DNA from: Anaerotruncus massiliensis (ex Togo et al. 2026)
GTDB lineage: Bacteria; Bacillota; Clostridia; Oscillospirales; Ruminococcaceae
Length of the DNA: 64,000 nt
Direction of reading: 5' to 3'
Assembly (NCBI RefSeq): GCF_900199635.1
Contig: NZ_LT962687.1
Coordinates: forward strand, 370,863-434,862
Under the pieces are notes generated by a model, which was given only the letters and a program-made list of their open reading frames with translations, ran no database searches and had not been told where the DNA came from. The translations under genes were made by a program, and so were the position numbers. Shown piece after piece: positions 1 through 64,000 of the stretch (position 1 is its first letter; every line of letters begins with the position of its first letter).

Positions 1-1
1 C

Positions 2-757
2 CCCATGACGGTGGACCAGCTCATTGACCGCTGCGTCAAGTACGGCGTGAAGGCCGTCCTGCTCTGCAACAACATCTCCCTGCACGAGTTCACCGAGGAG
101 CAGCTCACCGCGATCCGCGACCGGATCGTAAAGGAGGGCATGACGGTCGAGACCGGCTCGCGCGGCACGGATTTCAACTACTTCAAGCGGATGCTCGAGG
201 TCTCCAAATTCCTCGGCTCCAAGGTGCTGCGCATCGGCTGGGACATGGACCGCGACACCGACGCGGCCGGCCTGGAGCGGCAGGTGCGGAAGGGCATCGA
301 GACGATCGGCGCGCTCATGCCCACGGCGCATGAGTACGGCGTGCACGTCGCGATCGAGAACGGCAAGCTCAACGACGTCTACGAGGTCAAGAAGATCATC
401 GAAGGCGTGAACGACCCCTTCTTCGGCTGCGCGCTCGACACCTGCAACTCCACCTGCTTCATGACCCCGACCGAGACGGTGGTGCGCACCCTCGCGCCCT
501 ATGCGAAGACCGTCCACTTCAAGGACTATGTCGTCTCCCTCGACCCGCGCGGCGACGTGATCACCGGCGTCCCCCTCGGACAGGGATATGTGGATTTCCC
601 GCTCATGCTGGACATCCTCAAGCAGAACGGCTACGACGGGAACATCTTCCTCGAGCTCTACATCAACCGCTGCGACACCCATGCCGAGACCGTCGCCTAC
701 GAAGAGGAATGCGTGAAGCAGAGCATGGCCTACGCGCATGACACGCTGGGCTTCTGA
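2..757 (+). CDS. Sugar phosphate isomerase/epimerase, TIM-barrel (5' partial)
   Basis: The product belongs to the xylose-isomerase-like TIM-barrel family (AP endonuclease 2 fold), whose members isomerise or epimerise sugars or sugar phosphates using a divalent metal. Visible features are VAIENGKLND around residue 120 and the metal-ligand-like stretches LDTCNSTC and VHFKDY, then FLELYINRC near the end. The frame stays open to the left edge. The first ATG, at position 5, lacks a visible RBS and would give 250 residues, shorter than the usual 270-290, so the N-terminal strand is probably outside the window. It lies 27 bases upstream of an FGGY kinase and leads the sugar operon. Substrate is not readable; EryC of erythritol catabolism is a family member, so a tetrulose-phosphate substrate is one possibility. 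Confidence 0.8.
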   Translation, partial: PMTVDQLIDRCVKYGVKAVLLCNNISLHEFTEEQLTAIRDRIVKEGMTVETGSRGTDFNYFKRMLEVSKFLGSKVLRIGWDMDRDTDAAGLERQVRKGIETIGALMPTAHEYGVHVAIENGKLNDVYEVKKIIEGVNDPFFGCALDTCNSTCFMTPTETVVRTLAPYAKTVHFKDYVVSLDPRGDVITGVPLGQGYVDFPLMLDILKQNGYDGNIFLELYINRCDTHAETVAYEEECVKQSMAYAHDTLGF

Positions 758-784
758 CCCGGATGCCGGAGCGGAGGTGCGCAT

Positions 785-2320
785 ATGAAAGAGGCGTATA
801 TCGGCGTCGACATCGGCTCCTCCGGCTGCAAGGCCATCGCGGTCGACGGGGAGGGGAAGACCCTCGGCGTCCAGTCGGTGCGGTATGACAACACCCTGGT
901 CTGCACGGGGCTGGGCTGCTACGAGCAGCCCGCCCGCGTGCTGCGCGACGCCGGGCTTGACTGCATCCGCGCGCTCGTGCGGGAGCTCGGCCCGGACCGC
1001 CGCACGGCGGCCATCGGCCTCACCGGGCAGATGCACGGGCTTGTGGCGCTGGACGAACATCTGGAACCGCTCCGCCCCATCCTCAGCTGCGTCGATTTCC
1101 GCAATGAGAAGCAGAACGACGAAATCTACGCCAAGGTGGGCGGCAAGGAGGGCCTTCTGCCCTACACCAACAACAAGATGGTCCCCTCCTGCACGGCGGG
1201 GAAGATCCTCTGGATGCGGGAAAATGAGCCCGCGCTCTTTGCCCGGACGCGGGCCGTCGTGAACCCCAAGGACTATGTGCGCACCGTGCTGACCGGCGTC
1301 CCGGCGACCGACGAGTCGGACGCCAGCGGCTTCGGCGTCTACGACGTGCGAAACCACCGCTGGAACCGGGAACTGCTCGACCTGATCGGCCTGCCCGAAG
1401 AGGTGCTGCCGCCGATCTTCCACGCCGACCAGGCGGTCGGGACCGTGCTGCCGGAGGTGGCCGCCGAGCTGGGCCTCGGCCCGGACACGGTGGTCGTGGC
1501 GGGCGCGGGGGACGCCATCATGCAGACGGTGGGCTCCGGCGCCGTGGAGGAGGGCGTCTACAGCGTCGTCCTCGGCTCGGGCGGGCTCATCTCCACCTCG
1601 CTGGGCGTCTGCGCCCACAACGAGGGCGCGCGGCTGCAGGTCTATTCCAGCGCCGTCCGCGACCAGTGGGTGGCCTACACCGGCCTCATGAGCGTGGGCA
1701 CCTCGGTCAACTGGATGCGCGAGAGCCTTTACGCGGCCGAGTCCGCGCGCGGCGCGGAAGAGGGCTTCCGGCGGATGGACGAGGAGGCTGCGCGGGTGCG
1801 CCCCGGCTGCGACGGGCTGCTCTTCTTCCCCTCGCTCCTCGGCCAGCGCAACCCGGTGGACGACCCCTACGCGAAGGGCGTGACGGTGGGGCTGACCCCG
1901 TCGCACACCCGCGGGCACCTCTACCGGGCCCTGCTGGAGGGGCTGGCGTTCGGGATGCGGGAGGTCTACCTCCAGCTCCGCGAGGTGGGCGCGCCGATGA
2001 GGTGCATCCGGATTTCCGGCGGCGGCGCGGTCAACACCCTCTGGTGCCAGATCTTCGCGGACCTTTTCCAGGCCCCGGTCCGCCGGGTTCCGGAATATTC
2101 CGCCTGCGGCGCGCTGGGCGCGGCCGTGCTGGCCTCCCATCACGGCAAGGACCCCGCGTCGCTGCCCGGGCGGTTCGCCTCCTTTGGAAGCGACCGCACC
2201 TTCGAGCCCGACGTGTCGAAAAAAGCGGTCTACGACGACCTGTTCGCCGTCTACACGCAGATCTATCCCGCGTCGAAGGGGATTTTCCAAGCGCTCAAGC
2301 ATTTTGACGAGACCCATTGA
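785..2320 (+). CDS. FGGY-family carbohydrate kinase, xylulokinase-like
   Basis: A 511-residue ATP-dependent sugar kinase of the FGGY family, cytosolic, phosphorylating a ketose or polyol. The N-terminal actin-like domain starts with IGVDIGSSGCK; GQMHG at residues 81-85 and TDESDASG are hallmarks of the XylB branch. The likely catalytic base is Asp243 in GAGDAIM. The family signature follows at GHLYRALLEGLAFG. The start has AGGTG close upstream. It is the first of three FGGY kinases in one operon, followed 24 bases later by dhaK. XylB-like motifs favour a keto-sugar substrate such as xylulose, but specificity cannot be set from sequence. Confidence 0.88.
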   Translation: MKEAYIGVDIGSSGCKAIAVDGEGKTLGVQSVRYDNTLVCTGLGCYEQPARVLRDAGLDCIRALVRELGPDRRTAAIGLTGQMHGLVALDEHLEPLRPILSCVDFRNEKQNDEIYAKVGGKEGLLPYTNNKMVPSCTAGKILWMRENEPALFARTRAVVNPKDYVRTVLTGVPATDESDASGFGVYDVRNHRWNRELLDLIGLPEEVLPPIFHADQAVGTVLPEVAAELGLGPDTVVVAGAGDAIMQTVGSGAVEEGVYSVVLGSGGLISTSLGVCAHNEGARLQVYSSAVRDQWVAYTGLMSVGTSVNWMRESLYAAESARGAEEGFRRMDEEAARVRPGCDGLLFFPSLLGQRNPVDDPYAKGVTVGLTPSHTRGHLYRALLEGLAFGMREVYLQLREVGAPMRCIRISGGGAVNTLWCQIFADLFQAPVRRVPEYSACGALGAAVLASHHGKDPASLPGRFASFGSDRTFEPDVSKKAVYDDLFAVYTQIYPASKGIFQALKHFDETH

Positions 2321-2344
2321 CCACTCGTTTCGGAGGGAATACAT

Positions 2345-3352
2345 ATGAAAAAAGTCATCAACCAACCCGCTGATTTTGTCGATGAGACGATGGAGGGCAT
2401 CGTCGCCGCCTACGGCGACCGGGTGCATTTCCTGGATGGCGACCGCCGGGTGCTGGTCTCAGGCTACCCCTCCCAAAAGGGGAAGGTCGGGATTGTGACG
2501 GCGGGCGGCTCCGGGCACCTGCCGCTCTTTTTGGGCTACGTGGGCGCCGGCATGGTGGACGCCTGCGCCGTCGGCAACGTCTTCGCCTCGCCCGCCTACA
2601 CCAAGATGGCAAGCGCCATCCGCGCCGTCGATTCCGGCGCGGGCGTCCTCTGCCTCTACGGCAACTACGGCGGCGACAAGATGAACTTCCAGCAGGCGAT
2701 CGAGGACTGCGAGTTCGACGACATCCGCTGCCGCAGCGTGCTGGCGTGCGACGACGTGGCCTCCAGCCCGAGGGAGACCGCCGAAAAGCGGCGCGGCGTG
2801 GCGGGCATCCTCTACGCCTACAAATGCGCCGGGGCCGCGGCCGGCCAGATGCGGAGCCTCGACGAAGTCGCGGCGGTCGCCGAAAAGGCGGTCGCCAACA
2901 CCCGCACGATGGGCGTGGCACTCACCCCCTGCATCGTGCCGGAGGCGGGCCGCCCCACCTTTGCGATCGCGGACGACGAGATCGAGATCGGCATGGGAAT
3001 CCACGGCGAGAAGGGCATCACGGTGGAAAAGATGATGACCGCCGACCGGATCTCCGAGATCCTCATGGAAAAGCTGCTCGCGGACCTGCCGCTGGAGGCG
3101 GGGGACGAGGTCTCCGTCCTGGTGAACGGGCTGGGCGGGACGCCCGCGGAGGAGCTGTTCATCGTCTACCGCCGGGTGGCGCAGATTCTGGGGGAGCGGG
3201 GCGTGAAGATTTTTATGCCCCATGTGGGCGAGTTCGCGACCTCCATGGAGATGGCGGGCCTTTCCGTCACCCTCTTCAAGCTCGACAGGGAGCTCAAGGA
3301 GCTGCTCCGCGCGCCCGCTTCCACCCCCTTTTACACCAATGCCAACAAATGA
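2345..3352 (+). CDS. dhaK: Dihydroxyacetone kinase subunit DhaK-like
   Basis: A 335-residue DhaK homologue, the subunit that binds a short ketose covalently. The substrate-binding histidine is in GIHGEKG (His220, equivalent to E. coli His218), and a second conserved His58 lies in GGSGHLPLF. Length matches free-standing DhaK. A GGAGG RBS precedes the ATG by 6 bases. The next gene is dhaL, but no DhaM/PTS subunit is seen, so phosphate donor use is open: either ATP, as in DhaKL-type kinases, or a DhaM encoded elsewhere. DhaKL relatives phosphorylate erythrulose as well as dihydroxyacetone, which would fit the TPI-like and RpiB-like isomerases downstream. Confidence 0.88.
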   Translation: MKKVINQPADFVDETMEGIVAAYGDRVHFLDGDRRVLVSGYPSQKGKVGIVTAGGSGHLPLFLGYVGAGMVDACAVGNVFASPAYTKMASAIRAVDSGAGVLCLYGNYGGDKMNFQQAIEDCEFDDIRCRSVLACDDVASSPRETAEKRRGVAGILYAYKCAGAAAGQMRSLDEVAAVAEKAVANTRTMGVALTPCIVPEAGRPTFAIADDEIEIGMGIHGEKGITVEKMMTADRISEILMEKLLADLPLEAGDEVSVLVNGLGGTPAEELFIVYRRVAQILGERGVKIFMPHVGEFATSMEMAGLSVTLFKLDRELKELLRAPASTPFYTNANK

Positions 3353-3363
3353 TGGAGGGCGTT

Positions 3364-3978
3364 ATGACGACGAAAGACCTTTGCAGGGCGATCGACGCGA
3401 TCTCCGCGCGGATCGATGAAAACAGGGACGCCCTGGTGAGCCTGGACCAGCAGAACGGTGACGGGGACCTTGGCATCTCCATGAGCGGCGGGTTCCGCGC
3501 CGTGTCCGATTTCCTGCACGATTCGCAGGAGACCGATCTGGGGAAATGCCTCAACCGGTGCGGCGACCACTTCAACGAAGCGGCGCCCAGCTCGCTGGGG
3601 ACCATCCTCGCCTTCTTTTTCAAGGGCATGGCGAGGAGCCTGAAGGGCACGGAGACGTGCGACGCGGCGCGGCTCGCGGAAGCGATGCGCGCGGGGCTGG
3701 AAAACGTGATGGCCAAGGCCGGCTCCAAGCCGGGAGAAAAGACCATCCTCGACTCCCTGACTCCCGGCGTCGAGGCGCTGTCGGCCCATGCCGGAGAGGG
3801 CGCGCGGGCCGCTTTCGCCAAGGCCGCGAAGGCCGCGCGGGAGGGCAGCGAGGGGACCCGGGCGATGAAGGCCGTATGGGGCCGCGCCGCCTATTACGGG
3901 GAAAAGAGCCTGGGCGTTCTGGACGGGGGGTCCGTCGTCGGGGCGCTGATTTTTGAAGCGATCAATGATATGGAATAG
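3364..3978 (+). CDS. dhaL: Dihydroxyacetone kinase subunit DhaL-like
   Basis: A 204-residue DhaL (nucleotide-binding, all-helical) subunit that transfers phosphate to the ketose held by DhaK. The metal/nucleotide motif NGDGDLGISMSGG sits near residues 33-45, and the typical motifs PGEKTILDSL and GDHFNEAAPSSLGT follow; the C-terminal KSLGVLDGGSVVGAL is also family-like. The ATG at 3364 is 8 bases after a GGAGG, 11 bases past the dhaK stop; an in-frame upstream extension into dhaK is an artefact. It must act with the adjacent DhaK. No DhaM is present in the window. Confidence 0.87.
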   Translation: MTTKDLCRAIDAISARIDENRDALVSLDQQNGDGDLGISMSGGFRAVSDFLHDSQETDLGKCLNRCGDHFNEAAPSSLGTILAFFFKGMARSLKGTETCDAARLAEAMRAGLENVMAKAGSKPGEKTILDSLTPGVEALSAHAGEGARAAFAKAAKAAREGSEGTRAMKAVWGRAAYYGEKSLGVLDGGSVVGALIFEAINDME

Positions 3979-3990
3979 GGTGTGATATCG

Positions 3991-4656
3991 ATGTTTGAAG
4001 AATTCATGTACCAGCAGGCCGTGCGCCAGACCAAACAGGATATGCTCAAGGTGGGCTCCCGCCTTGCCGAAAAGGGTCTCCTTGTCGGCAAGGGCGGCAA
4101 CTACAGCGTCCGCATCGGGGAGAATCAGATCCTGCTCACGGCCTCCGGCTTCTGCAAATCCGAGATCAGCGAGGAGCAGATCAGCCTGGTGGATATGGAG
4201 GGCAACCTCCTGGAGGGCTTAAAGCCCGCCGCCGACATCCGGATGCATCTGGAGGTCTACCGCTCGATGCCGGAGATCCGCGCGATTGTGCACAGCCATC
4301 CGCCCATCATGACGGGCTTCGCCATGTCCAACTACACCTTTGAGGACTTCTGCATGCCCGAGGCGATGCTGGACATCGGCGGGATCGAGGTCACGGAATT
4401 TTCCGTGCCCACCACGATCGAGGTTCCCCAGGTGGTGCACAAGTGCATCCGGAAGAACCCGGACGTGCGCGCGCTGATTCTCAAGGGCCACGGCGTGCTC
4501 TGCCTCTCCTCGGTGGACGTGATGGACGCCTGCTACAAGCTCGAGTGCCTCGAGGCCGTCGGGCAGGCGATTCTCGTGACCAACGCGCTGGGCGGCGCCT
4601 ACCAGATGACCCCGCGTGAGATCGAGGGCGTGCGGGCGATCCTGGCGAAGAAATAA
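3991..4656 (+). CDS. Class II aldolase/adducin family protein
   Basis: A zinc-dependent class II aldolase or epimerase of the FucA/AraD/RhaD group (221 residues). Zinc ligands are visible as His101 and His103 in VHSHPP and His167 in KGHGV; GGNYSVRIG and LTASGFCKSEI form the substrate phosphate-binding region. Such enzymes cleave ketose-1-phosphates to DHAP plus a short aldehyde, or epimerise ribulose-5-phosphate. The ATG at 3991 has AGGG 10 bases upstream; a GTG at 3982 is possible but lies too close to that site. It sits between dhaL and an FGGY kinase plus a fucose-isomerase-like gene, giving an isomerase-kinase-aldolase trio like the fucose pathway. Confidence 0.87.
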   Translation: MFEEFMYQQAVRQTKQDMLKVGSRLAEKGLLVGKGGNYSVRIGENQILLTASGFCKSEISEEQISLVDMEGNLLEGLKPAADIRMHLEVYRSMPEIRAIVHSHPPIMTGFAMSNYTFEDFCMPEAMLDIGGIEVTEFSVPTTIEVPQVVHKCIRKNPDVRALILKGHGVLCLSSVDVMDACYKLECLEAVGQAILVTNALGGAYQMTPREIEGVRAILAKK

Positions 4657-4681
4657 CGACCGCCGTTTTGGGGGGAACACC

Positions 4682-6223
4682 ATGTATTTTATCGGCTTGG
4701 ATATCGGCACAACCGGCTGCAAGGCCGCCGTTTTCGACGAGGCGGGCGCCTGCTTCGGCAGGTGCTACGAGGAATTCGACATCATCTGCCGCGCCCCCGG
4801 CTGGGCGGAGCAGAGCCCCGCGGTCATGTGGGAGGCCGTCACGCACGTCCTGAAGGAGTCGGTCGCGCAGGCGAAGGCGGCGGGCATGCGGGCGGAGGAG
4901 GTCCGCGCGCTCAGCACCTCGGTGCTGGGGGAGGAGGTCATGCCGGTGGACGGGGACTACCGCCCCCTCCGGGACGCCATCCTCGGCATGGACTACCGCG
5001 CCGACGAGGAGACGAAGCTGCTGACCGGGGCGGTTCCGGCGCAGCGGATCTACGACATCACCGGCTTCCCGCCGCATCCGATGGGCTCGCTCCCCACGAT
5101 CCTGTGGATGCGCCGCCACGAGCCGGAGCTGATCCCCCGGACGTATAAATACGTCACCTTCACCGAGTACGTCATGAAACGCCTCGGCGCGGGGGAAGGG
5201 GTGGTCGACCACCCGCAGGCCGGCCGCACCATGGCGTTCGACATCGAGAGGAAATGCTGGTCGGACGAGCTGCTGCGGGCGGCGGGGCTGGATCGGAGCC
5301 TCTTCTGCGAAACGGCGGAACCCGGCCGGGTCGTCGGGAACCTGTCGCGGGAGGCCGCGGCCGAGCTGGGCCTCACCGAGGCGGTGGCGCTGGTGGCGGG
5401 CGGACAGGACCAGACCTGCGCCGCGCTGGGCGCCGGGCTCATCGATGAGAGCATCGGCATGGATTCCCACGGCACCATCGAGGGCATCGGCGTGATGTCC
5501 TCGAAGAAGATCACCGACGAGCGGGCGCTCGCGGCGGGCGTCTCCTGCTACGCCTACACCATTCCCGGGCGGTATTTCCTCATGTCCTCCTCCCAGGTGG
5601 GCGGGCTGCTGCTCAAGTGGTTCAAGAACAACTTTTCCCTCGCCGAGGAGCAGGAGGCGCGGCGGACCGGCCGGAACGTCTACGACGTGATGACGGAGCG
5701 CGCGCCCGAGGGGCCCAGCGGCGTGATGGTGCTGCCGCACTTCATCGGCAGCGGGCCGCCCTGGAACGACCTCGACTCGCGGGGCGCGATCGTGGGGCTC
5801 ACGATCGACAGCACCCGGCACGACGTGGTGAAGGCCATCATGGATTCGCTCACCTACGAGTTCAAGATCAACATGCTCTACTACGAGGATATGGGCTTTC
5901 GCTTCAAGGACATCCGGGTGGTGGGCGGCGCGTCCAAATCGCCGCGGTGGATGCAGCTCAAGGCGGACATCCTGAACCGCCCGGTCTCCACGCTGCGGGA
6001 AAAGGACGCCGCCTGCCTCGGCGCGGCGATGATCGCCATGTGCAGCATGGGGGTGTACCCCTCCTGCGAGCAGGCCGTGCGCGCCTGCGTGAAGGTGGAC
6101 CGCGTCTACCGGCCGGATCCCGCGTGGACCGGCGCCTACGAAGCCGCCTACCGGAAGTACACGCACCTCTATGATTCATTGAAGGAATTTAACCACATCA
6201 AAATTCCAGGAGGCACCGTATGA
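4682..6223 (+). CDS. FGGY-family carbohydrate kinase
   Basis: A 513-residue sugar kinase. The N-terminal phosphate-binding loop is GLDIGTTGCKAA, Asp243 in GGQDQTC is the probable catalytic base, and the second half carries VVGGASKSPRWMQLKADI, the adenosine-site motif. It lacks the GQMHG motif of the xylulokinase next door, so it probably has a different substrate. The ATG at 4682 follows a GGGGGGA; earlier in-frame codons reach into the aldolase gene and are not credible. The stop overlaps the next start by four bases (ATGA), implying translational coupling to the isomerase-like gene and suggesting the two enzymes act in sequence, isomerase product being the kinase substrate. Confidence 0.87.
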   Translation: MYFIGLDIGTTGCKAAVFDEAGACFGRCYEEFDIICRAPGWAEQSPAVMWEAVTHVLKESVAQAKAAGMRAEEVRALSTSVLGEEVMPVDGDYRPLRDAILGMDYRADEETKLLTGAVPAQRIYDITGFPPHPMGSLPTILWMRRHEPELIPRTYKYVTFTEYVMKRLGAGEGVVDHPQAGRTMAFDIERKCWSDELLRAAGLDRSLFCETAEPGRVVGNLSREAAAELGLTEAVALVAGGQDQTCAALGAGLIDESIGMDSHGTIEGIGVMSSKKITDERALAAGVSCYAYTIPGRYFLMSSSQVGGLLLKWFKNNFSLAEEQEARRTGRNVYDVMTERAPEGPSGVMVLPHFIGSGPPWNDLDSRGAIVGLTIDSTRHDVVKAIMDSLTYEFKINMLYYEDMGFRFKDIRVVGGASKSPRWMQLKADILNRPVSTLREKDAACLGAAMIAMCSMGVYPSCEQAVRACVKVDRVYRPDPAWTGAYEAAYRKYTHLYDSLKEFNHIKIPGGTV

Positions 6224-7665
6224 GTAAATTTAACCGCAACGCAAAGCCCAAGATGGGGATCCTGCCCATCGCAAAGACGAACCAGTACCAGGGGAACATC
6301 CGGAACTACATCGAGGTTGCCCGGCGCACCTTCGGCGCGGACCCGGAGATTGAGATCATGGTTCCCGACGAGCCGCTCTTCGACATGGACGAGATCATGG
6401 AGACCTGCACCGCGATGGAGAAGGCCAACTGCGACATGTTCCTCTTCGTCATCGGCTCCTGGATGTACACCTCCCTGGTGACCACCGCGGTCAACTCGCT
6501 GGGCGGCAAGCCCTGCGTCATGTACGGGCTCTGCGACGAGATCGCCAACGGCTCCCTCGGCGTGTCGGTGCAGCTGCGCTACGTGATGGAGGAGATGAAG
6601 CTCCCCTTCGTCTACATGTACGGCAGGATCGACGACGCGGAGCGCGCCGCGGACATCAAGAAGGCGCTGCGCGCCGCATGGACCAAAAACGACATGGCGG
6701 GCAGGAACATCGCGCTCATCGGCGGCAAGTGCATGATGATGTACCAGACGCAGGTGAACGAGTTCAATTGGAAAAAGGTGTTCGGCATCGATTTCCCCCA
6801 GTACGACCACGTCGAAATCTTCAAGGAGCTGGAGAACATCGACGAGGCGGAGGCCGAGCGGCTCGCGCGGCAGTTCATCGACAACTGCGCCAAGGTCAAC
6901 TGGAAGCTGGAGAACGGCGAAAAGATCAACGAGGACGCCATCCTCTCCCAGATGCGCCTGTATCTTGCCTATAAGCGTTTCCAGGAACTCTACGACGTGG
7001 ATATGTTCGCCACCAAGTGCATGCCCGAGCTGGTGAACAAGTGCTACGGCTACAGCTACGGCGCCTGCCTCGCCACCGCGCTGCTCAACGAGGAGGAGTC
7101 CACCATCGCGGCCTGCGAGGGGGACGTGCCCGCCGGCGTTTCGATGTACATCCTCAAGAAGCTGGCCCACGCCCCGGTGATGTTCGCGGACATCTCCCGC
7201 CTTAACGAGCAGAACGGCGTAATGAACTTTTTCAACTGCGGCTCCGGCCCCGTGTCCATGGCGAACAGCCTGGGCTACCGGCTGTGGCCCATCCCGCCGC
7301 TCGTCCCCGACGAGGCGGTGGCCAAGCCCTACCTGAACGGCGATTCGGGCGGCGCGTGCATCGAGTTCGAGTTCGAGGGCGACCGCACCGTCACGCTGCT
7401 GCGCCTCGGCGGAAACGACGACACCCTGCGCTTCCACGCGGCCGTCGCCAAGACCAGCCTGCGCGTGAACAACGACGAGGAGGACCCCAACAACAGCTTC
7501 GCGGGCGGCACCCGCTGGCCGGGCTGCGGCATCAGGCTCGAGGACCCGGACTCCTTCCTGCGCAACGCCACCGGGCACCACTACGCGATCGTCTACGGCG
7601 ATTTCTCCAAGGAACTGGAATACATCTGCGGCTTCTACGGCGTCAAGCTGGTCATGGACCGCTGA
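6220..7665 (+). CDS. L-fucose/L-arabinose isomerase-like protein
   Basis: A 481-residue protein of the fucose/arabinose isomerase superfamily, which interconverts aldoses and ketoses with Mn2+. Recognisable parts are the N-terminal domain with GKPCVMYGLCDEIANGSLGV, the central TKCMPELVNKCYGYSYG with YGACLATALLNEE, and a C-terminal domain with FNCGSGPVSMA. The AGGAGG RBS is 8 bases before the ATG, inside the end of the kinase gene. It resembles the superfamily more than true FucI, so the substrate is open; an aldopentose, deoxyhexose or tetrose are all possible. Coupled by a 4-base overlap to the upstream FGGY kinase. Confidence 0.8.
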   Translation: MSKFNRNAKPKMGILPIAKTNQYQGNIRNYIEVARRTFGADPEIEIMVPDEPLFDMDEIMETCTAMEKANCDMFLFVIGSWMYTSLVTTAVNSLGGKPCVMYGLCDEIANGSLGVSVQLRYVMEEMKLPFVYMYGRIDDAERAADIKKALRAAWTKNDMAGRNIALIGGKCMMMYQTQVNEFNWKKVFGIDFPQYDHVEIFKELENIDEAEAERLARQFIDNCAKVNWKLENGEKINEDAILSQMRLYLAYKRFQELYDVDMFATKCMPELVNKCYGYSYGACLATALLNEEESTIAACEGDVPAGVSMYILKKLAHAPVMFADISRLNEQNGVMNFFNCGSGPVSMANSLGYRLWPIPPLVPDEAVAKPYLNGDSGGACIEFEFEGDRTVTLLRLGGNDDTLRFHAAVAKTSLRVNNDEEDPNNSFAGGTRWPGCGIRLEDPDSFLRNATGHHYAIVYGDFSKELEYICGFYGVKLVMDR

Positions 7666-7671
7666 CGCCAT

Positions 7672-7705
7672 CCGCCCCGGCGGGACCCATCTCCCACCGG
7701 GGCGG
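7672..7705 (+). other. Intercistronic hairpin
   Basis: Arms CCGCCCCGG (7672-7680) and CCGGGGCGG (7697-7705) pair perfectly in the 77-base gap between the isomerase-like gene and the TPI-like gene. There is no T-run, so it is more likely an mRNA-stabilising or processing hairpin than a terminator. Its function is inferred only from position. Confidence 0.4.
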
Positions 7706-7742
7706 CGGACGTATCGGCCGCGTTTTGAAAGGAGTCGTCCCC

Positions 7743-8525
7743 ATGCAGGACAGATTCTACTTCGGCACCAACACCAAAATGTTCAAGACCGCCGCGGAGA
7801 CCGTGGATTACCTGCGCCGCCTCGAGGAGCTCACGCACGGCATCCCGCCGGAGCGCGCGCAGCGCTTCGTGATCCCCTCCTACACCTCGCTTGGGCCCGC
7901 GCGGGCAGAGCTTGACCGCGCGGGCTCGGGAATCCTCCTCGGCGCCCAGAACATGGGCTGGGAGGAGCGCGGGCAGTATACCGGCGAGATCTCCCCGCTC
8001 ATGCTGCGGGAGGCGGGCGCGCGGCTGGTGATGGTCGGGCACTCCGAACGGCGGCACACCTTCCGCGAGACGGACGCGGAGGAGGAAAAGAAGGTCCGCT
8101 GCGCGCTGGACCACGGCTTCCGCGTTCTTCTGTGTGTGGGGGAACAGCTGGAGGACCGGCGGTACGGCACCGGCGACGAGGTGCTGCGCGTCCAGCTAAA
8201 GATCGGGCTCCACCAGGTGCGCCCGGAGGAGGCGGACCGCGTGTGGGTCGCCTACGAGCCCGTCTGGGCCATCGGCGTGAACGGGATCCCGGCGGACGAG
8301 GGGTACGCGGGGGAAAAGCACCGCATGCTGCGCGGGACGATGGTGGAGCTCTTCGGGGAGGCGGGAAGCCGCGTCCCGCTGCTCTACGGCGGGAGCGTCA
8401 ACCCGGAAAACGCCGTGGCGCTCAGCCGCTGCGAAGAGATCGACGGCCTGTTCATCGGCCGCAGCGCGTGGGACGCGGAGCGTTTCGCGGACATCATGCG
8501 CGCGGTCCTGGCGTCCGCCGCCTGA
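7743..8525 (+). CDS. Triose-phosphate isomerase-like protein
   Basis: A 260-residue TIM-barrel isomerase. Active-site residues of the TPI family are kept: Asn10 and Lys12 in FGTNTKMFK, His100 in VGHSERRHTF, Glu172 in AYEPVWAIG, and the phosphate-gripping LLYGGSVNPEN. The N-terminal motif differs from the usual GNWKMN, the tryptophan being replaced by Thr, which fits a side-branch enzyme rather than the glycolytic one. In erythritol and threitol pathways TPI homologues (EryH, LerI) act on tetrulose phosphates and are paired with an RpiB homologue, as here. The ATG at 7743 follows an AAAGGAG. It could also simply process DHAP made by the aldolase. Confidence 0.88.
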   Translation: MQDRFYFGTNTKMFKTAAETVDYLRRLEELTHGIPPERAQRFVIPSYTSLGPARAELDRAGSGILLGAQNMGWEERGQYTGEISPLMLREAGARLVMVGHSERRHTFRETDAEEEKKVRCALDHGFRVLLCVGEQLEDRRYGTGDEVLRVQLKIGLHQVRPEEADRVWVAYEPVWAIGVNGIPADEGYAGEKHRMLRGTMVELFGEAGSRVPLLYGGSVNPENAVALSRCEEIDGLFIGRSAWDAERFADIMRAVLASAA

Positions 8526-8545
8526 AAGGAAGAGGGAAGGATACG

Positions 8546-8986
8546 ATGAAAATCGCGATTGGCTGCGACCCAAACGCGGCTGAACTGAAACAGGAGCTGA
8601 AGGCCTTTATCTCGGGCCTGGGGCACGAGTGCGTGGATTTTGGCGGGGACGACCCCATCTACGCCAACACCGCCGTCCGCCTTGCGAAGGCGGTGGCGGC
8701 CGGCGAATGCGACCGGGGGGTGCTGATCTGCGGGACCGGCATCGGCGTGAGCATCGCCGCCAACAAGGTGAAGGGCGCCTATGCGGCGCTGGTGAACAAC
8801 GTCTACCAGGCGCAGCGCGCGGAGCTGAGCAACCACGCGAACATCATCACCTTGGGCGCGCAGGTCACCGGCGCCGAGCTGGCGAAATGCCTCGTGGCGG
8901 CTTATCTCAAGGAGGAGTTCGACCCGCAGTCCCGGTCCGCGCCGAAGGTGCGGCGCATCTGCGAGTACGAAAACGGGATCGATTGA
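8546..8986 (+). CDS. RpiB/LacA-family sugar-phosphate isomerase
   Basis: A 146-residue member of the RpiB/LacAB family that interconverts aldose and ketose phosphates. The catalytic cysteine is Cys62 in LICGTGIGVSIAANK, and HANIITLGAQV closes the fold. The N-terminal motif, normally DHAG or DHGG, is DPNA here, so the conserved histidine is missing. The second RpiB in this window (49052-49489) keeps it. This points to a changed substrate, for example D-erythrulose-4-phosphate as for EryI/DerI. The ATG at 8546 follows GGGAAGG; earlier in-frame codons lie inside the TPI-like gene. It is 20 bases downstream of that gene. Confidence 0.85.
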   Translation: MKIAIGCDPNAAELKQELKAFISGLGHECVDFGGDDPIYANTAVRLAKAVAAGECDRGVLICGTGIGVSIAANKVKGAYAALVNNVYQAQRAELSNHANIITLGAQVTGAELAKCLVAAYLKEEFDPQSRSAPKVRRICEYENGID

Positions 8987-9027
8987 CCCGCCCGGAGCGC
9001 GGCGGGAAGGAAAAGGGAGGCCCGAAA

Positions 9028-10593
9028 ATGAACTATTTGATCGGAACGGACATCGGCACGTCGGGCACGAAATCCATCGTCATGGATACGAACGGCGCCC
9101 TGCTGGCCTCCTCGCTCGCCGAATACGGCGTGACGACGCCCCGGGCGCTCTGGGCCGAGCAGTGGCCGGAGGTGTGGGTGGAGGCGGTGAAGTCCACCAT
9201 CCGCGACGCGGTGAAAAAGGCGGGGATTCCGCCGGAATCGGTCGGCGGCATCTGCGTCAGCGGACTCTACGGGGGCTCGGGCGTGCCGCTCGACGACGAG
9301 ATGCGGCCGGTGCGGCCCTGCATGATCTGGATGGACCGCCGCGCGGACGACGTCAGCCGCATGGTGGAAGACCGCGTCGGCTTCGACCGGCTCTACCGCA
9401 TCACCCGCAACGGCCTCGACCCCTACTACGGCTACACGAAGATCCTCTGGATCAAGGAGCACGAGCCGGAGAACTGGGCCAGAATCCGGTGCTTTTTGCC
9501 GCCGAACGCCTACGCCATCTACCGGATGACGGGGGAGGTCGCGATCGACTATTCCTCGGCGGGCAACCTGGGCGGCATCTTCGACATGGAGCGCCGCTGC
9601 TGGAGCGGCGAGCTGATGGAGGCGCTGGGCATCCCGCGCGCGATGATGCCGGACCGCGTCGTCGACTCCTCCGCCGTGGTGGGCGGGCTCACGCCGGAAT
9701 GCGCGGCGGAGCTGGGCCTGCCGGCGGGCACGCCCGTCTGCGCGGGCGGCGTGGACTGCACGGTGGCCACGCTCGGCCTCGGCGTGACGAGGCCCGGGCA
9801 GCATGTGGCGGTCATCGGGACCTCGATGACCTGGGGCTTTGTGCACGGCGGCGGCGAAACCGGGCGGGAGCTCATCACCATGCCCTACGTGAAGGACGCG
9901 GCCGACCTGCTCTTCACCTTCGGCGGCGCGGCCACCGCCGGGGCGCTGACCCGCTGGTTCCGCGGCGCCTTCGCGGAGCTGGAGTACCGGGAGGAGCTTC
10001 AGGGCGGGAAAAACGCCTACGCGCGCCTCGATGAGGCCGCGGCGGAAATCCCGCCCGGCAGCGAGGGGCTGCTGGTGCTGCCCTACTTCATGGGGGAGCG
10101 CGCCCCCATCTGGGACGTCAACGCCCGCGGCGTGGTGTTCGGGCTCGACCTGCACCACACCAGAGCTCACCTGTTCCGGGCCTTTTTGGAGGCGGTGGCC
10201 TTTTCCCTCCGCCATTCGATGGAGGCCGCGCCGCAGGGCGGCGTGCTCGACGAGCGGCTGGTGCTGGCGGGCGGCGTGGCGAAATCGCCGCTCTGGCGGC
10301 AGATCATCGCGGACGTCACCGGCTTTCAGGTGGTGTGCCCCAAAAACGACGTGGAGGCCAACCTGGGGGACGTCGTCCTGGCGGGCGTCGGGACGGGCCT
10401 GCTGGACTATGCGGGCGTGGAAAGGTGGAACGTGTTCGACGAGCCGGTCCTGCCGGACGCCGCGCGCCGAAAGATGTACGAGCGGTACTACCGGGAATAC
10501 CTGGAGCTGTACCGCAGCCTGAAGCCGAACATGGAGCGGATGGCAACGGTCGTGAAGGAACTGAATGGTGGAGGTGACGAGCGTGGTAGGTAA
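9028..10593 (+). CDS. FGGY-family carbohydrate kinase
   Basis: A 521-residue kinase, third of its family in this operon. It has the phosphate loop GTDIGTSGTKS, the putative catalytic Asp243 in GGVDCTVA, and VLAGGVAKSPLWRQIIADV in the C-terminal domain. The substrate-side sequence (WMDRRADDVSRM and NGLDPYYGYTK) is unlike either sibling, so it probably phosphorylates another sugar or polyol; a tetritol or pentitol kinase is conceivable next to the isomerase pair. The ATG at 9028 follows AAGGGAGG. It overlaps the downstream transketolase gene by 11 bases if that gene starts at GTG 10583, or 29 if at ATG 10565. Confidence 0.86.
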   Translation: MNYLIGTDIGTSGTKSIVMDTNGALLASSLAEYGVTTPRALWAEQWPEVWVEAVKSTIRDAVKKAGIPPESVGGICVSGLYGGSGVPLDDEMRPVRPCMIWMDRRADDVSRMVEDRVGFDRLYRITRNGLDPYYGYTKILWIKEHEPENWARIRCFLPPNAYAIYRMTGEVAIDYSSAGNLGGIFDMERRCWSGELMEALGIPRAMMPDRVVDSSAVVGGLTPECAAELGLPAGTPVCAGGVDCTVATLGLGVTRPGQHVAVIGTSMTWGFVHGGGETGRELITMPYVKDAADLLFTFGGAATAGALTRWFRGAFAELEYREELQGGKNAYARLDEAAAEIPPGSEGLLVLPYFMGERAPIWDVNARGVVFGLDLHHTRAHLFRAFLEAVAFSLRHSMEAAPQGGVLDERLVLAGGVAKSPLWRQIIADVTGFQVVCPKNDVEANLGDVVLAGVGTGLLDYAGVERWNVFDEPVLPDAARRKMYERYYREYLELYRSLKPNMERMATVVKELNGGGDERGR

Positions 10594-11524
10594 TTTCAGG
10601 GACGAATTGGGCAAGACCTTCGCCGCCGTGGGGGAGGCCTTCCCGGAACTGTATGTGGTGACCGCCGACGTGTCCAAATCGACGCGCAGCAGGATGTTTG
10701 GGGAGCGCTGGCCCGACCGGTTTTATTCGGTGGGCATCGCGGAGGCGGACGCCGTGGGCATCGCGGCGGGCATCGCGTCCTTCGGCGGCCCGGTGATCTT
10801 CACCGCCTACGGCGTCTTCGCGACGGAAAAGCCGTTTGAACAGATCCGCAACTGCCTCTGCTACCCCAACCTCAATGTCAAGATCGTGGCCACGCACGGC
10901 GGAATCAGCGTGGGCGAGGACGGCGCGACCCACCAGGCGGTCGAGGACATCGCCATCATGCGCGCGCTGCCCAACATGAAGGTGCTCGTGGCGGCGGACC
11001 CGGGCGAGGTGCGGGGCGCGGTGTTCGCCGCGCTGCAAACGCCCGGGCCGGTATACGTCCGGCTCGGCCGGGGGGTGGGGGCCCCCCTCCACCTGGAGCC
11101 GGAAGCGGTCGACTTCCGGGTGGGGAAGGGCGAGGTCCTGCGGGACGGCTCGGACGTCACGCTCGCTGCGGTGGGCGTCATGGTGGAGCGGGCCCTGCGC
11201 GCCGCGGAGCTGCTGGAGGCGGAGGGCGTCTCGGCGGCGGTGATCAACCTGCGGAGCGTCAAGCCGATCGACCGGGAGCTGCTGTGGGAGTACGCGGACA
11301 GGACGGGGGCGATCGTCACCGCGGAGGACCACAACTGTTTCGGCGGCGTTTTCGGCGCCGTGGCCGAGACGGTGGCCAAACGCCGCCCCGTCCCCATGGA
11401 ACAGGTGGCGCTTGAAGACACCTTCGGGGAATCGGGGAACGGCGCGCTGCTGCTCGAGAAATACGGGCTCACGGCGGAACGGATCGTTTCAAGGGCAAGG
11501 GCGGCCATTGCCCGGAAAGGATGA
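10583..11524 (+). CDS. Transketolase, C-terminal subunit
   Basis: The pyrimidine-binding plus C-terminal half of a split thiamine-diphosphate transketolase (about 313 residues). The ThDP-activating glutamate is Glu54 in YSVGIAEADAVG; THGGISVGEDGATHQAVED and VYVRLGRG are further family motifs. GGAGGTGA at 10570-10577 points to GTG 10583 as start; ATG 10565 is the alternative and overlaps the RBS. It needs the N-terminal subunit encoded immediately downstream, an order opposite to the usual N-then-C arrangement. Its job here would be to feed erythrose-4-phosphate or a pentulose phosphate into central metabolism. Confidence 0.9.
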   Translation: MVGNFRDELGKTFAAVGEAFPELYVVTADVSKSTRSRMFGERWPDRFYSVGIAEADAVGIAAGIASFGGPVIFTAYGVFATEKPFEQIRNCLCYPNLNVKIVATHGGISVGEDGATHQAVEDIAIMRALPNMKVLVAADPGEVRGAVFAALQTPGPVYVRLGRGVGAPLHLEPEAVDFRVGKGEVLRDGSDVTLAAVGVMVERALRAAELLEAEGVSAAVINLRSVKPIDRELLWEYADRTGAIVTAEDHNCFGGVFGAVAETVAKRRPVPMEQVALEDTFGESGNGALLLEKYGLTAERIVSRARAAIARKG

Positions 11525-11529
11525 GGCGG

Positions 11530-12348
11530 ATGAACGAGCAAGACAGGCAGGCGCTGGAGCGGCGGGCAAGGCAGCTGCGGCGCGACGTGCTGCAAATGAC
11601 CTACGAGGCGCAGAGCGGGCATCCCGGCGGCTCCTGCTCACTGGCCGACCTGATGGCGTACCTGTATTTTTACCGGCTCCGTTACGACACGGCCTCACCG
11701 AAATCCCCCTCCCGCGACCGGCTGGTCCTCTCCAAGGGGCACGCCGCGCCCGTCCTGTACGCCGCGCTGGGGGAGAGCGGCTTCTTCCCGAAGGAGGAGT
11801 TCCACCGCCTGCGCAAAATCGGCAGCCTGCTGCAGGGCCACCCCTGCATCGCGATTCCCGGCGTGGACGCCACCACCGGCTCGCTCGGCCTGGGGCTTTC
11901 GCTGGGGACCGGCATGGCGATCGCCGCGAAGCGCCGGCAGCCCGGCGTCAGGGTCCATGTGATCCTGGGCGACGGGGAGCTCGACGAGGGACAGGTCTGG
12001 GAGGCCGCCATGGCGGCCCCGCGGTTCGCGCTCGACAACCTCGTCGCGATCATCGACCGCAACCGCTACCAGAACGACGGCGCCACCGAGGAGATCCTCC
12101 CGCTGGAGCCGCTGGCGGACAAATGGCGGGCGTTTCGCTGGAACGTGATCGAGATCGACGGGCACAACTTCGACGAGATCGACGAGGCGTTCTGCCGCGC
12201 CGACCGCACAAAGGGCGCGCCCACCCTTATCCTCGCGCACACGGTCAAGGGGAAGGGCGCCTCCTACCTGCTCGACCAGCCCCAGCTGCACTACACGCCT
12301 CCCACGGCGGAGCAGCTCGCCGGCGCGCTGAGGGAACTGGCGGATTAG
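11530..12348 (+). CDS. Transketolase, N-terminal subunit
   Basis: The ThDP diphosphate-binding half of the split transketolase (about 272 residues). His31 in SGHPGGS, the GDGELDEGQVWEAAMAA ThDP/metal motif and DRNRYQNDG are all present, as is SKGHAAPVLYAAL. The ATG at 11530 has AAGGA 8 bases before it; ATG 11521 would overlap the previous stop as ATGA and is also possible. This is the last gene of the sugar operon; 65 bases later comes the promoter of the RpiR regulator. Confidence 0.92.
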   Translation: MNEQDRQALERRARQLRRDVLQMTYEAQSGHPGGSCSLADLMAYLYFYRLRYDTASPKSPSRDRLVLSKGHAAPVLYAALGESGFFPKEEFHRLRKIGSLLQGHPCIAIPGVDATTGSLGLGLSLGTGMAIAAKRRQPGVRVHVILGDGELDEGQVWEAAMAAPRFALDNLVAIIDRNRYQNDGATEEILPLEPLADKWRAFRWNVIEIDGHNFDEIDEAFCRADRTKGAPTLILAHTVKGKGASYLLDQPQLHYTPPTAEQLAGALRELAD

Positions 12349-12384
12349 GACGGGAAGGAACGCCCGGACAACCGGCGCGGCCCG

Positions 12385-12399
12385 TTTCCGTGACGGAAA
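12385..12399. promoter_or_regulatory. Palindrome upstream of the rpiR promoter
   Basis: TTTCCG-TGA-CGGAAA is a perfect 6-bp inverted repeat. A T-run follows at 12405-12411, and the -35 box of the next gene begins at 12413. It could be a weak terminator of the sugar operon or an operator for the RpiR-family regulator. Confidence 0.4.
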
Positions 12400-12412
12400 A
12401 ATGAGTTTTTTG

Positions 12413-12440
12413 TTGACCGCGTATCAAAAAGAAGTATAAT
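12413..12440 (+). promoter_or_regulatory. Sigma-A type promoter of the RpiR regulator
   Basis: TTGACC at 12413-12418 and a consensus TATAAT at 12435-12440 are separated by 16 bases. The regulator start lies about 88 bases downstream, leaving a leader of about 80 bases. Confidence 0.7.
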
Positions 12441-12527
12441 AATGGGTAGAATTGCCTGTCGGTTTACGTTGCGCAGGCAAAACCGTGCGCCGCGTTTCGT
12501 TTCGCGGGAAAGGGGGATCGGTTGGGA

Positions 12528-13418
12528 ATGCCGCAAGAGATGGATAGTTTCAGCATCCTGAAAACAAAGCTGCAGTTAATCCTTCCCTCGCTTCCCCGAA
12601 GTGAAAAGGCCGCAGCCACCTATCTGATCGAAAACCTGCACCGCATCGGGTCGTTGAACCTGAACACGATTTCCGCTGAAATCGACGCGAGCAGCGCCAC
12701 GATCATCCGCCTGTGCAAGCACATGGGCTACAAGGGCTTTTTGGATTTCCGCAACAGCGTCCGGATGGCCGAGCGGCAGCCGGACGACCCCGGCTTCGCC
12801 ACCCCGGTGGAGCAGGTCTCCGCGCGGGAGCTGATGCGTTCGGTGATCGACAAGAACAACGAGACGATGCTCAACACCCTCGCGCTGATCTCCGACCAGT
12901 ATGAGCCCGCGGCGTACGCCCTGCGGAAGGCGAACATCATCATCATGTTTGGCAACGGCGACGCGATCATCCCCTGCCAGCTGATCAGCCTGAAGCTCAT
13001 GAAGATCGGTAAGGCCTGCGTGGTGCTCAACGACCAGGACATGCAGGTGTTCTGCGCCTCCTCGATGCGGTTCGGGGACGTCGCGCTCGCGGTCTCCCAC
13101 ACCGGCCGGTCGAAGTCGGTCGTGGAGGCCATGCGCATCGCCCGCGAACGCGGCGCCATCACGATCGGCGTCACGGCGGCGGCCAAATCCCCCCTGCTGA
13201 AGCACTGCTCCTACGCGCTGCTGACCGGCACGGTCGACGACACCACCGCCGGGGACATCATCTCCCGGCGCATCGCCGAGCAGACGGTTTTGGAGACGCT
13301 CTACCTCTGTACCGTCGACAACAACGAGAAGGATATCGAGGAAGTGAAAAAGCAGGGCGCGAAGGTCATCGAGCAGATGACGAAGCTGTCGAACGAGGAC
13401 AGCGAGGTGAAAGTCTGA
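12528..13418 (+). CDS. MurR/RpiR family transcriptional regulator
   Basis: A 296-residue regulator with an N-terminal HTH_6 DNA-binding domain (roughly residues 1-75, including ISAEIDASSATIIRLCKHMGYKG) and a C-terminal SIS sugar-phosphate-binding domain (about 105-260, with LAVSHTGRSKSVVEAMRIA). Proteins of this type sense phosphosugars and control sugar catabolism. AGGGGGA at 12511-12517 supports ATG 12528; a TTG at 12522 is an alternative. It has its own promoter and a strong terminator, so it is monocistronic. Position suggests that it governs the upstream sugar operon. Confidence 0.9.
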   Translation: MPQEMDSFSILKTKLQLILPSLPRSEKAAATYLIENLHRIGSLNLNTISAEIDASSATIIRLCKHMGYKGFLDFRNSVRMAERQPDDPGFATPVEQVSARELMRSVIDKNNETMLNTLALISDQYEPAAYALRKANIIIMFGNGDAIIPCQLISLKLMKIGKACVVLNDQDMQVFCASSMRFGDVALAVSHTGRSKSVVEAMRIARERGAITIGVTAAAKSPLLKHCSYALLTGTVDDTTAGDIISRRIAEQTVLETLYLCTVDNNEKDIEEVKKQGAKVIEQMTKLSNEDSEVKV

Positions 13419-13425
13419 CAAGGCC

Positions 13426-13465
13426 GCGGGGCGGGTTTCCAACGGAAACCCGCCCCGCTTTTTTT
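13426..13465 (+). terminator. Rho-independent terminator after rpiR
   Basis: A perfect 15-bp stem (13426-13440 with 13444-13458) closes an AAC loop and is followed by seven T. Confidence 0.93.
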
Positions 13466-13496
13466 CGGCGCGGACCGGCCCGCCCCGGGGGAGGGC

Positions 13497-13531
13497 GGGA
13501 ATAATCCGGCAGGAAAACGGGAATAATCCGG
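13497..13531. promoter_or_regulatory. Direct repeat pair upstream of the eno promoter
   Basis: GGGAATAATCCGG occurs at 13497-13509 and again at 13519-13531, exactly 22 bases apart (two helical turns). Each unit is itself nearly palindromic (GGAATAATCC). It lies 44 bases upstream of the eno -35 box, so an activator or repressor site is plausible. Confidence 0.45.
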
Positions 13532-13574
13532 GAGTGGCGGAGTTGTAAACTTTTTTGGACGCGCCCCCGCGCCC

Positions 13575-13603
13575 TTGACAATCCTCTACCAAAGAGGTAT
13601 AAT
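13575..13603 (+). promoter_or_regulatory. Consensus sigma-A promoter of eno
   Basis: TTGACA at 13575-13580, a 17-base spacer and TATAAT at 13598-13603 give a perfect consensus promoter. The spacer contains the inverted repeat CCTCT-ACCAA-AGAGG (13583-13597). Confidence 0.9.
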
Positions 13604-13613
13604 TTTAACGAAA

Positions 13614-13633
13614 AGGTTAGCTATAGCTAACCT
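13614..13633. promoter_or_regulatory. 20-bp perfect palindrome at the eno transcription start
   Basis: AGGTTAGCTA is followed directly by its reverse complement. It begins 10 bases after the -10 box, so it covers the expected start site or early leader. The AGGTTAGC/GCTAACCT half-sites resemble DtxR/IdeR-type boxes, with a wider centre. A bound repressor would block initiation. Confidence 0.6.
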
Positions 13634-13696
13634 AATGGGGCGAATGGCGCCGTGTACCCCGCCGATCCGCTTTTCATTTTTACGACACGCACCTGA

Positions 13697-15001
<1,305 letters not shown>

Positions 15002-15046
15002 GCGGCAGGGAGCGGGCGGGCCTGAAACCGGCCTCCTGACGTTTCA

Positions 15047-15078
15047 AAAGCCGCCGCCCGAAAGGGCGGCGGCTTTTT
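15047..15078. terminator. Terminator between eno and the convergent lipoprotein gene
   Basis: A 13-bp stem AAAGCCGCCGCCC closes a GAAA tetraloop and is followed by five T on the + strand. A short T-run on the other strand lets it also serve the convergent gene ending at 15098. Confidence 0.9.
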
Positions 15079-15097
15079 CGAGGGCGTGCGCCGTGGT

Positions 15098-16324
15098 TCA
15101 CCAGCCGGACTCCAGGAGGGAAACGTTTTGCAGCCCGATCCGCCCGGAATATTCCCCGTCGGTATAGACGACGTCGGCGGTGAGCGGAAAGGTCACGGCA
15201 AAGGCGGGATAGGGGTAGTCCTTGCAGTAGGCGACGAGATCCGCCCGCAGGACGATGCGGCCGTCGTCCTGGAATTCGTACCGCATCAGCTCCCCCATGA
15301 TGAGTCCGTAGCGCACCGTCTCATTCAGCTCGGGGAGCTCGGGAAGCGGCTGCGTGACCGTTTGATCCCGGTAGGAGAGGCTGAGGGAGCGCGCGCCGGG
15401 ATCGCACCGGAGGGAGAGCTCGTCCTTCAGCAGGTCGTCGAAGTCGTCCGGGTCGAAGACGGTCGTCCCGCGGACCACGCCCGAATCGGGATTGTACTCC
15501 ACCACGTAGAGGGAGCCGGCGGAGATGTAGGTGAGCCCGACCCCGGTGACCCACGTGTGGGTGATGACGACCTCCTCCTCACCGTCGGAATCGGCGTCCA
15601 TGACCCGCATCTCCGGCAGGCCCATGCGCGGGGAGAGACCCGGCCAGTCGGGATAGAGCTTGCTGGTCCCCCTGATGTTCAGCAGCATTCCGAACGGATG
15701 GGCGTAATAGAGGTAGGCCTCTTTTTCCGGTACGCCCGCGAGGAGCGGCAGCGGATATTCCCCGGACCACGCCGGCATGGCCCCGCCGCCGGGCCATTCC
15801 CCCGGCGCGTTCAGCGAATAGCGGTACCCGGACAGGGCCCCGGCCAGGGAGGCCTCGTCGACCGTGTAGGGGCAGTCGGCGCCCGTTTCCCCGAGGAGCG
15901 CGTGGAACCGCAGCGCCTCGCCCCGCAGGAAATCCCCAATGGCGGCGAACTGGTTGGCGGCGCTTTCCCCCTCGCCGGTCGCCATCAGCTTCATGCGGGC
16001 CTGCGTGAGGATATAGTCCCGGTCGAAGTCGATGTACAGGTAGAGGTTCGGGTCGATCCGTGAAAAGACCTCCTCCAGCTCCCAGTACCACTGGCGGGCG
16101 TAGAGATAGGCCATCGTTTCGCTTTCGGCCTCCTCCTCCCCGAGGACCTCCCGCATGTGCGCGAAGGCCCCGTCGATGGGGTTTTCCTCCGCGCCGCCGT
16201 GTGGCGTCTCCTCCCCGGCGCCCGAAGACGCGGAGGGAGCGTCCAGTTCCGCCTGTGCCGCGCAGCCCGCGCCGCAGACGGCCAGCGAAAGGATGAGAAT
16301 ACCCGCCAGAAGAATCCGTTTCAC
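15098..16324 (-). CDS. Predicted lipoprotein of unknown function
   Basis: A 408-residue secreted protein. The N-terminus MKRILLAGILILSL is a signal peptide, and Cys21 in CGAGCAAQ (or Cys17) is the probable lipidated residue. A Ser/Ala/Glu-rich linker follows (about 23-50), then a globular region with DADSDGEEEVVITHTWV, which resembles the Asp-rich Ca-binding turns of FG-GAP/VCBS-like repeats. I do not recognise the family. The GTG start at 16324 has GGAGGG 8 bases upstream. It lies downstream of the metal-chelate importer operon on the same strand but 253 bases away, so co-transcription is uncertain. Confidence 0.75.
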   Translation of the reverse strand: MKRILLAGILILSLAVCGAGCAAQAELDAPSASSGAGEETPHGGAEENPIDGAFAHMREVLGEEEAESETMAYLYARQWYWELEEVFSRIDPNLYLYIDFDRDYILTQARMKLMATGEGESAANQFAAIGDFLRGEALRFHALLGETGADCPYTVDEASLAGALSGYRYSLNAPGEWPGGGAMPAWSGEYPLPLLAGVPEKEAYLYYAHPFGMLLNIRGTSKLYPDWPGLSPRMGLPEMRVMDADSDGEEEVVITHTWVTGVGLTYISAGSLYVVEYNPDSGVVRGTTVFDPDDFDDLLKDELSLRCDPGARSLSLSYRDQTVTQPLPELPELNETVRYGLIMGELMRYEFQDDGRIVLRADLVAYCKDYPYPAFAVTFPLTADVVYTDGEYSGRIGLQNVSLLESGW

Positions 16325-16577
16325 CTGTTTTGCCCTCCGTCCGTCAAGATTCCGACACCCTCTATAACAGGTGCGCCGCACGGAAAGGGACAGCGGGGAA
16401 GCGGATTTTTTCCGGTCCGGTCAGACCGGCCCGGCCCCGGAGAGCTCCCCGGCCGCCGGCGCCGCCGGTTCGCGGAAAAGACGCGGACCGCGAGGATCGC
16501 GCAGAAGCCTCCGGCGAGCTTGCCGGCGATCATCGGGGCGGGCATATGGGGGCCGTGCCCGCCGTCCTGCGCCGTCC

Positions 16578-17693
16578 TCAAATCAGGTCCGCGCCCGTCA
16601 CCGTCTCCAGCCCCATCGCGAGGGCCTGTTCGTACAGCTCCCGGTTCTTCCGGTTCATTTCGCCGTAGCCCGTGAGGCAGTTGACCACCCTGCCGCAGGC
16701 CTTCATCCGCCGCAGCGCGCGGCCGTAGGCGTCCGCGCCGATCGGCTCGAAGGCCCGCTCCGCGATCACCTCGCCCGCGAGGTCGCGGGCGAGGAGGCAG
16801 TCGGCGTCATTTTCGTGCAGGACGCCGGCGGCGAAGGGGACCCCCTTCTTTTGCAGCGCGCGGAAGACGGGGATGCCCGTCCCGCCGCCCGCGATGACGA
16901 AGAGCTGCGGCTCGCCCGCCGGGCGGGCCATCTCGAAGCTCCCGAAGAGGGGGTTGTAGCTTCCGCCCGTGAGTCCGTACAGCCCGGCGATCAGCTCCCG
17001 GTTGAAGATCTCCTGCGGGGGGCCGATGTGCGTGACCGTCTCCCCCTTGACGCACATGACCAGGTCGGAAACCTTCTGCGCGAGGTCGAGCTCGTGGAGC
17101 GACATGATCACGGTGATCCGCCGCTCCTTCGCCAGCTTCCGCAGGATGCCGAGCAGCTCGAGCTTGTAGCGCACGTCGAGGAAGGCGGTCGGCTCGTCGA
17201 GCACGATGACCCGGGGCTGCTGGCAGATCGCCCGCGCGAGCAGGACCCGCTGCCGCTGCCCGTCGCTGATCTCGGTGAAATCCTGCTCCCGCAGCGCCCA
17301 GACGTCCACCAGCTCCATGGCCTCGCGCACCAGGCGGCGGTCCTCCTCCGAAAGGATGCCCAGCATGCCCGTGTAGGGGTACCGCCCCGTCGCGGCGACC
17401 TCCCCGCAGGTCATCAGCTCGGTGCGGGGCTTTTCGGTGAGCACGACCGACACCAGGCGGGAGAGGTCGCCGCCGGTCATGCCGCCGACCGCGCGGCTTT
17501 CGAGGTAGACGGCCCCGCAGAGGGGCTTCAGGTAGTTTGTAATGCTCTTCAGAACGGTCGACTTGCCCGAGCCGTTCGGCCCGATCAGCGTGAGGATCCG
17601 GCCTCGGTCCAGCCGGATCTCGATGTCCCGGATGAGCGGGACGCCGTTATAGCCGACCGTCAGCCGTTCGGTCCGGAAGAAGGGTTCCGCCAT
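16578..17693 (-). CDS. ABC transporter ATP-binding protein (FecE/BtuD type) with C-terminal extension
   Basis: The ATPase of a metal-chelate/vitamin B12-type importer (371 residues). Walker A is GPNGSGKST (38-46), Walker B ends at Asp166-Glu167 in VIVLDEPT, and the switch histidine is in SLHELD. The signature is ISDGQ (142-146) rather than LSGGQ. After about residue 250 comes an extra segment of over 100 residues beginning QLFVIAGGGTGIPVFRAL, unlike an ABC domain and rich in Gly and charged residues; typical FecE/BtuD proteins end near 255-270. The ATG shares its A with the stop of the permease gene (TGATG), so the two are translationally coupled. Confidence 0.9.
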   Translation of the reverse strand: MAEPFFRTERLTVGYNGVPLIRDIEIRLDRGRILTLIGPNGSGKSTVLKSITNYLKPLCGAVYLESRAVGGMTGGDLSRLVSVVLTEKPRTELMTCGEVAATGRYPYTGMLGILSEEDRRLVREAMELVDVWALREQDFTEISDGQRQRVLLARAICQQPRVIVLDEPTAFLDVRYKLELLGILRKLAKERRITVIMSLHELDLAQKVSDLVMCVKGETVTHIGPPQEIFNRELIAGLYGLTGGSYNPLFGSFEMARPAGEPQLFVIAGGGTGIPVFRALQKKGVPFAAGVLHENDADCLLARDLAGEVIAERAFEPIGADAYGRALRRMKACGRVVNCLTGYGEMNRKNRELYEQALAMGLETVTGADLI

Positions 17694-18718
17694 CAGCCTT
17701 TCACCTTCTTCCTCAGCATGATCCCGATCACGACGGGCGCGCCGACCACGGCGGTCACCGAGCTGATGCTCAGCTCCATGGGCGCGAAAAGGGTCCGCGC
17801 CGCCAGATCGCACCCCAGGCAGAAGATGGCGCCGCCCAAAAAGCAGACGGGGATGACGAGCAGGGGCCGGGAGGTCTTCAAAAACGACCGCACCAGATGC
17901 GGCACGGCGATCCCCACAAAGGAGATCGGCCCGGCGAAGGCGGTGACGCAGGCGCTCAGCACGCTCGAGAGCAGCACCAGCACGACGCGGAACGCCCGGA
18001 TGTTCACCCCCATGTTCTGCGCGTAGCTTTCGCCCAGCTGGTAGGCGCCGATCGGCTTGGAGAGCAGAAAGACGGCGGCCGAGGCGGCCAGCACGACGAC
18101 CGCCATCACCCGCACGTCCTCCCACGAAGCGCCGGAAAAGCTGCCGCGGGACCAGTTGTGGAGGTTCACGATGCTGGCGTCGTCGGCGAAGGCGACGATG
18201 AAGTCGGTGACCGCCGAGCAGATGTAGCCGATCATGACCCCGCTGACGATGAGCATCGACGACCGCCGGACCGCCCGCGCCATGAGCAGGACGAACCCCA
18301 TCGAGAGCATCGCGCCCGCGAAGGCGGCGGCGATCATGGCGGCGGAGCCGACCGAGCGGTAGCGGCTGAGCGCCAGCACCATAAGGATGGCGACCGTCAG
18401 CTTGGCACCGGACGAGATCCCCAGCACGTAGGGGCCGGCGATCGGGTTGTTGAAGAAGGTCTGCAGCAGGAATCCCGACAGCGAGAGCGCGCCGCCGAGC
18501 AGGACGCCCGCCGCGGCGCGGGGCAGCCGCACCTTCCAGATGATGCCGCGCGCCGTCTCGCCCCCCTCCCCGCGAAAGAGGATGCCGAGGATCTCCCGCA
18601 CCCCCACGGACACGCTGCCGACGCCGATGTTCAGCAGCGCGAGCGCGACGAAGAGGGCGGCGAAAGCCGCGAGCACGACGCAGTACCGCAGGCGCCGCCG
18701 GGCCGTTTCCTCTCTCAT
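17693..18718 (-). CDS. FecCD-family ABC transporter permease
   Basis: A 341-residue integral membrane permease of the FecCD/BtuC family for siderophores, haem or cobalamin. Many hydrophobic helices are visible, with the family motifs RLPRAAAGVLLGGALSLSG near residue 70 and GPISFVGIAVPHLVR near 260. The start at 18718 is 6 bases after GGGAGGAGG; ATG 18724 would leave no spacing. Encoded between the binding lipoprotein and the ATPase. Substrate cannot be read, but the neighbouring CbiK-type chelatase and cobalamin riboswitch favour a corrinoid, cobalt or other tetrapyrrole-related ligand over a plain siderophore. Confidence 0.93.
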   Translation of the reverse strand: MREETARRRLRYCVVLAAFAALFVALALLNIGVGSVSVGVREILGILFRGEGGETARGIIWKVRLPRAAAGVLLGGALSLSGFLLQTFFNNPIAGPYVLGISSGAKLTVAILMVLALSRYRSVGSAAMIAAAFAGAMLSMGFVLLMARAVRRSSMLIVSGVMIGYICSAVTDFIVAFADDASIVNLHNWSRGSFSGASWEDVRVMAVVVLAASAAVFLLSKPIGAYQLGESYAQNMGVNIRAFRVVLVLLSSVLSACVTAFAGPISFVGIAVPHLVRSFLKTSRPLLVIPVCFLGGAIFCLGCDLAARTLFAPMELSISSVTAVVGAPVVIGIMLRKKVKG

Positions 18719-18747
18719 TTCCATCCTCCTCCCGGCGCGCCGCGCCG

Positions 18748-19890
18748 TCATTGCAGCCGGTACAGGAAGCGCAGCCCGTCCGGGTCCTCCTCCGTGAGCA
18801 TCCGGCGGATGTCGGAGATCATCAGGCCGAACTGGGTCGTCTCCTGGAAAAGGTTCTTTTCGGTGCACCAGACGTTGCCGTTCTGCACCGCCCGGAAGTC
18901 CCGGAGCAGCCCGTTCTTGTCGATAAGCTCGCCGAGCGAGGAGAGCTCCCCGCCGATCGTGCTGTTGTAGATGATGTAGTCCGCGTCCCTGGCCGCCGCG
19001 TAGAACTGTTCCATCTCAAGGGGCACCGTGCTGGTGGCGCTGGCGGGGTCCCCGAGGTCCTTGAAGACGTAGTTCCCCCCCGCGAGCTCGATCATCTTCG
19101 TCACATAGTCGCCGGACTTCCTGGCGACGGCGTAGCCCGACGAGCTGATGTAGAAAAACGCGACCGTCTTCCCGGTGTTCTCCGCCCCGGCGGCCTCGTC
19201 CAGATAGGCGGCCTGCTCCGCGAAGAGCCGCTCGGCCTCGTCCTCCTTCCCGAGCAGCGCGCCGTAGAGCTTGATCCATTCGGTGCGCCCGAGGGGGTGG
19301 GGCTCATAGCTCGACTGGTCGACCAGCACCGGGATGCCGAGCTCCTCCAGCTTTTCCCGCACCTCCGGGACGTGGTTGATCATTGTGGATTCCACGGCGA
19401 GGCCGCAGGAACTGGACAGGATGCGCTCAAAGTCGGGCGCGTTGTATTTTCCCGCGTAGAGGATCTTCCCCGCGTCCATCGCCGCCCGCGCGCCCGGGAT
19501 ATACCAGTCGCCCGCCTTCGTCCCCGAAAGCCGGATGCTGCCGAGCCCGTCGAGCGCGTCGAAGAGGCACATCGCCGAGGTGGCGACGAGGTAGATGTTT
19601 TCGACCGGCCGGCGAAGGACGGTGATCTCCCCGTCGATCCCCTCCGGGGCCTCGCGGCCCTGCGGGACGGTGAGGAAGCGGCTGCCGTCCGAAATGGTGA
19701 TCAGCGTATAGCCGCCGGAATAGTAATCCACGCTGAAATTCTCCGCGTACCGCAGTTCCATGCTGCGCTCGGGCAGCCAGCCGTTGCCGAGCGCCCCCGG
19801 GCTCCCGGCGGCCGGGGCCCCGGCGCAGCCTGAAAGCGGGGTGAGGGCGAGCAGGAGGGCTGCGGCCAGGCAGGCCAGCCGCCGCTTCAC
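18748..19890 (-). CDS. ABC transporter substrate-binding lipoprotein (FecB/BtuF type)
   Basis: A 380-residue binding protein anchored by Cys22 in the lipobox LSGC. The fold is class III (helix backbone): an N-terminal lobe with TISDGSRFLTVP and IRLSGTKAGDWYIP, a linking helix, and a C-terminal lobe with VAFFYISSSGYAVAR and DADYIIYNSTIGG. It captures the ligand outside the membrane and delivers it to the permease encoded next. The GTG start overlaps the upstream stop (GTGA). Ligand is uncertain: metal chelate, haem or corrinoid. Confidence 0.88.
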   Translation of the reverse strand: MKRRLACLAAALLLALTPLSGCAGAPAAGSPGALGNGWLPERSMELRYAENFSVDYYSGGYTLITISDGSRFLTVPQGREAPEGIDGEITVLRRPVENIYLVATSAMCLFDALDGLGSIRLSGTKAGDWYIPGARAAMDAGKILYAGKYNAPDFERILSSSCGLAVESTMINHVPEVREKLEELGIPVLVDQSSYEPHPLGRTEWIKLYGALLGKEDEAERLFAEQAAYLDEAAGAENTGKTVAFFYISSSGYAVARKSGDYVTKMIELAGGNYVFKDLGDPASATSTVPLEMEQFYAAARDADYIIYNSTIGGELSSLGELIDKNGLLRDFRAVQNGNVWCTEKNLFQETTQFGLMISDIRRMLTEEDPDGLRFLYRLQ

Positions 19891-20789
19891 TGGGGCTCCG
19901 ACGGCACGGCCGTCGCGGAATCGAAGCGCAGCGTATAGTCGACGTCGTGGGGCTCGCTCATCGCGATTGTCCGCGCGCTGACCGCCATGTCCGCGTCCAG
20001 AACGACAGGGATTTCAAAGGTGGAATTCCCGCCGGCGGAGAGGGGCTCGTAATCCGTCCCGTCCACCCGCATGGACTCGTAGTAGGGGCTGCTCCACACG
20101 ATGACGGCCGTGGCCCTTCCGCCCGCGACCGTGACCGCCGCCGGGGACTCCACAGAGGCCCTGCCCGAGCCGCCCGACAGGGCCACGTCGACGAGGTACC
20201 GCCCGTCGGTGGGAAGCTTTCCCGGCGAGGCCGGCGAGACCGCCCCGGCGGGGAGCCCCGCGGAGTGGAAGACGAGGACCCGGTCGTACCACTTCTCCTT
20301 GCGGGTGCTCCACGCGGCGCAGTCGGTTTCCAGGTCGAGCGCGGCCACCGGGACCCGGTAGGCGTACCGGCCCTGATCGTCCTCGGTAAAATAGATGCAG
20401 TTGTCGTCCGTGTCGGCGAGCGCCTGCTCGCCGGTGCCCATATAGAGCTTTTCATAGCCCTTGCCGCCAAGCGTCAGCACCGCGGACATCTCCCCGTCCG
20501 CCACGGTGAGCTGTGCGTCGACGATCCGGAACATGGAGGAGCTTGAGGACACCTCGATCGGGTAGGTCCCCTCCTGAATCCGGTCGGCATAGACCGGCTC
20601 GGGGGCCTCCTCCCCGGGGCCTTCCCGCGCGTTTTCGGAGGCTTCCGGCTGGGAAGCGGGAGGCGCGCTCTCCGAGGACGCGGCCGGCGCGGACGTCGGG
20701 CTTTCGGCGCGCGGCGCCTCGGCCGCGCAGCCGGAAAAGAGGATGCAGGCCGCCAGCGCGGCCAGCAGAATCGTTCCAGTCTTTTTCAT
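19887..20789 (-). CDS. Secreted lipoprotein of the metal-chelate import operon
   Basis: A 300-residue lipoprotein (lipobox FSGC, Cys21) with a Ser/Pro/Glu-rich spacer to about residue 65. Two beta-rich segments follow: one beginning EGTYPIEVSSSSSMF, with TLGGKGYEKLYMG and YRVPVAALD, and a second with DGRYLVDVALSGGSGRA. The pattern resembles the iron-transport-associated/NEAT-like domains of Gram-positive haem receptors, but I cannot confirm the haem-binding residues. First gene of the importer operon, with its own promoter, overlapping the binding-protein gene by four bases. Probably an accessory receptor that passes ligand to the transporter. Confidence 0.7.
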   Translation of the reverse strand: MKKTGTILLAALAACILFSGCAAEAPRAESPTSAPAASSESAPPASQPEASENAREGPGEEAPEPVYADRIQEGTYPIEVSSSSSMFRIVDAQLTVADGEMSAVLTLGGKGYEKLYMGTGEQALADTDDNCIYFTEDDQGRYAYRVPVAALDLETDCAAWSTRKEKWYDRVLVFHSAGLPAGAVSPASPGKLPTDGRYLVDVALSGGSGRASVESPAAVTVAGGRATAVIVWSSPYYESMRVDGTDYEPLSAGGNSTFEIPVVLDADMAVSARTIAMSEPHDVDYTLRFDSATAVPSEPQ

Positions 20790-20848
20790 CGGGTGATACT
20801 CCTTTTTCGATCCCCCGGGTAAAGGCCGGGGAATTCCCTGCGATTGCT

Positions 20849-20877
20849 ATTTTACCCGGAAGGCGGGCGCTTGTCAA
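20849..20877 (-). promoter_or_regulatory. Promoter of the importer operon
   Basis: On the minus strand TTGACA (20877-20872), a 17-base spacer and TAAAAT (20854-20849) lie about 60 bases upstream of the lipoprotein start. The operon therefore does not depend on the riboswitch transcript. Confidence 0.8.
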
Positions 20878-20903
20878 AATCCGCCGGGCCGTCCCCAAAA
20901 ATG

Positions 20904-20946
20904 AAAAACGCCAAAACCCGCGCCCGGCCGGTTTCGGCGTTTTTTT
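20904..20946. terminator. Terminator after the chelatase gene
   Basis: AACGCC/GGCGTT and AAACC/GGTTT arms form a hairpin flanked by an A-run on one side and a T-run on the other, so it can work on both strands. It separates the chelatase gene from the importer operon. Confidence 0.75.
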
Positions 20947-20985
20947 GGCGGGGCGCGGCAGGCCGCGCCCCGCCCGGCTGCGGGA

Positions 20986-21945
20986 TTACTGCGCGATCAG
21001 CGCGCCCACATGCTCGACGAACATGTTTTGGATCTCCTCGTACTGGCCGAGGCCCCTGAGGACGCACTCGACCTCAAAGCCCGCCTGCTCAAAAGTGGTT
21101 TTCCACGAGCCCTCTTCGTCCCCCGCCATGTCGTTGTTGGCGTGGTCGCCCGCGACGATCATGAGCGGCAGCAGGACCACCTTTTTCGCGCCGGAATCCT
21201 GGACAAGCGCGAGGACGTCGTCCAGCGAGGGGGTGGCCTCGACGGTGCCGATGAAGTAGTTGCCGTAGCCCGCGGCGGTCAGGTGCTGCTGGAGCTTGGC
21301 ATAGGTGGCGTTCGCCTCGTGCTCGGTGCCGTGGCCCATAAAGACCACCGCGGTGCCCTCGGCGTCATAGTCCTTTGTCTCGCCGGTGATGATCGAGACG
21401 ACCTCGTCGTAATCCGCGTCGGAGACGAGCAGCGGACTGCCGACCTTGAAGCTGTCAAATTTGTCCGCGTAGGGGGTGACCTCCGCGACCACGTCGTCGT
21501 ACTCGAAGCCGCTCATGACATGGGTGGGCTGTACCACGACCTCCCTGACGCCGTCGGAAACGAGCCGGTCCATCGCCTCGGTCACGTTGTCGATTGCGAT
21601 GCCGTCGCGCTTTTTGAGCTTGTCGATGATGATCTGGCTCGTGAAGGCGCGGCGGACCTCATAGTCGGGATAGGCCGCCTGGAGCTTCTGCTCGATGCTG
21701 CCGATCGAAAGGTCGCGGTTGTCGTTATAGCTGGTGCCAAAGCTGGTCACGAGCAGGACCTTGTCGGCCGCCGCCGGGGCGGCCTCTTCGGGCGCGGGCT
21801 CCTCACCGGCGGAACTCGCGGGGGCGGCGGGGGCCTCGCTCTCGCCGGGTGCGGCCGCCGGGGCGCTGGAGCAGCCCGCGAACGCGAGCAGGCCGAGCGA
21901 CAGGGACAGGATCAAAGCCAGGGTCCTTTTAGCGCGCATGTTCAT
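20986..21945 (-). CDS. cbiK: Surface-anchored CbiK-type sirohydrochlorin cobaltochelatase
   Basis: A 319-residue protein whose mature part matches anaerobic cobaltochelatase CbiK: VLLVTSFGTSYNDNR at the start, a conserved metal-site histidine in VVQPTHVMSG, FMGHGTEH, and LLPLMIVAGDHANNDM. These enzymes insert Co2+ (or Fe2+) into sirohydrochlorin. Unusually it has a signal peptide with lipobox FAGC (Cys25) and an Ala/Glu/Pro-rich linker to about residue 55, so it should act outside the membrane; exported CbiK is known from Desulfovibrio. It sits behind a cobalamin riboswitch and terminator and may act as a metal or tetrapyrrole handling protein for the adjacent importer. RBS AGGAG is 9 bases upstream. 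Confidence 0.87.
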   Translation of the reverse strand: MNMRAKRTLALILSLSLGLLAFAGCSSAPAAAPGESEAPAAPASSAGEEPAPEEAAPAAADKVLLVTSFGTSYNDNRDLSIGSIEQKLQAAYPDYEVRRAFTSQIIIDKLKKRDGIAIDNVTEAMDRLVSDGVREVVVQPTHVMSGFEYDDVVAEVTPYADKFDSFKVGSPLLVSDADYDEVVSIITGETKDYDAEGTAVVFMGHGTEHEANATYAKLQQHLTAAGYGNYFIGTVEATPSLDDVLALVQDSGAKKVVLLPLMIVAGDHANNDMAGDEEGSWKTTFEQAGFEVECVLRGLGQYEEIQNMFVEHVGALIAQ

Positions 21946-22013
21946 TTTTATTTCTCCTTCTCATTGCGGTTTCCCAATTGAAGCCCGGAGGGGTCCCCGG
22001 GCAAAACGGGTCG

Positions 22014-22045
22014 AAAAAAACGTCCGCGGCCAACCCGCGGACGTT
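22014..22045 (-). terminator. Riboswitch expression-platform terminator
   Basis: An 11-bp stem (CCGCGGACG arm at 22035-22043 with CGTCCGCGG at 22021-22029, extended by two A-T pairs) is followed on the minus strand by seven T. It lies between the cobalamin aptamer and the chelatase start, as expected for transcriptional attenuation. Confidence 0.85.
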
Positions 22046-22154
22046 CCTTCCAACACAAAGACAAGACATACCCGGAGCAAAAACGGCCGGCATGCCTCAA
22101 ATCCTGTCCAGAACCCCGGTAGTCCGCGGGGCTGCACGCGCCGCGCGCTCCGCG

Positions 22155-22330
22155 CGGCAGGGGGACAGGCAAGTATTCTGACTGATCACCCGCGTCCGGT
22201 CCGGACGCAGGGGCCGGCGCCTTCCCGGAATCTTTTCCAGTGGCGTCCGCCGGCCCGGCGGTGAAACACAGCAACGGCCTTGCGTGGGAATCGCACCCAG
22301 CTTCCATAACCTGTCTCCACTATGAAGTTG
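22155..22330 (-). ncRNA. Cobalamin riboswitch
   Basis: Read on the minus strand, the 5' part has GGAAGCTGGGTGCGATTCCC followed by ACGC, then GCCACTGG, GGGAAGGCG, and finally the B12 box AGTCAGAATACTTGCCTGTC (22183-22164). These are the conserved blocks of the AdoCbl aptamer in the right order. A terminator follows before the CbiK-type gene, implying that high cobalamin turns the gene off. The boundaries are approximate. Confidence 0.93.
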
Positions 22331-22335
22331 ATGTC

Positions 22336-22365
22336 AGTATAGCACCGGGGGATTCCGTTTGTCAA
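22336..22365 (-). promoter_or_regulatory. Promoter of the riboswitch-cbiK transcript
   Basis: TTGACA (22365-22360) and TATACT (22341-22336) on the minus strand with an 18-base spacer sit just upstream of the aptamer. Confidence 0.8.
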
Positions 22366-22380
22366 TCCGCCTATCCGCGC

Positions 22381-22420
22381 AAAAAGGCCGGGCCGGCGGG
22401 ACCTGTCCCGCCGGCCCGGC
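22381..22420 (-). terminator. Terminator of the SorC sugar operon
   Basis: A 15-bp GC-rich perfect inverted repeat (22388-22402 with 22405-22419) is followed on the minus strand by five T, 16 bases beyond the kinase stop. Confidence 0.88.
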
Positions 22421-22435
22421 AGTAGCGGCTGTTCG

Positions 22436-23914
22436 TCAGTCGCCGCAGAGGGTTTTCAGCGCGGGGTATACCCGCAGGTAGCGGGGATAGACCCGGTTAT
22501 ACCGCTCGACGTTTGCGGGGACCGGGTCGTAGCGCACGCAGTTGTCCGAGCCCTGCAGGGTGTCGGTGAATTCGGTGTAGTCCCCGATCTCCCCCTGCGC
22601 GACCAGCACCGACGCCGCGATGGCGACCGCGGGCAGGTAGTCGGAGTTCCGGTAGACGTGTACGGGATGCCCCAGCACGTCCGCGAGGATCTGGCACCAG
22701 ACGGGGGTGCGGGCGCCGCCGCCGATCAGGGAGATTTTACCGGGGACCCGCCCGATGCTCTCGATCCCCTGCCGGATGGAGAAGGCGACCCCCTCCAGCG
22801 CGCTGCGCGCGAGGTCCTGCTTGGTGGTCTCGGGGGTGACGCCCACATAGCCGCCCCGGATTTGGGTGTCCACGACGGGGAACCGCTCCCCCACGAGGTA
22901 GGGCAGGAACATCGTCCCGTGGCTGCCCGCCTCGCTCTCTTCCAGCAGCCGGTCCACATAGTCGTATTTCCCCTGCTCGCTGGGCGCGAGGGCCCGGCTG
23001 ACCCACTTGTGCACGTTGCCCGCGTTGAAGAAGGGGACCACGTTGATATAGACGCCCTCCGGCATGGCCGCGAGGTTGAAGACGTCGCCCTTGGGCAGCA
23101 CGTCGTCCGAGACGCAGGCCACCCAGCCGGAGGTGCCGAGATTGATGTTGAATTCGCCGTCGGCGGAGATGCCGCTGGCGAGCGTCGTGGCGCCCGCGTC
23201 GCCGGTGCCGGTGTAGACCGGCGTGCCGGGCAGGTACCCCGTCTCCGCCGCCGCCCCGGGCGTCACCGCGCCCGCCTGCTCGTGGGCGTAGCGCAGCCGC
23301 GGGAGCTTTCCGGAATCCAGCCCGGCCGCCTCCATCCAGGCGGTGTTCCAGCGCTTTTCATGGATGTCCATGAGCCCCGCGGTGGCCGATGCGGTCACGT
23401 CGCTGACGAATTCGCCCGTCAGCCGCGCGATGCAGTAGTCCTTGGAGCTGATGAGCACCTTTTCGGCCGCCCGGTAGGCGCCAGGGTTCTGCTCCTTGAG
23501 CCAGAGCAGCTTTGGGAAGGGGAGGGAGCCGTCGAACTGGTTGCCGGTGCTCCGGACAAGCTCCTCCCGGCCGATCAGCGCGGCGAGCCGCTCGGCCTCC
23601 GCCCCGGCGCGCCCGTCGGAATAGAGGATCGCGTTGCAGGTGGGGCGCAGGTCCCCGTCCACGGGGATGAGGTCCTGCATCTGCCCGCTCATGACGATCC
23701 CGCGCACGTCGCCGGGGGAGATCCCCCCCGCGAAGAAGGCGCGGGAGATCTCGCGAACCGCCGCGTACCAGGAGAGGGGGTCCTGCTCCCGCCGGCCCCC
23801 CTCGGAAAAGGTCTCGATCTCCACGCTCTTTTCACAGGCGCAGGCGTTGTCCTCCGAGAGGAGGACCCCCTTTACCGCCGTGGTGCCGATGTCGAAGGTT
23901 GCGATATACCGCAT
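22436..23914 (-). CDS. FGGY-family carbohydrate kinase (xylulokinase-like)
   Basis: A 492-residue sugar kinase, last gene of the SorC-controlled operon. It starts with the phosphate loop TFDIGTTAVKGVLL, has SGQMQDL where xylulokinases have GQMHG, Asp239 in YTGTGDAGATT as the likely catalytic residue, and LIGGGARTPVWCQILADVLG at the adenosine site. GGGAGG lies about 7 bases before the ATG, and the first 43 bases overlap the end of the TrpA-like gene. It probably phosphorylates the sugar brought in by the ribose-type ABC importer; the ketose identity is unknown. Confidence 0.88.
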   Translation of the reverse strand: MRYIATFDIGTTAVKGVLLSEDNACACEKSVEIETFSEGGRREQDPLSWYAAVREISRAFFAGGISPGDVRGIVMSGQMQDLIPVDGDLRPTCNAILYSDGRAGAEAERLAALIGREELVRSTGNQFDGSLPFPKLLWLKEQNPGAYRAAEKVLISSKDYCIARLTGEFVSDVTASATAGLMDIHEKRWNTAWMEAAGLDSGKLPRLRYAHEQAGAVTPGAAAETGYLPGTPVYTGTGDAGATTLASGISADGEFNINLGTSGWVACVSDDVLPKGDVFNLAAMPEGVYINVVPFFNAGNVHKWVSRALAPSEQGKYDYVDRLLEESEAGSHGTMFLPYLVGERFPVVDTQIRGGYVGVTPETTKQDLARSALEGVAFSIRQGIESIGRVPGKISLIGGGARTPVWCQILADVLGHPVHVYRNSDYLPAVAIAASVLVAQGEIGDYTEFTDTLQGSDNCVRYDPVPANVERYNRVYPRYLRVYPALKTLCGD

Positions 23915-24684
23915 CGAATTCCTCCCGCTCTTGCCGCCGCCTTGAGCTCCTTTACAAAGGCGTAAAGCGCCTCGGGCGACTCGTTGAGTTTTTTCATCAG
24001 GGCGGTGCCGACGATGGCCCCGTCGAAGCCCGCCGACAGAAGCTCCGCGACCCGCTGGGGGGTGCTGATGCCGAAGCCGGCGAACGCCCGGACGTGGGGA
24101 TGGGTGTGGGCCCGGGAAAGGGGCCCGCCGAAATCCTCCGCCAGCACCGGCATTCCGGTGCGGCCCGCGTAGAGCTGCTGGTAGATCAATGAAAACCGGT
24201 CGAAGCAGTCCTCCAGCTCCCGCGCGGACATCTCGGGATTGGTGAAGCCGAGCACGTCGGTCCCGAGCGGCGCCAGCTCCCCGGCGAGGCTGTACCGCTC
24301 CTCCGGCGTCATGTCGGGGATGACGAAGGCGTCCGCAAGGTCGGCCTCCGCCATGGCGCGGCAGACGCCCGACGGCAGAAGGTCGTCGCGGTACCCCATC
24401 ACCCAGATCGGGCATTCCACGGCGCCGCGCAGCGCCCTCCAGTAGCCGAGGTCGCGGCAGATCGAATGATCCGCGAGGGTGTGCGCGTGCTGGATGACCT
24501 CCCCGTCCGAGCTCGGGTCGGCGGCGGGGAAGCCCACCTCGAGGATGTCGAGCCCCGTCCTTTCACATTCCGCGGCGGTTTCCAGGAAACGCTCCCGGTC
24601 GGGGTAGCCGGCCAGCAGGTAGCCCACCAGCAGGCCGGGGCGGCCCACCGCCGCGAGGTTGCGCGGATTGACGATCTCCCTCAC
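23872..24684 (-). CDS. Tryptophan synthase alpha-like (TrpA-fold) aldolase in a sugar operon
   Basis: A 270-residue TIM-barrel protein aligned by eye to TrpA. ILEVGFPAADPSSDGEVIQ matches the TrpA active-site block, with Glu49 and Asp60 at exactly the positions of the two catalytic acids of Salmonella TrpA; GFGISTPQRVAELL and GAIVGTALMKKL match the phosphate-binding end. TrpA splits indole-glycerol phosphate by a retro-aldol reaction. No trpB or other trp gene is nearby; neighbours are a sugar ABC importer and an FGGY kinase. I infer a retro-aldolase or isomerase acting on a sugar phosphate. Start overlaps the permease stop (ATGA). Confidence 0.82.
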   Translation of the reverse strand: MREIVNPRNLAAVGRPGLLVGYLLAGYPDRERFLETAAECERTGLDILEVGFPAADPSSDGEVIQHAHTLADHSICRDLGYWRALRGAVECPIWVMGYRDDLLPSGVCRAMAEADLADAFVIPDMTPEERYSLAGELAPLGTDVLGFTNPEMSARELEDCFDRFSLIYQQLYAGRTGMPVLAEDFGGPLSRAHTHPHVRAFAGFGISTPQRVAELLSAGFDGAIVGTALMKKLNESPEALYAFVKELKAAARAGGIRCGISQPSTSAPRR

Positions 24685-25634
24685 TTGGCATCACCGCGCC
24701 CAATCTTCTGAACCACGACCGCCAGAATGATGATGCAGCCGGTCAGCAGGTCCTGCATGAAGGTGGGGACCTGCAAAATGGTCAGGCCGTTGGCGAGCAC
24801 GCCGAGGATCGCGGCGCCCACGAAGGTGCCCCAGATGTTGGGCACGCCCTCGCGGAAGACGGTGCGTCCGAGGAAGGCGGCGGCGTAGGACTGCAAAAAC
24901 AGCCCGTCCCCGCCGGTCGGGTGCGCCGAGCCCAGCCGGGAGGCCATCAGCACGCCGGTGAGGGCGGCCAGCGAGGCGCACAGGGCGAAGGCGAGGTTCT
25001 TATACTTCTTGACGTTGATGCCGGACACCTGGGAGGCCGCCTCGTTGCCGCCGATGGCGTAGAGCTTGCGGCCGAAGGCGGTGTGGCGCATCACAAACCA
25101 GAAGACCACCGTGAGCAGAAGCATGATGATCGAGAGGATGGGCGCGCCGAGCACCGTTTTGGTGCCGACGTAGGTGAAGCTCTTGGGGATGTCCTGGAAG
25201 ACGGTCGCGCCCCCGGTGAACCAGAAGGTGAAGCCGCCCAGGATGGTGCTCATCGCGAGCGTGGTGATGAAGGAGAGCACCCGGAACTTGGTGACGATCC
25301 AGCCGTTCACGAAGCCGATGGCAAAGCAGATGACCACCGGCGCGATGAAGCAGAGGAAGATCGGCGCGCCCGCCACCGCCATCTTGGCGCCGATGACGCC
25401 GCCGAGGCTCGCCAGGGCGCCGACCGAGAGGTCGAACTCCTCGACCGACATCACGAGGGTGGCGCCCAGCGCGATGATGACCAGCAGCGAAATCTGCCGG
25501 GTGATGTTGACGAGGTTGCCCATCGTGAAGAAGGCGTCCGGGCGCATGACGCTGAATACAATGACGATCAGAATGCCCGCAAAGATCGTGCCATACGCCC
25601 TGAGCAGTTCTGAAACGCCTGCTTTCTGTTTCAT
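24681..25634 (-). CDS. Ribose-type sugar ABC transporter permease
   Basis: A 317-residue RbsC/XylH-type permease (BPD_transp_2). About eight to ten hydrophobic helices are visible, with the family pattern GATLVMSVEEFDLSVGALASLGGVIGA near residue 65 and ALCASLAALTGVLMASRLGSAHPTGGDG near 210, then FREGVPNIWGTFVGAAILGVL. GGGAGGA lies 7 bases before the ATG at 25634. Works with the ATPase and binding protein encoded immediately upstream; carries a monosaccharide or related compound such as autoinducer-2. Confidence 0.93.
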   Translation of the reverse strand: MKQKAGVSELLRAYGTIFAGILIVIVFSVMRPDAFFTMGNLVNITRQISLLVIIALGATLVMSVEEFDLSVGALASLGGVIGAKMAVAGAPIFLCFIAPVVICFAIGFVNGWIVTKFRVLSFITTLAMSTILGGFTFWFTGGATVFQDIPKSFTYVGTKTVLGAPILSIIMLLLTVVFWFVMRHTAFGRKLYAIGGNEAASQVSGINVKKYKNLAFALCASLAALTGVLMASRLGSAHPTGGDGLFLQSYAAAFLGRTVFREGVPNIWGTFVGAAILGVLANGLTILQVPTFMQDLLTGCIIILAVVVQKIGRGDAK

Positions 25635-25650
25635 ATTGATTCCTCCCTGC

Positions 25651-27132
25651 TTAGTTTGCATAGCAGCATGCGAGCACCTGCTCGGCCGTCAGGCCGTCGT
25701 TGACGAAGCGTTCCTTCGTCCTGCCGCCCGCCATGACCTGCACGTTGTCCGTCGCCTCCAGCACCTCCTTGAGGTCGGAGGAGACAAAGACGACCGCGCT
25801 GCCCGCGTCCGCGAGCCGGCGCAGGAGCTTGTGGATCTCGGCGCGGGTCTTGACGTCCACCGCCTGGGTGGGCTCGTCGCAGAGCAGCACCTTGGGCCGG
25901 GACATCAGCGCCTTGGCGAAGACCACCTTCTGCTGGTTGCCGCCCGAAAGCTGTAGGACCGTCTGGTTGGGGCCCTCCGTCTTGATCGAGAGGGCCTCGA
26001 TCTTCTCCCGCGTGTCGGAGAGCTCCTTGCGCTCGTTCACCACGCCGAAGCGCGCGTAGCTGTCGATGGTGGAGAGCACGGTGTTCTGCTTGACGCTCAA
26101 GGACCCCACCAGCGCCTTGCCGCGCCGGTCCTCGCAGATGAGGACCATGCCGTTTTTGATCGAGCCGCCGGGGGAGGGATGCGCGATCTGCCTGCCGCAG
26201 AGGGTCACGCTGCCCTTTTCCGCCGGGCGGTAGCCGTAGATGCATTCGAGCAGCTCGGTGCGGCCGCTGCCTCCAAGCCCGAACACCCCGAGGATCTCTC
26301 CGGCGCGCACCGTGAGGCTCGCGTCCTTGACGATCCCGTCGCGGGAGGCGATGTGCTCCGCGTCGAGCAGGACCTCCCCGTACTTGCGGGAGACGGTGAG
26401 CGTTTCGCTCACCCAGTTGTCGGTCATCATCGAGATGATGGCGTCCTTGTCCACGTCCGCCGTCCTGACGGTGCCGGCCGACTGGCCGTTCTTGAAGACG
26501 GTGATCCGGTCGGTGAGGCGGAAGATCTCGTCCATCCGGTGGGTGACGTAGAGGATGGCGGTGCCCCGGGCCTTGAGCTTGCCGATCGTCTCGAAGAGCA
26601 TCTCCGCCTCCTTGTCGGTGAGGGAGGCGGTGGGCTCGTCGAGGATGAGCAGCCGGCACTCGGTCATCATGGCGCGGACGATCTCCAGCAGGGTGCGCTG
26701 GGGCGGGGAGAGCGCGGAGGCGGGGAGGCTGAGGTCGATCTCGACCTTCAGCTCCCGCATGACCGCCTCGACCCGCGCCTTCATCTTCGCCCAGTCGACG
26801 GCAAAGCCCGCTTTTTTTTCGTAGTCCATCCCCAGGTAGACGTTCTCCACCCCGCTGAAGGCGGGGATGAGGTTGCGGTCCTGGTGGATGACGTTGATGC
26901 CGATGTCCCGGCTCTGGCGCGGGTTTTCAATCCGCACCGGGCTGCCGTTCCACCACACCTCGCCGCTGTCGAGGCTGTAGACGCCCGTGAGGATTTTGAT
27001 CAGCGTGGATTTGCCCGCGCCGTTCTCCCCCACGAGGCCGTGGATCTCCCCCTCGGCGATTTCAAAGTCGATATCCTTCAGCGCATACATGCCGCCGAAC
27101 TGTTTACAAAGTTTCTTTGTCTGCAAAAGCAT
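25651..27132 (-). CDS. Sugar ABC transporter ATP-binding protein (RbsA/MglA type)
   Basis: A 493-residue protein with two ABC domains, as is typical for RbsA, MglA and XylG. The first has Walker A GENGAGKST near residue 37 and Walker B LLILDEPTAS near 160. The second half carries FGLGGSGRTELLECIYG, a degenerate Walker A, with QLSGGNQQKVVFAKAL and LLCDEPTQAVDVKTRAEI intact. It energises monosaccharide import. ATG 27132 is 8 bases after GGGAG; a GTG at 27141 is less well spaced. Confidence 0.94.
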   Translation of the reverse strand: MLLQTKKLCKQFGGMYALKDIDFEIAEGEIHGLVGENGAGKSTLIKILTGVYSLDSGEVWWNGSPVRIENPRQSRDIGINVIHQDRNLIPAFSGVENVYLGMDYEKKAGFAVDWAKMKARVEAVMRELKVEIDLSLPASALSPPQRTLLEIVRAMMTECRLLILDEPTASLTDKEAEMLFETIGKLKARGTAILYVTHRMDEIFRLTDRITVFKNGQSAGTVRTADVDKDAIISMMTDNWVSETLTVSRKYGEVLLDAEHIASRDGIVKDASLTVRAGEILGVFGLGGSGRTELLECIYGYRPAEKGSVTLCGRQIAHPSPGGSIKNGMVLICEDRRGKALVGSLSVKQNTVLSTIDSYARFGVVNERKELSDTREKIEALSIKTEGPNQTVLQLSGGNQQKVVFAKALMSRPKVLLCDEPTQAVDVKTRAEIHKLLRRLADAGSAVVFVSSDLKEVLEATDNVQVMAGGRTKERFVNDGLTAEQVLACCYAN

Positions 27133-27165
27133 TCCGTTCACTCCCGGCGAAACGATTTAGAAGCC

Positions 27166-28161
27166 TTATTCCTTGGTGATCAGGGTCGCGGGAGCGTAGC
27201 GGTCGCCCTTTTCGATCTCTTCGCCGTTGAAGAGCTTCACCAGTTCGTCCACGACGATCTGGGACATGCCCTCGAAGTTCTGCTCGACCGTGGCCTTGAG
27301 GTTGCTGCCCTCGTTGATCAGCTCGACCGCCTGGCTGTTGCCGTCCACGCCGGTGACGATGACCTCGTCGCGGCCCGCGTCCATGAGCGCCTGGGTGGCG
27401 CCGATGGCCGGCTCATCCCATCCGCACCACACCGCGGTGACGGAGTCCTTGGCGGAATTCGAGAGGATGAGGTTTTCCATGATCTTGCGGGAGTTTTCGA
27501 TCGGGCCGGGGACCTCGACGTGCTGCTCGGTGATCAGGGTGATGTCGGGGTAATCCTTGATCATGTCGTCGAACGCCTCGCAGCGCTTCACAACGCCCGG
27601 ATGCGGACGGTGGGTCAGCGCGATGACGGTGCCCTTGCCGCCCATCAGGTCCTCAAAGAGGTATTTGGTGATCAGCTGGCCCATCGCGTAGTTGTCGCTG
27701 GTGGCGTTGATCATCATGCCCTCCATGTAGCCGCTGTCGCAGCCGAAGACGGGCACGCCCGCGTCAAAGGCGGTCTGGAGCTGGGGGGCGATCTGTCCGG
27801 GGTCGCAGCTCACGATGACGATCGCGTCCGCCTTGGCGGAGACGCTGTCCTCGATGCGGCTGGCCAGCTGGCCGAAGTCGCCCTTGGTGTCGACGAGGGT
27901 GACCTCCATGCCCTCCTTCTCCATGCCGGCCTTCATCATCTCGCACATCTGGTTGGTGGTCACCGAGCTGAGGTTGGCGGTGAGGATGGAGATTTTCTTG
28001 CCGGCGGCGCCGGCCGCGGCGGGCTCGGCGGCGTCGCCGCTTTCCGCGGGCGCGGCCTGGGACGCGGGCGCGGGGGTGGAGGACGGCTCGGCGGAACCGC
28101 CGCATGCCGCCAGGGAGAGCGCCAGGATGCCTGCCAAGAGAACTGCCAATAGCTTTTTCAT
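27166..28161 (-). CDS. Sugar ABC transporter substrate-binding lipoprotein
   Basis: A 331-residue RbsB-like (Peripla_BP_4) binding protein, lipidated at Cys20 (lipobox LAAC), followed by a Ser/Pro/Ala linker to about residue 45. The type I binding fold is seen in KISILTANLSSVTTNQM, DAIVIVSCDPGQIAPQL and TAVWCGWDEPAIGATQALMDAG. AGGAGG lies 7 bases before the ATG. Second gene of the operon, 20 bases after the regulator. Ligand specificity cannot be read; family members bind ribose, xylose, galactose, allose, polyols or AI-2. Confidence 0.93.
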   Translation of the reverse strand: MKKLLAVLLAGILALSLAACGGSAEPSSTPAPASQAAPAESGDAAEPAAAGAAGKKISILTANLSSVTTNQMCEMMKAGMEKEGMEVTLVDTKGDFGQLASRIEDSVSAKADAIVIVSCDPGQIAPQLQTAFDAGVPVFGCDSGYMEGMMINATSDNYAMGQLITKYLFEDLMGGKGTVIALTHRPHPGVVKRCEAFDDMIKDYPDITLITEQHVEVPGPIENSRKIMENLILSNSAKDSVTAVWCGWDEPAIGATQALMDAGRDEVIVTGVDGNSQAVELINEGSNLKATVEQNFEGMSQIVVDELVKLFNGEEIEKGDRYAPATLITKE

Positions 28162-28181
28162 TTCATTTCCTCCTGTACTGA

Positions 28182-29120
28182 TCAATCTTCAGGTTCTTCT
28201 ATGGTTGCACGGGCGGTTTCCAAATCGGTGATGAACACGTCGATGTAACCGCTCGAAAGTGCCGCTCGGATGGAGGCCACCTTGCTACGCCCGATGGCCA
28301 GCGCGATCGTCCGGCAGCGGTCGAGCTGCCCCAGGGTCTGGCCGATCGAGCGTTCGCACAGCTCGAGGTCGAGCACCCGCCCCCGCCGGTCGAGGTAGGA
28401 GGTGCAGACCGAGGCGACCGCGCCCTCCGCCTTCAGCCGTTCGATGTCCCGGGCGCTCAGTGCGCCGCTCTGGGCGGTGGTGGAGCGCAGGTCGATCTGG
28501 CCGATCCCGACGATCGCGGCGTCGCATTTCGCGCCCTTTTCGAGGACGGCGGCGATGTCCGGCTCCCTTACGAGCATATCCCGCGACTCCCGGCTCTGCA
28601 CGATGACGGGCGCGTTGAGGATGTAGCAGCTGCCGCCGGAGCACTCCGCGAGCCGCTGGGCGATGGCGTTGGCGTGCCAGTTGACGCTTCCCGACCCGAT
28701 GCCGCCCACGAGGGGGACGCACTCGAGCCCGCGCCGCTCGAGCCTGCCGATCGACCAGACCACGCGGCTGATCGTCTGCCCGCTCATGACGCCGACGCAC
28801 TCCCCGTCGGCGATGTACGCGTCGAGGTACTCCGCCGCCATCCGCCCGAAGGTCTCGGGGCTGCCGTCCCGGGTGTCGAGCACGAGGGCGTCCTTCAGCC
28901 GGTAGCGCCCGGCCAGCGCGCGGCCCAGGTTGGTCTCGTCCTCGAAGGGGTTGTTGATCTTGATCGAGACGATGTTTTTCGACCGCGCGCAGGTCAGCAT
29001 CCGGCTGATCTGCGGGCGGGAGATCCCCATCAGGGCGGAGATCTCCTTCTGGCTGAGGTTCTCCTCGTAATAGAGGCGGCAGACCTTTACCATCATGCGC
29101 AGGTTGTCAGTGATTGCCAT
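28182..29120 (-). CDS. SorC/DeoR-family sugar-responsive regulator
   Basis: A 312-residue SorC-family regulator. The N-terminal helix-turn-helix covers about residues 10-50 (YYEENLSQKEISALMGISRP and QISRMLT). The rest is the sugar-phosphate-binding domain, with GVMSGQTISRVVWSI and a C-terminal RTIALAIGRSKVASIRAAL. GAGGTGAGG lies just before ATG 29120; in-frame upstream codons lack an RBS. It is the first gene of the operon regulator-binding protein-ATPase-permease-TrpA-like-kinase, so it probably controls its own operon through the palindrome at 29291-29306. Confidence 0.9.
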   Translation of the reverse strand: MAITDNLRMMVKVCRLYYEENLSQKEISALMGISRPQISRMLTCARSKNIVSIKINNPFEDETNLGRALAGRYRLKDALVLDTRDGSPETFGRMAAEYLDAYIADGECVGVMSGQTISRVVWSIGRLERRGLECVPLVGGIGSGSVNWHANAIAQRLAECSGGSCYILNAPVIVQSRESRDMLVREPDIAAVLEKGAKCDAAIVGIGQIDLRSTTAQSGALSARDIERLKAEGAVASVCTSYLDRRGRVLDLELCERSIGQTLGQLDRCRTIALAIGRSKVASIRAALSSGYIDVFITDLETARATIEEPED

Positions 29121-29278
29121 AACCTCACCTCGCTTGAACATCTGTTCCAATCCTGAAATTGAGTTCACCTGCATCGTATCACCCTTTTTCCGCGATGTAA
29201 ATACTTTTCGGGCGATTCCCTCCGGAAATTACTTTCAAATCCAACAAGGTACACAAGCGCGTTTTTTCCGGATTGTAC

Positions 29279-29306
29279 ATTCTATCATCATTGAAATTTA
29301 TTTCAA
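29279..29306 (-). promoter_or_regulatory. Promoter and overlapping operator of the SorC sugar operon
   Basis: On the minus strand TTGAAA (29306-29301) and TAGAAT (29284-29279) are 16 bases apart. The perfect inverted repeat TTGAAAT-TT-ATTTCAA at 29291-29306 covers the -35 box. TTGAA/TTCAA half-sites resemble known SorC/DeoR-type operators, so this is the likely site of the encoded regulator. Confidence 0.6.
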
Positions 29307-29406
29307 AATCACCGTTTTGACGCCCCGCCCCGTCCGGGGTGTCCCGCCGGGCGCTCCGAACGGGTTTTATAGGCAGCGGGAGGAACCGGCGCGCGGGCAA
29401 ATGAGG

Positions 29407-29435
29407 TTGCCTTCAGCGGTTCGATGCGGTAAAAT
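29407..29435 (+). promoter_or_regulatory. Promoter of the NfeD-flotillin operon
   Basis: TTGCCT (29407-29412) and TAAAAT (29430-29435) with a 17-base spacer lie 25 bases upstream of the NfeD-like start, after GAGAGGGGG. Confidence 0.6.
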
Positions 29436-29459
29436 AGGAAGCAGAGAGGGGGCGTCGGC

Positions 29460-30218
29460 ATGGATCTGGAACGGATGCGGGTGATCTACAACTGTTTCAT
29501 CGCGGGCGGCTTCGTGGTGCCCGTCCTGGACGTGCTCGTGGGGGCGATCGGCGGCGCGCTCGACCTGGGCGCGGACGCGGATGTCGGCGCCGACGCCTCA
29601 ATGGACCTGGATGCCGGGCTCGACGCGGATGCGGACTTCGACGTGGACCTCGACACGGACGTGGATTTGGACGCGGACATGGACCTCGACGCGGATCTCG
29701 ATATGGACGCGGACATGGACGCGGACCTCTCCGCCGAAGCGCCCGCGGACGCGGGCGCGGAAGGCGCGCATGTGTCCGCCGCGGGGCGCGCCCACGCGCC
29801 CGTCATCATCAACCTGATGACCCTCTCCCTGACCGCGGTGGTGTTCGGCGCGGTGGGCAGGCTCTGCCTGACCAGGCTGCCGCCCGCCGCGGGGCTGGTC
29901 GTGTCCGCGGCCTCGGGGCTGCTGGCGGGCTGGCTGCTCGGCCGCTTCGTGATCCTCCCGCTCAAGCGCAACCGCTCTTACGCGGCGGGCATCCGGGAGA
30001 TCAAGGGGCAGGAGGGCGTCGTGACGCTCGAGCTGCGGGACGACTTCGTGGGGACGATCCGGGTGCACAGCGCGTCCGGGAGCCTCGTTTCCTACGACGC
30101 GCGCCCGGCGGAGGGGATCGCGCGGATCCCCGTGGGGCAGGCCGTAACCGTTGTGGAGGTCGATCCGGAAAGGATGGTGTGTATCGCGGCTCCACTGGAA
30201 GATAAACAAGAGTCATAG
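29460..30218 (+). CDS. NfeD-like membrane protein with an Asp-X repeat
   Basis: A 252-residue membrane protein paired with flotillin. Order: an N-terminal hydrophobic segment (about 8-32), then an acidic stretch from about 35 to 95 in which nearly every second residue is Asp (for example [17 protein letters not shown]), then two or three membrane helices (about 115-168), and a C-terminal NfeD-type OB-fold domain beginning [11 protein letters not shown]. NfeD proteins accompany flotillins in membrane microdomains and stress tolerance. The Asp repeat is not part of the known family and looks like a cation-binding or repulsive spacer. The flotillin gene starts 15 bases after the stop. Confidence 0.83.
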
Positions 30219-30232
30219 GGGAGGTAACGTGT

Positions 30233-31861
30233 ATGGAGTATCTGATTACAATCGGAATTGTGGCGGCGGCCGTGGTTTTGATCCTGATCTGTATCCTGTC
30301 GACCTGGAAGAAGGTTCCGGCGGATAAGGCGGCGATCGTCACCGGCCTGGGGAAGGCTAAGGTCATCACCGGCGGCGGCGTCATCGTGATCCCCGTCATG
30401 CAGCGGATCGACTATGTGACGCTGGAGAACATGAGCTTTGACGTGAACATGCAGGGCACCCTGACCGCCGACGCCGTCCCGATCGAAGCCAACGGCACGG
30501 TGGTCGTCAAGATCAAGAACGACGAGACGATGATCCGTTCGGCCGTCGAGCAGTTCAACTGCGGGCGCGAGGCGGAGACCCGCCAGCACATCGTGGACAC
30601 CGCGCGCGACGTCTGCGAGGGCCGCCTGCGCGAGATCATCGCGGATATGACCGCGGAACAGCTCTACAAGGACCGCAAGACCTTTTCCGAGCGGGTCAAG
30701 GAGGTCGCGGAGGAGCAGCTCAAGGAGCTGGGGCTGGAGCTCAAATCCTTCACGATCAAGGGCATCGGGGACCAGAACGGATACTTCGAGGCGCTGAGCA
30801 AGCCGCAGATCGCGGCGGTCAAGCGGGACGCGGAGATCGCGCAGGCCGAGGCGATCAAGGAGAGCATGATCAAGACCTCCGAGGCCAAGCGCGCGGGCGA
30901 GCAGGCCCGTCTGGAGGCGGAGGCCCGCGTGGCCGAGGCCAAAAAGGACGCGGACATCAAAAAGCTCAACTACGAGCGGGAGCGCCAGACCACCCAGGCG
31001 ATTTCCGACGCGGCGTACAGCATCCAGCAGAACGTCACCCTGAAGGACATCACCAACACCGAGATGGACGCCAACGTCCTCAAGGAGCAGCGCGCCAAGG
31101 AGGTCCGCGAGGCGGAGATCCAGATCCTGATCGCGGCGGAGCAGAAGAACATCGACCTTGCCAAGCGCAAGGCGGAGCGCAAGGAAGCCGAGCTGCTCGA
31201 AACGATGGTGAAGCCCTCCGAGGCGGAGAAGCAGAAGGCCCAGCTCGCCGCGGAAGCGCAGAAGATCGCGGCGATCCTGCGCGCGGAGGCCGAGGCGGAG
31301 GCCAAGCGCCTCGACGCGGCGGCGCGGGCGGACGCGATGAAGCTCGACGCCGAGGCGCAGGCCGCGGCGAAGAAGATGGACGCGGCGGCGCAGGCGGAGC
31401 GCATCAAGCAGGAGGGCGTCGCGCAGGCGGAGATCACCGAAAAGCAGGGCCTCGCGCAGGCCGAGGCGGTCAAGCAGCTGGGCCTTGCGGAGGCCGAGGC
31501 GCTTGAGAAGAAGGCCGAGGCGCTGGCCAAGATGAACGACGCGGGCAAGCTGCAGATGGTCATTGAAAAGCTGCCGGAGATCGCCCGCGCGGTCGCGGAG
31601 CCGATGGCGAAGATCGGCAACATCACGATCATCGGCGGCGGCTCGGAAAACGGGGACGGCGCCGGCGCGGCGGACGTGGCCCGCTATACGGTGGGCGCGC
31701 TCAAGGCGGTCAACGAGGCGCTCAAGGACACGATCGGCTTCGACATGACCGAGGTCATGCGCGCCAACACCTTCGAGGCCAGGACCACCCGCAACGTCCA
31801 TATGGATATGGACGTCTCCCGGAACGAACCGGAAGGCCCCGCGGACACTCCGAAAAAATAA
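30233..31861 (+). CDS. floT: Flotillin family protein
   Basis: A 542-residue flotillin (YuaG/FloT-like). An N-terminal hydrophobic hairpin (about 3-22) anchors it; the SPFH/PHB domain runs to about residue 190 with ADKAAIVTGLGKAKVITGGG and MQGTLTADAVPIEANGT; a long Ala/Glu/Lys-rich coiled coil with EA repeats extends to about 430; the C-terminus contains EKLPEIARAVAEPMAKIGNI. It scaffolds functional membrane microdomains together with the NfeD partner just upstream. AGGGGAGG precedes the start, and a strong terminator ends the two-gene operon. Confidence 0.95.
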   Translation: MEYLITIGIVAAAVVLILICILSTWKKVPADKAAIVTGLGKAKVITGGGVIVIPVMQRIDYVTLENMSFDVNMQGTLTADAVPIEANGTVVVKIKNDETMIRSAVEQFNCGREAETRQHIVDTARDVCEGRLREIIADMTAEQLYKDRKTFSERVKEVAEEQLKELGLELKSFTIKGIGDQNGYFEALSKPQIAAVKRDAEIAQAEAIKESMIKTSEAKRAGEQARLEAEARVAEAKKDADIKKLNYERERQTTQAISDAAYSIQQNVTLKDITNTEMDANVLKEQRAKEVREAEIQILIAAEQKNIDLAKRKAERKEAELLETMVKPSEAEKQKAQLAAEAQKIAAILRAEAEAEAKRLDAAARADAMKLDAEAQAAAKKMDAAAQAERIKQEGVAQAEITEKQGLAQAEAVKQLGLAEAEALEKKAEALAKMNDAGKLQMVIEKLPEIARAVAEPMAKIGNITIIGGGSENGDGAGAADVARYTVGALKAVNEALKDTIGFDMTEVMRANTFEARTTRNVHMDMDVSRNEPEGPADTPKK

Positions 31862-31877
31862 GCGCGTAAGCGTGCCG

Positions 31878-31910
31878 AACGCCCCCCTGCCGCGGCAGGG
31901 GGGCGTTTTC
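31878..31910 (+). terminator. Terminator after flotillin
   Basis: A 14-bp perfect stem, AACGCCCCCCTGCC with its complement, closes a GC-containing tight loop and runs into TTTT. Confidence 0.9.
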
Positions 31911-31959
31911 CGGTTTGCCCAGCGTGGAGGCGGGGTACGCGCGCGGGGCAAAGTTTTTA

Positions 31960-32004
31960 TTGACATATGCCGGATATTGCGCTATAATAACTGACATATA
32001 CCGG
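31960..32004 (+). promoter_or_regulatory. Promoter with flanking direct repeats (DUF134 gene)
   Basis: TTGACA (31960-31965), a 17-base spacer and TATAAT (31983-31988) form a near-perfect promoter. The 13-mer TGACATATGCCGG at 31961-31973 recurs as TGACATATACCGG at 31992-32004, 31 bases apart (three helical turns), covering the -35 box and the start site. This looks like a pair of operator sites, perhaps for autoregulation by the encoded HTH protein. Confidence 0.75.
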
Positions 32005-32024
32005 AAACATCGGGAGGCGATCGG

Positions 32025-32420
32025 ATGCCGCGGCCAACAAAATGCAGGCGTATCTGCGAACTGCCCAGGCGGGAACGGTTCGGGCCGCTGGACGGCCCGC
32101 CGGAGGACGCCGTGGAGATGACGGTGGATGAATACGAGGTCATCCGCCTGATCGACCTGCTCGATTACACGCAGGAGGAGTGCGCCGCGCAGATCGGCGT
32201 CGCGCGCACCACCGTCCAGACGGTTTACGACCGGGCGCGCGGGAAGCTGGCCGACGCGCTCGTCAACGGCAGGATGCTGACGATCCGGGGCGGGGAGTAC
32301 GCGCTCTGCGCCCACGCGGACCACTGCTGTGGCAGGAATTGTAAAAAACGGTGCTGTGAAAAACGGCGCTGCCAATTATTAGATGGGGGTCATTACGATG
32401 AAAATTGCGGTCACTTATGA
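32025..32420 (+). CDS. DUF134 family helix-turn-helix protein with Cys-rich tail
   Basis: A 131-residue protein of the DUF134 family. It starts MPRPTKCRRICELP, the family N-terminal signature, followed by MTVDEYEVIRLIDLLDYTQEECA and a sigma-70-like HTH (AAQIGVARTTVQTVYDRARG, about 65-84). The C-terminal 35 residues hold nine Cys and several His (HADHCCGRNCKKRCC), which suggests metal or Fe-S binding. AGGCG sits near the ATG. It overlaps the NifX-like gene by 23 bases, a common partnership. Likely a metal- or redox-sensing regulator. Confidence 0.85.
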   Translation: MPRPTKCRRICELPRRERFGPLDGPPEDAVEMTVDEYEVIRLIDLLDYTQEECAAQIGVARTTVQTVYDRARGKLADALVNGRMLTIRGGEYALCAHADHCCGRNCKKRCCEKRRCQLLDGGHYDENCGHL

Positions 32421-32781
32421 AAACGGACAGGTCTTCCAGCACTTCGGACACACCGGGCAGTTCAAGGTGTACGAGGTCGCGGACGGCAAAGTCGTCTCCT
32501 CCGCCGTCCTGCCCACGAACGGCAGCGGCCACGGCGCGCTGGCGGGCTTTCTGCGGGAGCGCGGCGTGGATACGCTGATCTGCGGCGGCATCGGCGGCGG
32601 CGCGCGCACCGCGCTGGCCGAAGCGGGCATCACCCTCTATCCGGGCGCCTCGGGGGAGGCGGACGCGCAGGTCGCGGCGCTGCTGGCGGGCAGCCTGTCC
32701 TACGATCCGGACACCGTCTGCGCCCACCACGAGGGCCATGGTGAGGGGCACGACTGCGGGAGCCACTCCTGCGGCCACTGA
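32398..32781 (+). CDS. NifB/NifX-family (dinitrogenase iron-molybdenum cofactor-type) protein
   Basis: A 127-residue protein of the NifX/NafY/MTH1175-like superfamily, alpha/beta fold. MKIAVTYENGQVFQHFGHTGQFKVYEV and TLICGGIGGGARTALAEAGI are typical. The last 20 residues are His/Cys-rich (HHEGHGEGHDCG then HSCGH), a probable metal-binding tail. The GGGGGT RBS lies 7 bases before ATG 32398, inside the end of the DUF134 gene. No nitrogenase genes are present, so it is a stand-alone metal-cluster-associated protein of unknown role. Confidence 0.85.
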   Translation: MKIAVTYENGQVFQHFGHTGQFKVYEVADGKVVSSAVLPTNGSGHGALAGFLRERGVDTLICGGIGGGARTALAEAGITLYPGASGEADAQVAALLAGSLSYDPDTVCAHHEGHGEGHDCGSHSCGH

Positions 32782-32890
32782 CGGCGCGCACGCGCTGAGA
32801 TTTTAAAGGTTTCGCCCGCCTTTTTCAAAAGGCGGCGGGCCCGCGGGGCGGCGCCCCGAGGCGTCCGCCGCCCGTTGCGGCGGCGTGAAG

Positions 32891-32930
32891 GGACCGGCGG
32901 ACGCGACGCGTCCGCCGGTCCTCTTTCTTT
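32891..32930 (+). terminator. Terminator after the NifX-like gene
   Basis: Perfect 14-bp stem GGACCGGCGGACGC with its complement around a GAC loop, followed by TCTTTCTTT. Confidence 0.85.
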
Positions 32931-33029
32931 CCGCGCGGAGGAAGGGGCTTGCGTGCGGTGCGCGGATGTAGTAAACTGAACAGGACAGTAAGAATATCCG
33001 GGCCAGCCCCGGCTTTGATGGAGGTCATT

Positions 33030-33506
33030 ATGGTTACGATTCAGATGGAAAACGGCAAGGAGATCAAAATCGAGCTCTACCCCGACGTGGCGCCCGCCAC
33101 GGTGGAGAACTTCGTGAACCTTGTCAAGGACGGCTTTTATGACGGGCTCATCTTCCACCGCGTCATCCCCGGCTTCATGATCCAGGGCGGCTGCCCGCAG
33201 GGCACCGGCATGGGCGGTCCCGGCCATACGATCAAGGGCGAATTCGCCGCCAACGGCGTAAAGAACGACCTCAAGCACACCCGCGGCGTCCTTTCGATGG
33301 CGCGTTCGGGCAACCCGAATTCGGCAGGCTCCCAGTTCTTCATCATGCACGCCGACGCGCCCCACCTCGACGGGCAGTACGCCGCATTCGGCAAGGTGAT
33401 CGAGGGCATGGACGTCGTGGATGAGATCGCCGCTGTCCCGACCGACTACTCCGACCGGCCCAAGAAGGTCCAGCGGATGGCAAAGGTCACCTATACCGAG
33501 GACTAA
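33030..33506 (+). CDS. Peptidyl-prolyl cis-trans isomerase, cyclophilin type
   Basis: A 158-residue cytosolic cyclophilin that catalyses proline isomerisation. Catalytic and binding residues of the family are visible in LIFHRVIPGFMIQGGCPQGTG (Arg and Phe), LSMARSGNPNSAGSQFFI and HLDGQYAAFGKV. GGAGG lies just upstream of ATG 33030; ATG 33018 in frame overlaps that RBS and is less likely. The CPBP protease gene starts 4 bases after the stop, so they are probably co-transcribed. Confidence 0.95.
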   Translation: MVTIQMENGKEIKIELYPDVAPATVENFVNLVKDGFYDGLIFHRVIPGFMIQGGCPQGTGMGGPGHTIKGEFAANGVKNDLKHTRGVLSMARSGNPNSAGSQFFIMHADAPHLDGQYAAFGKVIEGMDVVDEIAAVPTDYSDRPKKVQRMAKVTYTED

Positions 33507-33510
33507 GCGG

Positions 33511-34422
33511 GTGGAAATCCAGGCCGCCCGCCGCGATTACCTGTGGTGCGGGCTTTCCCTGCTTCTCCTGCTCGGCATGCAGCTGGTGGCGGGCGTGCTG
33601 ATCGCCCTTCTGATGCTTTTCGCCTCCCTCCCGCAGGAGCTCTTCATGCCGGTCACGCTGGTGGTCTCCACCGTGGTGGGGGACCTGCCGCCCATCCTGC
33701 TTCTTTCGCGCATGGTCGGCATCCCGCTGAAGAGCCTATTCACGGGGGAGCACCACCTCGAAAAGTGGGTGGGTCCCGGCTTCCTCATGATGGTCGGCGC
33801 CAGCTTTGCGAGCGGCTACCTGGCCGTGGCCATCGAGGCTCTGCTTTCGGCGGCCGGCATCGAGCTCTGGTCGCCCGAGCTCACCCTGCCCTTCGACCTG
33901 CCCGGCTGCGTGCTCATGCTGCTGGCGGTTTCCGTTCTGGCCCCGCTGCTGGAGGAGCTTCTCTTCCGGGGATTGCTGCTGCGCACCTTCACGCGGTATG
34001 GCCCGCGGTTCGCCATCTTCGCCTCCGCGATGCTCTTTGCCTTTACGCACGGCAACCTGACGCAGGGAGTCGGCACCTTCTTTATGGGCATCCTCCTCGC
34101 GGTCATCGCCCAGCGGGCCGGCTCCGTCCTGCCCACCGTGATGATCCACATGTTCTATAACACCTTCGCCATGCTCATCAACACGGCGGTCGAGCTGCCG
34201 AACGAGGTGGCGGTGGCCGCCGCAAACGGATTTTTTGTAATCTTTGGCCTCGTGTGCGTCGGCTATCTGGTGGTGCGCTACCGCAAGCGCCGGCCCGTGT
34301 TCCCGCCGAAATGCCCCGAGTCGAAGCCGTTCGGCTTCCGCAGGCTCTTCCGGTCGTGGCCGGTGGACGTCTTTTTGGCACTCTGCTTTCTGATGGCCTT
34401 GGTACCGGCCCAGATGCACTAG
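33511..34422 (+). CDS. CPBP family intramembrane metalloprotease
   Basis: A 303-residue multispan membrane protein of the CPBP (Abi/Rce1) family. Active-site motifs are complete: EELLFR (Glu148, Glu149, Arg153), FTHGN (His180) and HMFYN (His213, Asn217). About seven or eight hydrophobic segments are visible. Start is GTG 33511, with GAGGA 8 bases upstream. Family members cleave signal or prenyl-type substrates or give bacteriocin immunity; nothing nearby indicates a substrate. Confidence 0.9.
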   Translation: MEIQAARRDYLWCGLSLLLLLGMQLVAGVLIALLMLFASLPQELFMPVTLVVSTVVGDLPPILLLSRMVGIPLKSLFTGEHHLEKWVGPGFLMMVGASFASGYLAVAIEALLSAAGIELWSPELTLPFDLPGCVLMLLAVSVLAPLLEELLFRGLLLRTFTRYGPRFAIFASAMLFAFTHGNLTQGVGTFFMGILLAVIAQRAGSVLPTVMIHMFYNTFAMLINTAVELPNEVAVAAANGFFVIFGLVCVGYLVVRYRKRRPVFPPKCPESKPFGFRRLFRSWPVDVFLALCFLMALVPAQMH

Positions 34423-34461
34423 AAAAAGCCCCGGACGGAATGATTCCGTCCGGGGCTTTTT
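34423..34461 (+). terminator. Terminator after the CPBP protease
   Basis: 18-bp perfect stem (34423-34440 with 34444-34461) around a TGA loop ending in five T; A-run on the other side. Confidence 0.93.
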
Positions 34462-34928
34462 GGCGGGGCGCGGCGCTCCCGCGGGCTTGGCGGAAAACGA
34501 CGCGCCTCCGGCGCGTCCGCGCGCGAAGCGCGCGCGTGCGGTCCCGCCGCACGGTTTTCCGCCCGCCGCGCGGGGAGCTTCTTTCTTTTCTCTTGCAAAA
34601 GAAAGAAGCAAAGAAAATGCGCCCGGAGGATCGGAGCGTTCCGCGCCTGCGGGCGCGGCGCGGGGCGCGGCCCCGCGGCCCCGCAGCTTTTGAAAAAGCT
34701 GGCAAAACGTTTGGTTTGGGGACGAAGTTTCACGGGCGGCGGGTACGGGTGCGCCGGGGCCGCGCCTGAACCAAACGTTTCGGGTTTCAGGGGGCTTTTC
34801 AGAGCCCCCTGAGAAGCCGTTTCCTGGGACGAAGTTTCACGAACGGCGGGCGTGGGGGCGCTGGGGGCGCGCCTGAACCCAAAGCTTTGAAGGGATCCCG
34901 GGGAAACTTTCTCGAAAGCTTCCCCGGG
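34462..34928. repeat. GC-rich non-coding repeat region with a 57-bp direct repeat
   Basis: No credible gene is present. A hairpin with arms GCTTCTTTCTTTT and AAAAGAAAGAAGC lies near 34578-34610. A unit starting GGGACGAAGTTTCACG occurs at 34718-34774 and again, diverged, at 34825-34881. The first copy is bordered by AACGTTTGG and CCAAACGTT inverted repeats. A further hairpin at about 34898-34928 (CCCGGGGAAA arms) touches the ypeB stop. The style resembles the larger repeat regions at 46.3 and 60.4 kb. Confidence 0.6.
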
Positions 34929-36296
34929 TTATTTCGTCATCGTTCCCTCGGGCGTCTCCAGAAGCAGCAGAATCTGTTCCTCCGCGCCGGTGGAGGCGTT
35001 GACATAGACGAGGATTTTCTGCGCGTCGTCGCCTTCGCCCGCGCGGGTCTGGAACTCATAGGTGAGCACCTCGTTCTGTCCGCTGGTGGGGATGAGCGCG
35101 AGCCGCTCGGAGAGCACGGTCAGCGAGGGACTCACCGATTGGAGGGCCTCCTCGGCGGTGATGGCGGGCTCGCCCAGGGTGCGGTCGCGGTGGTTGTTGA
35201 TATAGCCGCGCGCATCGTAAAAGACGATGCTGCCGTCGTCGAGCGCGACGCCGACCTTGATGAGGTCGGTGTAGAGGATGACGTTGCCGCTCGTCGCGGC
35301 GTAGTTGATCGTGCAGACGCCGTCCGCCTTCTCATAGTAGGTGGCGCGCATGTCCTCATAGCCGAGCGAGGTGAGGTAATCCTCCCCGAAACGGAAGATC
35401 GCGTCGTTGCGCAGGCGTTCCTCGCCGATTTCGCGGCCGTTGATCAGGTAGGTGACGAGCCCGCCCGCCTTGGTCACGCCGATGCTCAGATTTTCCGCCT
35501 TGAAGGTGTAGGAGGGCATGTTGGAATTTTCGTCGTCCGCGCGGGCGAGGTCCCCGGGGTTGAGGCGGGCGGCCGAAGCCGCGGCCTGCTGCGCCGCGTC
35601 GGGGGTGACGGTCGGGCGCCCATAGGTGAGGCGGGGCCGCCGGGTGAGCAGGTGGTCGGAGAAGGGCCCGTCATAGATGAGGGTGGGATATCCGGTCATC
35701 GTCTGCTCCACGTCCTCAAACCCGGCGGATACGCCCGCGGGCCGGGTGCCCTCGGTGTCGTCGCCGCCGTCATGACGCGTGGTGCGCAGGGCAGTCACGT
35801 CGATGCGGCCGTCCCGCACCTGCCGCTCGACCCCGCCGACATAGTCGTTGAGCTTGGCGGCGTATTCGCGCAGCGCCTCCGCGTTCTGCCGGTCCTCCTC
35901 GGAGAGCTGCGCGCCGGCCGCCACTTTTTTGGAGAGCGCCATCGCGTAATCGCCCACCTGCGAAAGGAACTTATAGGTGTTGTCCATGTGCAGGTCGCTC
36001 ACCGGCAGGGAGGAGAGGGCGGATTTCGCGCCGCCGCTCTCCCGCCAGATGCGCGCGGACATCTGGGAAAGCTGCGTGGGGGTGCCGACATACTGGCCCT
36101 TTTCCAGGTCGGCGGAGATGTTCGCGAGATAGCTCGACAGCTCGCCGAGCGCGCGGGCATAGGTGTTCTCGAGCTGGAGGCGGTAGTCGCGCGCGGCGGC
36201 GTGCTGCTGCACGGCGATGCCGGCGGCCACCAGCAGGACGGCGGCCAAAAAGCTGATGATGCGGATGAGGGCTCGTTTGGAGAGGGCGACGTTCAT
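34929..36296 (-). CDS. ypeB: Germination protein YpeB
   Basis: A 455-residue spore protein. Order: a short cytoplasmic N-terminus, a membrane anchor or signal (RIISFLAAVLLVAAGIAV, about 10-30), a helical N-terminal region with LENTYARALGELSSYLANI, and C-terminal PepSY-like repeats containing LSIGVTKAGGLVTYLINGREIGEE and AEEALQSVSPSLTVLSERLALIP. In bacilli YpeB localises and stabilises the cortex-lytic enzyme SleB, usually encoded next to it; no sleB is seen here. GGGAGG lies 8 bases before ATG 36296. Divergent from nifS. Confidence 0.9.
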   Translation of the reverse strand: MNVALSKRALIRIISFLAAVLLVAAGIAVQQHAAARDYRLQLENTYARALGELSSYLANISADLEKGQYVGTPTQLSQMSARIWRESGGAKSALSSLPVSDLHMDNTYKFLSQVGDYAMALSKKVAAGAQLSEEDRQNAEALREYAAKLNDYVGGVERQVRDGRIDVTALRTTRHDGGDDTEGTRPAGVSAGFEDVEQTMTGYPTLIYDGPFSDHLLTRRPRLTYGRPTVTPDAAQQAAASAARLNPGDLARADDENSNMPSYTFKAENLSIGVTKAGGLVTYLINGREIGEERLRNDAIFRFGEDYLTSLGYEDMRATYYEKADGVCTINYAATSGNVILYTDLIKVGVALDDGSIVFYDARGYINNHRDRTLGEPAITAEEALQSVSPSLTVLSERLALIPTSGQNEVLTYEFQTRAGEGDDAQKILVYVNASTGAEEQILLLLETPEGTMTK

Positions 36297-36391
36297 GAAG
36301 GTACCTCCCGGAAAAATTGTTGAAATTCGGATATACACCCTGTTATTTTGTGAACAAATATTGAAAATATGAGAATTTTGGTGGACATTCG

Positions 36392-36420
36392 TTGAAAAAA
36401 AAGCGGAATTGCGCTATACT
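36392..36420 (+). promoter_or_regulatory. Promoter of the nifS-thiI-cinA operon
   Basis: TTGAAA (36392-36397), a 17-base spacer and TATACT (36415-36420), 54 bases upstream of the nifS-like start. Confidence 0.75.
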
Positions 36421-36473
36421 AAAACGGATAATAGGGCGGTATGCGCCTTGGCAGAGATGGGAGCAGGGGATTG

Positions 36474-37616
36474 ATGGAAGAAAAAACGGCATATCTGGAT
36501 AACGCGGCGACCACGCGCGCCTGTCCGGCGGCGGTGGAAGCGGCGGCGCGGATGATGCGGGACTGCTTTGGGAATCCCTCCTCCCTGCACGCAATGGGGC
36601 TTGCCTCGGCGCGGGAGATGGCTGCGGCGCGGGAGGCGGTCGCGGCGCTGCTGGGGTGTCAGGCCGAGTGCGTGACCTTCACCTCGGGGGGCAGCGAGGC
36701 GAATAACCTCGCGGTCTTCGGCGGCGCGGCGGCGCGCGCGCGGCGCGGAAAAAAGCTCGTCACGACGGCGGCGGAGCACTCCTCCGTCTCGGAGGCGATG
36801 CGGCGGCTCGAGTCGGAGGGCTGGGAGGTCGCGTACGTGAAGCCCGGCCCGGATGGGAAGCTCGACGCCGGGGCGTTCGCCGACGCGGTCGACGAACGCA
36901 CGGCGCTCGTCAGCATGATGCTCGTCAACAACGAGACGGGCGCAATCTTCCCGGTGGCGGAGGCCGCGAAGCGCATCCGCCGCAAAAATCCCGAGACGCT
37001 CATCCACTGCGACGGGGTGCAGGCGTTTGGCAAGCTGCCGCTGCGCGTCTCTCGCATGGAGGTCGACCTGATGAGCGTGAGCGGGCATAAAATCTGCGGA
37101 CCCAAGGGGTCCGGGGCCCTCTATATTCGCCGCGGCGTGCGCGTCCTGCCGCAGATCTGCGGCGGCGGGCAGGAGCGGGGGCTGCGCTCGGGCACCGAGA
37201 ACCTCCCGGCGATCGCCGGGTTCGGCGCGGCGTGCGCCGCGCTTAACGGGAAGGTGCCGGAGAATTTTGCGCGCGCCGAAGCCCTGCGGGACCGCCTGCG
37301 GGAACAGCTTTCGGAAATGAGCGGGGTGCGGCTGATCTCCCCGGCGGACGGCTCCCCCTACATCGTGAATTTTTCGGTGCCCGGCTACCGCTCGGAGACG
37401 ATGCTCCACTTCCTCGAGAGCCGGGGGGTCTTTGTTTCGAGCGGGTCGGCCTGCTCGAAGGGGGCGAAAAGCCCCGTGCTTTTGTCGATGGGGCTGCCCG
37501 CCCCGGTGGTGGACGGCGCGCTGCGCGCGAGCTTCATCTACGGGACAAGCGAGGAGGAGCTGGACATGCTGGTTTCGGCCCTCCGCGAAGGAATCGCCAG
37601 GGTGGCGCACAAATAA
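36474..37616 (+). CDS. Cysteine desulfurase, NifS/IscS family
   Basis: A 380-residue PLP enzyme that takes sulfur from cysteine as an enzyme-bound persulfide. YLDNAATTR opens the fold, PLP is bound at Lys206 in SGHKICGPKG, and the persulfide cysteine is Cys327 in SSGSACSKG. AGGGGA precedes the ATG at 36474. The thiI gene begins 21 bases after the stop, matching the NifZ-ThiI pairs of Bacillus and clostridia in which the desulfurase supplies sulfur for tRNA 4-thiouridine. Confidence 0.95.
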   Translation: MEEKTAYLDNAATTRACPAAVEAAARMMRDCFGNPSSLHAMGLASAREMAAAREAVAALLGCQAECVTFTSGGSEANNLAVFGGAAARARRGKKLVTTAAEHSSVSEAMRRLESEGWEVAYVKPGPDGKLDAGAFADAVDERTALVSMMLVNNETGAIFPVAEAAKRIRRKNPETLIHCDGVQAFGKLPLRVSRMEVDLMSVSGHKICGPKGSGALYIRRGVRVLPQICGGGQERGLRSGTENLPAIAGFGAACAALNGKVPENFARAEALRDRLREQLSEMSGVRLISPADGSPYIVNFSVPGYRSETMLHFLESRGVFVSSGSACSKGAKSPVLLSMGLPAPVVDGALRASFIYGTSEEELDMLVSALREGIARVAHK

Positions 37617-37637
37617 CAGGATGGGACAGGGAAACGA

Positions 37638-38807
37638 ATGAAGGAACTGATACTGCTCAAATGCGGCGAGCTGGCGCTCAAGGGGCTCAACCGCCGCTCC
37701 TTTGAGGAAGTGCTGATGAAAAACTGCCGGCGCAGGCTGGAGACGCTCGGGAGCTTTAAGATCCGCAGCGCCCAGTCGACGATCTACGTCGAGCCGGAAA
37801 GTGAAGAGATCGATATCGACGAGGCGGTCGACCGTCTTTCGCGCGTCTTCGGCGTGGCCGCGCTCACCCGCGCGGCGATCGTCGAAAAGGACTTTGAAAA
37901 GATCCGCGCGGCGGCCCCGGGCTATCTGCGGTACGCACTCGAGGGGGCGCGGACCTTCAAGGTGGAAGCCAAGCGGTCGGACAAGACCTTCCCGATGAAG
38001 TCGCCCGAAATCTGCATGGAGATGGGGGCCGCGCTGCTCGAGGCGTACCCCCGCCTCACGGTGGACGTGCACCACCCCGACGTGACCGTCTACGTGGAGA
38101 TCCGCGAGGTGGCGGCCTACCTGCACACCGACCAGCTCCACGGCGCGGGAGGGCTCCCGGTCGGCACGAGCGGGCGGGCGATGCTGCTCATTTCCGGCGG
38201 CATCGACAGCCCGGTGGCGGGCTGGATGATGGCCAAGCGCGGGCTGGAGGTCATGGCGGTGCACTTTGTGAGCCCGCCCTACACGAGCGAATTCGCGCTC
38301 GAAAAGGTGCGCACCCTCTGCAAAAAGATGTCCGCCTGGTGCGGGCGGGTGCGGCTGGCGGTCGTGCCCTTCACCGAGATCCAGGAGGCCATCCGGGACA
38401 ACTGCCCCGAGGACATCTTCACCGTCGTGATGCGGCGGATGATGATGAAGATCGCCGCGCGGATCGCGCGGGAAAACGGCTGCGGCGCGCTCATCACGGG
38501 GGAGAGCCTCGCGCAGGTGGCCAGCCAGACGCTCGACGCGCTCGCCTGCACCGATGTGGCGAGCGACCTGCCGGTGCTGCGCCCGGTGATCGGCATGGAC
38601 AAGGACGAGATCGTGCGGATCGCCAACAAGATCGACACGTTCGAGACCTCGATTCTGCCCTACGAGGACTGCTGCACCGTCTTCACCCCCCGGCATCCCA
38701 AGACAAAACCCCGCCTCGGCTACGTTCTGGAGGCGGAGAGCCGCCTGGACGCGGAGGCGATGCTCGCGTGTGCGACGGAAAACACGCGGATGGAAACGAT
38801 CGGCTAA
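37638..38807 (+). CDS. thiI: tRNA 4-thiouridine synthase ThiI (short form)
   Basis: A 389-residue enzyme installing 4-thiouridine in tRNA. An N-terminal ferredoxin-like plus THUMP region (about 1-165) precedes the PP-loop ATPase domain, whose motif LISGGIDSPVAGWMM begins near residue 184. The rhodanese domain of E. coli ThiI is absent, as is usual for the type that works with a dedicated NifS desulfurase, which is encoded directly upstream. The gene after it is the CinA-sortase-SpoIID fusion, 33 bases away. Confidence 0.95.
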   Translation: MKELILLKCGELALKGLNRRSFEEVLMKNCRRRLETLGSFKIRSAQSTIYVEPESEEIDIDEAVDRLSRVFGVAALTRAAIVEKDFEKIRAAAPGYLRYALEGARTFKVEAKRSDKTFPMKSPEICMEMGAALLEAYPRLTVDVHHPDVTVYVEIREVAAYLHTDQLHGAGGLPVGTSGRAMLLISGGIDSPVAGWMMAKRGLEVMAVHFVSPPYTSEFALEKVRTLCKKMSAWCGRVRLAVVPFTEIQEAIRDNCPEDIFTVVMRRMMMKIAARIARENGCGALITGESLAQVASQTLDALACTDVASDLPVLRPVIGMDKDEIVRIANKIDTFETSILPYEDCCTVFTPRHPKTKPRLGYVLEAESRLDAEAMLACATENTRMETIG

Positions 38808-38840
38808 AACGCCGCACACCAAGAAGAAGGAGGGTTTTGC

Positions 38841-41800
38841 TTGATCGCTGAGATTATCGGCGTCGGCGCCGCCCTTGCCGAGGACGGCGCGCTGGCGGCA
38901 AACACCCGGTTACTCGAAAAGGAACTCGGGACCTGCGGGATCGAGGTGGGGGCTTCCGCCGCCGTGGGGACCAGCGTGCAGAGCCTGCGCGCGGCGATCG
39001 CGCGCGCGCTCGGGCGCAGCGACGTGGTCATCCTGATGGGCGGGCTCGGCCCCGGGCCGGACGGCATTGCCAAGGAGACCGTCTGCGAGGGGCTCTCCCG
39101 CCGCCTCGTCATGCACGAACCGAGCCTCAAGCGGATGAAGGAGGCCTATGAGCGCGCCGGGCGGCAGATGCCACAGCAGGTCGCCAGGCTCGCGATGATG
39201 CCCGAGCAGTCGGTGGTCTTCCCCGGCGTGCGCGGGGTCACCCCCGGCTGCGCGCTGTCGGCGGGCAACCAGTTTCTGCTGATGGTGCCCGAGGACCCGC
39301 GGGAGTTCGTCCCGATGTTCCAGCACAGCGTCATGCCCTATCTGGCGAAGTTTTCCGACGCCGCCGTCGTGACCCGCACGGTGGGCGTCTACGGCCCCGA
39401 TGAAAAGGAGATGCGCGAAAAGCTCGGCCCCATCCTGCGCTCGCAGAACCCGGCCGTCGCCGTCTATCCCCGGCGGGGCGAATTCCAGGTGCGCGTCACG
39501 GCGCGCGCCGCCGACAAGGCGCAGGCCTCGGCCATCTGCGCGCCCGTCGTGAAGGAGATCGAAAAGCGCCTCGGGGAGGCGGTCTTCGGCGTCGACTGCG
39601 GGCCCCTCCCGCAGGTCGCGGCCGGACTGCTGGCCGGGGCGAAGCTCACCGTCAGCCTCGGCGAGGCGTGCACCGGCGGGTCGCTCGGGGAGCTGCTCTC
39701 CGCCGCGCCCGGCGGCGCGGGGACGGTCGCCTACGGCGTCTCCGCCTACTCCGACCGCATCAAGCAGGATTCCCTCGGCGTGTCCGCCAAGCTCCTCAAG
39801 AAATACGGCCCCGTAAGCCCGCAGACGGCCGCCGCCATGGCGCAGGGCGCGATGGAGAAGGGAAAATCCGCCCTCGGGCTCGCGGTCACCGGCAACGCCG
39901 GCGGACGCGGCGAGGACGCGAAGCGGACGGGCACCGTCCACATCGCCCTCTGCGACGCGAAGGAGGTCTGGACGAGGAGCCTTTCGCTCCCCAAGGACAC
40001 CCCGCCCGAGGCGATCCGCTACGCCGCCTGCCTGGCCGCGCTCGACCTTGTGCGGCTGTACATAACCGCCCTGCCGGGAAGGCTCCCGGGCGGGGCGCCG
40101 CTGAAGGACGCGGCGGCGGGCAGGCTGCCCGCGCCGGCCGCGGCCGGCGCGAAGGGGGAGGGCCCCGGCGCGCAGAAGAAGAAACGCGGCTTTCTCGCGG
40201 CGGTCTTCCCGGCCAGAGGGGACGCCCCCGCCGACGTGGTGCGCAAGCTCATCCTCATCGTGGCGGTCTGCGTCTTCATCGGCTCGGCGGCCTACCTCGT
40301 CAGCTTCTACGGCGGCTCGGCCAAAAACCGCAGCCAGAACGAGGAGATCGCCAAGGCGTACAGCGCCGCGCTCGGCATCGAGGACGACGGCAATATCGAG
40401 GTGCCCGACGGCTATCCCGCCGGATACCAGAAGAAGTTCGCCAACCTCTACCAGATCAACGAGGACGTGGCGGGCTGGCTTTCGATCGACGGCACCCAGG
40501 TCAACTACCCGGTGGTGCACTATATCGACAACAGCTACTACCTGCGCCGCGACTTCTACCGCAAGGACAACAAATACGGCATCCCCTGGCTCGAGGCGAA
40601 CGACTCGATGGAGCCGCAGAGCGACAACTACATCATCTACGGCCACAACATGACCGACGGGCAGATGTTCGGCGAGCTGATGAAGTACAAGGGCGCGAGC
40701 GGCACCAAGGATTTCGCCAACCCCACGGCGGGCATCGAGTATCTGCGGGAGCACCCGGTCATCTCGTTCGACGACGTCTACCGGGACAACGACTATAAGA
40801 TCATGGCCGTCTTCATCACCAACGCCAAGGAGGCCTACGGCCCGATCTTCTATTACAACACCTACCTGGACCTCGGCGACCAAGCCACCTTCAACACCTT
40901 CGTCGACGAGATCACCAGCCGCTCCTACTACAGTTCCAACGTTGACGTCCAGTTCGGCGACAAGTTCCTCATGCTCTCCACCTGCTCCTACGAGTTCGGG
41001 CCCGTCTCGGACGACGCGCATGTGCGCACCGTCGTGGTCGGGCGCCGGGTGCGCGACGGGGAGAAGGCGGACGGCAGCGACATCACCTACAGCGTCAACC
41101 AGAACGTCAGGCTGCCTGCGGGCTTTGCGGGCGGGCAGGCGACCGCGGAGGCGGTCAAGAACGCCAAGACCGAGTCGGCGGCGGGCCTCGTGCCCGAGCT
41201 GCCGGGCGCTTCCGCGGCGGCCAGCGCCGGCGCGTCGGGCGCGGCGGGCGGTTCCTCCGCCGCGGCGTCCCCGTCCTCCTCGCAGAGCGCCGCGCAGACG
41301 GAGTACGACGATCGGGCGCTCGGTTACGCCGACGACGCGCAGTACGCGCTGAAAAAGGCCCGCGAGGCGCGCGATGAGGCGCAGAACTACCTCGACAGGG
41401 CCGGGCGCGGCTCGGCGGGCGCCTCCGAGGCGCGCGGCGCGGCGGACAAGGCGGCGCAGGCGATGGACCGCGCGAAGCAGGCCTATTACGACGCGCTCGA
41501 CGCGTCCGACCTCGCGCGGGAGATCTACGAGAAGCATCCGTCCGGCGTGACCAAGCAGGCGTACCAGGACGCGCTGGCGGCGGCCAATTCGGCCAAGAAG
41601 GAATTTGAAAAGGCGGAGCAGTACGCCGACGAGGCGGAGAGCATCGCGCGCGACAAGGAGAAGGAGTCCGCCTCGTCGAGCAGCAGCACGGCGAGCACGG
41701 TGACGCCGCCCGCGTCGAGCGAGGCCGCGCCGCCCCCGGCGAGCAGTGAAACGCCGCCGCCGCCCAGCGAGCCGGAGCCGGAGCCGGAACCCGAGCCCAC

Positions 41801-42668
41801 CCCCGAGAGCAGCCAGCCGGTCGAGGAGACGGGCGGCGGCGACGAGGGCGGCGAAGGGGAGACGCAGGTCGCGGCCGCGACGGTGCGCAGCTCCGCCAAC
41901 GACAAGCTCACGATCGTGACGGGAGGCAAAAAGACGACCGGGCGCGCGACGGACATCGTCGCGCGGGTCGTCATGAACGAGATGGGCGCGGGCTTCGAGG
42001 AGGAGGCGATCAAGGCGCAGGCGGTCGCCGCCTACACCTTCATCAAGCAGCAGAACAAGAGCGGCATCACCCCCTACCTCGGCACCAAGACGCCGAGCGA
42101 CGAGGTGTACGACGCGGTCGAGGAGGTCGCGGGCGAGGCGGTCTACTACAAGAACAAGCTCGCCTTCACCCCCTTCTACGCGACCTCGGCGGGCGTGACC
42201 ATCGCCTCGGAGGACGTGTGGGGCGGTAGCTACCCCTACCTCGTGTCGGTCGACAGTGAGATCGACGAGATGGCCAGGAACTATGAGGTCAGCGTCAAGC
42301 TGAGCGCGGACGCCGTCGCCAAAAAGGTGAAGAGCGCCCTCAAGATCGACCTCTACGACTACAGCGACGACCCGGATGACTGGTTCGACATCGAGGATTA
42401 CACCGAGGGCGGCATGTATGTCAAGTCGGTGCGGGTGGGCAGGAAGACGGTGACCGGCAGGGTCCTGCGGGAAAATGTGCTCGGCCTGCGCTCCGCCGCC
42501 TTCGAGATCGACTATTCCTCCCGCCGCGACGAGTTCACCTTCACGACCTACGGCTACGGCCACGGGGTCGGCATGAGCCAGACGGGCGCCAACCTCTACG
42601 CCGCCGAGGAGGGCTGGGACTACCTCGACATCCTGGAGCACTACTACCCCGGCACCAAGGTCAAATAG
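38841..42668 (+). CDS. CinA - class B sortase - SpoIID/LytB fusion protein
   Basis: One uninterrupted 1275-residue ORF from a TTG start 6 bases after AAGGAGGG. Residues 1-165 are the CinA MoaB/MoCF-like domain and about 258-420 the CinA C-terminal (NMN deamidase-type) domain with LGEACTGGSLGE. A basic linker (QKKKRG) leads to a transmembrane segment (about 468-492). A class B sortase follows (505-735) with His602 in YGHN, Cys715 in LSTCS and Arg729. Then come an Ala/Glu/Lys coiled coil (about 820-940), a Pro/Glu-rich spacer and a SpoIID/LytB domain (about 1010-1275, VVMNEMG and GYGHGVGMSQTGA). Topology predicts CinA inside, sortase and SpoIID outside. No stop separates the parts; internal GTG codons near 40235 lack a well-placed RBS. 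Confidence 0.88.
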   Translation: MIAEIIGVGAALAEDGALAANTRLLEKELGTCGIEVGASAAVGTSVQSLRAAIARALGRSDVVILMGGLGPGPDGIAKETVCEGLSRRLVMHEPSLKRMKEAYERAGRQMPQQVARLAMMPEQSVVFPGVRGVTPGCALSAGNQFLLMVPEDPREFVPMFQHSVMPYLAKFSDAAVVTRTVGVYGPDEKEMREKLGPILRSQNPAVAVYPRRGEFQVRVTARAADKAQASAICAPVVKEIEKRLGEAVFGVDCGPLPQVAAGLLAGAKLTVSLGEACTGGSLGELLSAAPGGAGTVAYGVSAYSDRIKQDSLGVSAKLLKKYGPVSPQTAAAMAQGAMEKGKSALGLAVTGNAGGRGEDAKRTGTVHIALCDAKEVWTRSLSLPKDTPPEAIRYAACLAALDLVRLYITALPGRLPGGAPLKDAAAGRLPAPAAAGAKGEGPGAQKKKRGFLAAVFPARGDAPADVVRKLILIVAVCVFIGSAAYLVSFYGGSAKNRSQNEEIAKAYSAALGIEDDGNIEVPDGYPAGYQKKFANLYQINEDVAGWLSIDGTQVNYPVVHYIDNSYYLRRDFYRKDNKYGIPWLEANDSMEPQSDNYIIYGHNMTDGQMFGELMKYKGASGTKDFANPTAGIEYLREHPVISFDDVYRDNDYKIMAVFITNAKEAYGPIFYYNTYLDLGDQATFNTFVDEITSRSYYSSNVDVQFGDKFLMLSTCSYEFGPVSDDAHVRTVVVGRRVRDGEKADGSDITYSVNQNVRLPAGFAGGQATAEAVKNAKTESAAGLVPELPGASAAASAGASGAAGGSSAAASPSSSQSAAQTEYDDRALGYADDAQYALKKAREARDEAQNYLDRAGRGSAGASEARGAADKAAQAMDRAKQAYYDALDASDLAREIYEKHPSGVTKQAYQDALAAANSAKKEFEKAEQYADEAESIARDKEKESASSSSSTASTVTPPASSEAAPPPASSETPPPPSEPEPEPEPEPTPESSQPVEETGGGDEGGEGETQVAAATVRSSANDKLTIVTGGKKTTGRATDIVARVVMNEMGAGFEEEAIKAQAVAAYTFIKQQNKSGITPYLGTKTPSDEVYDAVEEVAGEAVYYKNKLAFTPFYATSAGVTIASEDVWGGSYPYLVSVDSEIDEMARNYEVSVKLSADAVAKKVKSALKIDLYDYSDDPDDWFDIEDYTEGGMYVKSVRVGRKTVTGRVLRENVLGLRSAAFEIDYSSRRDEFTFTTYGYGHGVGMSQTGANLYAAEEGWDYLDILEHYYPGTKVK

Positions 42669-42734
42669 GCCGGAGACCCCGGCGGAGACGGGCCGCCTTT
42701 TCGGCGGCATCCGGGAGTTTTATAAAATTTCCTC

Positions 42735-42763
42735 TCCACAATCCGACGGGAATGTGCTATAAT
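42735..42763 (+). promoter_or_regulatory. Promoter of the second class B sortase
   Basis: TATAAT at 42758-42763 is preceded by TG one base upstream (extended -10). A weak -35 match, TCCACA, lies at 42735-42740 with a 17-base spacer. The sortase start is 75 bases downstream. Confidence 0.6.
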
Positions 42764-42837
42764 TTGAAATTGTAACTGGACTGTTTGGGGCGGCGGGGCC
42801 GCCGGGAGAATGATAAAGAGGATAAAGAGGGTTTTCT

Positions 42838-43890
42838 ATGAATCTGCTCAAAAAGTTCCTGCGCGGGGTCTACTATTTCTGCGTGGGCGTTAAGTCGGCC
42901 GTGTGCGACTTCCTTGACTGGTACACCAACAACCGGAGCATCCCCCGCGTGCTGCGCAGCCGCGCGTCCCTCGCGGTGATCGTGCTCGCGGTGGCGGCCG
43001 GAGGCTGGGGGCTCGTCTCGGCGGTCTCCGGCATGGACCTCACCCGCAGGGAGCCCGTCTCCCCGAGCTCCTCCGCACAGGAGGAGCAGGCCTCGCAGCC
43101 GCAGCAGCCCGTCTCCGAGGCGGAGCCTGTTTCCGTGCCTGCGGAGCCGGCGGAAAGCAGCCAGCCGGAGGTGGACGCGCTCGCCGGCGCGACCCGTTAC
43201 GAGCCGGTGACGGCGGTGCAGCTCTCCCGCCTGCTCAAATCCCGCGCCGAAACCTATGAGAAGGAGGAGGGCGCGACCTTCACGCCTCCCGCCGCCGGGG
43301 ACATCGCCGGGTGGAAGGCGGTCAACCCCGACGTGTTCGGCTGGATCACCATCGCGAACACCAACATTAGCTACCCGCTCGTCTACAACGCGAACACCAA
43401 TTTCTACACCAGCCGCGGCTACTATAAAGAGGCGAGCCGCAACGGCGTCATCTGGGCGGACGGCGACACCAAATTTGACGCGAACGGCGAGATCACCTCG
43501 CGCAACTGCGTGCTCTACGGGCACAACTGGACCAACTGCTGGCGGCCGGTGCGCATCGGCAATCCGGGCGACGTGATGTTCGCTCAGCTCGCAGCCTACG
43601 ACAACGCCGAATTCGCCAAGGCGAATCCCTACATACGCGTCGCCACGCTCGGCGGCGACCACCTCTACCAGGTGTTCACCGTCTTCTACACCGACCTGAG
43701 CTTCGGCTACAACTACGCGGACGGCGCGGTCGTCAACCAGATCATCTCGACCGCCAAGGCCAAGAGCATCCACGACTTCGGCGTCACGGTCGGCCCGAAC
43801 GACAAGATCATCACCCTCTCCACCTGCACGCGGGTGCTCGGCGCGGGCGACAACCAGCGGTTCGTCGTCATGGCCAAGAAGATCTCCTAG
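42838..43890 (+). CDS. Class B sortase
   Basis: A 350-residue membrane-bound transpeptidase. A basic N-terminus, one transmembrane helix (about 42-64, ASLAVIVLAVAAGGWG), a Ser/Glu/Pro-rich spacer (70-115) and a class B sortase domain (about 145-350) with His229 in YGHNW, Cys330 in LSTCTR and Arg341 in NQRFVV. It is the second such domain within 2 kb, the first being inside the upstream fusion. No NPxTN- or LPxTG-type substrate is seen in the window. It has its own extended -10 promoter and terminator, so it can be expressed apart from the fusion. Confidence 0.93.
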   Translation: MNLLKKFLRGVYYFCVGVKSAVCDFLDWYTNNRSIPRVLRSRASLAVIVLAVAAGGWGLVSAVSGMDLTRREPVSPSSSAQEEQASQPQQPVSEAEPVSVPAEPAESSQPEVDALAGATRYEPVTAVQLSRLLKSRAETYEKEEGATFTPPAAGDIAGWKAVNPDVFGWITIANTNISYPLVYNANTNFYTSRGYYKEASRNGVIWADGDTKFDANGEITSRNCVLYGHNWTNCWRPVRIGNPGDVMFAQLAAYDNAEFAKANPYIRVATLGGDHLYQVFTVFYTDLSFGYNYADGAVVNQIISTAKAKSIHDFGVTVGPNDKIITLSTCTRVLGAGDNQRFVVMAKKIS

Positions 43891-43901
43891 CGGACACCGG
43901 C

Positions 43902-43932
43902 AAAACGGCCCTCGTCTGAGGGCCGTTTTTTA
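43902..43932 (+). terminator. Terminator after the class B sortase
   Basis: 12-bp stem AAAACGGCCCTC with its complement around a GTCT loop, then TTTTT. It lies only 16 bases before the next start codon. Confidence 0.9.
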
Positions 43933-43947
43933 AAGGAGGATATCCCT

Positions 43948-44508
43948 TTGAAGGACCTGATTTTTTCCATCCTGCGCCCCTTTCTCGAGGCGTATGCGAT
44001 GCTGCGCTACAAGTCGATCTGGGGGCTCAAGGCGCGCCTGCAAAAGCGCCCCGGCAAGCTGATGAAGCTCACCTACGGGAACTATTTCCTGCGGCGGGGC
44101 AGCTTCGTGGGGCTCGACAGCGAATTTGGCGGGACGCCCTGCTTCCCGCACGGCGTGCAGGGGATTTTCATTTCCAACGGCGCGAAGCTCGGGCGGGACG
44201 TGGTCATCTTCCAGCAGGTGACGATCGGCTCCAACACCCTGCCCGGCAGCAAGTGCCCCGGCGCGCCCACGATCGGCGACAACGTCTATATCGGCGCGGG
44301 CGCCAAGATCGTCGGGGGGATCACCGTCGGAGACAACTGCCGGATCGGCGCCAACGCGGTGGTCTACGAGGACATGCCCGCGAATTCGGTCGCGGTCTGC
44401 GCCCCGACCCGCATCCTGCGCAAGGAGGCGCTCGACAACACCTACACCACGACGCTCGACGGGGTGGATTACTACTTCCGGGACGGAAAGCTGCACGTCG
44501 ACCGCTGA
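43948..44508 (+). CDS. Hexapeptide-repeat acetyltransferase (serine O-acetyltransferase-like)
   Basis: A 186-residue left-handed beta-helix acyltransferase. Hexapeptide repeats are evident in the C-terminal half (FISNGAKLGRDVVIFQ, PTIGDNVYIGAGAKIVGG and ITVGDNCRIGANAVVYED). The N-terminal half is helical with positive charges. It resembles CysE-type and wall/polysaccharide O-acetyltransferases, and the exact acceptor is unknown. The TTG start at 43948 is 8 bases after AAAGGAGG; no better-placed ATG is in frame. Monocistronic between two terminators. Confidence 0.83.
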   Translation: MKDLIFSILRPFLEAYAMLRYKSIWGLKARLQKRPGKLMKLTYGNYFLRRGSFVGLDSEFGGTPCFPHGVQGIFISNGAKLGRDVVIFQQVTIGSNTLPGSKCPGAPTIGDNVYIGAGAKIVGGITVGDNCRIGANAVVYEDMPANSVAVCAPTRILRKEALDNTYTTTLDGVDYYFRDGKLHVDR

Positions 44509-44514
44509 CGAATG

Positions 44515-44546
44515 AAAAAAGGCCCGCGCTCTGCGCGGGCCTTTTT
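44515..44546. terminator. Bidirectional terminator
   Basis: GGCCCGCG (44521-44528) pairs with CGCGGGCC (44534-44541); six A precede and five T follow, so it can end transcripts from both sides (acetyltransferase and the convergent HTH gene). Confidence 0.9.
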
Positions 44547-44586
44547 CATGTCACACGTATGCGCCGCCGCGGCGGACGGCCCCGGG

Positions 44587-44919
44587 TCAGGCCTCCCGCT
44601 GGTCGACCAGCAGGTCGATGAAGCCGTCTACCAAGCGGCGTTCGGCGGGGGTGCAGCCCTCCAGCTTGCGCAGAATGTCGCTGTTCAGGTAGTTCTGCTC
44701 GTGCGTGCTCGTGCCGAGCAGGAGCTCGTCGGGCGTCACGCCCAGCGCGCCGCACAGCTTGACGACCGTTTCGAGGCTGGGGATCGAACGGCAGTTCTCG
44801 ATGTGCGAGATGTAGTTGTTGGTGACGTCCGCGCGCTCCGCGAGCTGTTCCTGCGTCAGGCCCTTGCGGCGGCGCAGATAGGCGATCCGCCTGCCGAGCA
44901 GGCTGTAATCCATATACAT
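44587..44919 (-). CDS. XRE-family helix-turn-helix regulator
   Basis: A 110-residue DNA-binding protein with a Cro/CI-type HTH (about 8-62): RIAYLRRRKGLTQEQLAERA, then VTNNYISHIENCRSIPSLETV. The rest, with THEQNYLNSDILRKLEGCTP, is a short C-terminal helix region typical of small clostridial XRE regulators. Start at ATG 44919 (MYMDYS) or ATG 44913; GGGAGGG lies about 13 bases upstream of the first and 19 of the second. Divergent from a small lipoprotein gene; target unknown. Confidence 0.85.
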   Translation of the reverse strand: MYMDYSLLGRRIAYLRRRKGLTQEQLAERADVTNNYISHIENCRSIPSLETVVKLCGALGVTPDELLLGTSTHEQNYLNSDILRKLEGCTPAERRLVDGFIDLLVDQREA

Positions 44920-44964
44920 ATGTTTCCGCTTCCCTCCCTGCGCGCCCCGTGCACGGACGCGCCT

Positions 44965-44994
44965 ATAATAAAAGGATAATGAAAAGCGCGGCAA
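44965..44994 (-). promoter_or_regulatory. Candidate promoter of the XRE regulator
   Basis: TTGCCG (44994-44989) and TATTAT (44970-44965) on the minus strand, 18-base spacer, about 45 bases upstream of the start. Confidence 0.5.
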
Positions 44995-45022
44995 AGAAAA
45001 CTCACTATAAATCCTAAAGTAC

Positions 45023-45051
45023 TTGTATTTATAATTATGATGCGTTATAAT
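45023..45051 (+). promoter_or_regulatory. Promoter of the small lipoprotein gene
   Basis: TTGTAT (45023-45028), 17-base spacer and TATAAT (45046-45051), 37 bases before the start codon. The surrounding AT-rich divergent region may also hold an operator. Confidence 0.65.
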
Positions 45052-45087
45052 ACGATTATACTTTGCGTGATTGTTGAGGTGGGGGAT

Positions 45088-45402
45088 ATGCGGAGATCCG
45101 GCCGGATCGCGGCGGGCCTGTTCCTGGCGGCGATGCTCTTCGCCGCCGGGTGCGGCGCCGCGGCCTCCGAACCCGCAGCCCCGCTTCCGCCCGCCCCGTC
45201 CGCGCCCCTTCCGGACGGGATCCCCGAGCCGGTGAGGCGCGCGCTCGCCCGCACGGAGGAACGCAGGGGGCGGACGGAGCTGATCGCCGTGAGCGTCACC
45301 CCGTCCGGGGAGGGACTGGCGGTCCTCCTCTGTGTGCGCGCCGGGGAGGGCGTCTGCGCCGACCGCTACCTCTGGCGGGACGGGCGCCTGCTGGAGGGAT
45401 AA
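45088..45402 (+). CDS. Small predicted lipoprotein
   Basis: A 104-residue protein with a signal peptide and lipobox FAAGC (Cys22), a Pro/Ala linker (25-50) and a small mature domain of about 55 residues with RTELIAVSVTPSGEGLAVLL. The two cysteines in LLCVRAGEGVC could form a disulfide. GAGGTGGGGGA precedes the ATG at 45088. I do not recognise a family. It is divergent from the XRE regulator, sharing its regulatory region. Confidence 0.7.
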   Translation: MRRSGRIAAGLFLAAMLFAAGCGAAASEPAAPLPPAPSAPLPDGIPEPVRRALARTEERRGRTELIAVSVTPSGEGLAVLLCVRAGEGVCADRYLWRDGRLLEG

Positions 45403-45410
45403 ACCGACCA

Positions 45411-45452
45411 AAACGCGCGGCGGCCGCCGGGAAATCCCGGCGGCCGCCGCGC
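45411..45452 (-). terminator. Terminator after the M23 gene
   Basis: A 17-bp GC-rich inverted repeat (45415-45431 with 45436-45452) ends in a short T-run on the minus strand, just beyond the M23 stop. Confidence 0.7.
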
Positions 45453-45474
45453 TGTTCTATGGGAGAATAGGAAG

Positions 45475-46257
45475 TCAGTCAGAAACTTTGCCCATCGTTT
45501 TGAGGGGATCGACCCACGCGCCGCCGACCTTCATCGCAAAATGGAGGTGGGGATCGAGGGAGATTTCACAGGGGATATCGCCGACCGTGCCGATCGCCTG
45601 GCCGACCTGGACGCTGTCGCCCTCCTTGACGGAGGTCTTTTTATCCAGTCCGCAGTAGATCGAGGTGATGTCGTCGTGGTGGAGGATCTCGATGGTCATG
45701 CCCATCAGCGGGTCGTCGCGCACGGCGGTCACCTTGCCGTCGCAAACCGCCTTGACCTGCGCGCCCTTGTCGGCCTTGATATCGATGCCGTCATGGGTGC
45801 GCCATTCCTTCAGCGTGGCGTTCTTGACAAGCTCACCGCCGCTGTAGGGCGCGAAGATCTCGCCCGAGATCGGCAAGACGAAGGAGGAGGGCTGCGGCTC
45901 GGGCTGCGCCTTTGCCTCTACGGAGGGCTCGTCCGGTTTGGACGCAGCCGCGGAGGAGGACGAAGGCGCTGTAGACGAGGAGGGCGAGGCCGACTTGTTG
46001 CCGTCGACGCCGACGCCGCTCTGCGCTTTTCCCGCCTCCTCCAGATCGGGGAAACCGTAGGCCGGCTCCTGTGTGCTGGATGGGGCCTGCTGTTCGATCA
46101 CGCGGTCGTTATTTTGATCGATCCGCTCGATGGTTTTGTCTACCGCCACCCATGCGGCGGTACCAGCTCCCACCACACAGATCGCAAGGGCAATGTAAAA
46201 ACCTTTTCCTGCCATGAATTTACTGAATTTGCTCTTTGGATTATAAGAATCATTCAT
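45475..46257 (-). CDS. SpoIIQ-like M23 peptidase-domain protein
   Basis: A 260-residue membrane-anchored LytM/M23 protein. A short cytoplasmic N-terminus precedes a transmembrane segment (about 20-40, FYIALAICVVGAGTAAWVAV), then a Ser/Pro/Ala-rich spacer to about 125 and the M23 domain (about 130-255). Zinc-site motifs are complete: HDGID in the first and HLHF in the last strand. Architecture and length match SpoIIQ, which in forespores binds SpoIIIAH during engulfment. A sigma-F/G-like promoter lies upstream. A vegetative cell-wall hydrolase is the alternative. Confidence 0.85.
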   Translation of the reverse strand: MNDSYNPKSKFSKFMAGKGFYIALAICVVGAGTAAWVAVDKTIERIDQNNDRVIEQQAPSSTQEPAYGFPDLEEAGKAQSGVGVDGNKSASPSSSTAPSSSSAAASKPDEPSVEAKAQPEPQPSSFVLPISGEIFAPYSGGELVKNATLKEWRTHDGIDIKADKGAQVKAVCDGKVTAVRDDPLMGMTIEILHHDDITSIYCGLDKKTSVKEGDSVQVGQAIGTVGDIPCEISLDPHLHFAMKVGGAWVDPLKTMGKVSD

Positions 46258-46279
46258 TTTGTGGTTACACCTCCGGTAT

Positions 46280-46309
46280 TATTTTGAACGCTAGGCAAGC
46301 GCTTTATAC
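46280..46309 (-). promoter_or_regulatory. Candidate sigma-F/G promoter of the M23 gene
   Basis: On the minus strand GTATA (46309-46305) and GTTCAAAATA (46289-46280) are 15 bases apart. The -35 and spacing fit forespore sigma-F/G promoters; the -10 differs at two positions from the GGnnAnAHTR-type consensus. Confidence 0.4.
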
Positions 46310-47530
46310 TCCGATAAAATTTTCTTTCTTTCCCGTTTGGGGAGCGGCGGCCGCCGCCCTGCGGCCAGGGGTTTTTGCGCGCCCCTCCGGGGCGCTTTGG
46401 ATTTGCCTCGCTGTGCCCGGCGGGGCTTTAGATGCGCTCCTCGCCTGCGGCGAGCGCCGCAGAGCGGCGACGCGCATTCAAAGAGGGCCACAGGCGCCAC
46501 TTGTCCCTTTGGGACAAATGGTGTCCCCATTCGGGCTGTCGCTTCGCGACCCCTTTGGATTCCCCGTAGGGAGTCGCCATGCGACCCGGCCCTGCGGGCC
46601 GGAACCCTGAGCGGAGCCGCCTGTGGGCGGCAAGAATGACGAGCGCGTTCCGCCGCGCACCACGGGTTCCTTTTCGGACAGACGAAAAGGAACCAAAAGT
46701 CCGCCTAAGAACCCTCCGCCTTGGGCGGCCTGCCCGGGCTGCGCCCGGAGCGCGCTACGCGCGACGGCCGATCTCCGGCCTAAGAGCCGCCTTCGGCGGT
46801 TGGCCTCCGAAACGCGGTCTGCGGACCGCAGTCGCGGGCGCTCCGCCCCGCGACCCCGGCTTGAGTCCGCTACGCGGACCCGGCCCCATGGGCCGGAACT
46901 CTAAGCGGTATCCCCCCGGGAGTACCTTGCCAGTACCCGCAGGTTACAGCCGCTCCCCACGGGTACACCAGCTGAAGGCTCAATTCAGGTTGCGGGTGCG
47001 CCCAACGACCGAAGCCGGATGGCTCGCATAACCCACGGCGGAAAACAACGCCCGTTCCGGGCGTTCGCGCGCAAAGCGCGCGTGCACGGCGAAGCCGCGC
47101 AGTTTTCCGCCTCCCCGTGGGAGATGCGAGCGAAATAAAAGCGGCCGTGCCTCCCCTGGCGCACTTCTGATTCGGTTCCGGAGACTCCCGGGCAGAGGCA
47201 TTGCGCCCGCGGCGCGGCGGCGGGCGGGATGCTGAAGACTCGTTCACTCATTCGTGGACGGGGCGCCGCCGACTTTGGCCGCAGGCCAACCGGAGGCGGC
47301 GCTGGGGTCGCAGGGGCGAAGCCCCTCGTGCCCTTCTTTGGTTCCTTTCTTGGGCAAGCAAGAAAGGAACTCGCTGTCGGTCGACTACCGACAAGCTACG
47401 TCGCTCACTGAGCGGCAAGCCTAAGCCCACGCCGGGGCGGGACCCGGCAGTTCCGCCGCTCCCCGAGCGGCAAATCTAATACCGCCGTCGGTCGACTACC
47501 GACAAACTCCGCCGCTTGGGAGCGGCAAAC
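46310..47530. repeat. 1.2-kb GC-rich non-coding repeat region, copy A
   Basis: No credible gene is present; open frames are short, arginine-rich and unlike any family. The region is a chain of hairpins (for example GGTTCCTTTTCG with its complement near 46668-46697) and short modules. From about 46628 to 47310 it matches, inverted and with few differences, the stretch 60535-61144. The block 46905-47020 is nearly identical to the complement of 60829-60942. A second module (46496-46550) recurs directly at 53677-53729, and 46769-46811 recurs inverted at 53800-53848. Confidence 0.8.
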
Positions 47531-47911
47531 CTAAGAATGCTCTGACTGGGAGCCGGTATCCTTCTGGAAGAGTTCGCGCACGCCGATGATGAGCAGCAGT
47601 CCGGCAAAGAGCTTGGAGAGCAGCGGCCCTCCCGCGAGGCCGCCGAGCCACACGCCGAGAAAGACGGCGGGAAGGCCCGCGAGGATGCAGACGCCGGCGG
47701 CCTTCCAGCTGATGAGGTGGTTGCGGGCGTGCAGGAGGATGGACAGCACCGCGATGGGGAGGAAGAAGATGAGGTTGATGCCCTGCGCTTCAAATTGTTC
47801 CACGCCGCCGAAAACGCGCAGGTAGAGCAGCAGCACGGCCCCGGCGCCCATGCCGAGGGAGCCGAGCAGGCCGCTGAGAAGGGAGACGACGGCGATGACG
47901 ATCCAGCTCAT
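47531..47911 (-). CDS. TauE/SafE family half-transporter (second of a pair)
   Basis: A 126-residue membrane protein with about four hydrophobic helices, beginning MSWIVIAVVSLLSGLLGSLGMGAGAV and containing ALGSLGMGAG-type TauE repeats. It equals one half of a normal 250-residue sulfite/anion exporter. The ATG overlaps the stop of the companion gene (ATGA), so both halves are made together and probably assemble. The 3' end abuts the repeat region. Substrate unknown. Confidence 0.82.
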   Translation of the reverse strand: MSWIVIAVVSLLSGLLGSLGMGAGAVLLLYLRVFGGVEQFEAQGINLIFFLPIAVLSILLHARNHLISWKAAGVCILAGLPAVFLGVWLGGLAGGPLLSKLFAGLLLIIGVRELFQKDTGSQSEHS

Positions 47912-48258
47912 TGCAGCAGCAGGCGCACCGCGGAATAGAGCACGATGACGCCGAAAATGCGGTGGAGCCAGACGGTTTTGATCTTGGGGAGCAGCCATGC
48001 GCCGATCCCCGCGCCCACGAGGCCGAGCGGGATGAATTTTACCGCGCTCATGACGTTGAGGTAGCCGCGCGTGAGATAGAGAACGCTGCTGGCGATCGAA
48101 AGGGGCAGAATCACGGCGATCGAGGTGGCGTGCGCGCGCTCGGCGGGCAGGCCGTCCTTGTGGAGCATCGGCACCACCACCATGCCGCCGCCCGCGCCGA
48201 AGAGCCCGTTGAGGAGCCCCGCCGCCGCGCCGGTCAGGATAAATTTCAGATTTTTCAT
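47908..48258 (-). CDS. TauE/SafE family half-transporter (first of a pair)
   Basis: A 116-residue membrane protein, the N-terminal-type half of a TauE/SafE exporter: TGAAAGLLNGLFGAGGGMVVVP is the family's first repeat, with three further hydrophobic helices ending at IFGVIVLYSAVRLLL. GGAGGAAA lies 6 bases before ATG 48258. The upp terminator directly upstream implies a separate or read-through transcript. Coupled to the second half by a 4-base overlap. Confidence 0.84.
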   Translation of the reverse strand: MKNLKFILTGAAAGLLNGLFGAGGGMVVVPMLHKDGLPAERAHATSIAVILPLSIASSVLYLTRGYLNVMSAVKFIPLGLVGAGIGAWLLPKIKTVWLHRIFGVIVLYSAVRLLLQ

Positions 48259-48270
48259 CGTTTCCTCCCA

Positions 48271-48314
48271 AAACAAAAAGGCACTGTTTGGAACTAGCTT
48301 TCCAAACAGTGCCT
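48271..48314 (-). terminator. Terminator after upp
   Basis: 15-bp perfect stem AGGCACTGTTTGGAA with its complement around a 6-base loop, followed on the minus strand by TTTTTGTTTT. Confidence 0.93.
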
Positions 48315-48385
48315 CAAAATATGCTTTTCAAGAATATGGATTGCCCCGTCGGCGGGGGTTGGGGATCTGCCGCCCGCGAAACGAT

Positions 48386-49015
48386 TTACTTGGTCCCGAA
48401 GATGCGGTCGCCCGCGTCGCCGAGGCCGGGAACGATGTACATGTGCTCGTTGAGGTGGTCGTCGAGCGCGCCGACGTAGATCTGCACGTCGGGGTGGGCC
48501 TTCTCCATGGCGGCGAGGCCTTCGGGCGCGGCGATGATGCACATGAACTTGATGTTGGTGCAGCCGCGCGCCTTGAGCTGGTTGATCGCGTCGACGGCGG
48601 AACCGCCGGTGGCGAGCATCGGGTCGAGCACGAGGATGTCGCGCTCCTGGATGTCGGCGGGCAGCTTGCAGTAATACTCGACAGGCATATGGGTATCAGG
48701 GTCGCGGTACATGCCGATATGGCCGACCTTTGCGGCGGGAACGAGGGAGAGCAGGCCGTCGACCATGCCGAGCCCCGCGCGCAGAATGGGGATGAAGGCG
48801 ATCTTGCGGCCGGCGATCACGTTGAACTTGCCGACACAGATGGGCGTTTCGACCTCGACCTGCTTCATCGGCATGTCGCGGGTGGCCTCATAGCACATCA
48901 GCATGGCGATCTCGTTGGTCAGCTCGCGGAACTCCTTGGAACCGGTGTTCTTGTCGCGCAGGAGCGTGATCTTGTGCTGGATGAGCGGATGGTCCATAAT
49001 AAACGGCTTTGACAT
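48386..49015 (-). CDS. upp: Uracil phosphoribosyltransferase
   Basis: A 209-residue salvage enzyme making UMP from uracil and PRPP. The PRPP loop is [14 protein letters not shown] (about 130-143), and [12 protein letters not shown] and the C-terminal [14 protein letters not shown] are classic for Upp. Last gene of a long minus-strand cluster, 37 bases after rpiB, and closed by a strong terminator. Confidence 0.98.
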
Positions 49016-49051
49016 GTTACGTCCCCCTGTCAGTAGATATGGTGTGGTGAA

Positions 49052-49489
49052 TTACCTGCTTTCCAAAGCGGAAATCTTGTCGATGCGGCGCTGGTGGCGT
49101 CCGCCCTCGAATTCGGTGTGGAGAAAGACGTCGGCCAGCTCGATCGCAAGCCCCGGGCCGATGACCCGGCCGCCCATGCAGAGGGCGTTGGCGTCGTTGT
49201 GCATGCGGGTGAATTTCGCGCTGAAGTAGTCGGAGCAGCAGGCCGCGCGGATGCCCGGAACCTTGTTGGCCGCGATCGAGATGCCGATGCCGGTGCCGCA
49301 GAAGAGCAGCGCCCTTTCGCACTCGCCGGAGACCACCGCCTCGCAGGCGGGCGCGGCCATATCGGGATAGTCGCAGGACGCTCCGTCATAGGAGCCGAAA
49401 TCCCTGTAGGCGATCCCCTGTTCGTCGAGCCAGGCGCGGACTTCCTCCTTGAGGGAGAAGCCGCCGTGGTCAGCTGCCAATGCGATCAT
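49052..49489 (-). CDS. rpiB: Ribose-5-phosphate isomerase B
   Basis: A 145-residue isomerase interconverting ribose-5-phosphate and ribulose-5-phosphate. Canonical motifs are intact: AADHGGFSLKEEV at the start (with the conserved His8), the catalytic cysteine in LLFCGTGIGISIAANK, and HNDANALCMGGRV. This is the housekeeping-type copy, in contrast to the divergent paralogue in the sugar operon at 8546-8986. The start overlaps the tsaB stop (ATGA), and upp follows; the tsaE-tsaB-rpiB-upp order suggests one transcript. Confidence 0.96.
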   Translation of the reverse strand: MIALAADHGGFSLKEEVRAWLDEQGIAYRDFGSYDGASCDYPDMAAPACEAVVSGECERALLFCGTGIGISIAANKVPGIRAACCSDYFSAKFTRMHNDANALCMGGRVIGPGLAIELADVFLHTEFEGGRHQRRIDKISALESR

Positions 49490-50202
49490 ATGCTTGAACC
49501 TTCTTTCGTCAGTTTGGCAAGGCGCTCGCGTTCCGCCTGCGGCAGGCGCAGGTATGCGGGCGCAAGGGAAGCGGGCGGCAGGACGTCTCCCCGGAGATAC
49601 GCCCGTCCGGCCGCGAGCGCGGCCGACGACGCGCGCGGGAAGCGCAGCGCGGGCGAGGGAAGGGTGAGGTTTGCCACCCGATCTTTGAACATATTATAGC
49701 ACATTTCCGCGCCGTCTCCAACAAGAAATACGCGCTCCCCAAACTTTTTCAGCCGCTCCTCGAGTGCGGAGAGGGAGACGGCCTCGTCGTCGGCCAGCCG
49801 CTCGGGGAAATCCCCGCCCGACCGGAAGAGCGCGGTGTAGACCTGGGAGCAGCGCGCGTCGAGCACGGGGCAGACTGCGGCGTCCATCCCCGAAAGGTTC
49901 CACGCGAGCGCCTCGAGGGTTGAGACGCCCACGCAGCCTTTGCCGAGCGCGTGGGCCATCCCCTTGACGGCGGAAAGCCCGATGCGCAGCCCGGTGAAGG
50001 AGCCCGGCCCGTCGGTGACGGCGAAGAGCCCAATCTCCGGAAGGGCGACGCGGATCTGCTCCAGCAGGTTTTCGACCATCGGCAGGATGGTCTGGGAATG
50101 GGTCAGCTTCACATTGGTGAAGAACTCCCCCAGCAGCTTCCCCTCCTCGGTGACGGCGCAGGAGGCCGACTGGGAGGAGGTGTCGATCGCCAGAATCTTC
50201 AA
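49486..50202 (-). CDS. tsaB: tRNA threonylcarbamoyladenosine biosynthesis protein TsaB
   Basis: A 238-residue actin-fold protein, partner of TsaD and TsaE in making t6A in tRNA. KILAIDTSSQSASCAV and FAVTDGPGSFTGLRIGLSAVKG are diagnostic. It starts at TTG 50202, which overlaps the tsaE stop as TTGA and has GGGGGAA 7 bases upstream; in-frame codons further up lie inside tsaE. tsaD and rimI, often next in line, are not here. Confidence 0.95.
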   Translation of the reverse strand: MKILAIDTSSQSASCAVTEEGKLLGEFFTNVKLTHSQTILPMVENLLEQIRVALPEIGLFAVTDGPGSFTGLRIGLSAVKGMAHALGKGCVGVSTLEALAWNLSGMDAAVCPVLDARCSQVYTALFRSGGDFPERLADDEAVSLSALEERLKKFGERVFLVGDGAEMCYNMFKDRVANLTLPSPALRFPRASSAALAAGRAYLRGDVLPPASLAPAYLRLPQAERERLAKLTKEGSSI

Positions 50203-50624
50203 AACCGTTCCCCCTCGATGGTGAGTTGGCGGGTGTCGTCGTCGACCCGCTCGAGCGTCAGCGTGATCGCGCCGGCGGGCAGCGCCCCCTCGATGTTTTC
50301 GCTCCACTCGATATAGAGCACGCCGTCCTGCTCGAGATAATCGAAAAAGCCGGTGGAGTAGAGCTCGTCGAACCCGGAAACGCGATACATATCAAAATGA
50401 TAGAGCGAAATATTACCATGCGTATATTCATGCACCAGCGCGAAGGTGGGGCTGGACACCTCGTCGGTGAGTCCCAGCCCGCGCGCCAGCCCCCGCGCGA
50501 AGGCGGTTTTGCCCGCGCCCATGCCGCCGCGGCAGGCGATCACATCGCCCGGGCGCAGCTTTTCGGCAAAGGCGGCGGCAAATTCCTCCGTCTCGCGGGT
50601 GGAGCGGCTCAAAAATCGTATCAC
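50199..50624 (-). CDS. tsaE: tRNA threonylcarbamoyladenosine biosynthesis ATPase TsaE
   Basis: A 141-residue P-loop ATPase of the t6A pathway. The Walker A is GGMGAGKTAFARGLARG, SSPTFALVHEY is the switch region and YHFDMYRV is a TsaE hallmark. GTG 50624 with AGGAAGG upstream is the likely start. Coupled to tsaB by a 4-base overlap, 26 bases downstream of fhs. Confidence 0.95.
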   Translation of the reverse strand: MIRFLSRSTRETEEFAAAFAEKLRPGDVIACRGGMGAGKTAFARGLARGLGLTDEVSSPTFALVHEYTHGNISLYHFDMYRVSGFDELYSTGFFDYLEQDGVLYIEWSENIEGALPAGAITLTLERVDDDTRQLTIEGERF

Positions 50625-50650
50625 AGAGGTACCTTCCTTGCCATTCAAAA

Positions 50651-52318
50651 TCAGAAGAGGCCGGAGATATGCCCGTCGGCGTCCACGTCGATCTGGTAGG
50701 CGGCGGGCGCTTTCGGCAGGCCGGGCATCGTCATGATGTCGCCCGTGAGCGCCACGATGAAGCCCGCCCCCGCCGACAGGCGGATCTCCTTGACGTGGAC
50801 CGTGAAGCCCTGCGGCCGCCCGAGCTTCGCCGGGTCGTCCGAGAGGGAATACTGCGTCTTTGCCACGCAGATGGGCAGGTCGGCCTTGCCGAGCGCCTCG
50901 ATCTCCCGGATCATCTTTTCGGCCGCCGCGCTGTAGCTGACCGCCGCCGCGCCGTAGATGCGCGATGCGATCGCTTCGATCTTCTCCTTTATAGGGAGCG
51001 CGGCGTCGTAAAGCGGATGGAAATCGGACGGGTCCCCGCACGCCTCGACGACGGCGCGCGCGAGCTCCATGCCGCCCTCGCCGCCCTTCGCGAACACCTC
51101 GGAGAGCGCGAACCGGCAGCCCGCCTGTTTGCAGTAGTCCGCGAGGATGGCAAGCTCTTCACTGCTGTCCGCCGCGAAGCGGTTGATCGCCACGACGACC
51201 GGCACCCCGAATTTCTGCATGTTCTCCACATGCGCCGCGAGGTTCACGAGGCCCTTTTTGAGCGCGTCCGGGTTGGGGACGCCCGTCTCGGCCTTGGGCA
51301 CGCCGCCGTTATATTTGAGGGCGCGCACCGTGGCAACGAGCACCACCGCCGACGGCGAAAGCCCCGCGTAACGGCATTTGATGTCCATGAACTTCTCCGC
51401 GCCCAGGTCGGAGCCGAAGCCCGCCTCGGTGATCGTGTAGTCGGCGAGCTTGAGGGCCAGGCGGGTCGCGCGCACCGAGTTGCAGCCGTGCGCGATGTTC
51501 GCGAACGGCCCGCCGTGCATGAGCGCGGGGGTGTTCTCGAGCGTCTGCACGAGGTTCGGCTTGAGCGCGTCCTTTAAAAGCGCCGCCATCGCGCCGTTCA
51601 CCCGGAGGTCGCGCGCGTAGACAGGGGTATTACTGTAAGTATAAGCGACGAGAATATCGCCTAAACGTTTTTTGAGGTCGGTCAGGTCGGCGGCGAGGCA
51701 GAGGATCGCCATCACCTCGCTGGCGACGGTGATCATGAAGCCGTCCTCACGCGGCACGCCGTTCACCTTGCCGCCAAGCCCCACGACGACGGAGCGCAGC
51801 GCGCGGTCGTTCATGTCCATGCAGCGCTTCACGAGGATGCGGCGCGGGTCGACGCCGAGGTCGTTGCCCTGCTGGAGGTGGTTGTCGAGTACCGCGCAGA
51901 GCAGGTTATTGGCGGCGGTGATCGCGTGCATGTCGCCGGTGAAGTGCAGGTTGATGTCCTCCATCGGCACGACCTGCGAATAGCCGCCGCCCGCCGCGCC
52001 GCCCTTGATGCCGAAGACCGGCCCGAGGGAGGGCTCGCGCAGCGCGATGACCGCGTTTTTGCCGATCTTTTTCATCGCCTGGCCCAGCCCGACGGTCGTG
52101 GTGGTCTTGCCCTCGCCAGCGGGGGTGGGGTTGATGGCGGTGACAAGCACCAGCTTGCCGTCGGGACGGTCCGCCAGCCGGGCGTAGACCGATTCGGACA
52201 GCTTGGCCTTGTAGCGGCCGTAGGGCTCCAGCTCCTCCGGCAGGATCCCCAAGCGGTCGGCGATTTCATGGATGGGCAGCATGGACGCCGCCTGCGCGAT
52301 CTCGATGTCAGTCTTCAT
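50651..52318 (-). CDS. fhs: Formate-tetrahydrofolate ligase
   Basis: A 555-residue enzyme forming 10-formyl-THF from formate, THF and ATP; central to one-carbon metabolism and, in acetogens, to the Wood-Ljungdahl methyl branch. The P-loop [14 protein letters not shown] (near residue 63), [24 protein letters not shown], the [15 protein letters not shown] motif and the C-terminal [14 protein letters not shown] are typical. Length is normal. ATG 52318 has AAAGGA 8 bases upstream. Sits between rodA and tsaE. Confidence 0.98.
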
Positions 52319-52381
52319 GGCTACGGTCCTTTCCATACGATGTGATCCGCCGCCCGGCGGGCAGGGGGAACGCCCCCGTGA

Positions 52382-53521
52382 TCAACGGCTGAAGAGGTTG
52401 CGGGAGGTGTGCATGTAGACCGAGAGCACAAGTCCCAGCCCCAGGTAGATGGAGAGCACCGACGATCCGCCCGCCGAGAGGAAGGGCAGCGTGATGCCGA
52501 TGACGGGCAGCACCATGAGGCACATGCCCACGTTGACAAAGACCTGCGCGGAGATGAGGGTAAAGACGCCGACGCAGATGAGCCGGCCGAGGGAATCCTC
52601 CGCGCGGCGGGCGTTGTGGAGCATCTTGCAGCAGAGCGCCCCGAAGAGGGCGATGACGGCCAGGCACCCGACATAGCCGAACGATTCGCCGATGAAGGCG
52701 AGGATAAAGTCGTTGTGCACCTTGGGGACATACTGGTGGCTGACGCCGAAGAGCCCCTTGCCCCAGATCTGTCCCGAGCCGATCGCGAGCTTGGCGTTAT
52801 ACTGCTGGTAAAGCCCGCCGAGCAGGTCGGCGTTGGGGTCGAAGAGCGCGAGGATGCGCTGCTTCTGGTCGGGGTTTATGACATAGTTCCAGGCGAGCGG
52901 CGCGGCGGCCACCGCCGCCACCACCGCCGCGGCGACGTATTTCCAGCTGACGCCCGCAGCGAAAAGCATCCCCACAAAGATGAAGGCGATGACCAGCGCG
53001 GTGCCGTCGTCCCCCTGGAAGTGGACGATCAGGACGGGGATGGCCCCGTGCACGCAGATCGCCAGCAGGTTGACCGGGCGGTTGACCTGGTCGTGGAGCT
53101 TGTAGATGTGATAGGCGAGCGTGAGGATTAAGGAAATCTTGAGCAGCTCGGTCGGCTGGAGGGTGAGCGGCCCGAGGCGCAGCCAGGACTTATCCTCGGG
53201 GCGCGCGGCGGTGCCCTCGCCGATCAGGAAGGTGAGCAGCACGAGCCCGTACATAAGCGGGACGTGCAGCTTCCAGAGGCGGCCGAGCGTGTGGTAGTCG
53301 AAGCGGGAGATGACGACCGCCGCGGCCGCGCCGATGGCGGCGGCGCCCGCCTGCACGGCGATCTGCCGCAGGCCCACGTCGGCGGCGTTGATGGCGTTGC
53401 CCGAATCGTGAATGCCGCCGAGCAGCAGAACGCTGAAGGCGCTGAGGGCAAGGCACATCGCCCAGAGCCATTTGTCGGTCTGGCGGAGGTAGGAGGTCAC
53501 AGCACGAAAAATCCGTTTCAT
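52382..53521 (-). CDS. rodA: FtsW/RodA/SpoVE family peptidoglycan glycosyltransferase
   Basis: A 379-residue polytopic SEDS protein with about ten membrane helices that polymerises lipid II. Landmarks are SWLRLGPLTLQPTELLKISLIL (with the conserved WLRLG), HNDFILAFIGESFGYVG carrying the catalytic-region acidic residues, and the C-terminal GITLPFLSAGGSSVLS. The sequence is closer to RodA than FtsW by the short N-terminus, though SpoVE cannot be excluded. AAAGG lies 6 bases before ATG 53521. First gene of the cluster leading into fhs. Confidence 0.92.
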   Translation of the reverse strand: MKRIFRAVTSYLRQTDKWLWAMCLALSAFSVLLLGGIHDSGNAINAADVGLRQIAVQAGAAAIGAAAAVVISRFDYHTLGRLWKLHVPLMYGLVLLTFLIGEGTAARPEDKSWLRLGPLTLQPTELLKISLILTLAYHIYKLHDQVNRPVNLLAICVHGAIPVLIVHFQGDDGTALVIAFIFVGMLFAAGVSWKYVAAAVVAAVAAAPLAWNYVINPDQKQRILALFDPNADLLGGLYQQYNAKLAIGSGQIWGKGLFGVSHQYVPKVHNDFILAFIGESFGYVGCLAVIALFGALCCKMLHNARRAEDSLGRLICVGVFTLISAQVFVNVGMCLMVLPVIGITLPFLSAGGSSVLSIYLGLGLVLSVYMHTSRNLFSR

Positions 53522-54071
53522 AACACCTTTCCAGCCCTCTTGAAAGAGGGCTTCGGCGGAGAACTTTTGATGATTTGGCGCGCGCCGGGCGGCGGGCGCA
53601 ATACTCCTTCTTATTATAGTAAAAAGCGGGCCGACATGCAAGGGCGGCGGAATTCAAACAAACAAAACGTTTCGCCGCCACTTGCCCTGCGGGCAAATGG
53701 TGTCCCCATTCGGGCCGTCGCTTCGCGACACCTTTTCAAAGGCGGCGGGGTCAAGGGGCGGAGCCCCTTGCCGCGCTTCGCACACCGAGCCGCAGCGAGG
53801 CGCTTCGGAGGCCAACCGCCCGAAGGGCGGCTCTTAGGCCGGAGATCAAGCGGAAGCTCTATCCTGAAAAGCGATTTTTTGGTTCTTTTTTCAAGAAAAA
53901 AAGAACGGGGCCTGCTGCAACGCAATTTAAATTTTGTGAATATACGGTATATCTATTTTCTTCATATTATCTTACGGGAGTGATAGAATGGGGTCGTCGA
54001 CGGTGACGAGACTGGGAGGCCGACGTTTTAAAGTTGATCATAGAATGAATTTATGAAGGGGCCTATTTACT
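53522..54071. repeat. Intergenic region with partial repeat copy C
   Basis: Between rodA and the small Cys/His gene. Modules shared with the 46.3-47.5 kb region appear at 53677-53729 (same orientation as 46496-46550) and 53800-53848 (inverted relative to 46769-46811). A hairpin with TTCTTTTTTC and GAAAAAAAGAA arms follows near 53881-53905. The last 140 bases are AT-rich and probably contain the promoter of the small gene, though I cannot fix it. No coding sequence is supported. Confidence 0.65.
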
Positions 54072-54275
54072 ATGGATATGGACAACGAACATACCTGTCA
54101 GGACTGCGGCTATTACCATCAGCACTACATTTGGATGAACGGGTACCAATCCATCAATGCAGGGCACTGCATACACCCGCCGCGCGCCAAAAACTGCCGC
54201 CCGAGAATGGCGGCCTGCCCCAGATGGATTCCGCAGGACAGGGGTTACCGGGAGACTTTCCTCCCGACGGAGTAG
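54072..54275 (+). CDS. Small Cys/His-rich protein, probable zinc-binding
   Basis: A 67-residue protein with CQDCGYYHQHYIW at the start and GHCIHPPRAKNCRP then ACPRW further on, i.e. five Cys and several His in a spacing that could form a zinc knuckle. GAAGGGG lies about 10 bases before the ATG at 54072. The pattern CxxCxYxxxHY...GHC looks like a short conserved Firmicute protein, which I recall only as hypothetical. Its own terminator follows. Codon use and the compact cysteine pattern support a real gene; function unknown. Confidence 0.65.
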   Translation: MDMDNEHTCQDCGYYHQHYIWMNGYQSINAGHCIHPPRAKNCRPRMAACPRWIPQDRGYRETFLPTE

Positions 54276-54286
54276 CAAAGGCGCAA

Positions 54287-54318
54287 AAAAGGTCCCCCGC
54301 AAACGCGGGGGACCTTTT
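54287..54318. terminator. Bidirectional terminator between the small gene and ppdK
   Basis: GGTCCCCCGC (54291-54300) pairs with GCGGGGGACC (54305-54314) around AAAC, flanked by A6 and T4. Confidence 0.9.
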
Positions 54319-54327
54319 CAATGCTGT

Positions 54328-56955
<2,628 letters not shown>

Positions 56956-57099
56956 TTTTTTTACCTCCATTTTGTTTGTTGACCACCGGAAAAACGGCGC
57001 TCGCTGCGGCAAGCGCCGAAACAGAGCGGTCCGCGCGGATGAAACGCACGCGGTCGGGGCGCCCGCGGCCACAGCGGGAAGCCTGTCTGCATGCATTTC

Positions 57100-57128
57100 A
57101 TTATATCAAAGAATGTGTGTTTTTTCCA
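57100..57128 (-). promoter_or_regulatory. Promoter of ppdK
   Basis: Minus-strand TATAAT (57105-57100) with TG one base upstream is an extended -10. The -35 region (57128-57123) is weak. The ppdK leader would be about 140 bases. Confidence 0.6.
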
Positions 57129-57193
57129 GCCCCTTTATACCGTTTTACACAAAAATTATTTCCAATATTACGACAAAATCCCCGCGCAATCTC

Positions 57194-57222
57194 TTGCAAA
57201 CTGCTCAAAAACTTGCGATAAT
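57194..57222 (+). promoter_or_regulatory. Promoter of the glmU-prs-pth operon
   Basis: TTGCAA (57194-57199), 17-base spacer and GATAAT (57217-57222), about 100 bases before glmU. Confidence 0.65.
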
Positions 57223-57322
57223 AAATGCATGGGAGGGCGGCGGAGCCGCCCGCGGCCCTGCAAAATACCGATGCGCAGGCGTTTTCCGGCCCCGGGCGGC
57301 CGGCGCGGCGCGGAAAGGCGGG

Positions 57323-58723
57323 ATGGCTTTGGCCGCACAAGACAGGCGCACCTTTGCGATCATCCTTGCGGCGGGGGACGGAAAACGCATGAAATCCGAC
57401 CGGCCCAAGGTGCTTTGCGAGGTGCTTTTTCAGCCGATGATCCGGTGGGTGGAAAACGCCGTGCGCGACGCCGGGATCGACGACATCACGATCGTGACGG
57501 GGGAGGGTGCAAAACTCGTTGAGGCGGCGGTTTCCCCCGGCTGCAAATTCGTCTGCCAGCGGGAGCGGCGCGGCACCGGGCACGCGGTCATGGCGGCCGC
57601 GGACGCGCTGGCCGCGGGCGGCGACGCGCTCGTGCTCTACGGGGACGCCCCCTTCATCGAAGGAGGCGCGATCACCGCTGCCCTCCGGCAGCACCGCGCC
57701 GAGCAAAACGCCGTGACCCTCGTGAGCGCGCGGCCGGCCGACCCGTTCGGCTACGGGCGGGTTTTGCGCGGTCCGGACGGCGGCGTGCGCGCCATCGTGG
57801 AGGAGCGCGACTGCGACGAGGCGACCCGCGCGATCACCGAGATCAACGCGGGCGTCTACTGGTTCGACGCGGCGTTTTTGGCCGGGGCGCTCGCAAAGCT
57901 CACCCCCCAGAACGCGCAGGGGGAATACTATCTGACCGACGTGCCGGCCATCGCGGCCGCGGAGGGCCGCCGGGTGGGGGCCTGGTTCTGCGAGGACGCG
58001 CAGATCGTCCTCGGCGCGAACGACCGCAGGCAGCTGCTCGCGCTCAACACCCTCGCGCGCGAGCGGATGCTCTTGCGCCACCTGGATAACGGCGTCGACA
58101 TCCCCTGCGCCGACGGCATTCTGATCGGCGCGCAGGTCGAGATCGGCCGCGACGCGCGGATTCTGCCGGGTACCGTCCTCGAGGGGAGGACGGTGATCGG
58201 CCCGGGCTGCGTCATCGGCCCCAACTCCTACATCAAGGATTCCACCGTCGGGGCGGGCACCCGCGTGCTCGCCTCCTACCTGACCGACTCGACCGTGGGG
58301 GAGGGCACCCGCATCGGGCCGTTCACCCAGCTGCGGCCCGACAGCCACATCGGGGACGGCGTGAAGATCGGCGACTTTGTGGAAGTCAAGAATGCGACGG
58401 TCGGCGACGGGACGTCGATCGCGCACCTGACCTATATCGGCGACAGCGACGTGGGCCGGTACTGCAATTTCGGCTGCGGCGTCGTGACCGCCAACTACGA
58501 CGGCAAGAAGAAGTTCCGCACCACCGTCGGCGACCGGGCCTTCATCGGCTGCAACACCAACCTGATCCCGCCGGTCCGGATCGGCGAGGGTGCGTACACC
58601 GCCGCGGGTACGACGGTGGATTCCGACGTGCCCGCCGGCGCGCTGGCGATCGGGCGGGTGCGGCAGGAGATCAAAGAGGGCTGGTCGGACGAGAAAATCG
58701 CCTTCAAGGCGGACAAAAAATAA
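57323..58723 (+). CDS. glmU: Bifunctional GlcN-1-P acetyltransferase / UDP-GlcNAc pyrophosphorylase
   Basis: A 466-residue enzyme making UDP-GlcNAc for peptidoglycan. The N-terminal pyrophosphorylase domain has [18 protein letters not shown] and the [10 protein letters not shown] motif. The C-terminal left-handed beta-helix acetyltransferase domain (from about 255) has many hexapeptides and the [14 protein letters not shown] active-site block. GGAAAGGCGG precedes ATG 57323. First gene of glmU-prs-pth-mfd, an order conserved in Firmicutes. Confidence 0.97.
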
Positions 58724-58751
58724 AGGGCATAACGGGAAGGGGAACGGCGGC

Positions 58752-59714
58752 ATGAATCTTCACGGGAAGGACATCAAAATTTTCGCTGCAAACGCGACTC
58801 CCAAGGTGGCGGCGCAGATCGCCCGCAACCTCGGGCTGCCGCTCGGCAAGAGCGAGGTCAGGCACTTTTCCGACGGGGAGATCTCGGTGAACATCGGCGA
58901 GTCGGTGCGCGGCTCCGACGTGTTCGTCGTGCAGTCGACCTGCCGGCCGGTCAACGACAACCTGATGGAGCTGCTCATCATGATCGACGCCTTCAAGCGC
59001 GCGTCGGCCGGGCGGATCACGGCGGTCGTCCCCTACTACGGCTACGCGCGCCAGGACCGCAAGGTCAAGGCGCGCGAGCCGATTTCCGCCAAGCTGTGCG
59101 CCAACCTCATCTCCGTCGCGGGCGCCGACCGGGTGCTTACGATGGACCTGCACGCCTCCCAGATCCAGGGCTTCTTCGATATCCCCGTCGACCATCTCCA
59201 GGGCGTGCCGCTGCTCGCCCCCTATTTCGGCTCCCGCTTTTCGGGGGAGCCGCGCGAGGAGATCGTCGTCGTCTCCCCCGACCTCGGCTCGGTCGGCCGC
59301 GCGCGCAAGTTCGCCGAGCGGCTCGACGTGTCGCTGGCCATCGTGGACAAACGCCGCCAGCGCGCCAACGTCTCGGAGGTCATGAACATCATCGGCGATG
59401 TGCGCGGCAAAAAGGCGATCATCGTCGACGACATGATCGACACCGCGGGCACCCTCTGCAACGGCGCGCAGGCGATCCTCGAAAAGGGCGGCGCCAGCGA
59501 GGTGTACGCCTGCGCCACCCACGGGGTACTCTCCGGGCCCGCGCTCGAGCGGATTGAACAGAGCTGCATCAAGGAGCTCGTCCTGCTTGACACCATCCCC
59601 ATCCCGCCTGAAAAGATGCTCGACAAAATCACCATGCTGTCGGTCGCGCCCGTCTTCGCGGAGGCGATCGAACGCATCTACGAGGACAAGCCGGTGTCCC
59701 CCCTCTTCGTCTGA
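58752..59714 (+). CDS. prs: Ribose-phosphate pyrophosphokinase
   Basis: A 320-residue PRPP synthase. [20 protein letters not shown] at the start, [18 protein letters not shown], the flexible loop YGYARQDRK and the PRPP-binding [11 protein letters not shown] are all present; length is normal. ATG 58752 is preceded by GGGAAGGGG. It supplies PRPP used, among others, by Upp encoded at 48.4-49.0 kb. Lies 28 bases after glmU. Confidence 0.97.
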
Positions 59715-59799
59715 CGCCGGCGCGAAATTCACAATCCAGAGACGGGGTATCCGACGATATCCCGTCCTTTTCCCGTCTGCGGGAAGAAGGAGCGGTTCC

Positions 59800-60417
59800 A
59801 TGTTTTTGAAACGCCAGACAAAAACCCTCTCCGCCCTGCCGCGCGGCCCGGTGGAGTATCTCGTCGTCGGCCTGGGGAACCCCGGCCGCGACTATGAAAA
59901 CACCCGTCACAACGCGGGCTTCCTGGCCGTCGACGCCCTCGCCGAAAAGCTGGGGGCCAAAATCGACCGACTCAAATTCAAATCCCTCTGCGGCGACGCG
60001 ATGATCGGGGAGCACCGGGTGCTGCTGATGAAGCCCTCCACCTTCATGAACAACTCGGGCGAGGCGGTGCGCGACGCGATGCAGTTCCACAAGATCCCCA
60101 TCGAGCAGGTGCTCGTCCTCTTCGACGACGTAAGCCTCGACGTGGGCCGCCTGCGCATCCGGCGGCAGGGCAGCGACGGCGGCCACAACGGCATCAAAAG
60201 CATCATCTATCTGACCGGGAAGGACACTTTCCCCCGCGTCAAGATCGGCGTGGGCAAAAAGCCCCGCCCCGATTACGACCTGGCCGCGTGGGTGCTCGGC
60301 AAGTTCCCCGCCGATCAGGCGGAAACGCTCGACAAGGTGTTCGATACCGCCGCCCGCGCCGCCATGCTCATCGTCGACGGCAAGATTGAGCTTGCGATGA
60401 ACCGCTACAACTCTTAG
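59800..60417 (+). CDS. pth: Peptidyl-tRNA hydrolase
   Basis: A 205-residue hydrolase releasing peptides from tRNA. The catalytic histidine is in NPGRDYENTRHNAGF, MKPSTFMNNSGEAV and the GGHNGIKSI motif follow. There is an N-terminal extension of about 17 residues (MFLKRQTKTLSALPRGP) before the usual start. AAGGAG is 7 bases before the ATG at 59800. In most Firmicutes mfd follows directly; here 1 kb of repeat DNA intervenes. Confidence 0.96.
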   Translation: MFLKRQTKTLSALPRGPVEYLVVGLGNPGRDYENTRHNAGFLAVDALAEKLGAKIDRLKFKSLCGDAMIGEHRVLLMKPSTFMNNSGEAVRDAMQFHKIPIEQVLVLFDDVSLDVGRLRIRRQGSDGGHNGIKSIIYLTGKDTFPRVKIGVGKKPRPDYDLAAWVLGKFPADQAETLDKVFDTAARAAMLIVDGKIELAMNRYNS

Positions 60418-61427
60418 GCTTTTTGGTTTGCCGCTCATTGAGCGGCGGAGTTGCCGGGTCCCGCCCCGGCAGGCGGCCCCATTTCTTGTGCGGACAAGAA
60501 ATGGGGGAAAGAAGCCGCAGGGGGCTATGCCCCCTTGCCCCCCAGCGCCGCCTCCGGTTGGCCTGTGGCCAAAGTCGGCGGCGCCCTGTCACGGATGAGC
60601 GGACGAGTATACAGCATCCCGCCCGCCGCCGCGCCGCGGGCGCAATGCCTCTGCCGGCGAGTCCCCGGTACCGTACCGGAAGTGCGCCCGGGGAGGCACG
60701 GTCGCTTTTGCGTGGCGCACAGCGCCCACGGGGAGGCGGAAAACTGCGCGGCTTCGCCGCGCACGCGCGCAGAGCGCGCGAACGCCCGGAACGGGCGTTG
60801 TTTTCCGCCGGGTGGGTTTTCCCGAGCTATCCGGCTTCGGTCGTTGGGTGCGCCCGCAACCTGAATTGAGCCTTCAGCTGGTGTACCCGTGGGGAGCGGC
60901 GGTAACCTGCGGGTACTGGCAAGGTACTCCCGGAGATACCGCTTAGAGTTCCGGCCCATAGGGCCGGGTCCGCGAAGCGGACTCAAGCCGGGGTCGCGGG
61001 GCGGAGCGCCCGCGAGCGGCCGTCGCGCGTAGCGCGCTCCGGGCGCAGCCCGGGCAGGCCGCCCAAGGCGGACTTTTGGTTCCTTTTCGTCCGTCCGAAA
61101 AGGAACCCGTGGTGCGCGGTGGAACGCGCTCGTGATTCTTGCCGCTTGGAAAGCGGCAATTCCCGTCTACGCCCCGCCGGGCGCAGCGCGGCAAATCTCA
61201 AACCGCCGCCGGGGCGGGGCCCGGCAAGCCTCGCCGGGCGCAGCGCGGCAAATCTCAAACCGCCGCCGGGGCGGGGCCCGGCAAGCCTCGCCGGGCGCAG
61301 CGCGGCAAACCTAAGAAAGCCCCCTGTCGGCGGGCAGCCGACAAGCCCCGCCGTCCACTGGGCGGCAAACCCAAGAAGATCCCCCGCCGCCCGCAGAGCG
61401 GCAAAATAGAGAAAGGAATTCACCAGA
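60418..61427. repeat. 1-kb GC-rich non-coding repeat region, copy B (inverted)
   Basis: No gene is supported. From about 60535 to 61144 the sequence is the reverse complement, with scattered differences, of 46628-47310. The best block, 60829-60942, matches 46905-47020. The first 60 bases (TTTGCCGCTCATTGAGCGGC then GGAGTTGCCGGGTCCCGCC) also match the inverted 47.4-47.5 kb end. Hairpins include CCATTTCTTGT with ACAAGAAATGG near 60479-60505 and the GGTTCCTTTTCG hairpin near 61078-61107. Hairpins could also act as processing or termination signals between pth and mfd. Confidence 0.8.
61176..61310. repeat. 57-bp tandem repeat
   Basis: A unit starting GCCGGGCGCAGCGCGGCAAA is present at 61176-61232 and identically at 61233-61289, with a partial third copy at 61290-61310. 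The unit embeds a CCGCCGCCGGGGCGGGGCCCGG hairpin-like core. It ends about 120 bases before mfd. Confidence 0.9.
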
Positions 61428-64000
61428 ATGAAAGGGTTTGAACACCTGCTGACCGGCCTGCCCGCTTTTGAGCGGGTCAAAAGCGCGGTGAAAAATCGGG
61501 CGACCCCGGTGCTCGTCACGGGGCTCTCGAACGTGCACAAGGCGCATATGATCGTTTCGCTCGCCGGTCTGCTGGAGACCGGCGGGCTGGCCGTCGTGTC
61601 CGATGAGGCGGCGGCTACCCGGCTGGTCGAGGACATCAACATCATGGCGGGGGAGGGGACGGCTGCTCTTTTCCCCTCGCGCGAATGGACCTTTCAGGAG
61701 GTGCAGGGGGTCTCGCGGGAATACGAGCACGCGCGGCTGGCGGTGCTCGGGCGGCTGCACGCGGGGAGCCTGAAGATCGTGGTGGCGTCGGCGCAGGCCG
61801 CGCTTCAGTATACGATGCCCCCGGAGGTGCTGGAAAAACGCATCCGGACCCTCGAGGCGGGCAGGGAATACCAGATGGAGGAGCTGACGCGGTTTCTGGT
61901 GTCGGCGGGCTACACCCGCTGCGACCAGGTGGACGGTGTCTGCCAGTTCTCCCAGCGGGGCGGCATCCTCGACTTTTTCCCGCCCCACATGCCCGACCCC
62001 TTCCGCGTTGAATTCTGGGGGGACGAGATCGACACGATCTCCACCTTCAAGACGGACACCCAGCGCAGGGTTGACACGGTCAAGCGGGTGGACATCACCC
62101 CGGCGGCCGAGGTGGTGGCGGACAGCCCTGAGCGGCTGGTGAAGCTTTTGCAGGGCGCGATGAAAAACATCCGCGGCACCCGCGGCAAGCTCGCCAAGGA
62201 GAAGCTCGAGGGGGAGATCGCGCGGATTTCCGACGGCATCATGCCCCAGAGCCTCGACCGGTGGCTGCCGCTGCTCTATCCCGAGCCGGCGACCGTCTTC
62301 GACTATCTGCGCGACCGGCCGCTCTTCCTCTGCGACACGGCCAACTGCCGCGAGGCGCTCAAAAACGTGCTCTGGCAGCAGAACGAGGACGTCAAGATCC
62401 TGCTCGAGGAGGGCGTCCTCTTCAAGGGGTGCGACCGGTTCGGCGAGGACTTCGTGGATTTGCAGCGGCACGCGTCGGAGTCGAACAGCGTGCTGCTCGA
62501 CACCTTCGTCCGTTCGGTGGGGGACATCCCGCTGCGGGACATGATCGACGTGAACGCCGTCCAGCTCTCCTCCTGGAGCGGCGAGTTCTCCCTGCTGCGG
62601 GAGGACGTGCAGAACTACCTTTCGCGCGGCTACTGCGTCATCGTCTTCGCGGGAACCTACCGCGCCGCCGTGACGCTGGCGGAGGATTTGCAGAAGGAAA
62701 ATATCCGCGCCGCCGAGTGCGAGGAGATCGGCAGGCTCACGCCGGGCGTGGTGTACGTCGTCGCGGCGAGCATGTCGGCGGGCATGGAATACCCCGACCT
62801 GAAACTCGCGGTCATCTCGCAGGCCAAGGCGGTCGTGCAGGGCGCCAAGCGGAAGCCCCGCCCCAAGGAGGGTAAAAAGCTCCGCGATATCAGCGATCTG
62901 ACGCCGGGGGACTACGTCGTGCACGTCTCCCACGGCATCGGCGTGTTTGAGGGGATCGTCAAGCGGGACGTGCAGGGGATTGTCAAAGACTACATCAAAA
63001 TCCGCTACGCGGGCACCGACATGCTCTTCGTGCCGGTCACCCAGCTCGACCTCGTCAGCAAATACGTCGGCGTGCGGGACGACGCGAACGTGCGCCTCAA
63101 TAAACTGAATTCCGTCGAGTGGCAGAAGACCCGCCAGCGGGTCAAAAAGGCCGTCGAGGACATGGCCAAGGAGCTGACAGAGCTCTATGCCAAGCGGATG
63201 GCGGTCAAGGGCTACGCGTTTTCGCCCGACACCGACTGGCAGAACGACTTTGAGCGGCGGTTCGCCTTTGAGGAGACGGACGACCAGCTCCGCTGCATCG
63301 ACGAGATCAAATCGGATATGGAAAACCCCGTCCCGATGGACCGGCTGCTCTGCGGCGACGTGGGCTTCGGCAAGACGGAGGTGGCGCTCCGGGCCGCCTT
63401 CAAATGCGTGATGGACGGCAAGCAATGCGCGCTGCTCTGTCCCACGACCATCCTCGCGTGGCAGCATTACCAGACGACCACCCGCCGGATGGAGGGCTTC
63501 CCGATCAAGGTGGAGCTGCTCTCCCGCTTCCGCTCGGCAAAGGAGCAGAAGCAGATCCTTTCCGAGCTGCGGCGCGGGGAGATCGACATGATCATCGGCA
63601 CCCACCGCCTCGTTCAGAACGACGTCCAGTTCAAGGACCTCGGCCTCTGCATCATCGACGAGGAACAGCGGTTCGGCGTGCGGCACAAGGAGAAATTCAA
63701 GGAGATGCGCGCCACCGTCGACGTGCTGACCCTTTCGGCCACCCCCATCCCGCGCACCCTCAACATGGCGATGAGCGGCATCCGGGACATGAGCGTCATC
63801 GAGGAGGCGCCGCAGGACCGCCATCCGGTGCAGACCTATGTGGTCGAGCACGACTGGGGCGTGATCGCGCAGGCGATCGAGCGGGAGCTGCGCAGGGGCG
63901 GGCAGGTGTTTTACCTGCACAACCGGGTCGAGAGCATCGATTCCTGCGCCTATAGGATCAAGCAGATGGTCCCCGAGGCGCGCATCGTCACGGCGCACGG
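61428..64000 (+). CDS. mfd: Transcription-repair coupling factor (3' partial)
   Basis: The first 857 residues of Mfd, an ATP-dependent translocase that removes stalled RNA polymerase and recruits UvrA. The UvrB-like N-terminal domain (about 1-330) has [16 protein letters not shown]-type sequence; the RNA-polymerase-interacting CarD-like domain begins near residue 490 ([19 protein letters not shown]); the RecG-like helicase domain shows Walker [32 protein letters not shown] and [15 protein letters not shown]. The ATG at 61428 follows GAAAGGA by about 10 bases. The right edge cuts the C-terminal helicase and D7 regions. Confidence 0.97.

Follow-up and report, generated by a model that had tools for sequence, protein, structure and literature searches.

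The window analyzed here is a stretch of 64,000 nucleotides from Anaerotruncus massiliensis, and all features described in it are on the plus strand. The reading frame at positions 38841..42668 is open throughout, with no internal stop in 1,275 codons. Starting at a TTG, it encodes a protein of 1,275 amino acids in which CinA is followed by a single membrane helix, then by a class B sortase, and finally by a SpoIID/LytB domain, in agreement with the composition proposed in the initial annotation. The Shine-Dalgarno sequence AAGGAGGG (38827..38834) is located just 5' of the TTG, and the GC3 of this cinA-srtB-spoIID fusion gene is 0.90 to 0.98 along its whole length. Profile searches identified a nifS-type cysteine desulfurase gene (36441..37616) and thiI (37638..38807) directly upstream on the same strand, so that the gene is indeed in the nifS-thiI operon, and a second, separate class B sortase gene (42838..43890) downstream. 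The Pfam matches to the fusion protein were all above the gathering scores: MoCF at residues 5 to 169, CinA_KH at 178 to 250, CinA at 259 to 406, Sortase at 547 to 737, and SpoIID at 1039 to 1101. Of the NCBIfam models, SpoIID_LytB was above its cut-off, and TIGR03064, spore_II_D, and the full-length CinA models were below theirs.

The CinA part contains three Pfam domains, an N domain with the COG1058/MoCF fold (38853..39347), a KH domain (39372..39590), and a C domain with the PncC fold (39615..40058). A linker with a KKKR motif (40059..40247) leads into a single transmembrane segment at residues 470 to 488 (40248..40304), as annotated before. This is the only hydrophobic segment of the protein and corresponds to a long helix, 462 to 509, in the structure model, the first residue of which is residue 2 of the protein. 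The linker would be on the cytosolic side of the helix, and the topology suggested initially, with CinA in the cytosol and the sortase and SpoIID domains outside, across one membrane, is plausible.

The sortase domain (40479..41051), identified by Pfam, alignment, and structure comparison, has the His, Cys, and Arg triad in a sortase fold at exactly the positions annotated, His602, Cys715, and Arg729. Its score with TIGR03064 (SrtB) was 139.8 bits, below the cut-off of 153.75, so that the domain is called class B only from its nearest structures and its best-matching model. When a sorting signal for SrtB was looked for, TIGR03063 had no match genome-wide, this being a weak model of 29 positions that gave matches below the cut-off in 12 of 14 control genomes and above it in none, and a regular-expression scan of the open reading frames of the window had no hit. 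The region of residues about 814 to 945 (41280..41675), annotated as a coiled coil, was predicted as three long helices. A low-complexity linker rich in Ser, Pro, and Glu (41676..41945), with mostly low model confidence, precedes the SpoIID/LytB domain (41964..42662), which was recognized by Pfam and NCBIfam. TIGR02669 scored 135.4 bits on this domain at a cut-off of 83.3, and the catalytic Glu1047 is conserved. No Cys is present in residues 1021 to 1275; the domain has no zinc-site cysteine as in a SpoIID lytic transglycosylase proper, and this cysteine is required in C. difficile SpoIID, according to PMC6221140. A fold search with the C-terminal model yielded no matches at an E value of ≤0.001. 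Another SpoIID is present in the same genome.

The initial annotation described complete CinA halves and proposed a salvage enzyme. The halves are complete as folds: the N domain has the MoCF-type fold and matches PF00994, like the CinA ADP-ribose pyrophosphatase (COG1058). As enzymes, they are not complete. The metal acids Glu12, Asp45, and Asp76 of Thermus thermophilus CinA (TtCinA), the roles of which are treated in PMC4246079 and PMC3680494, are replaced by Ala, Thr, and Gly. The Ser/Lys dyad of the PncC NMN deamidase is broken, with Ala instead of Ser (GEACTGG) but Lys301 retained; Tyr296 is also kept. The position of the phosphate-binding Arg377 of TtCinA is occupied by Pro in the alignments of the fused CinA, and a phmmer alignment likewise showed no Arg there. 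The roles of these C-domain residues are described in PMC5384747, where the activity of the S31A variant of the Agrobacterium enzyme AtCinA is given as undetectable. In total, five of nine known catalytic or ligand residues are replaced in the residue alignment, while a second CinA encoded elsewhere in the same genome has all nine, and because of this, the fused CinA is most likely a folded pseudoenzyme, as judged from its residues. An active salvage enzyme in the A. massiliensis protein was rejected on the basis of these residues.

A fusion unique to the A. massiliensis genome was also rejected, as relatives have it, and the search for the same architecture in related genomes was successful in the genus and the order. 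CinA and sortase share one open frame in all 11 genomes of the genus, 10 of them besides the source genome, and SpoIID is in this frame in 9 of the 11, including the complete genome of A. colihominis DSM 17241. An assembly or sequencing artefact hiding a stop codon or frameshift, for instance between 40.08 and 40.25 kb as considered initially, is refuted by the ten further open frames, one from a complete isolate genome; no support for it was found, and it is practically out of the question. Separate CinA and sortase-SpoIID proteins, the other objection raised initially, are not what the genus encodes but do occur at this locus in some other genomes. Across the order, nifS-thiI-cinA-srtB-spoIID is split, partly fused, or wholly fused. 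In five genomes (G023, G140, G203, G361, and G078), cinA, srtB, and spoIID are three genes with intact CinA residues, unlike the fusion gene, in the same order behind thiI, and behind nifS too where the upstream sequence is sufficient. This split operon would be the ancestral state of the fusions.

A phylum-wide spread of the fusion was not seen among the best-scoring matches listed for 348 phylum genomes, in which the non-self matches listed ended by about column 440 of 719, the end of CinA. A search at an E value of 1e-152 had matches in 2 of 341 class genomes, the source genome and G303, which is of the same order and split. Such counts are lower bounds, since this threshold missed some eroded fusions (G024, G027, and G021), and weak fusions may also exist outside the order. 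One protein (L202 of G057) was placed with the split CinA despite an unrecognized C-terminal part in frame.

One frame may nevertheless yield several products if internal initiation or proteolysis near the helix generated separate CinA and sortase-SpoIID proteins. Two in-frame GTG codons, 466 and 467, lie ahead of the helix, and GAGGGG is found 15 to 20 bases before the first of them, a long spacing. In 6 of the 11 proteins of the genus, in-frame starts are preceded by Shine-Dalgarno-like sequences. These starts are not at one position across the 11 relatives, however, and in A. massiliensis, the stretch has none of the tested Shine-Dalgarno-like motifs within 18 bases upstream of any in-frame start, which leaves this explanation very unlikely.

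The state of the fused CinA was compared with the CinA copy number in 84 sortase fusions. The residue table had been reduced from 179 to 120 entries by removal of duplicates and of open reading frames with a CinA span below 330 residues. The fused CinA was degenerate in all 50 cases with another CinA in the genome, and the deamidase site was intact in 30 of the 34 without one. Four degenerate fusions had no second CinA in the assembly, at a completeness of 91% (G042), 87% (G036), 76% (G1299), and 77% (G1334). Few independent events underlie this rule: the first set gave 2 contrasts on well-supported branches and 7 when all branches were counted. Moreover, 11 of the 30 listed second copies are from the genus and not independent. 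The split genome G023, in which a second match spans the CinA N half only, was counted as single-copy and is outside the 84 fusions. In the CinA tree, degenerate CinAs formed one clade with long branches, which may be an artefact. This tree left out six of the seven listed heavily degenerate fusions (L184, L138, L135, L130, L060, and L039), all fusions scored as MoCF-PncC without KH (including L185), and separate CinAs outside the named groups.

Fused CinAs with all nine residues exist in other genera and were the only CinA found in 24 of 24 genomes and likewise in a 25th, G1234, and 18 of these 25 proteins also have the sortase triad. This would fit the coupling proposed initially, in which a CinA active in pyridine-nucleotide salvage is tied to transpeptidation and glycan cleavage at the wall. 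In the A. massiliensis protein, the five replacements hit both active sites and an intact CinA is available elsewhere in the genome, so that such a metabolic coupling is highly improbable. An intact CinA is joined to a dead sortase in seven fusions. None of 29 triple fusions had all nine CinA residues plus the triad, compared to 17 of 35 fusions lacking SpoIID (Fisher P = 5e-6, ignoring shared ancestry); in a later set, the counts were 0 of 7 and 1 of 13. The four independent contrasts on supported branches mostly revealed no difference. That triple fusions are never fully active was rejected as a law and is a pattern only, with L055 keeping the deamidase residues and the triad.

Alternatively, the fusion may have been neutral. 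CinA would then be a long N-terminal leader in front of a membrane sortase, itself without function and being eroded. The sortase tree requires 7 changes of the fusion state and 10 of the SpoIID fusion, and CinA has been reduced to a single domain or partly lost in several lineages, for example, in PncC-TM-sortase and MoCF-TM-sortase proteins. On the other hand, the dN/dS values of the degenerate CinA subdomains were 0.03 to 0.27, close to those of the intact second copy of the same genomes, and all three subdomains are recognizable in the sortase fusion in 11 of 11 genus genomes. The fused CinA is thus under purifying selection, observed between close relatives only, and the low dN/dS does not tell what is constrained. 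A passenger CinA is a possible but rather unlikely explanation.

The overall best explanation, which we regard as probable, is a type II membrane wall enzyme that acquired a CinA pseudoenzyme module by fusion of neighboring genes. Most likely, the fusion protein is a wall enzyme anchored in the membrane, and a recycled CinA is its cytosolic module. The neighbors cinA, srtB, and spoIID would have fused downstream of nifS-thiI, and in lineages also bearing a second CinA, the fused copy would have lost its catalytic residues. In the resulting single protein with a cytosolic N terminus, the class B sortase and the SpoIID-type glycan-cleaving domain probably cooperate on the wall outside, and the folded CinA inside would most likely perform neither NMN deamidation nor ADP-ribose hydrolysis but probably have a structural or regulatory role, for instance, in dimerization or partner binding. 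The architecture, its conservation, the predicted fold, the residue losses, and the selection between close relatives are computational results, whereas the direction of the fusions, the topology, the activities, and the role of the pseudoenzyme are inferred. It is quite unlikely that the CinA module is a transmembrane metabolic sensor, a pseudoenzyme that still binds a pyridine-nucleotide ligand and gates the sortase and the glycan-cleaving domain in the wall via one helix, with the tethered and only NMN deamidase of single-CinA relatives doing likewise while still catalyzing; NAD turnover would then be read out at the cell wall.

The locus displays intermediates on the way from three genes to one. 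The active site was lost in the cytosolic enzyme, the wall enzyme, or both, depending on the lineage, and the chain stayed joined. These differences are a natural test of what the fusion is selected for and make it possible to test whether CinA is linked to the cell wall. A CinA call at this locus should not be equated with an NMN deamidase.

All three domains are known already, and there is no report found of their joining. No published account of a CinA-sortase-SpoIID protein appeared in a targeted search of open-access literature, with broad queries covering the best-ranked papers only, as the initial annotation had presumed, and a search for fused forms in passages of the sortase B paper PMC11987632 did not show the word "fused." The fusion protein shares the fold, the His/Cys/Arg triad, and a membrane helix on the N-terminal side of the sortase domain with the class B sortases of B. 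anthracis (2oqw) and C. difficile (4ux7), but unlike in these, about 460 residues including CinA precede the helix, and a three-helix segment plus a SpoIID domain follow the sortase. The domain and catalytic Glu are those of SpoIID and SpoIID-LytB proteins (4rwr, 5i1t, and 5txu), although the fused SpoIID is cysteine-free and not a separate protein. Compared to the CinAs of T. thermophilus (4uux) and Agrobacterium (2a9s), the CinA of the fusion protein is predicted to be tethered to the membrane, and in contrast to CinA/PncC proteins composed of COG1058, KH, and PncC domains, it is devoid of the metal triad, the deamidase Ser, and the phosphate-binding Arg.

The fusion gene (38841-42668, plus strand) comprised 1275 open codons with a TTG start and a Shine-Dalgarno sequence just 5' of it, and the Pfam domains MoCF_biosynth, CinA_KH, CinA, Sortase, and SpoIID followed each other in this order, each above its gathering score. 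CinA and sortase were separated by one hydrophobic segment (residues 470-488), preceded by basic residues. According to the positive-inside rule, the basic flank of a membrane segment is the cytosolic side; judged from the sequence, CinA would thus be cytosolic and the remainder, sortase and SpoIID, would be outside. The initial annotation had regarded the fusion as one open frame, and this was borne out in the genus, where the CinA-sortase frame was open in 11/11 genomes and included SpoIID in 9 of them; named isolates carrying the fusion included Anaerotruncus colihominis DSM 17241 (complete genome), Anaerotruncus colihominis JM4-15, and Marasmitruncus massiliensis. Judged from these relatives, the window probably belongs to an Anaerotruncus-like bacterium of the Oscillospiraceae (family according to NCBI). 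The remaining two genomes, G003 and G008, encoded a CinA-sortase protein without SpoIID and another protein in which a membrane segment joins CinA to SpoIID and the sortase is missing. The two proteins of each genome are related (loci L184 5658-8738 in G008 and L185 222-3269 in G003), a pattern that could reflect duplication of a triple fusion followed by loss of opposite domains from the copies.

The genes nifS and thiI were positioned just 5' of the fusion gene, a second class B sortase gene (42838-43890) directly 3', accompanied by a serine-acetyltransferase-like gene, and ypeB was divergent. Such a 3' sortase gene was present in 7 of the 11 genus loci, and in all four CinA-sortase fusions of another family, f4 (L175, L176, L198, L199), a second sortase gene followed as well. 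Elsewhere in the same genome, separate matches were found to another CinA, to SpoIID, and to additional sortases. An antisense open frame of 1266 amino acids (38910-42710, minus strand) spanned nearly the entire fusion gene, a length favored by a GC3 of 0.9 and more; it is probably not a gene.

Relatives displayed several states of the same locus: three genes cinA, srtB, and spoIID (G023, G140, G203, G361, and G078), cinA followed by srtB-spoIID (G118), cinA-srtB followed by spoIID (for instance, G011, G092, G180, and G162), and the single gene. Upstream genes were checked for 67 fused loci, 55 of them with at least 2.8 kb of upstream sequence, and thiI plus nifS were directly upstream in 53 of these 55, the exceptions being L167 and L184 (extra CinA-SpoIID copy). 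In the family sample, the CinA-sortase profile matched at least 67 of 396 genomes (E 1e-152, a lower bound) and 33 of 126 genera, in one frame in 62 of the 67 matching genomes and split in five (G023, G078, G118, G140, and G203). Single-frame matches into CinA and sortase occurred among the 345 genomes of the order sample in families f1, f4, f9, f15, and f23, that of f23 covering only the C half of CinA, and G355 of family f24 also carried a fusion (L190). In the class sample (341 genomes, E 1e-152), no genome matched except the own and G303, which belongs to the same order and is split, and among the matches listed for the 348 genomes of the phylum sample, all but the own ended where CinA ends. 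A sortase tree of 75 rows required 7 changes for the label "fused" and 10 for "SpoIID in the same frame," counts that have no direction and may include losses of the fusion. CinA reduced to one subdomain in front of the sortase was also found, as PncC-membrane-sortase in L140, L141, and L177 (the same protein as in L090), with the residues of the remaining deamidase domain kept, and as MoCF-membrane-sortase in L134. Two other open frames joined CinA to regions matching none of the domain models used, one of 668 amino acids in another family of the phylum (L191 5226-7229) and one of 728 amino acids in G057 (L202 1728-3911).

The metal of Thermus thermophilus CinA (TtCinA) is bound by Glu12, Asp45, and Asp76 (PMC4246079), and Agrobacterium CinA (AtCinA) was inactive after change of the matching residues (PMC3680494). 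A Ser/Lys dyad is thought to serve the deamidase, and activity of the AtCinA variants S31A, Y58A, K63A, and R145A was undetectable (PMC5384747); alternatively, the TtCinA authors proposed a mechanism with Lys301 and Thr340 (PMC4246079). Aligned to TtCinA, the CinA part of the fusion protein contained A, T, and G instead of the metal acids, Ala instead of the catalytic Ser, and Pro instead of Arg377, while Glu268, Tyr296, Lys301, and Thr340 were kept. The CinA halves had been described as complete, which holds for the three Pfam domains but not for the residues of both active sites. Judged by the AtCinA mutants, the absence of Ser and Arg speaks against deamidase activity, even with Lys301 and Thr340 kept.

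All nine catalytic or ligand residues were present in the second CinA of this genome (L002), in 58 of 59 separate CinA open frames, many of which were the top-scoring matches of their searches (the remaining one has Ser for Thr), and in 44 of 45 second or separate copies from both genome sets, the other being a lone deamidase domain with its residues kept. Fused CinA, as counted from the residue table, had all nine in 24 of 61 cases and not in 37.

This difference went along with CinA copy number. A scan of 78 genomes gave a CinA match in 77, and each of the 24 fully intact fused CinA was the only CinA of its genome; in five further single-copy genomes (G043, G046, G079, G153, and G226), the deamidase residues were kept, and either the N domain was lost or altered or the sequence was cut by a contig end. 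The first set of 64 fused proteins with a sortase contained 29 with a single CinA and an intact deamidase site, 33 with a second copy (a lone deamidase domain in G071 and G163) and a degenerate or missing deamidase domain, two with one or no match and a degenerate site (G042 and G036), and none with a second copy and an intact site. Twenty previously unexamined matching genomes of the family sample served as a test of this rule: 17 had a second copy (a 56-residue frame in G1203 and a lone deamidase domain in G032), with a degenerate fused CinA in 17/17, and the three with one copy were G1234 with all nine residues and G1299 and G1334, both degenerate. Both sets together, fused CinA was degenerate in 50/50 cases with a second copy and had an intact deamidase site in 30/34 without one, although the later 20 came mostly from the same genera and thus added few independent events; the assemblies of the four exceptions (G042, G036, G1299, and G1334) were 91, 87, 76, and 77% complete, respectively. 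The first set provided two independent contrasts on supported branches and seven on all branches, with second copy and decay together in 1.9 of the two supported contrasts on average and never opposed. On a CinA tree calculated by a quick method, second copies clustered and degenerate fusions occupied one side of a branch, although their branches are long and this grouping may be an artifact. Copy number, as scored in these assemblies, predicts which fused CinA decay.

Scored by residues including the sortase His/Cys/Arg triad, the first set comprised 17 proteins with both parts intact, 7 with intact CinA and a dead sortase, 29 with degenerate CinA and a live sortase, 5 with both dead, and 6 with partial CinA and a live sortase; the corresponding later set comprised 1 with both intact, 17 with degenerate CinA plus the triad, 1 with both dead, and 1 with the sortase cut by a contig end. 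Nine CinA residues and triad together were found in 0/29 three-part proteins versus 17/35 without SpoIID, and in 0/7 versus 1/13 in the later set; L055 was close to a fully intact three-part protein, with deamidase residues and triad kept. The SpoIID Glu was kept in 51/51 domains, 32 of them fused to CinA. Seven proteins (L192, L126, L194, L195, L133, L193, and L203) had lost the sortase His and Cys and contained a fully intact CinA, with no other copy found in their genomes; they resemble CinA enzymes that are tethered to the membrane and joined to a pseudosortase.

The fusion product is most likely a type II membrane protein, with the sortase and SpoIID domains acting outside and the old CinA fold kept inside the cell as a scaffold or regulator. 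Dimerization may be the simplest property retained by the fused CinA, since TtCinA is an asymmetric dimer (PMC4246079), and a putative sensing of a nucleotide is possible. An easy reading is opposed by two results: no SrtB sorting signal was found in this genome with the short and weak model TIGR03063, and the SpoIID domain is without the cysteine needed in C. difficile SpoIID (PMC6221140). No report on CinA, sortase, and SpoIID together was found in the open-access literature, with subscription journals and preprints outside this scope, and no open-access paper was found that combined sortase with "CinA domain" or sortase and SpoIID with "domain architecture." Open-access papers retrieved with sortase plus SpoIID, sortase plus CinA plus "fused," or sortase plus Anaerotruncus plus "fusion protein" concerned other subjects by their titles and the beginnings of their abstracts, and the best 20 of 247 and best 20 of 716 open-access papers from broader searches showed nothing on such a fusion. 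Compared to known systems, the joining of the domains is without a report in that literature, the domains themselves are known, and part of the protein would have turned into a pseudoenzyme.
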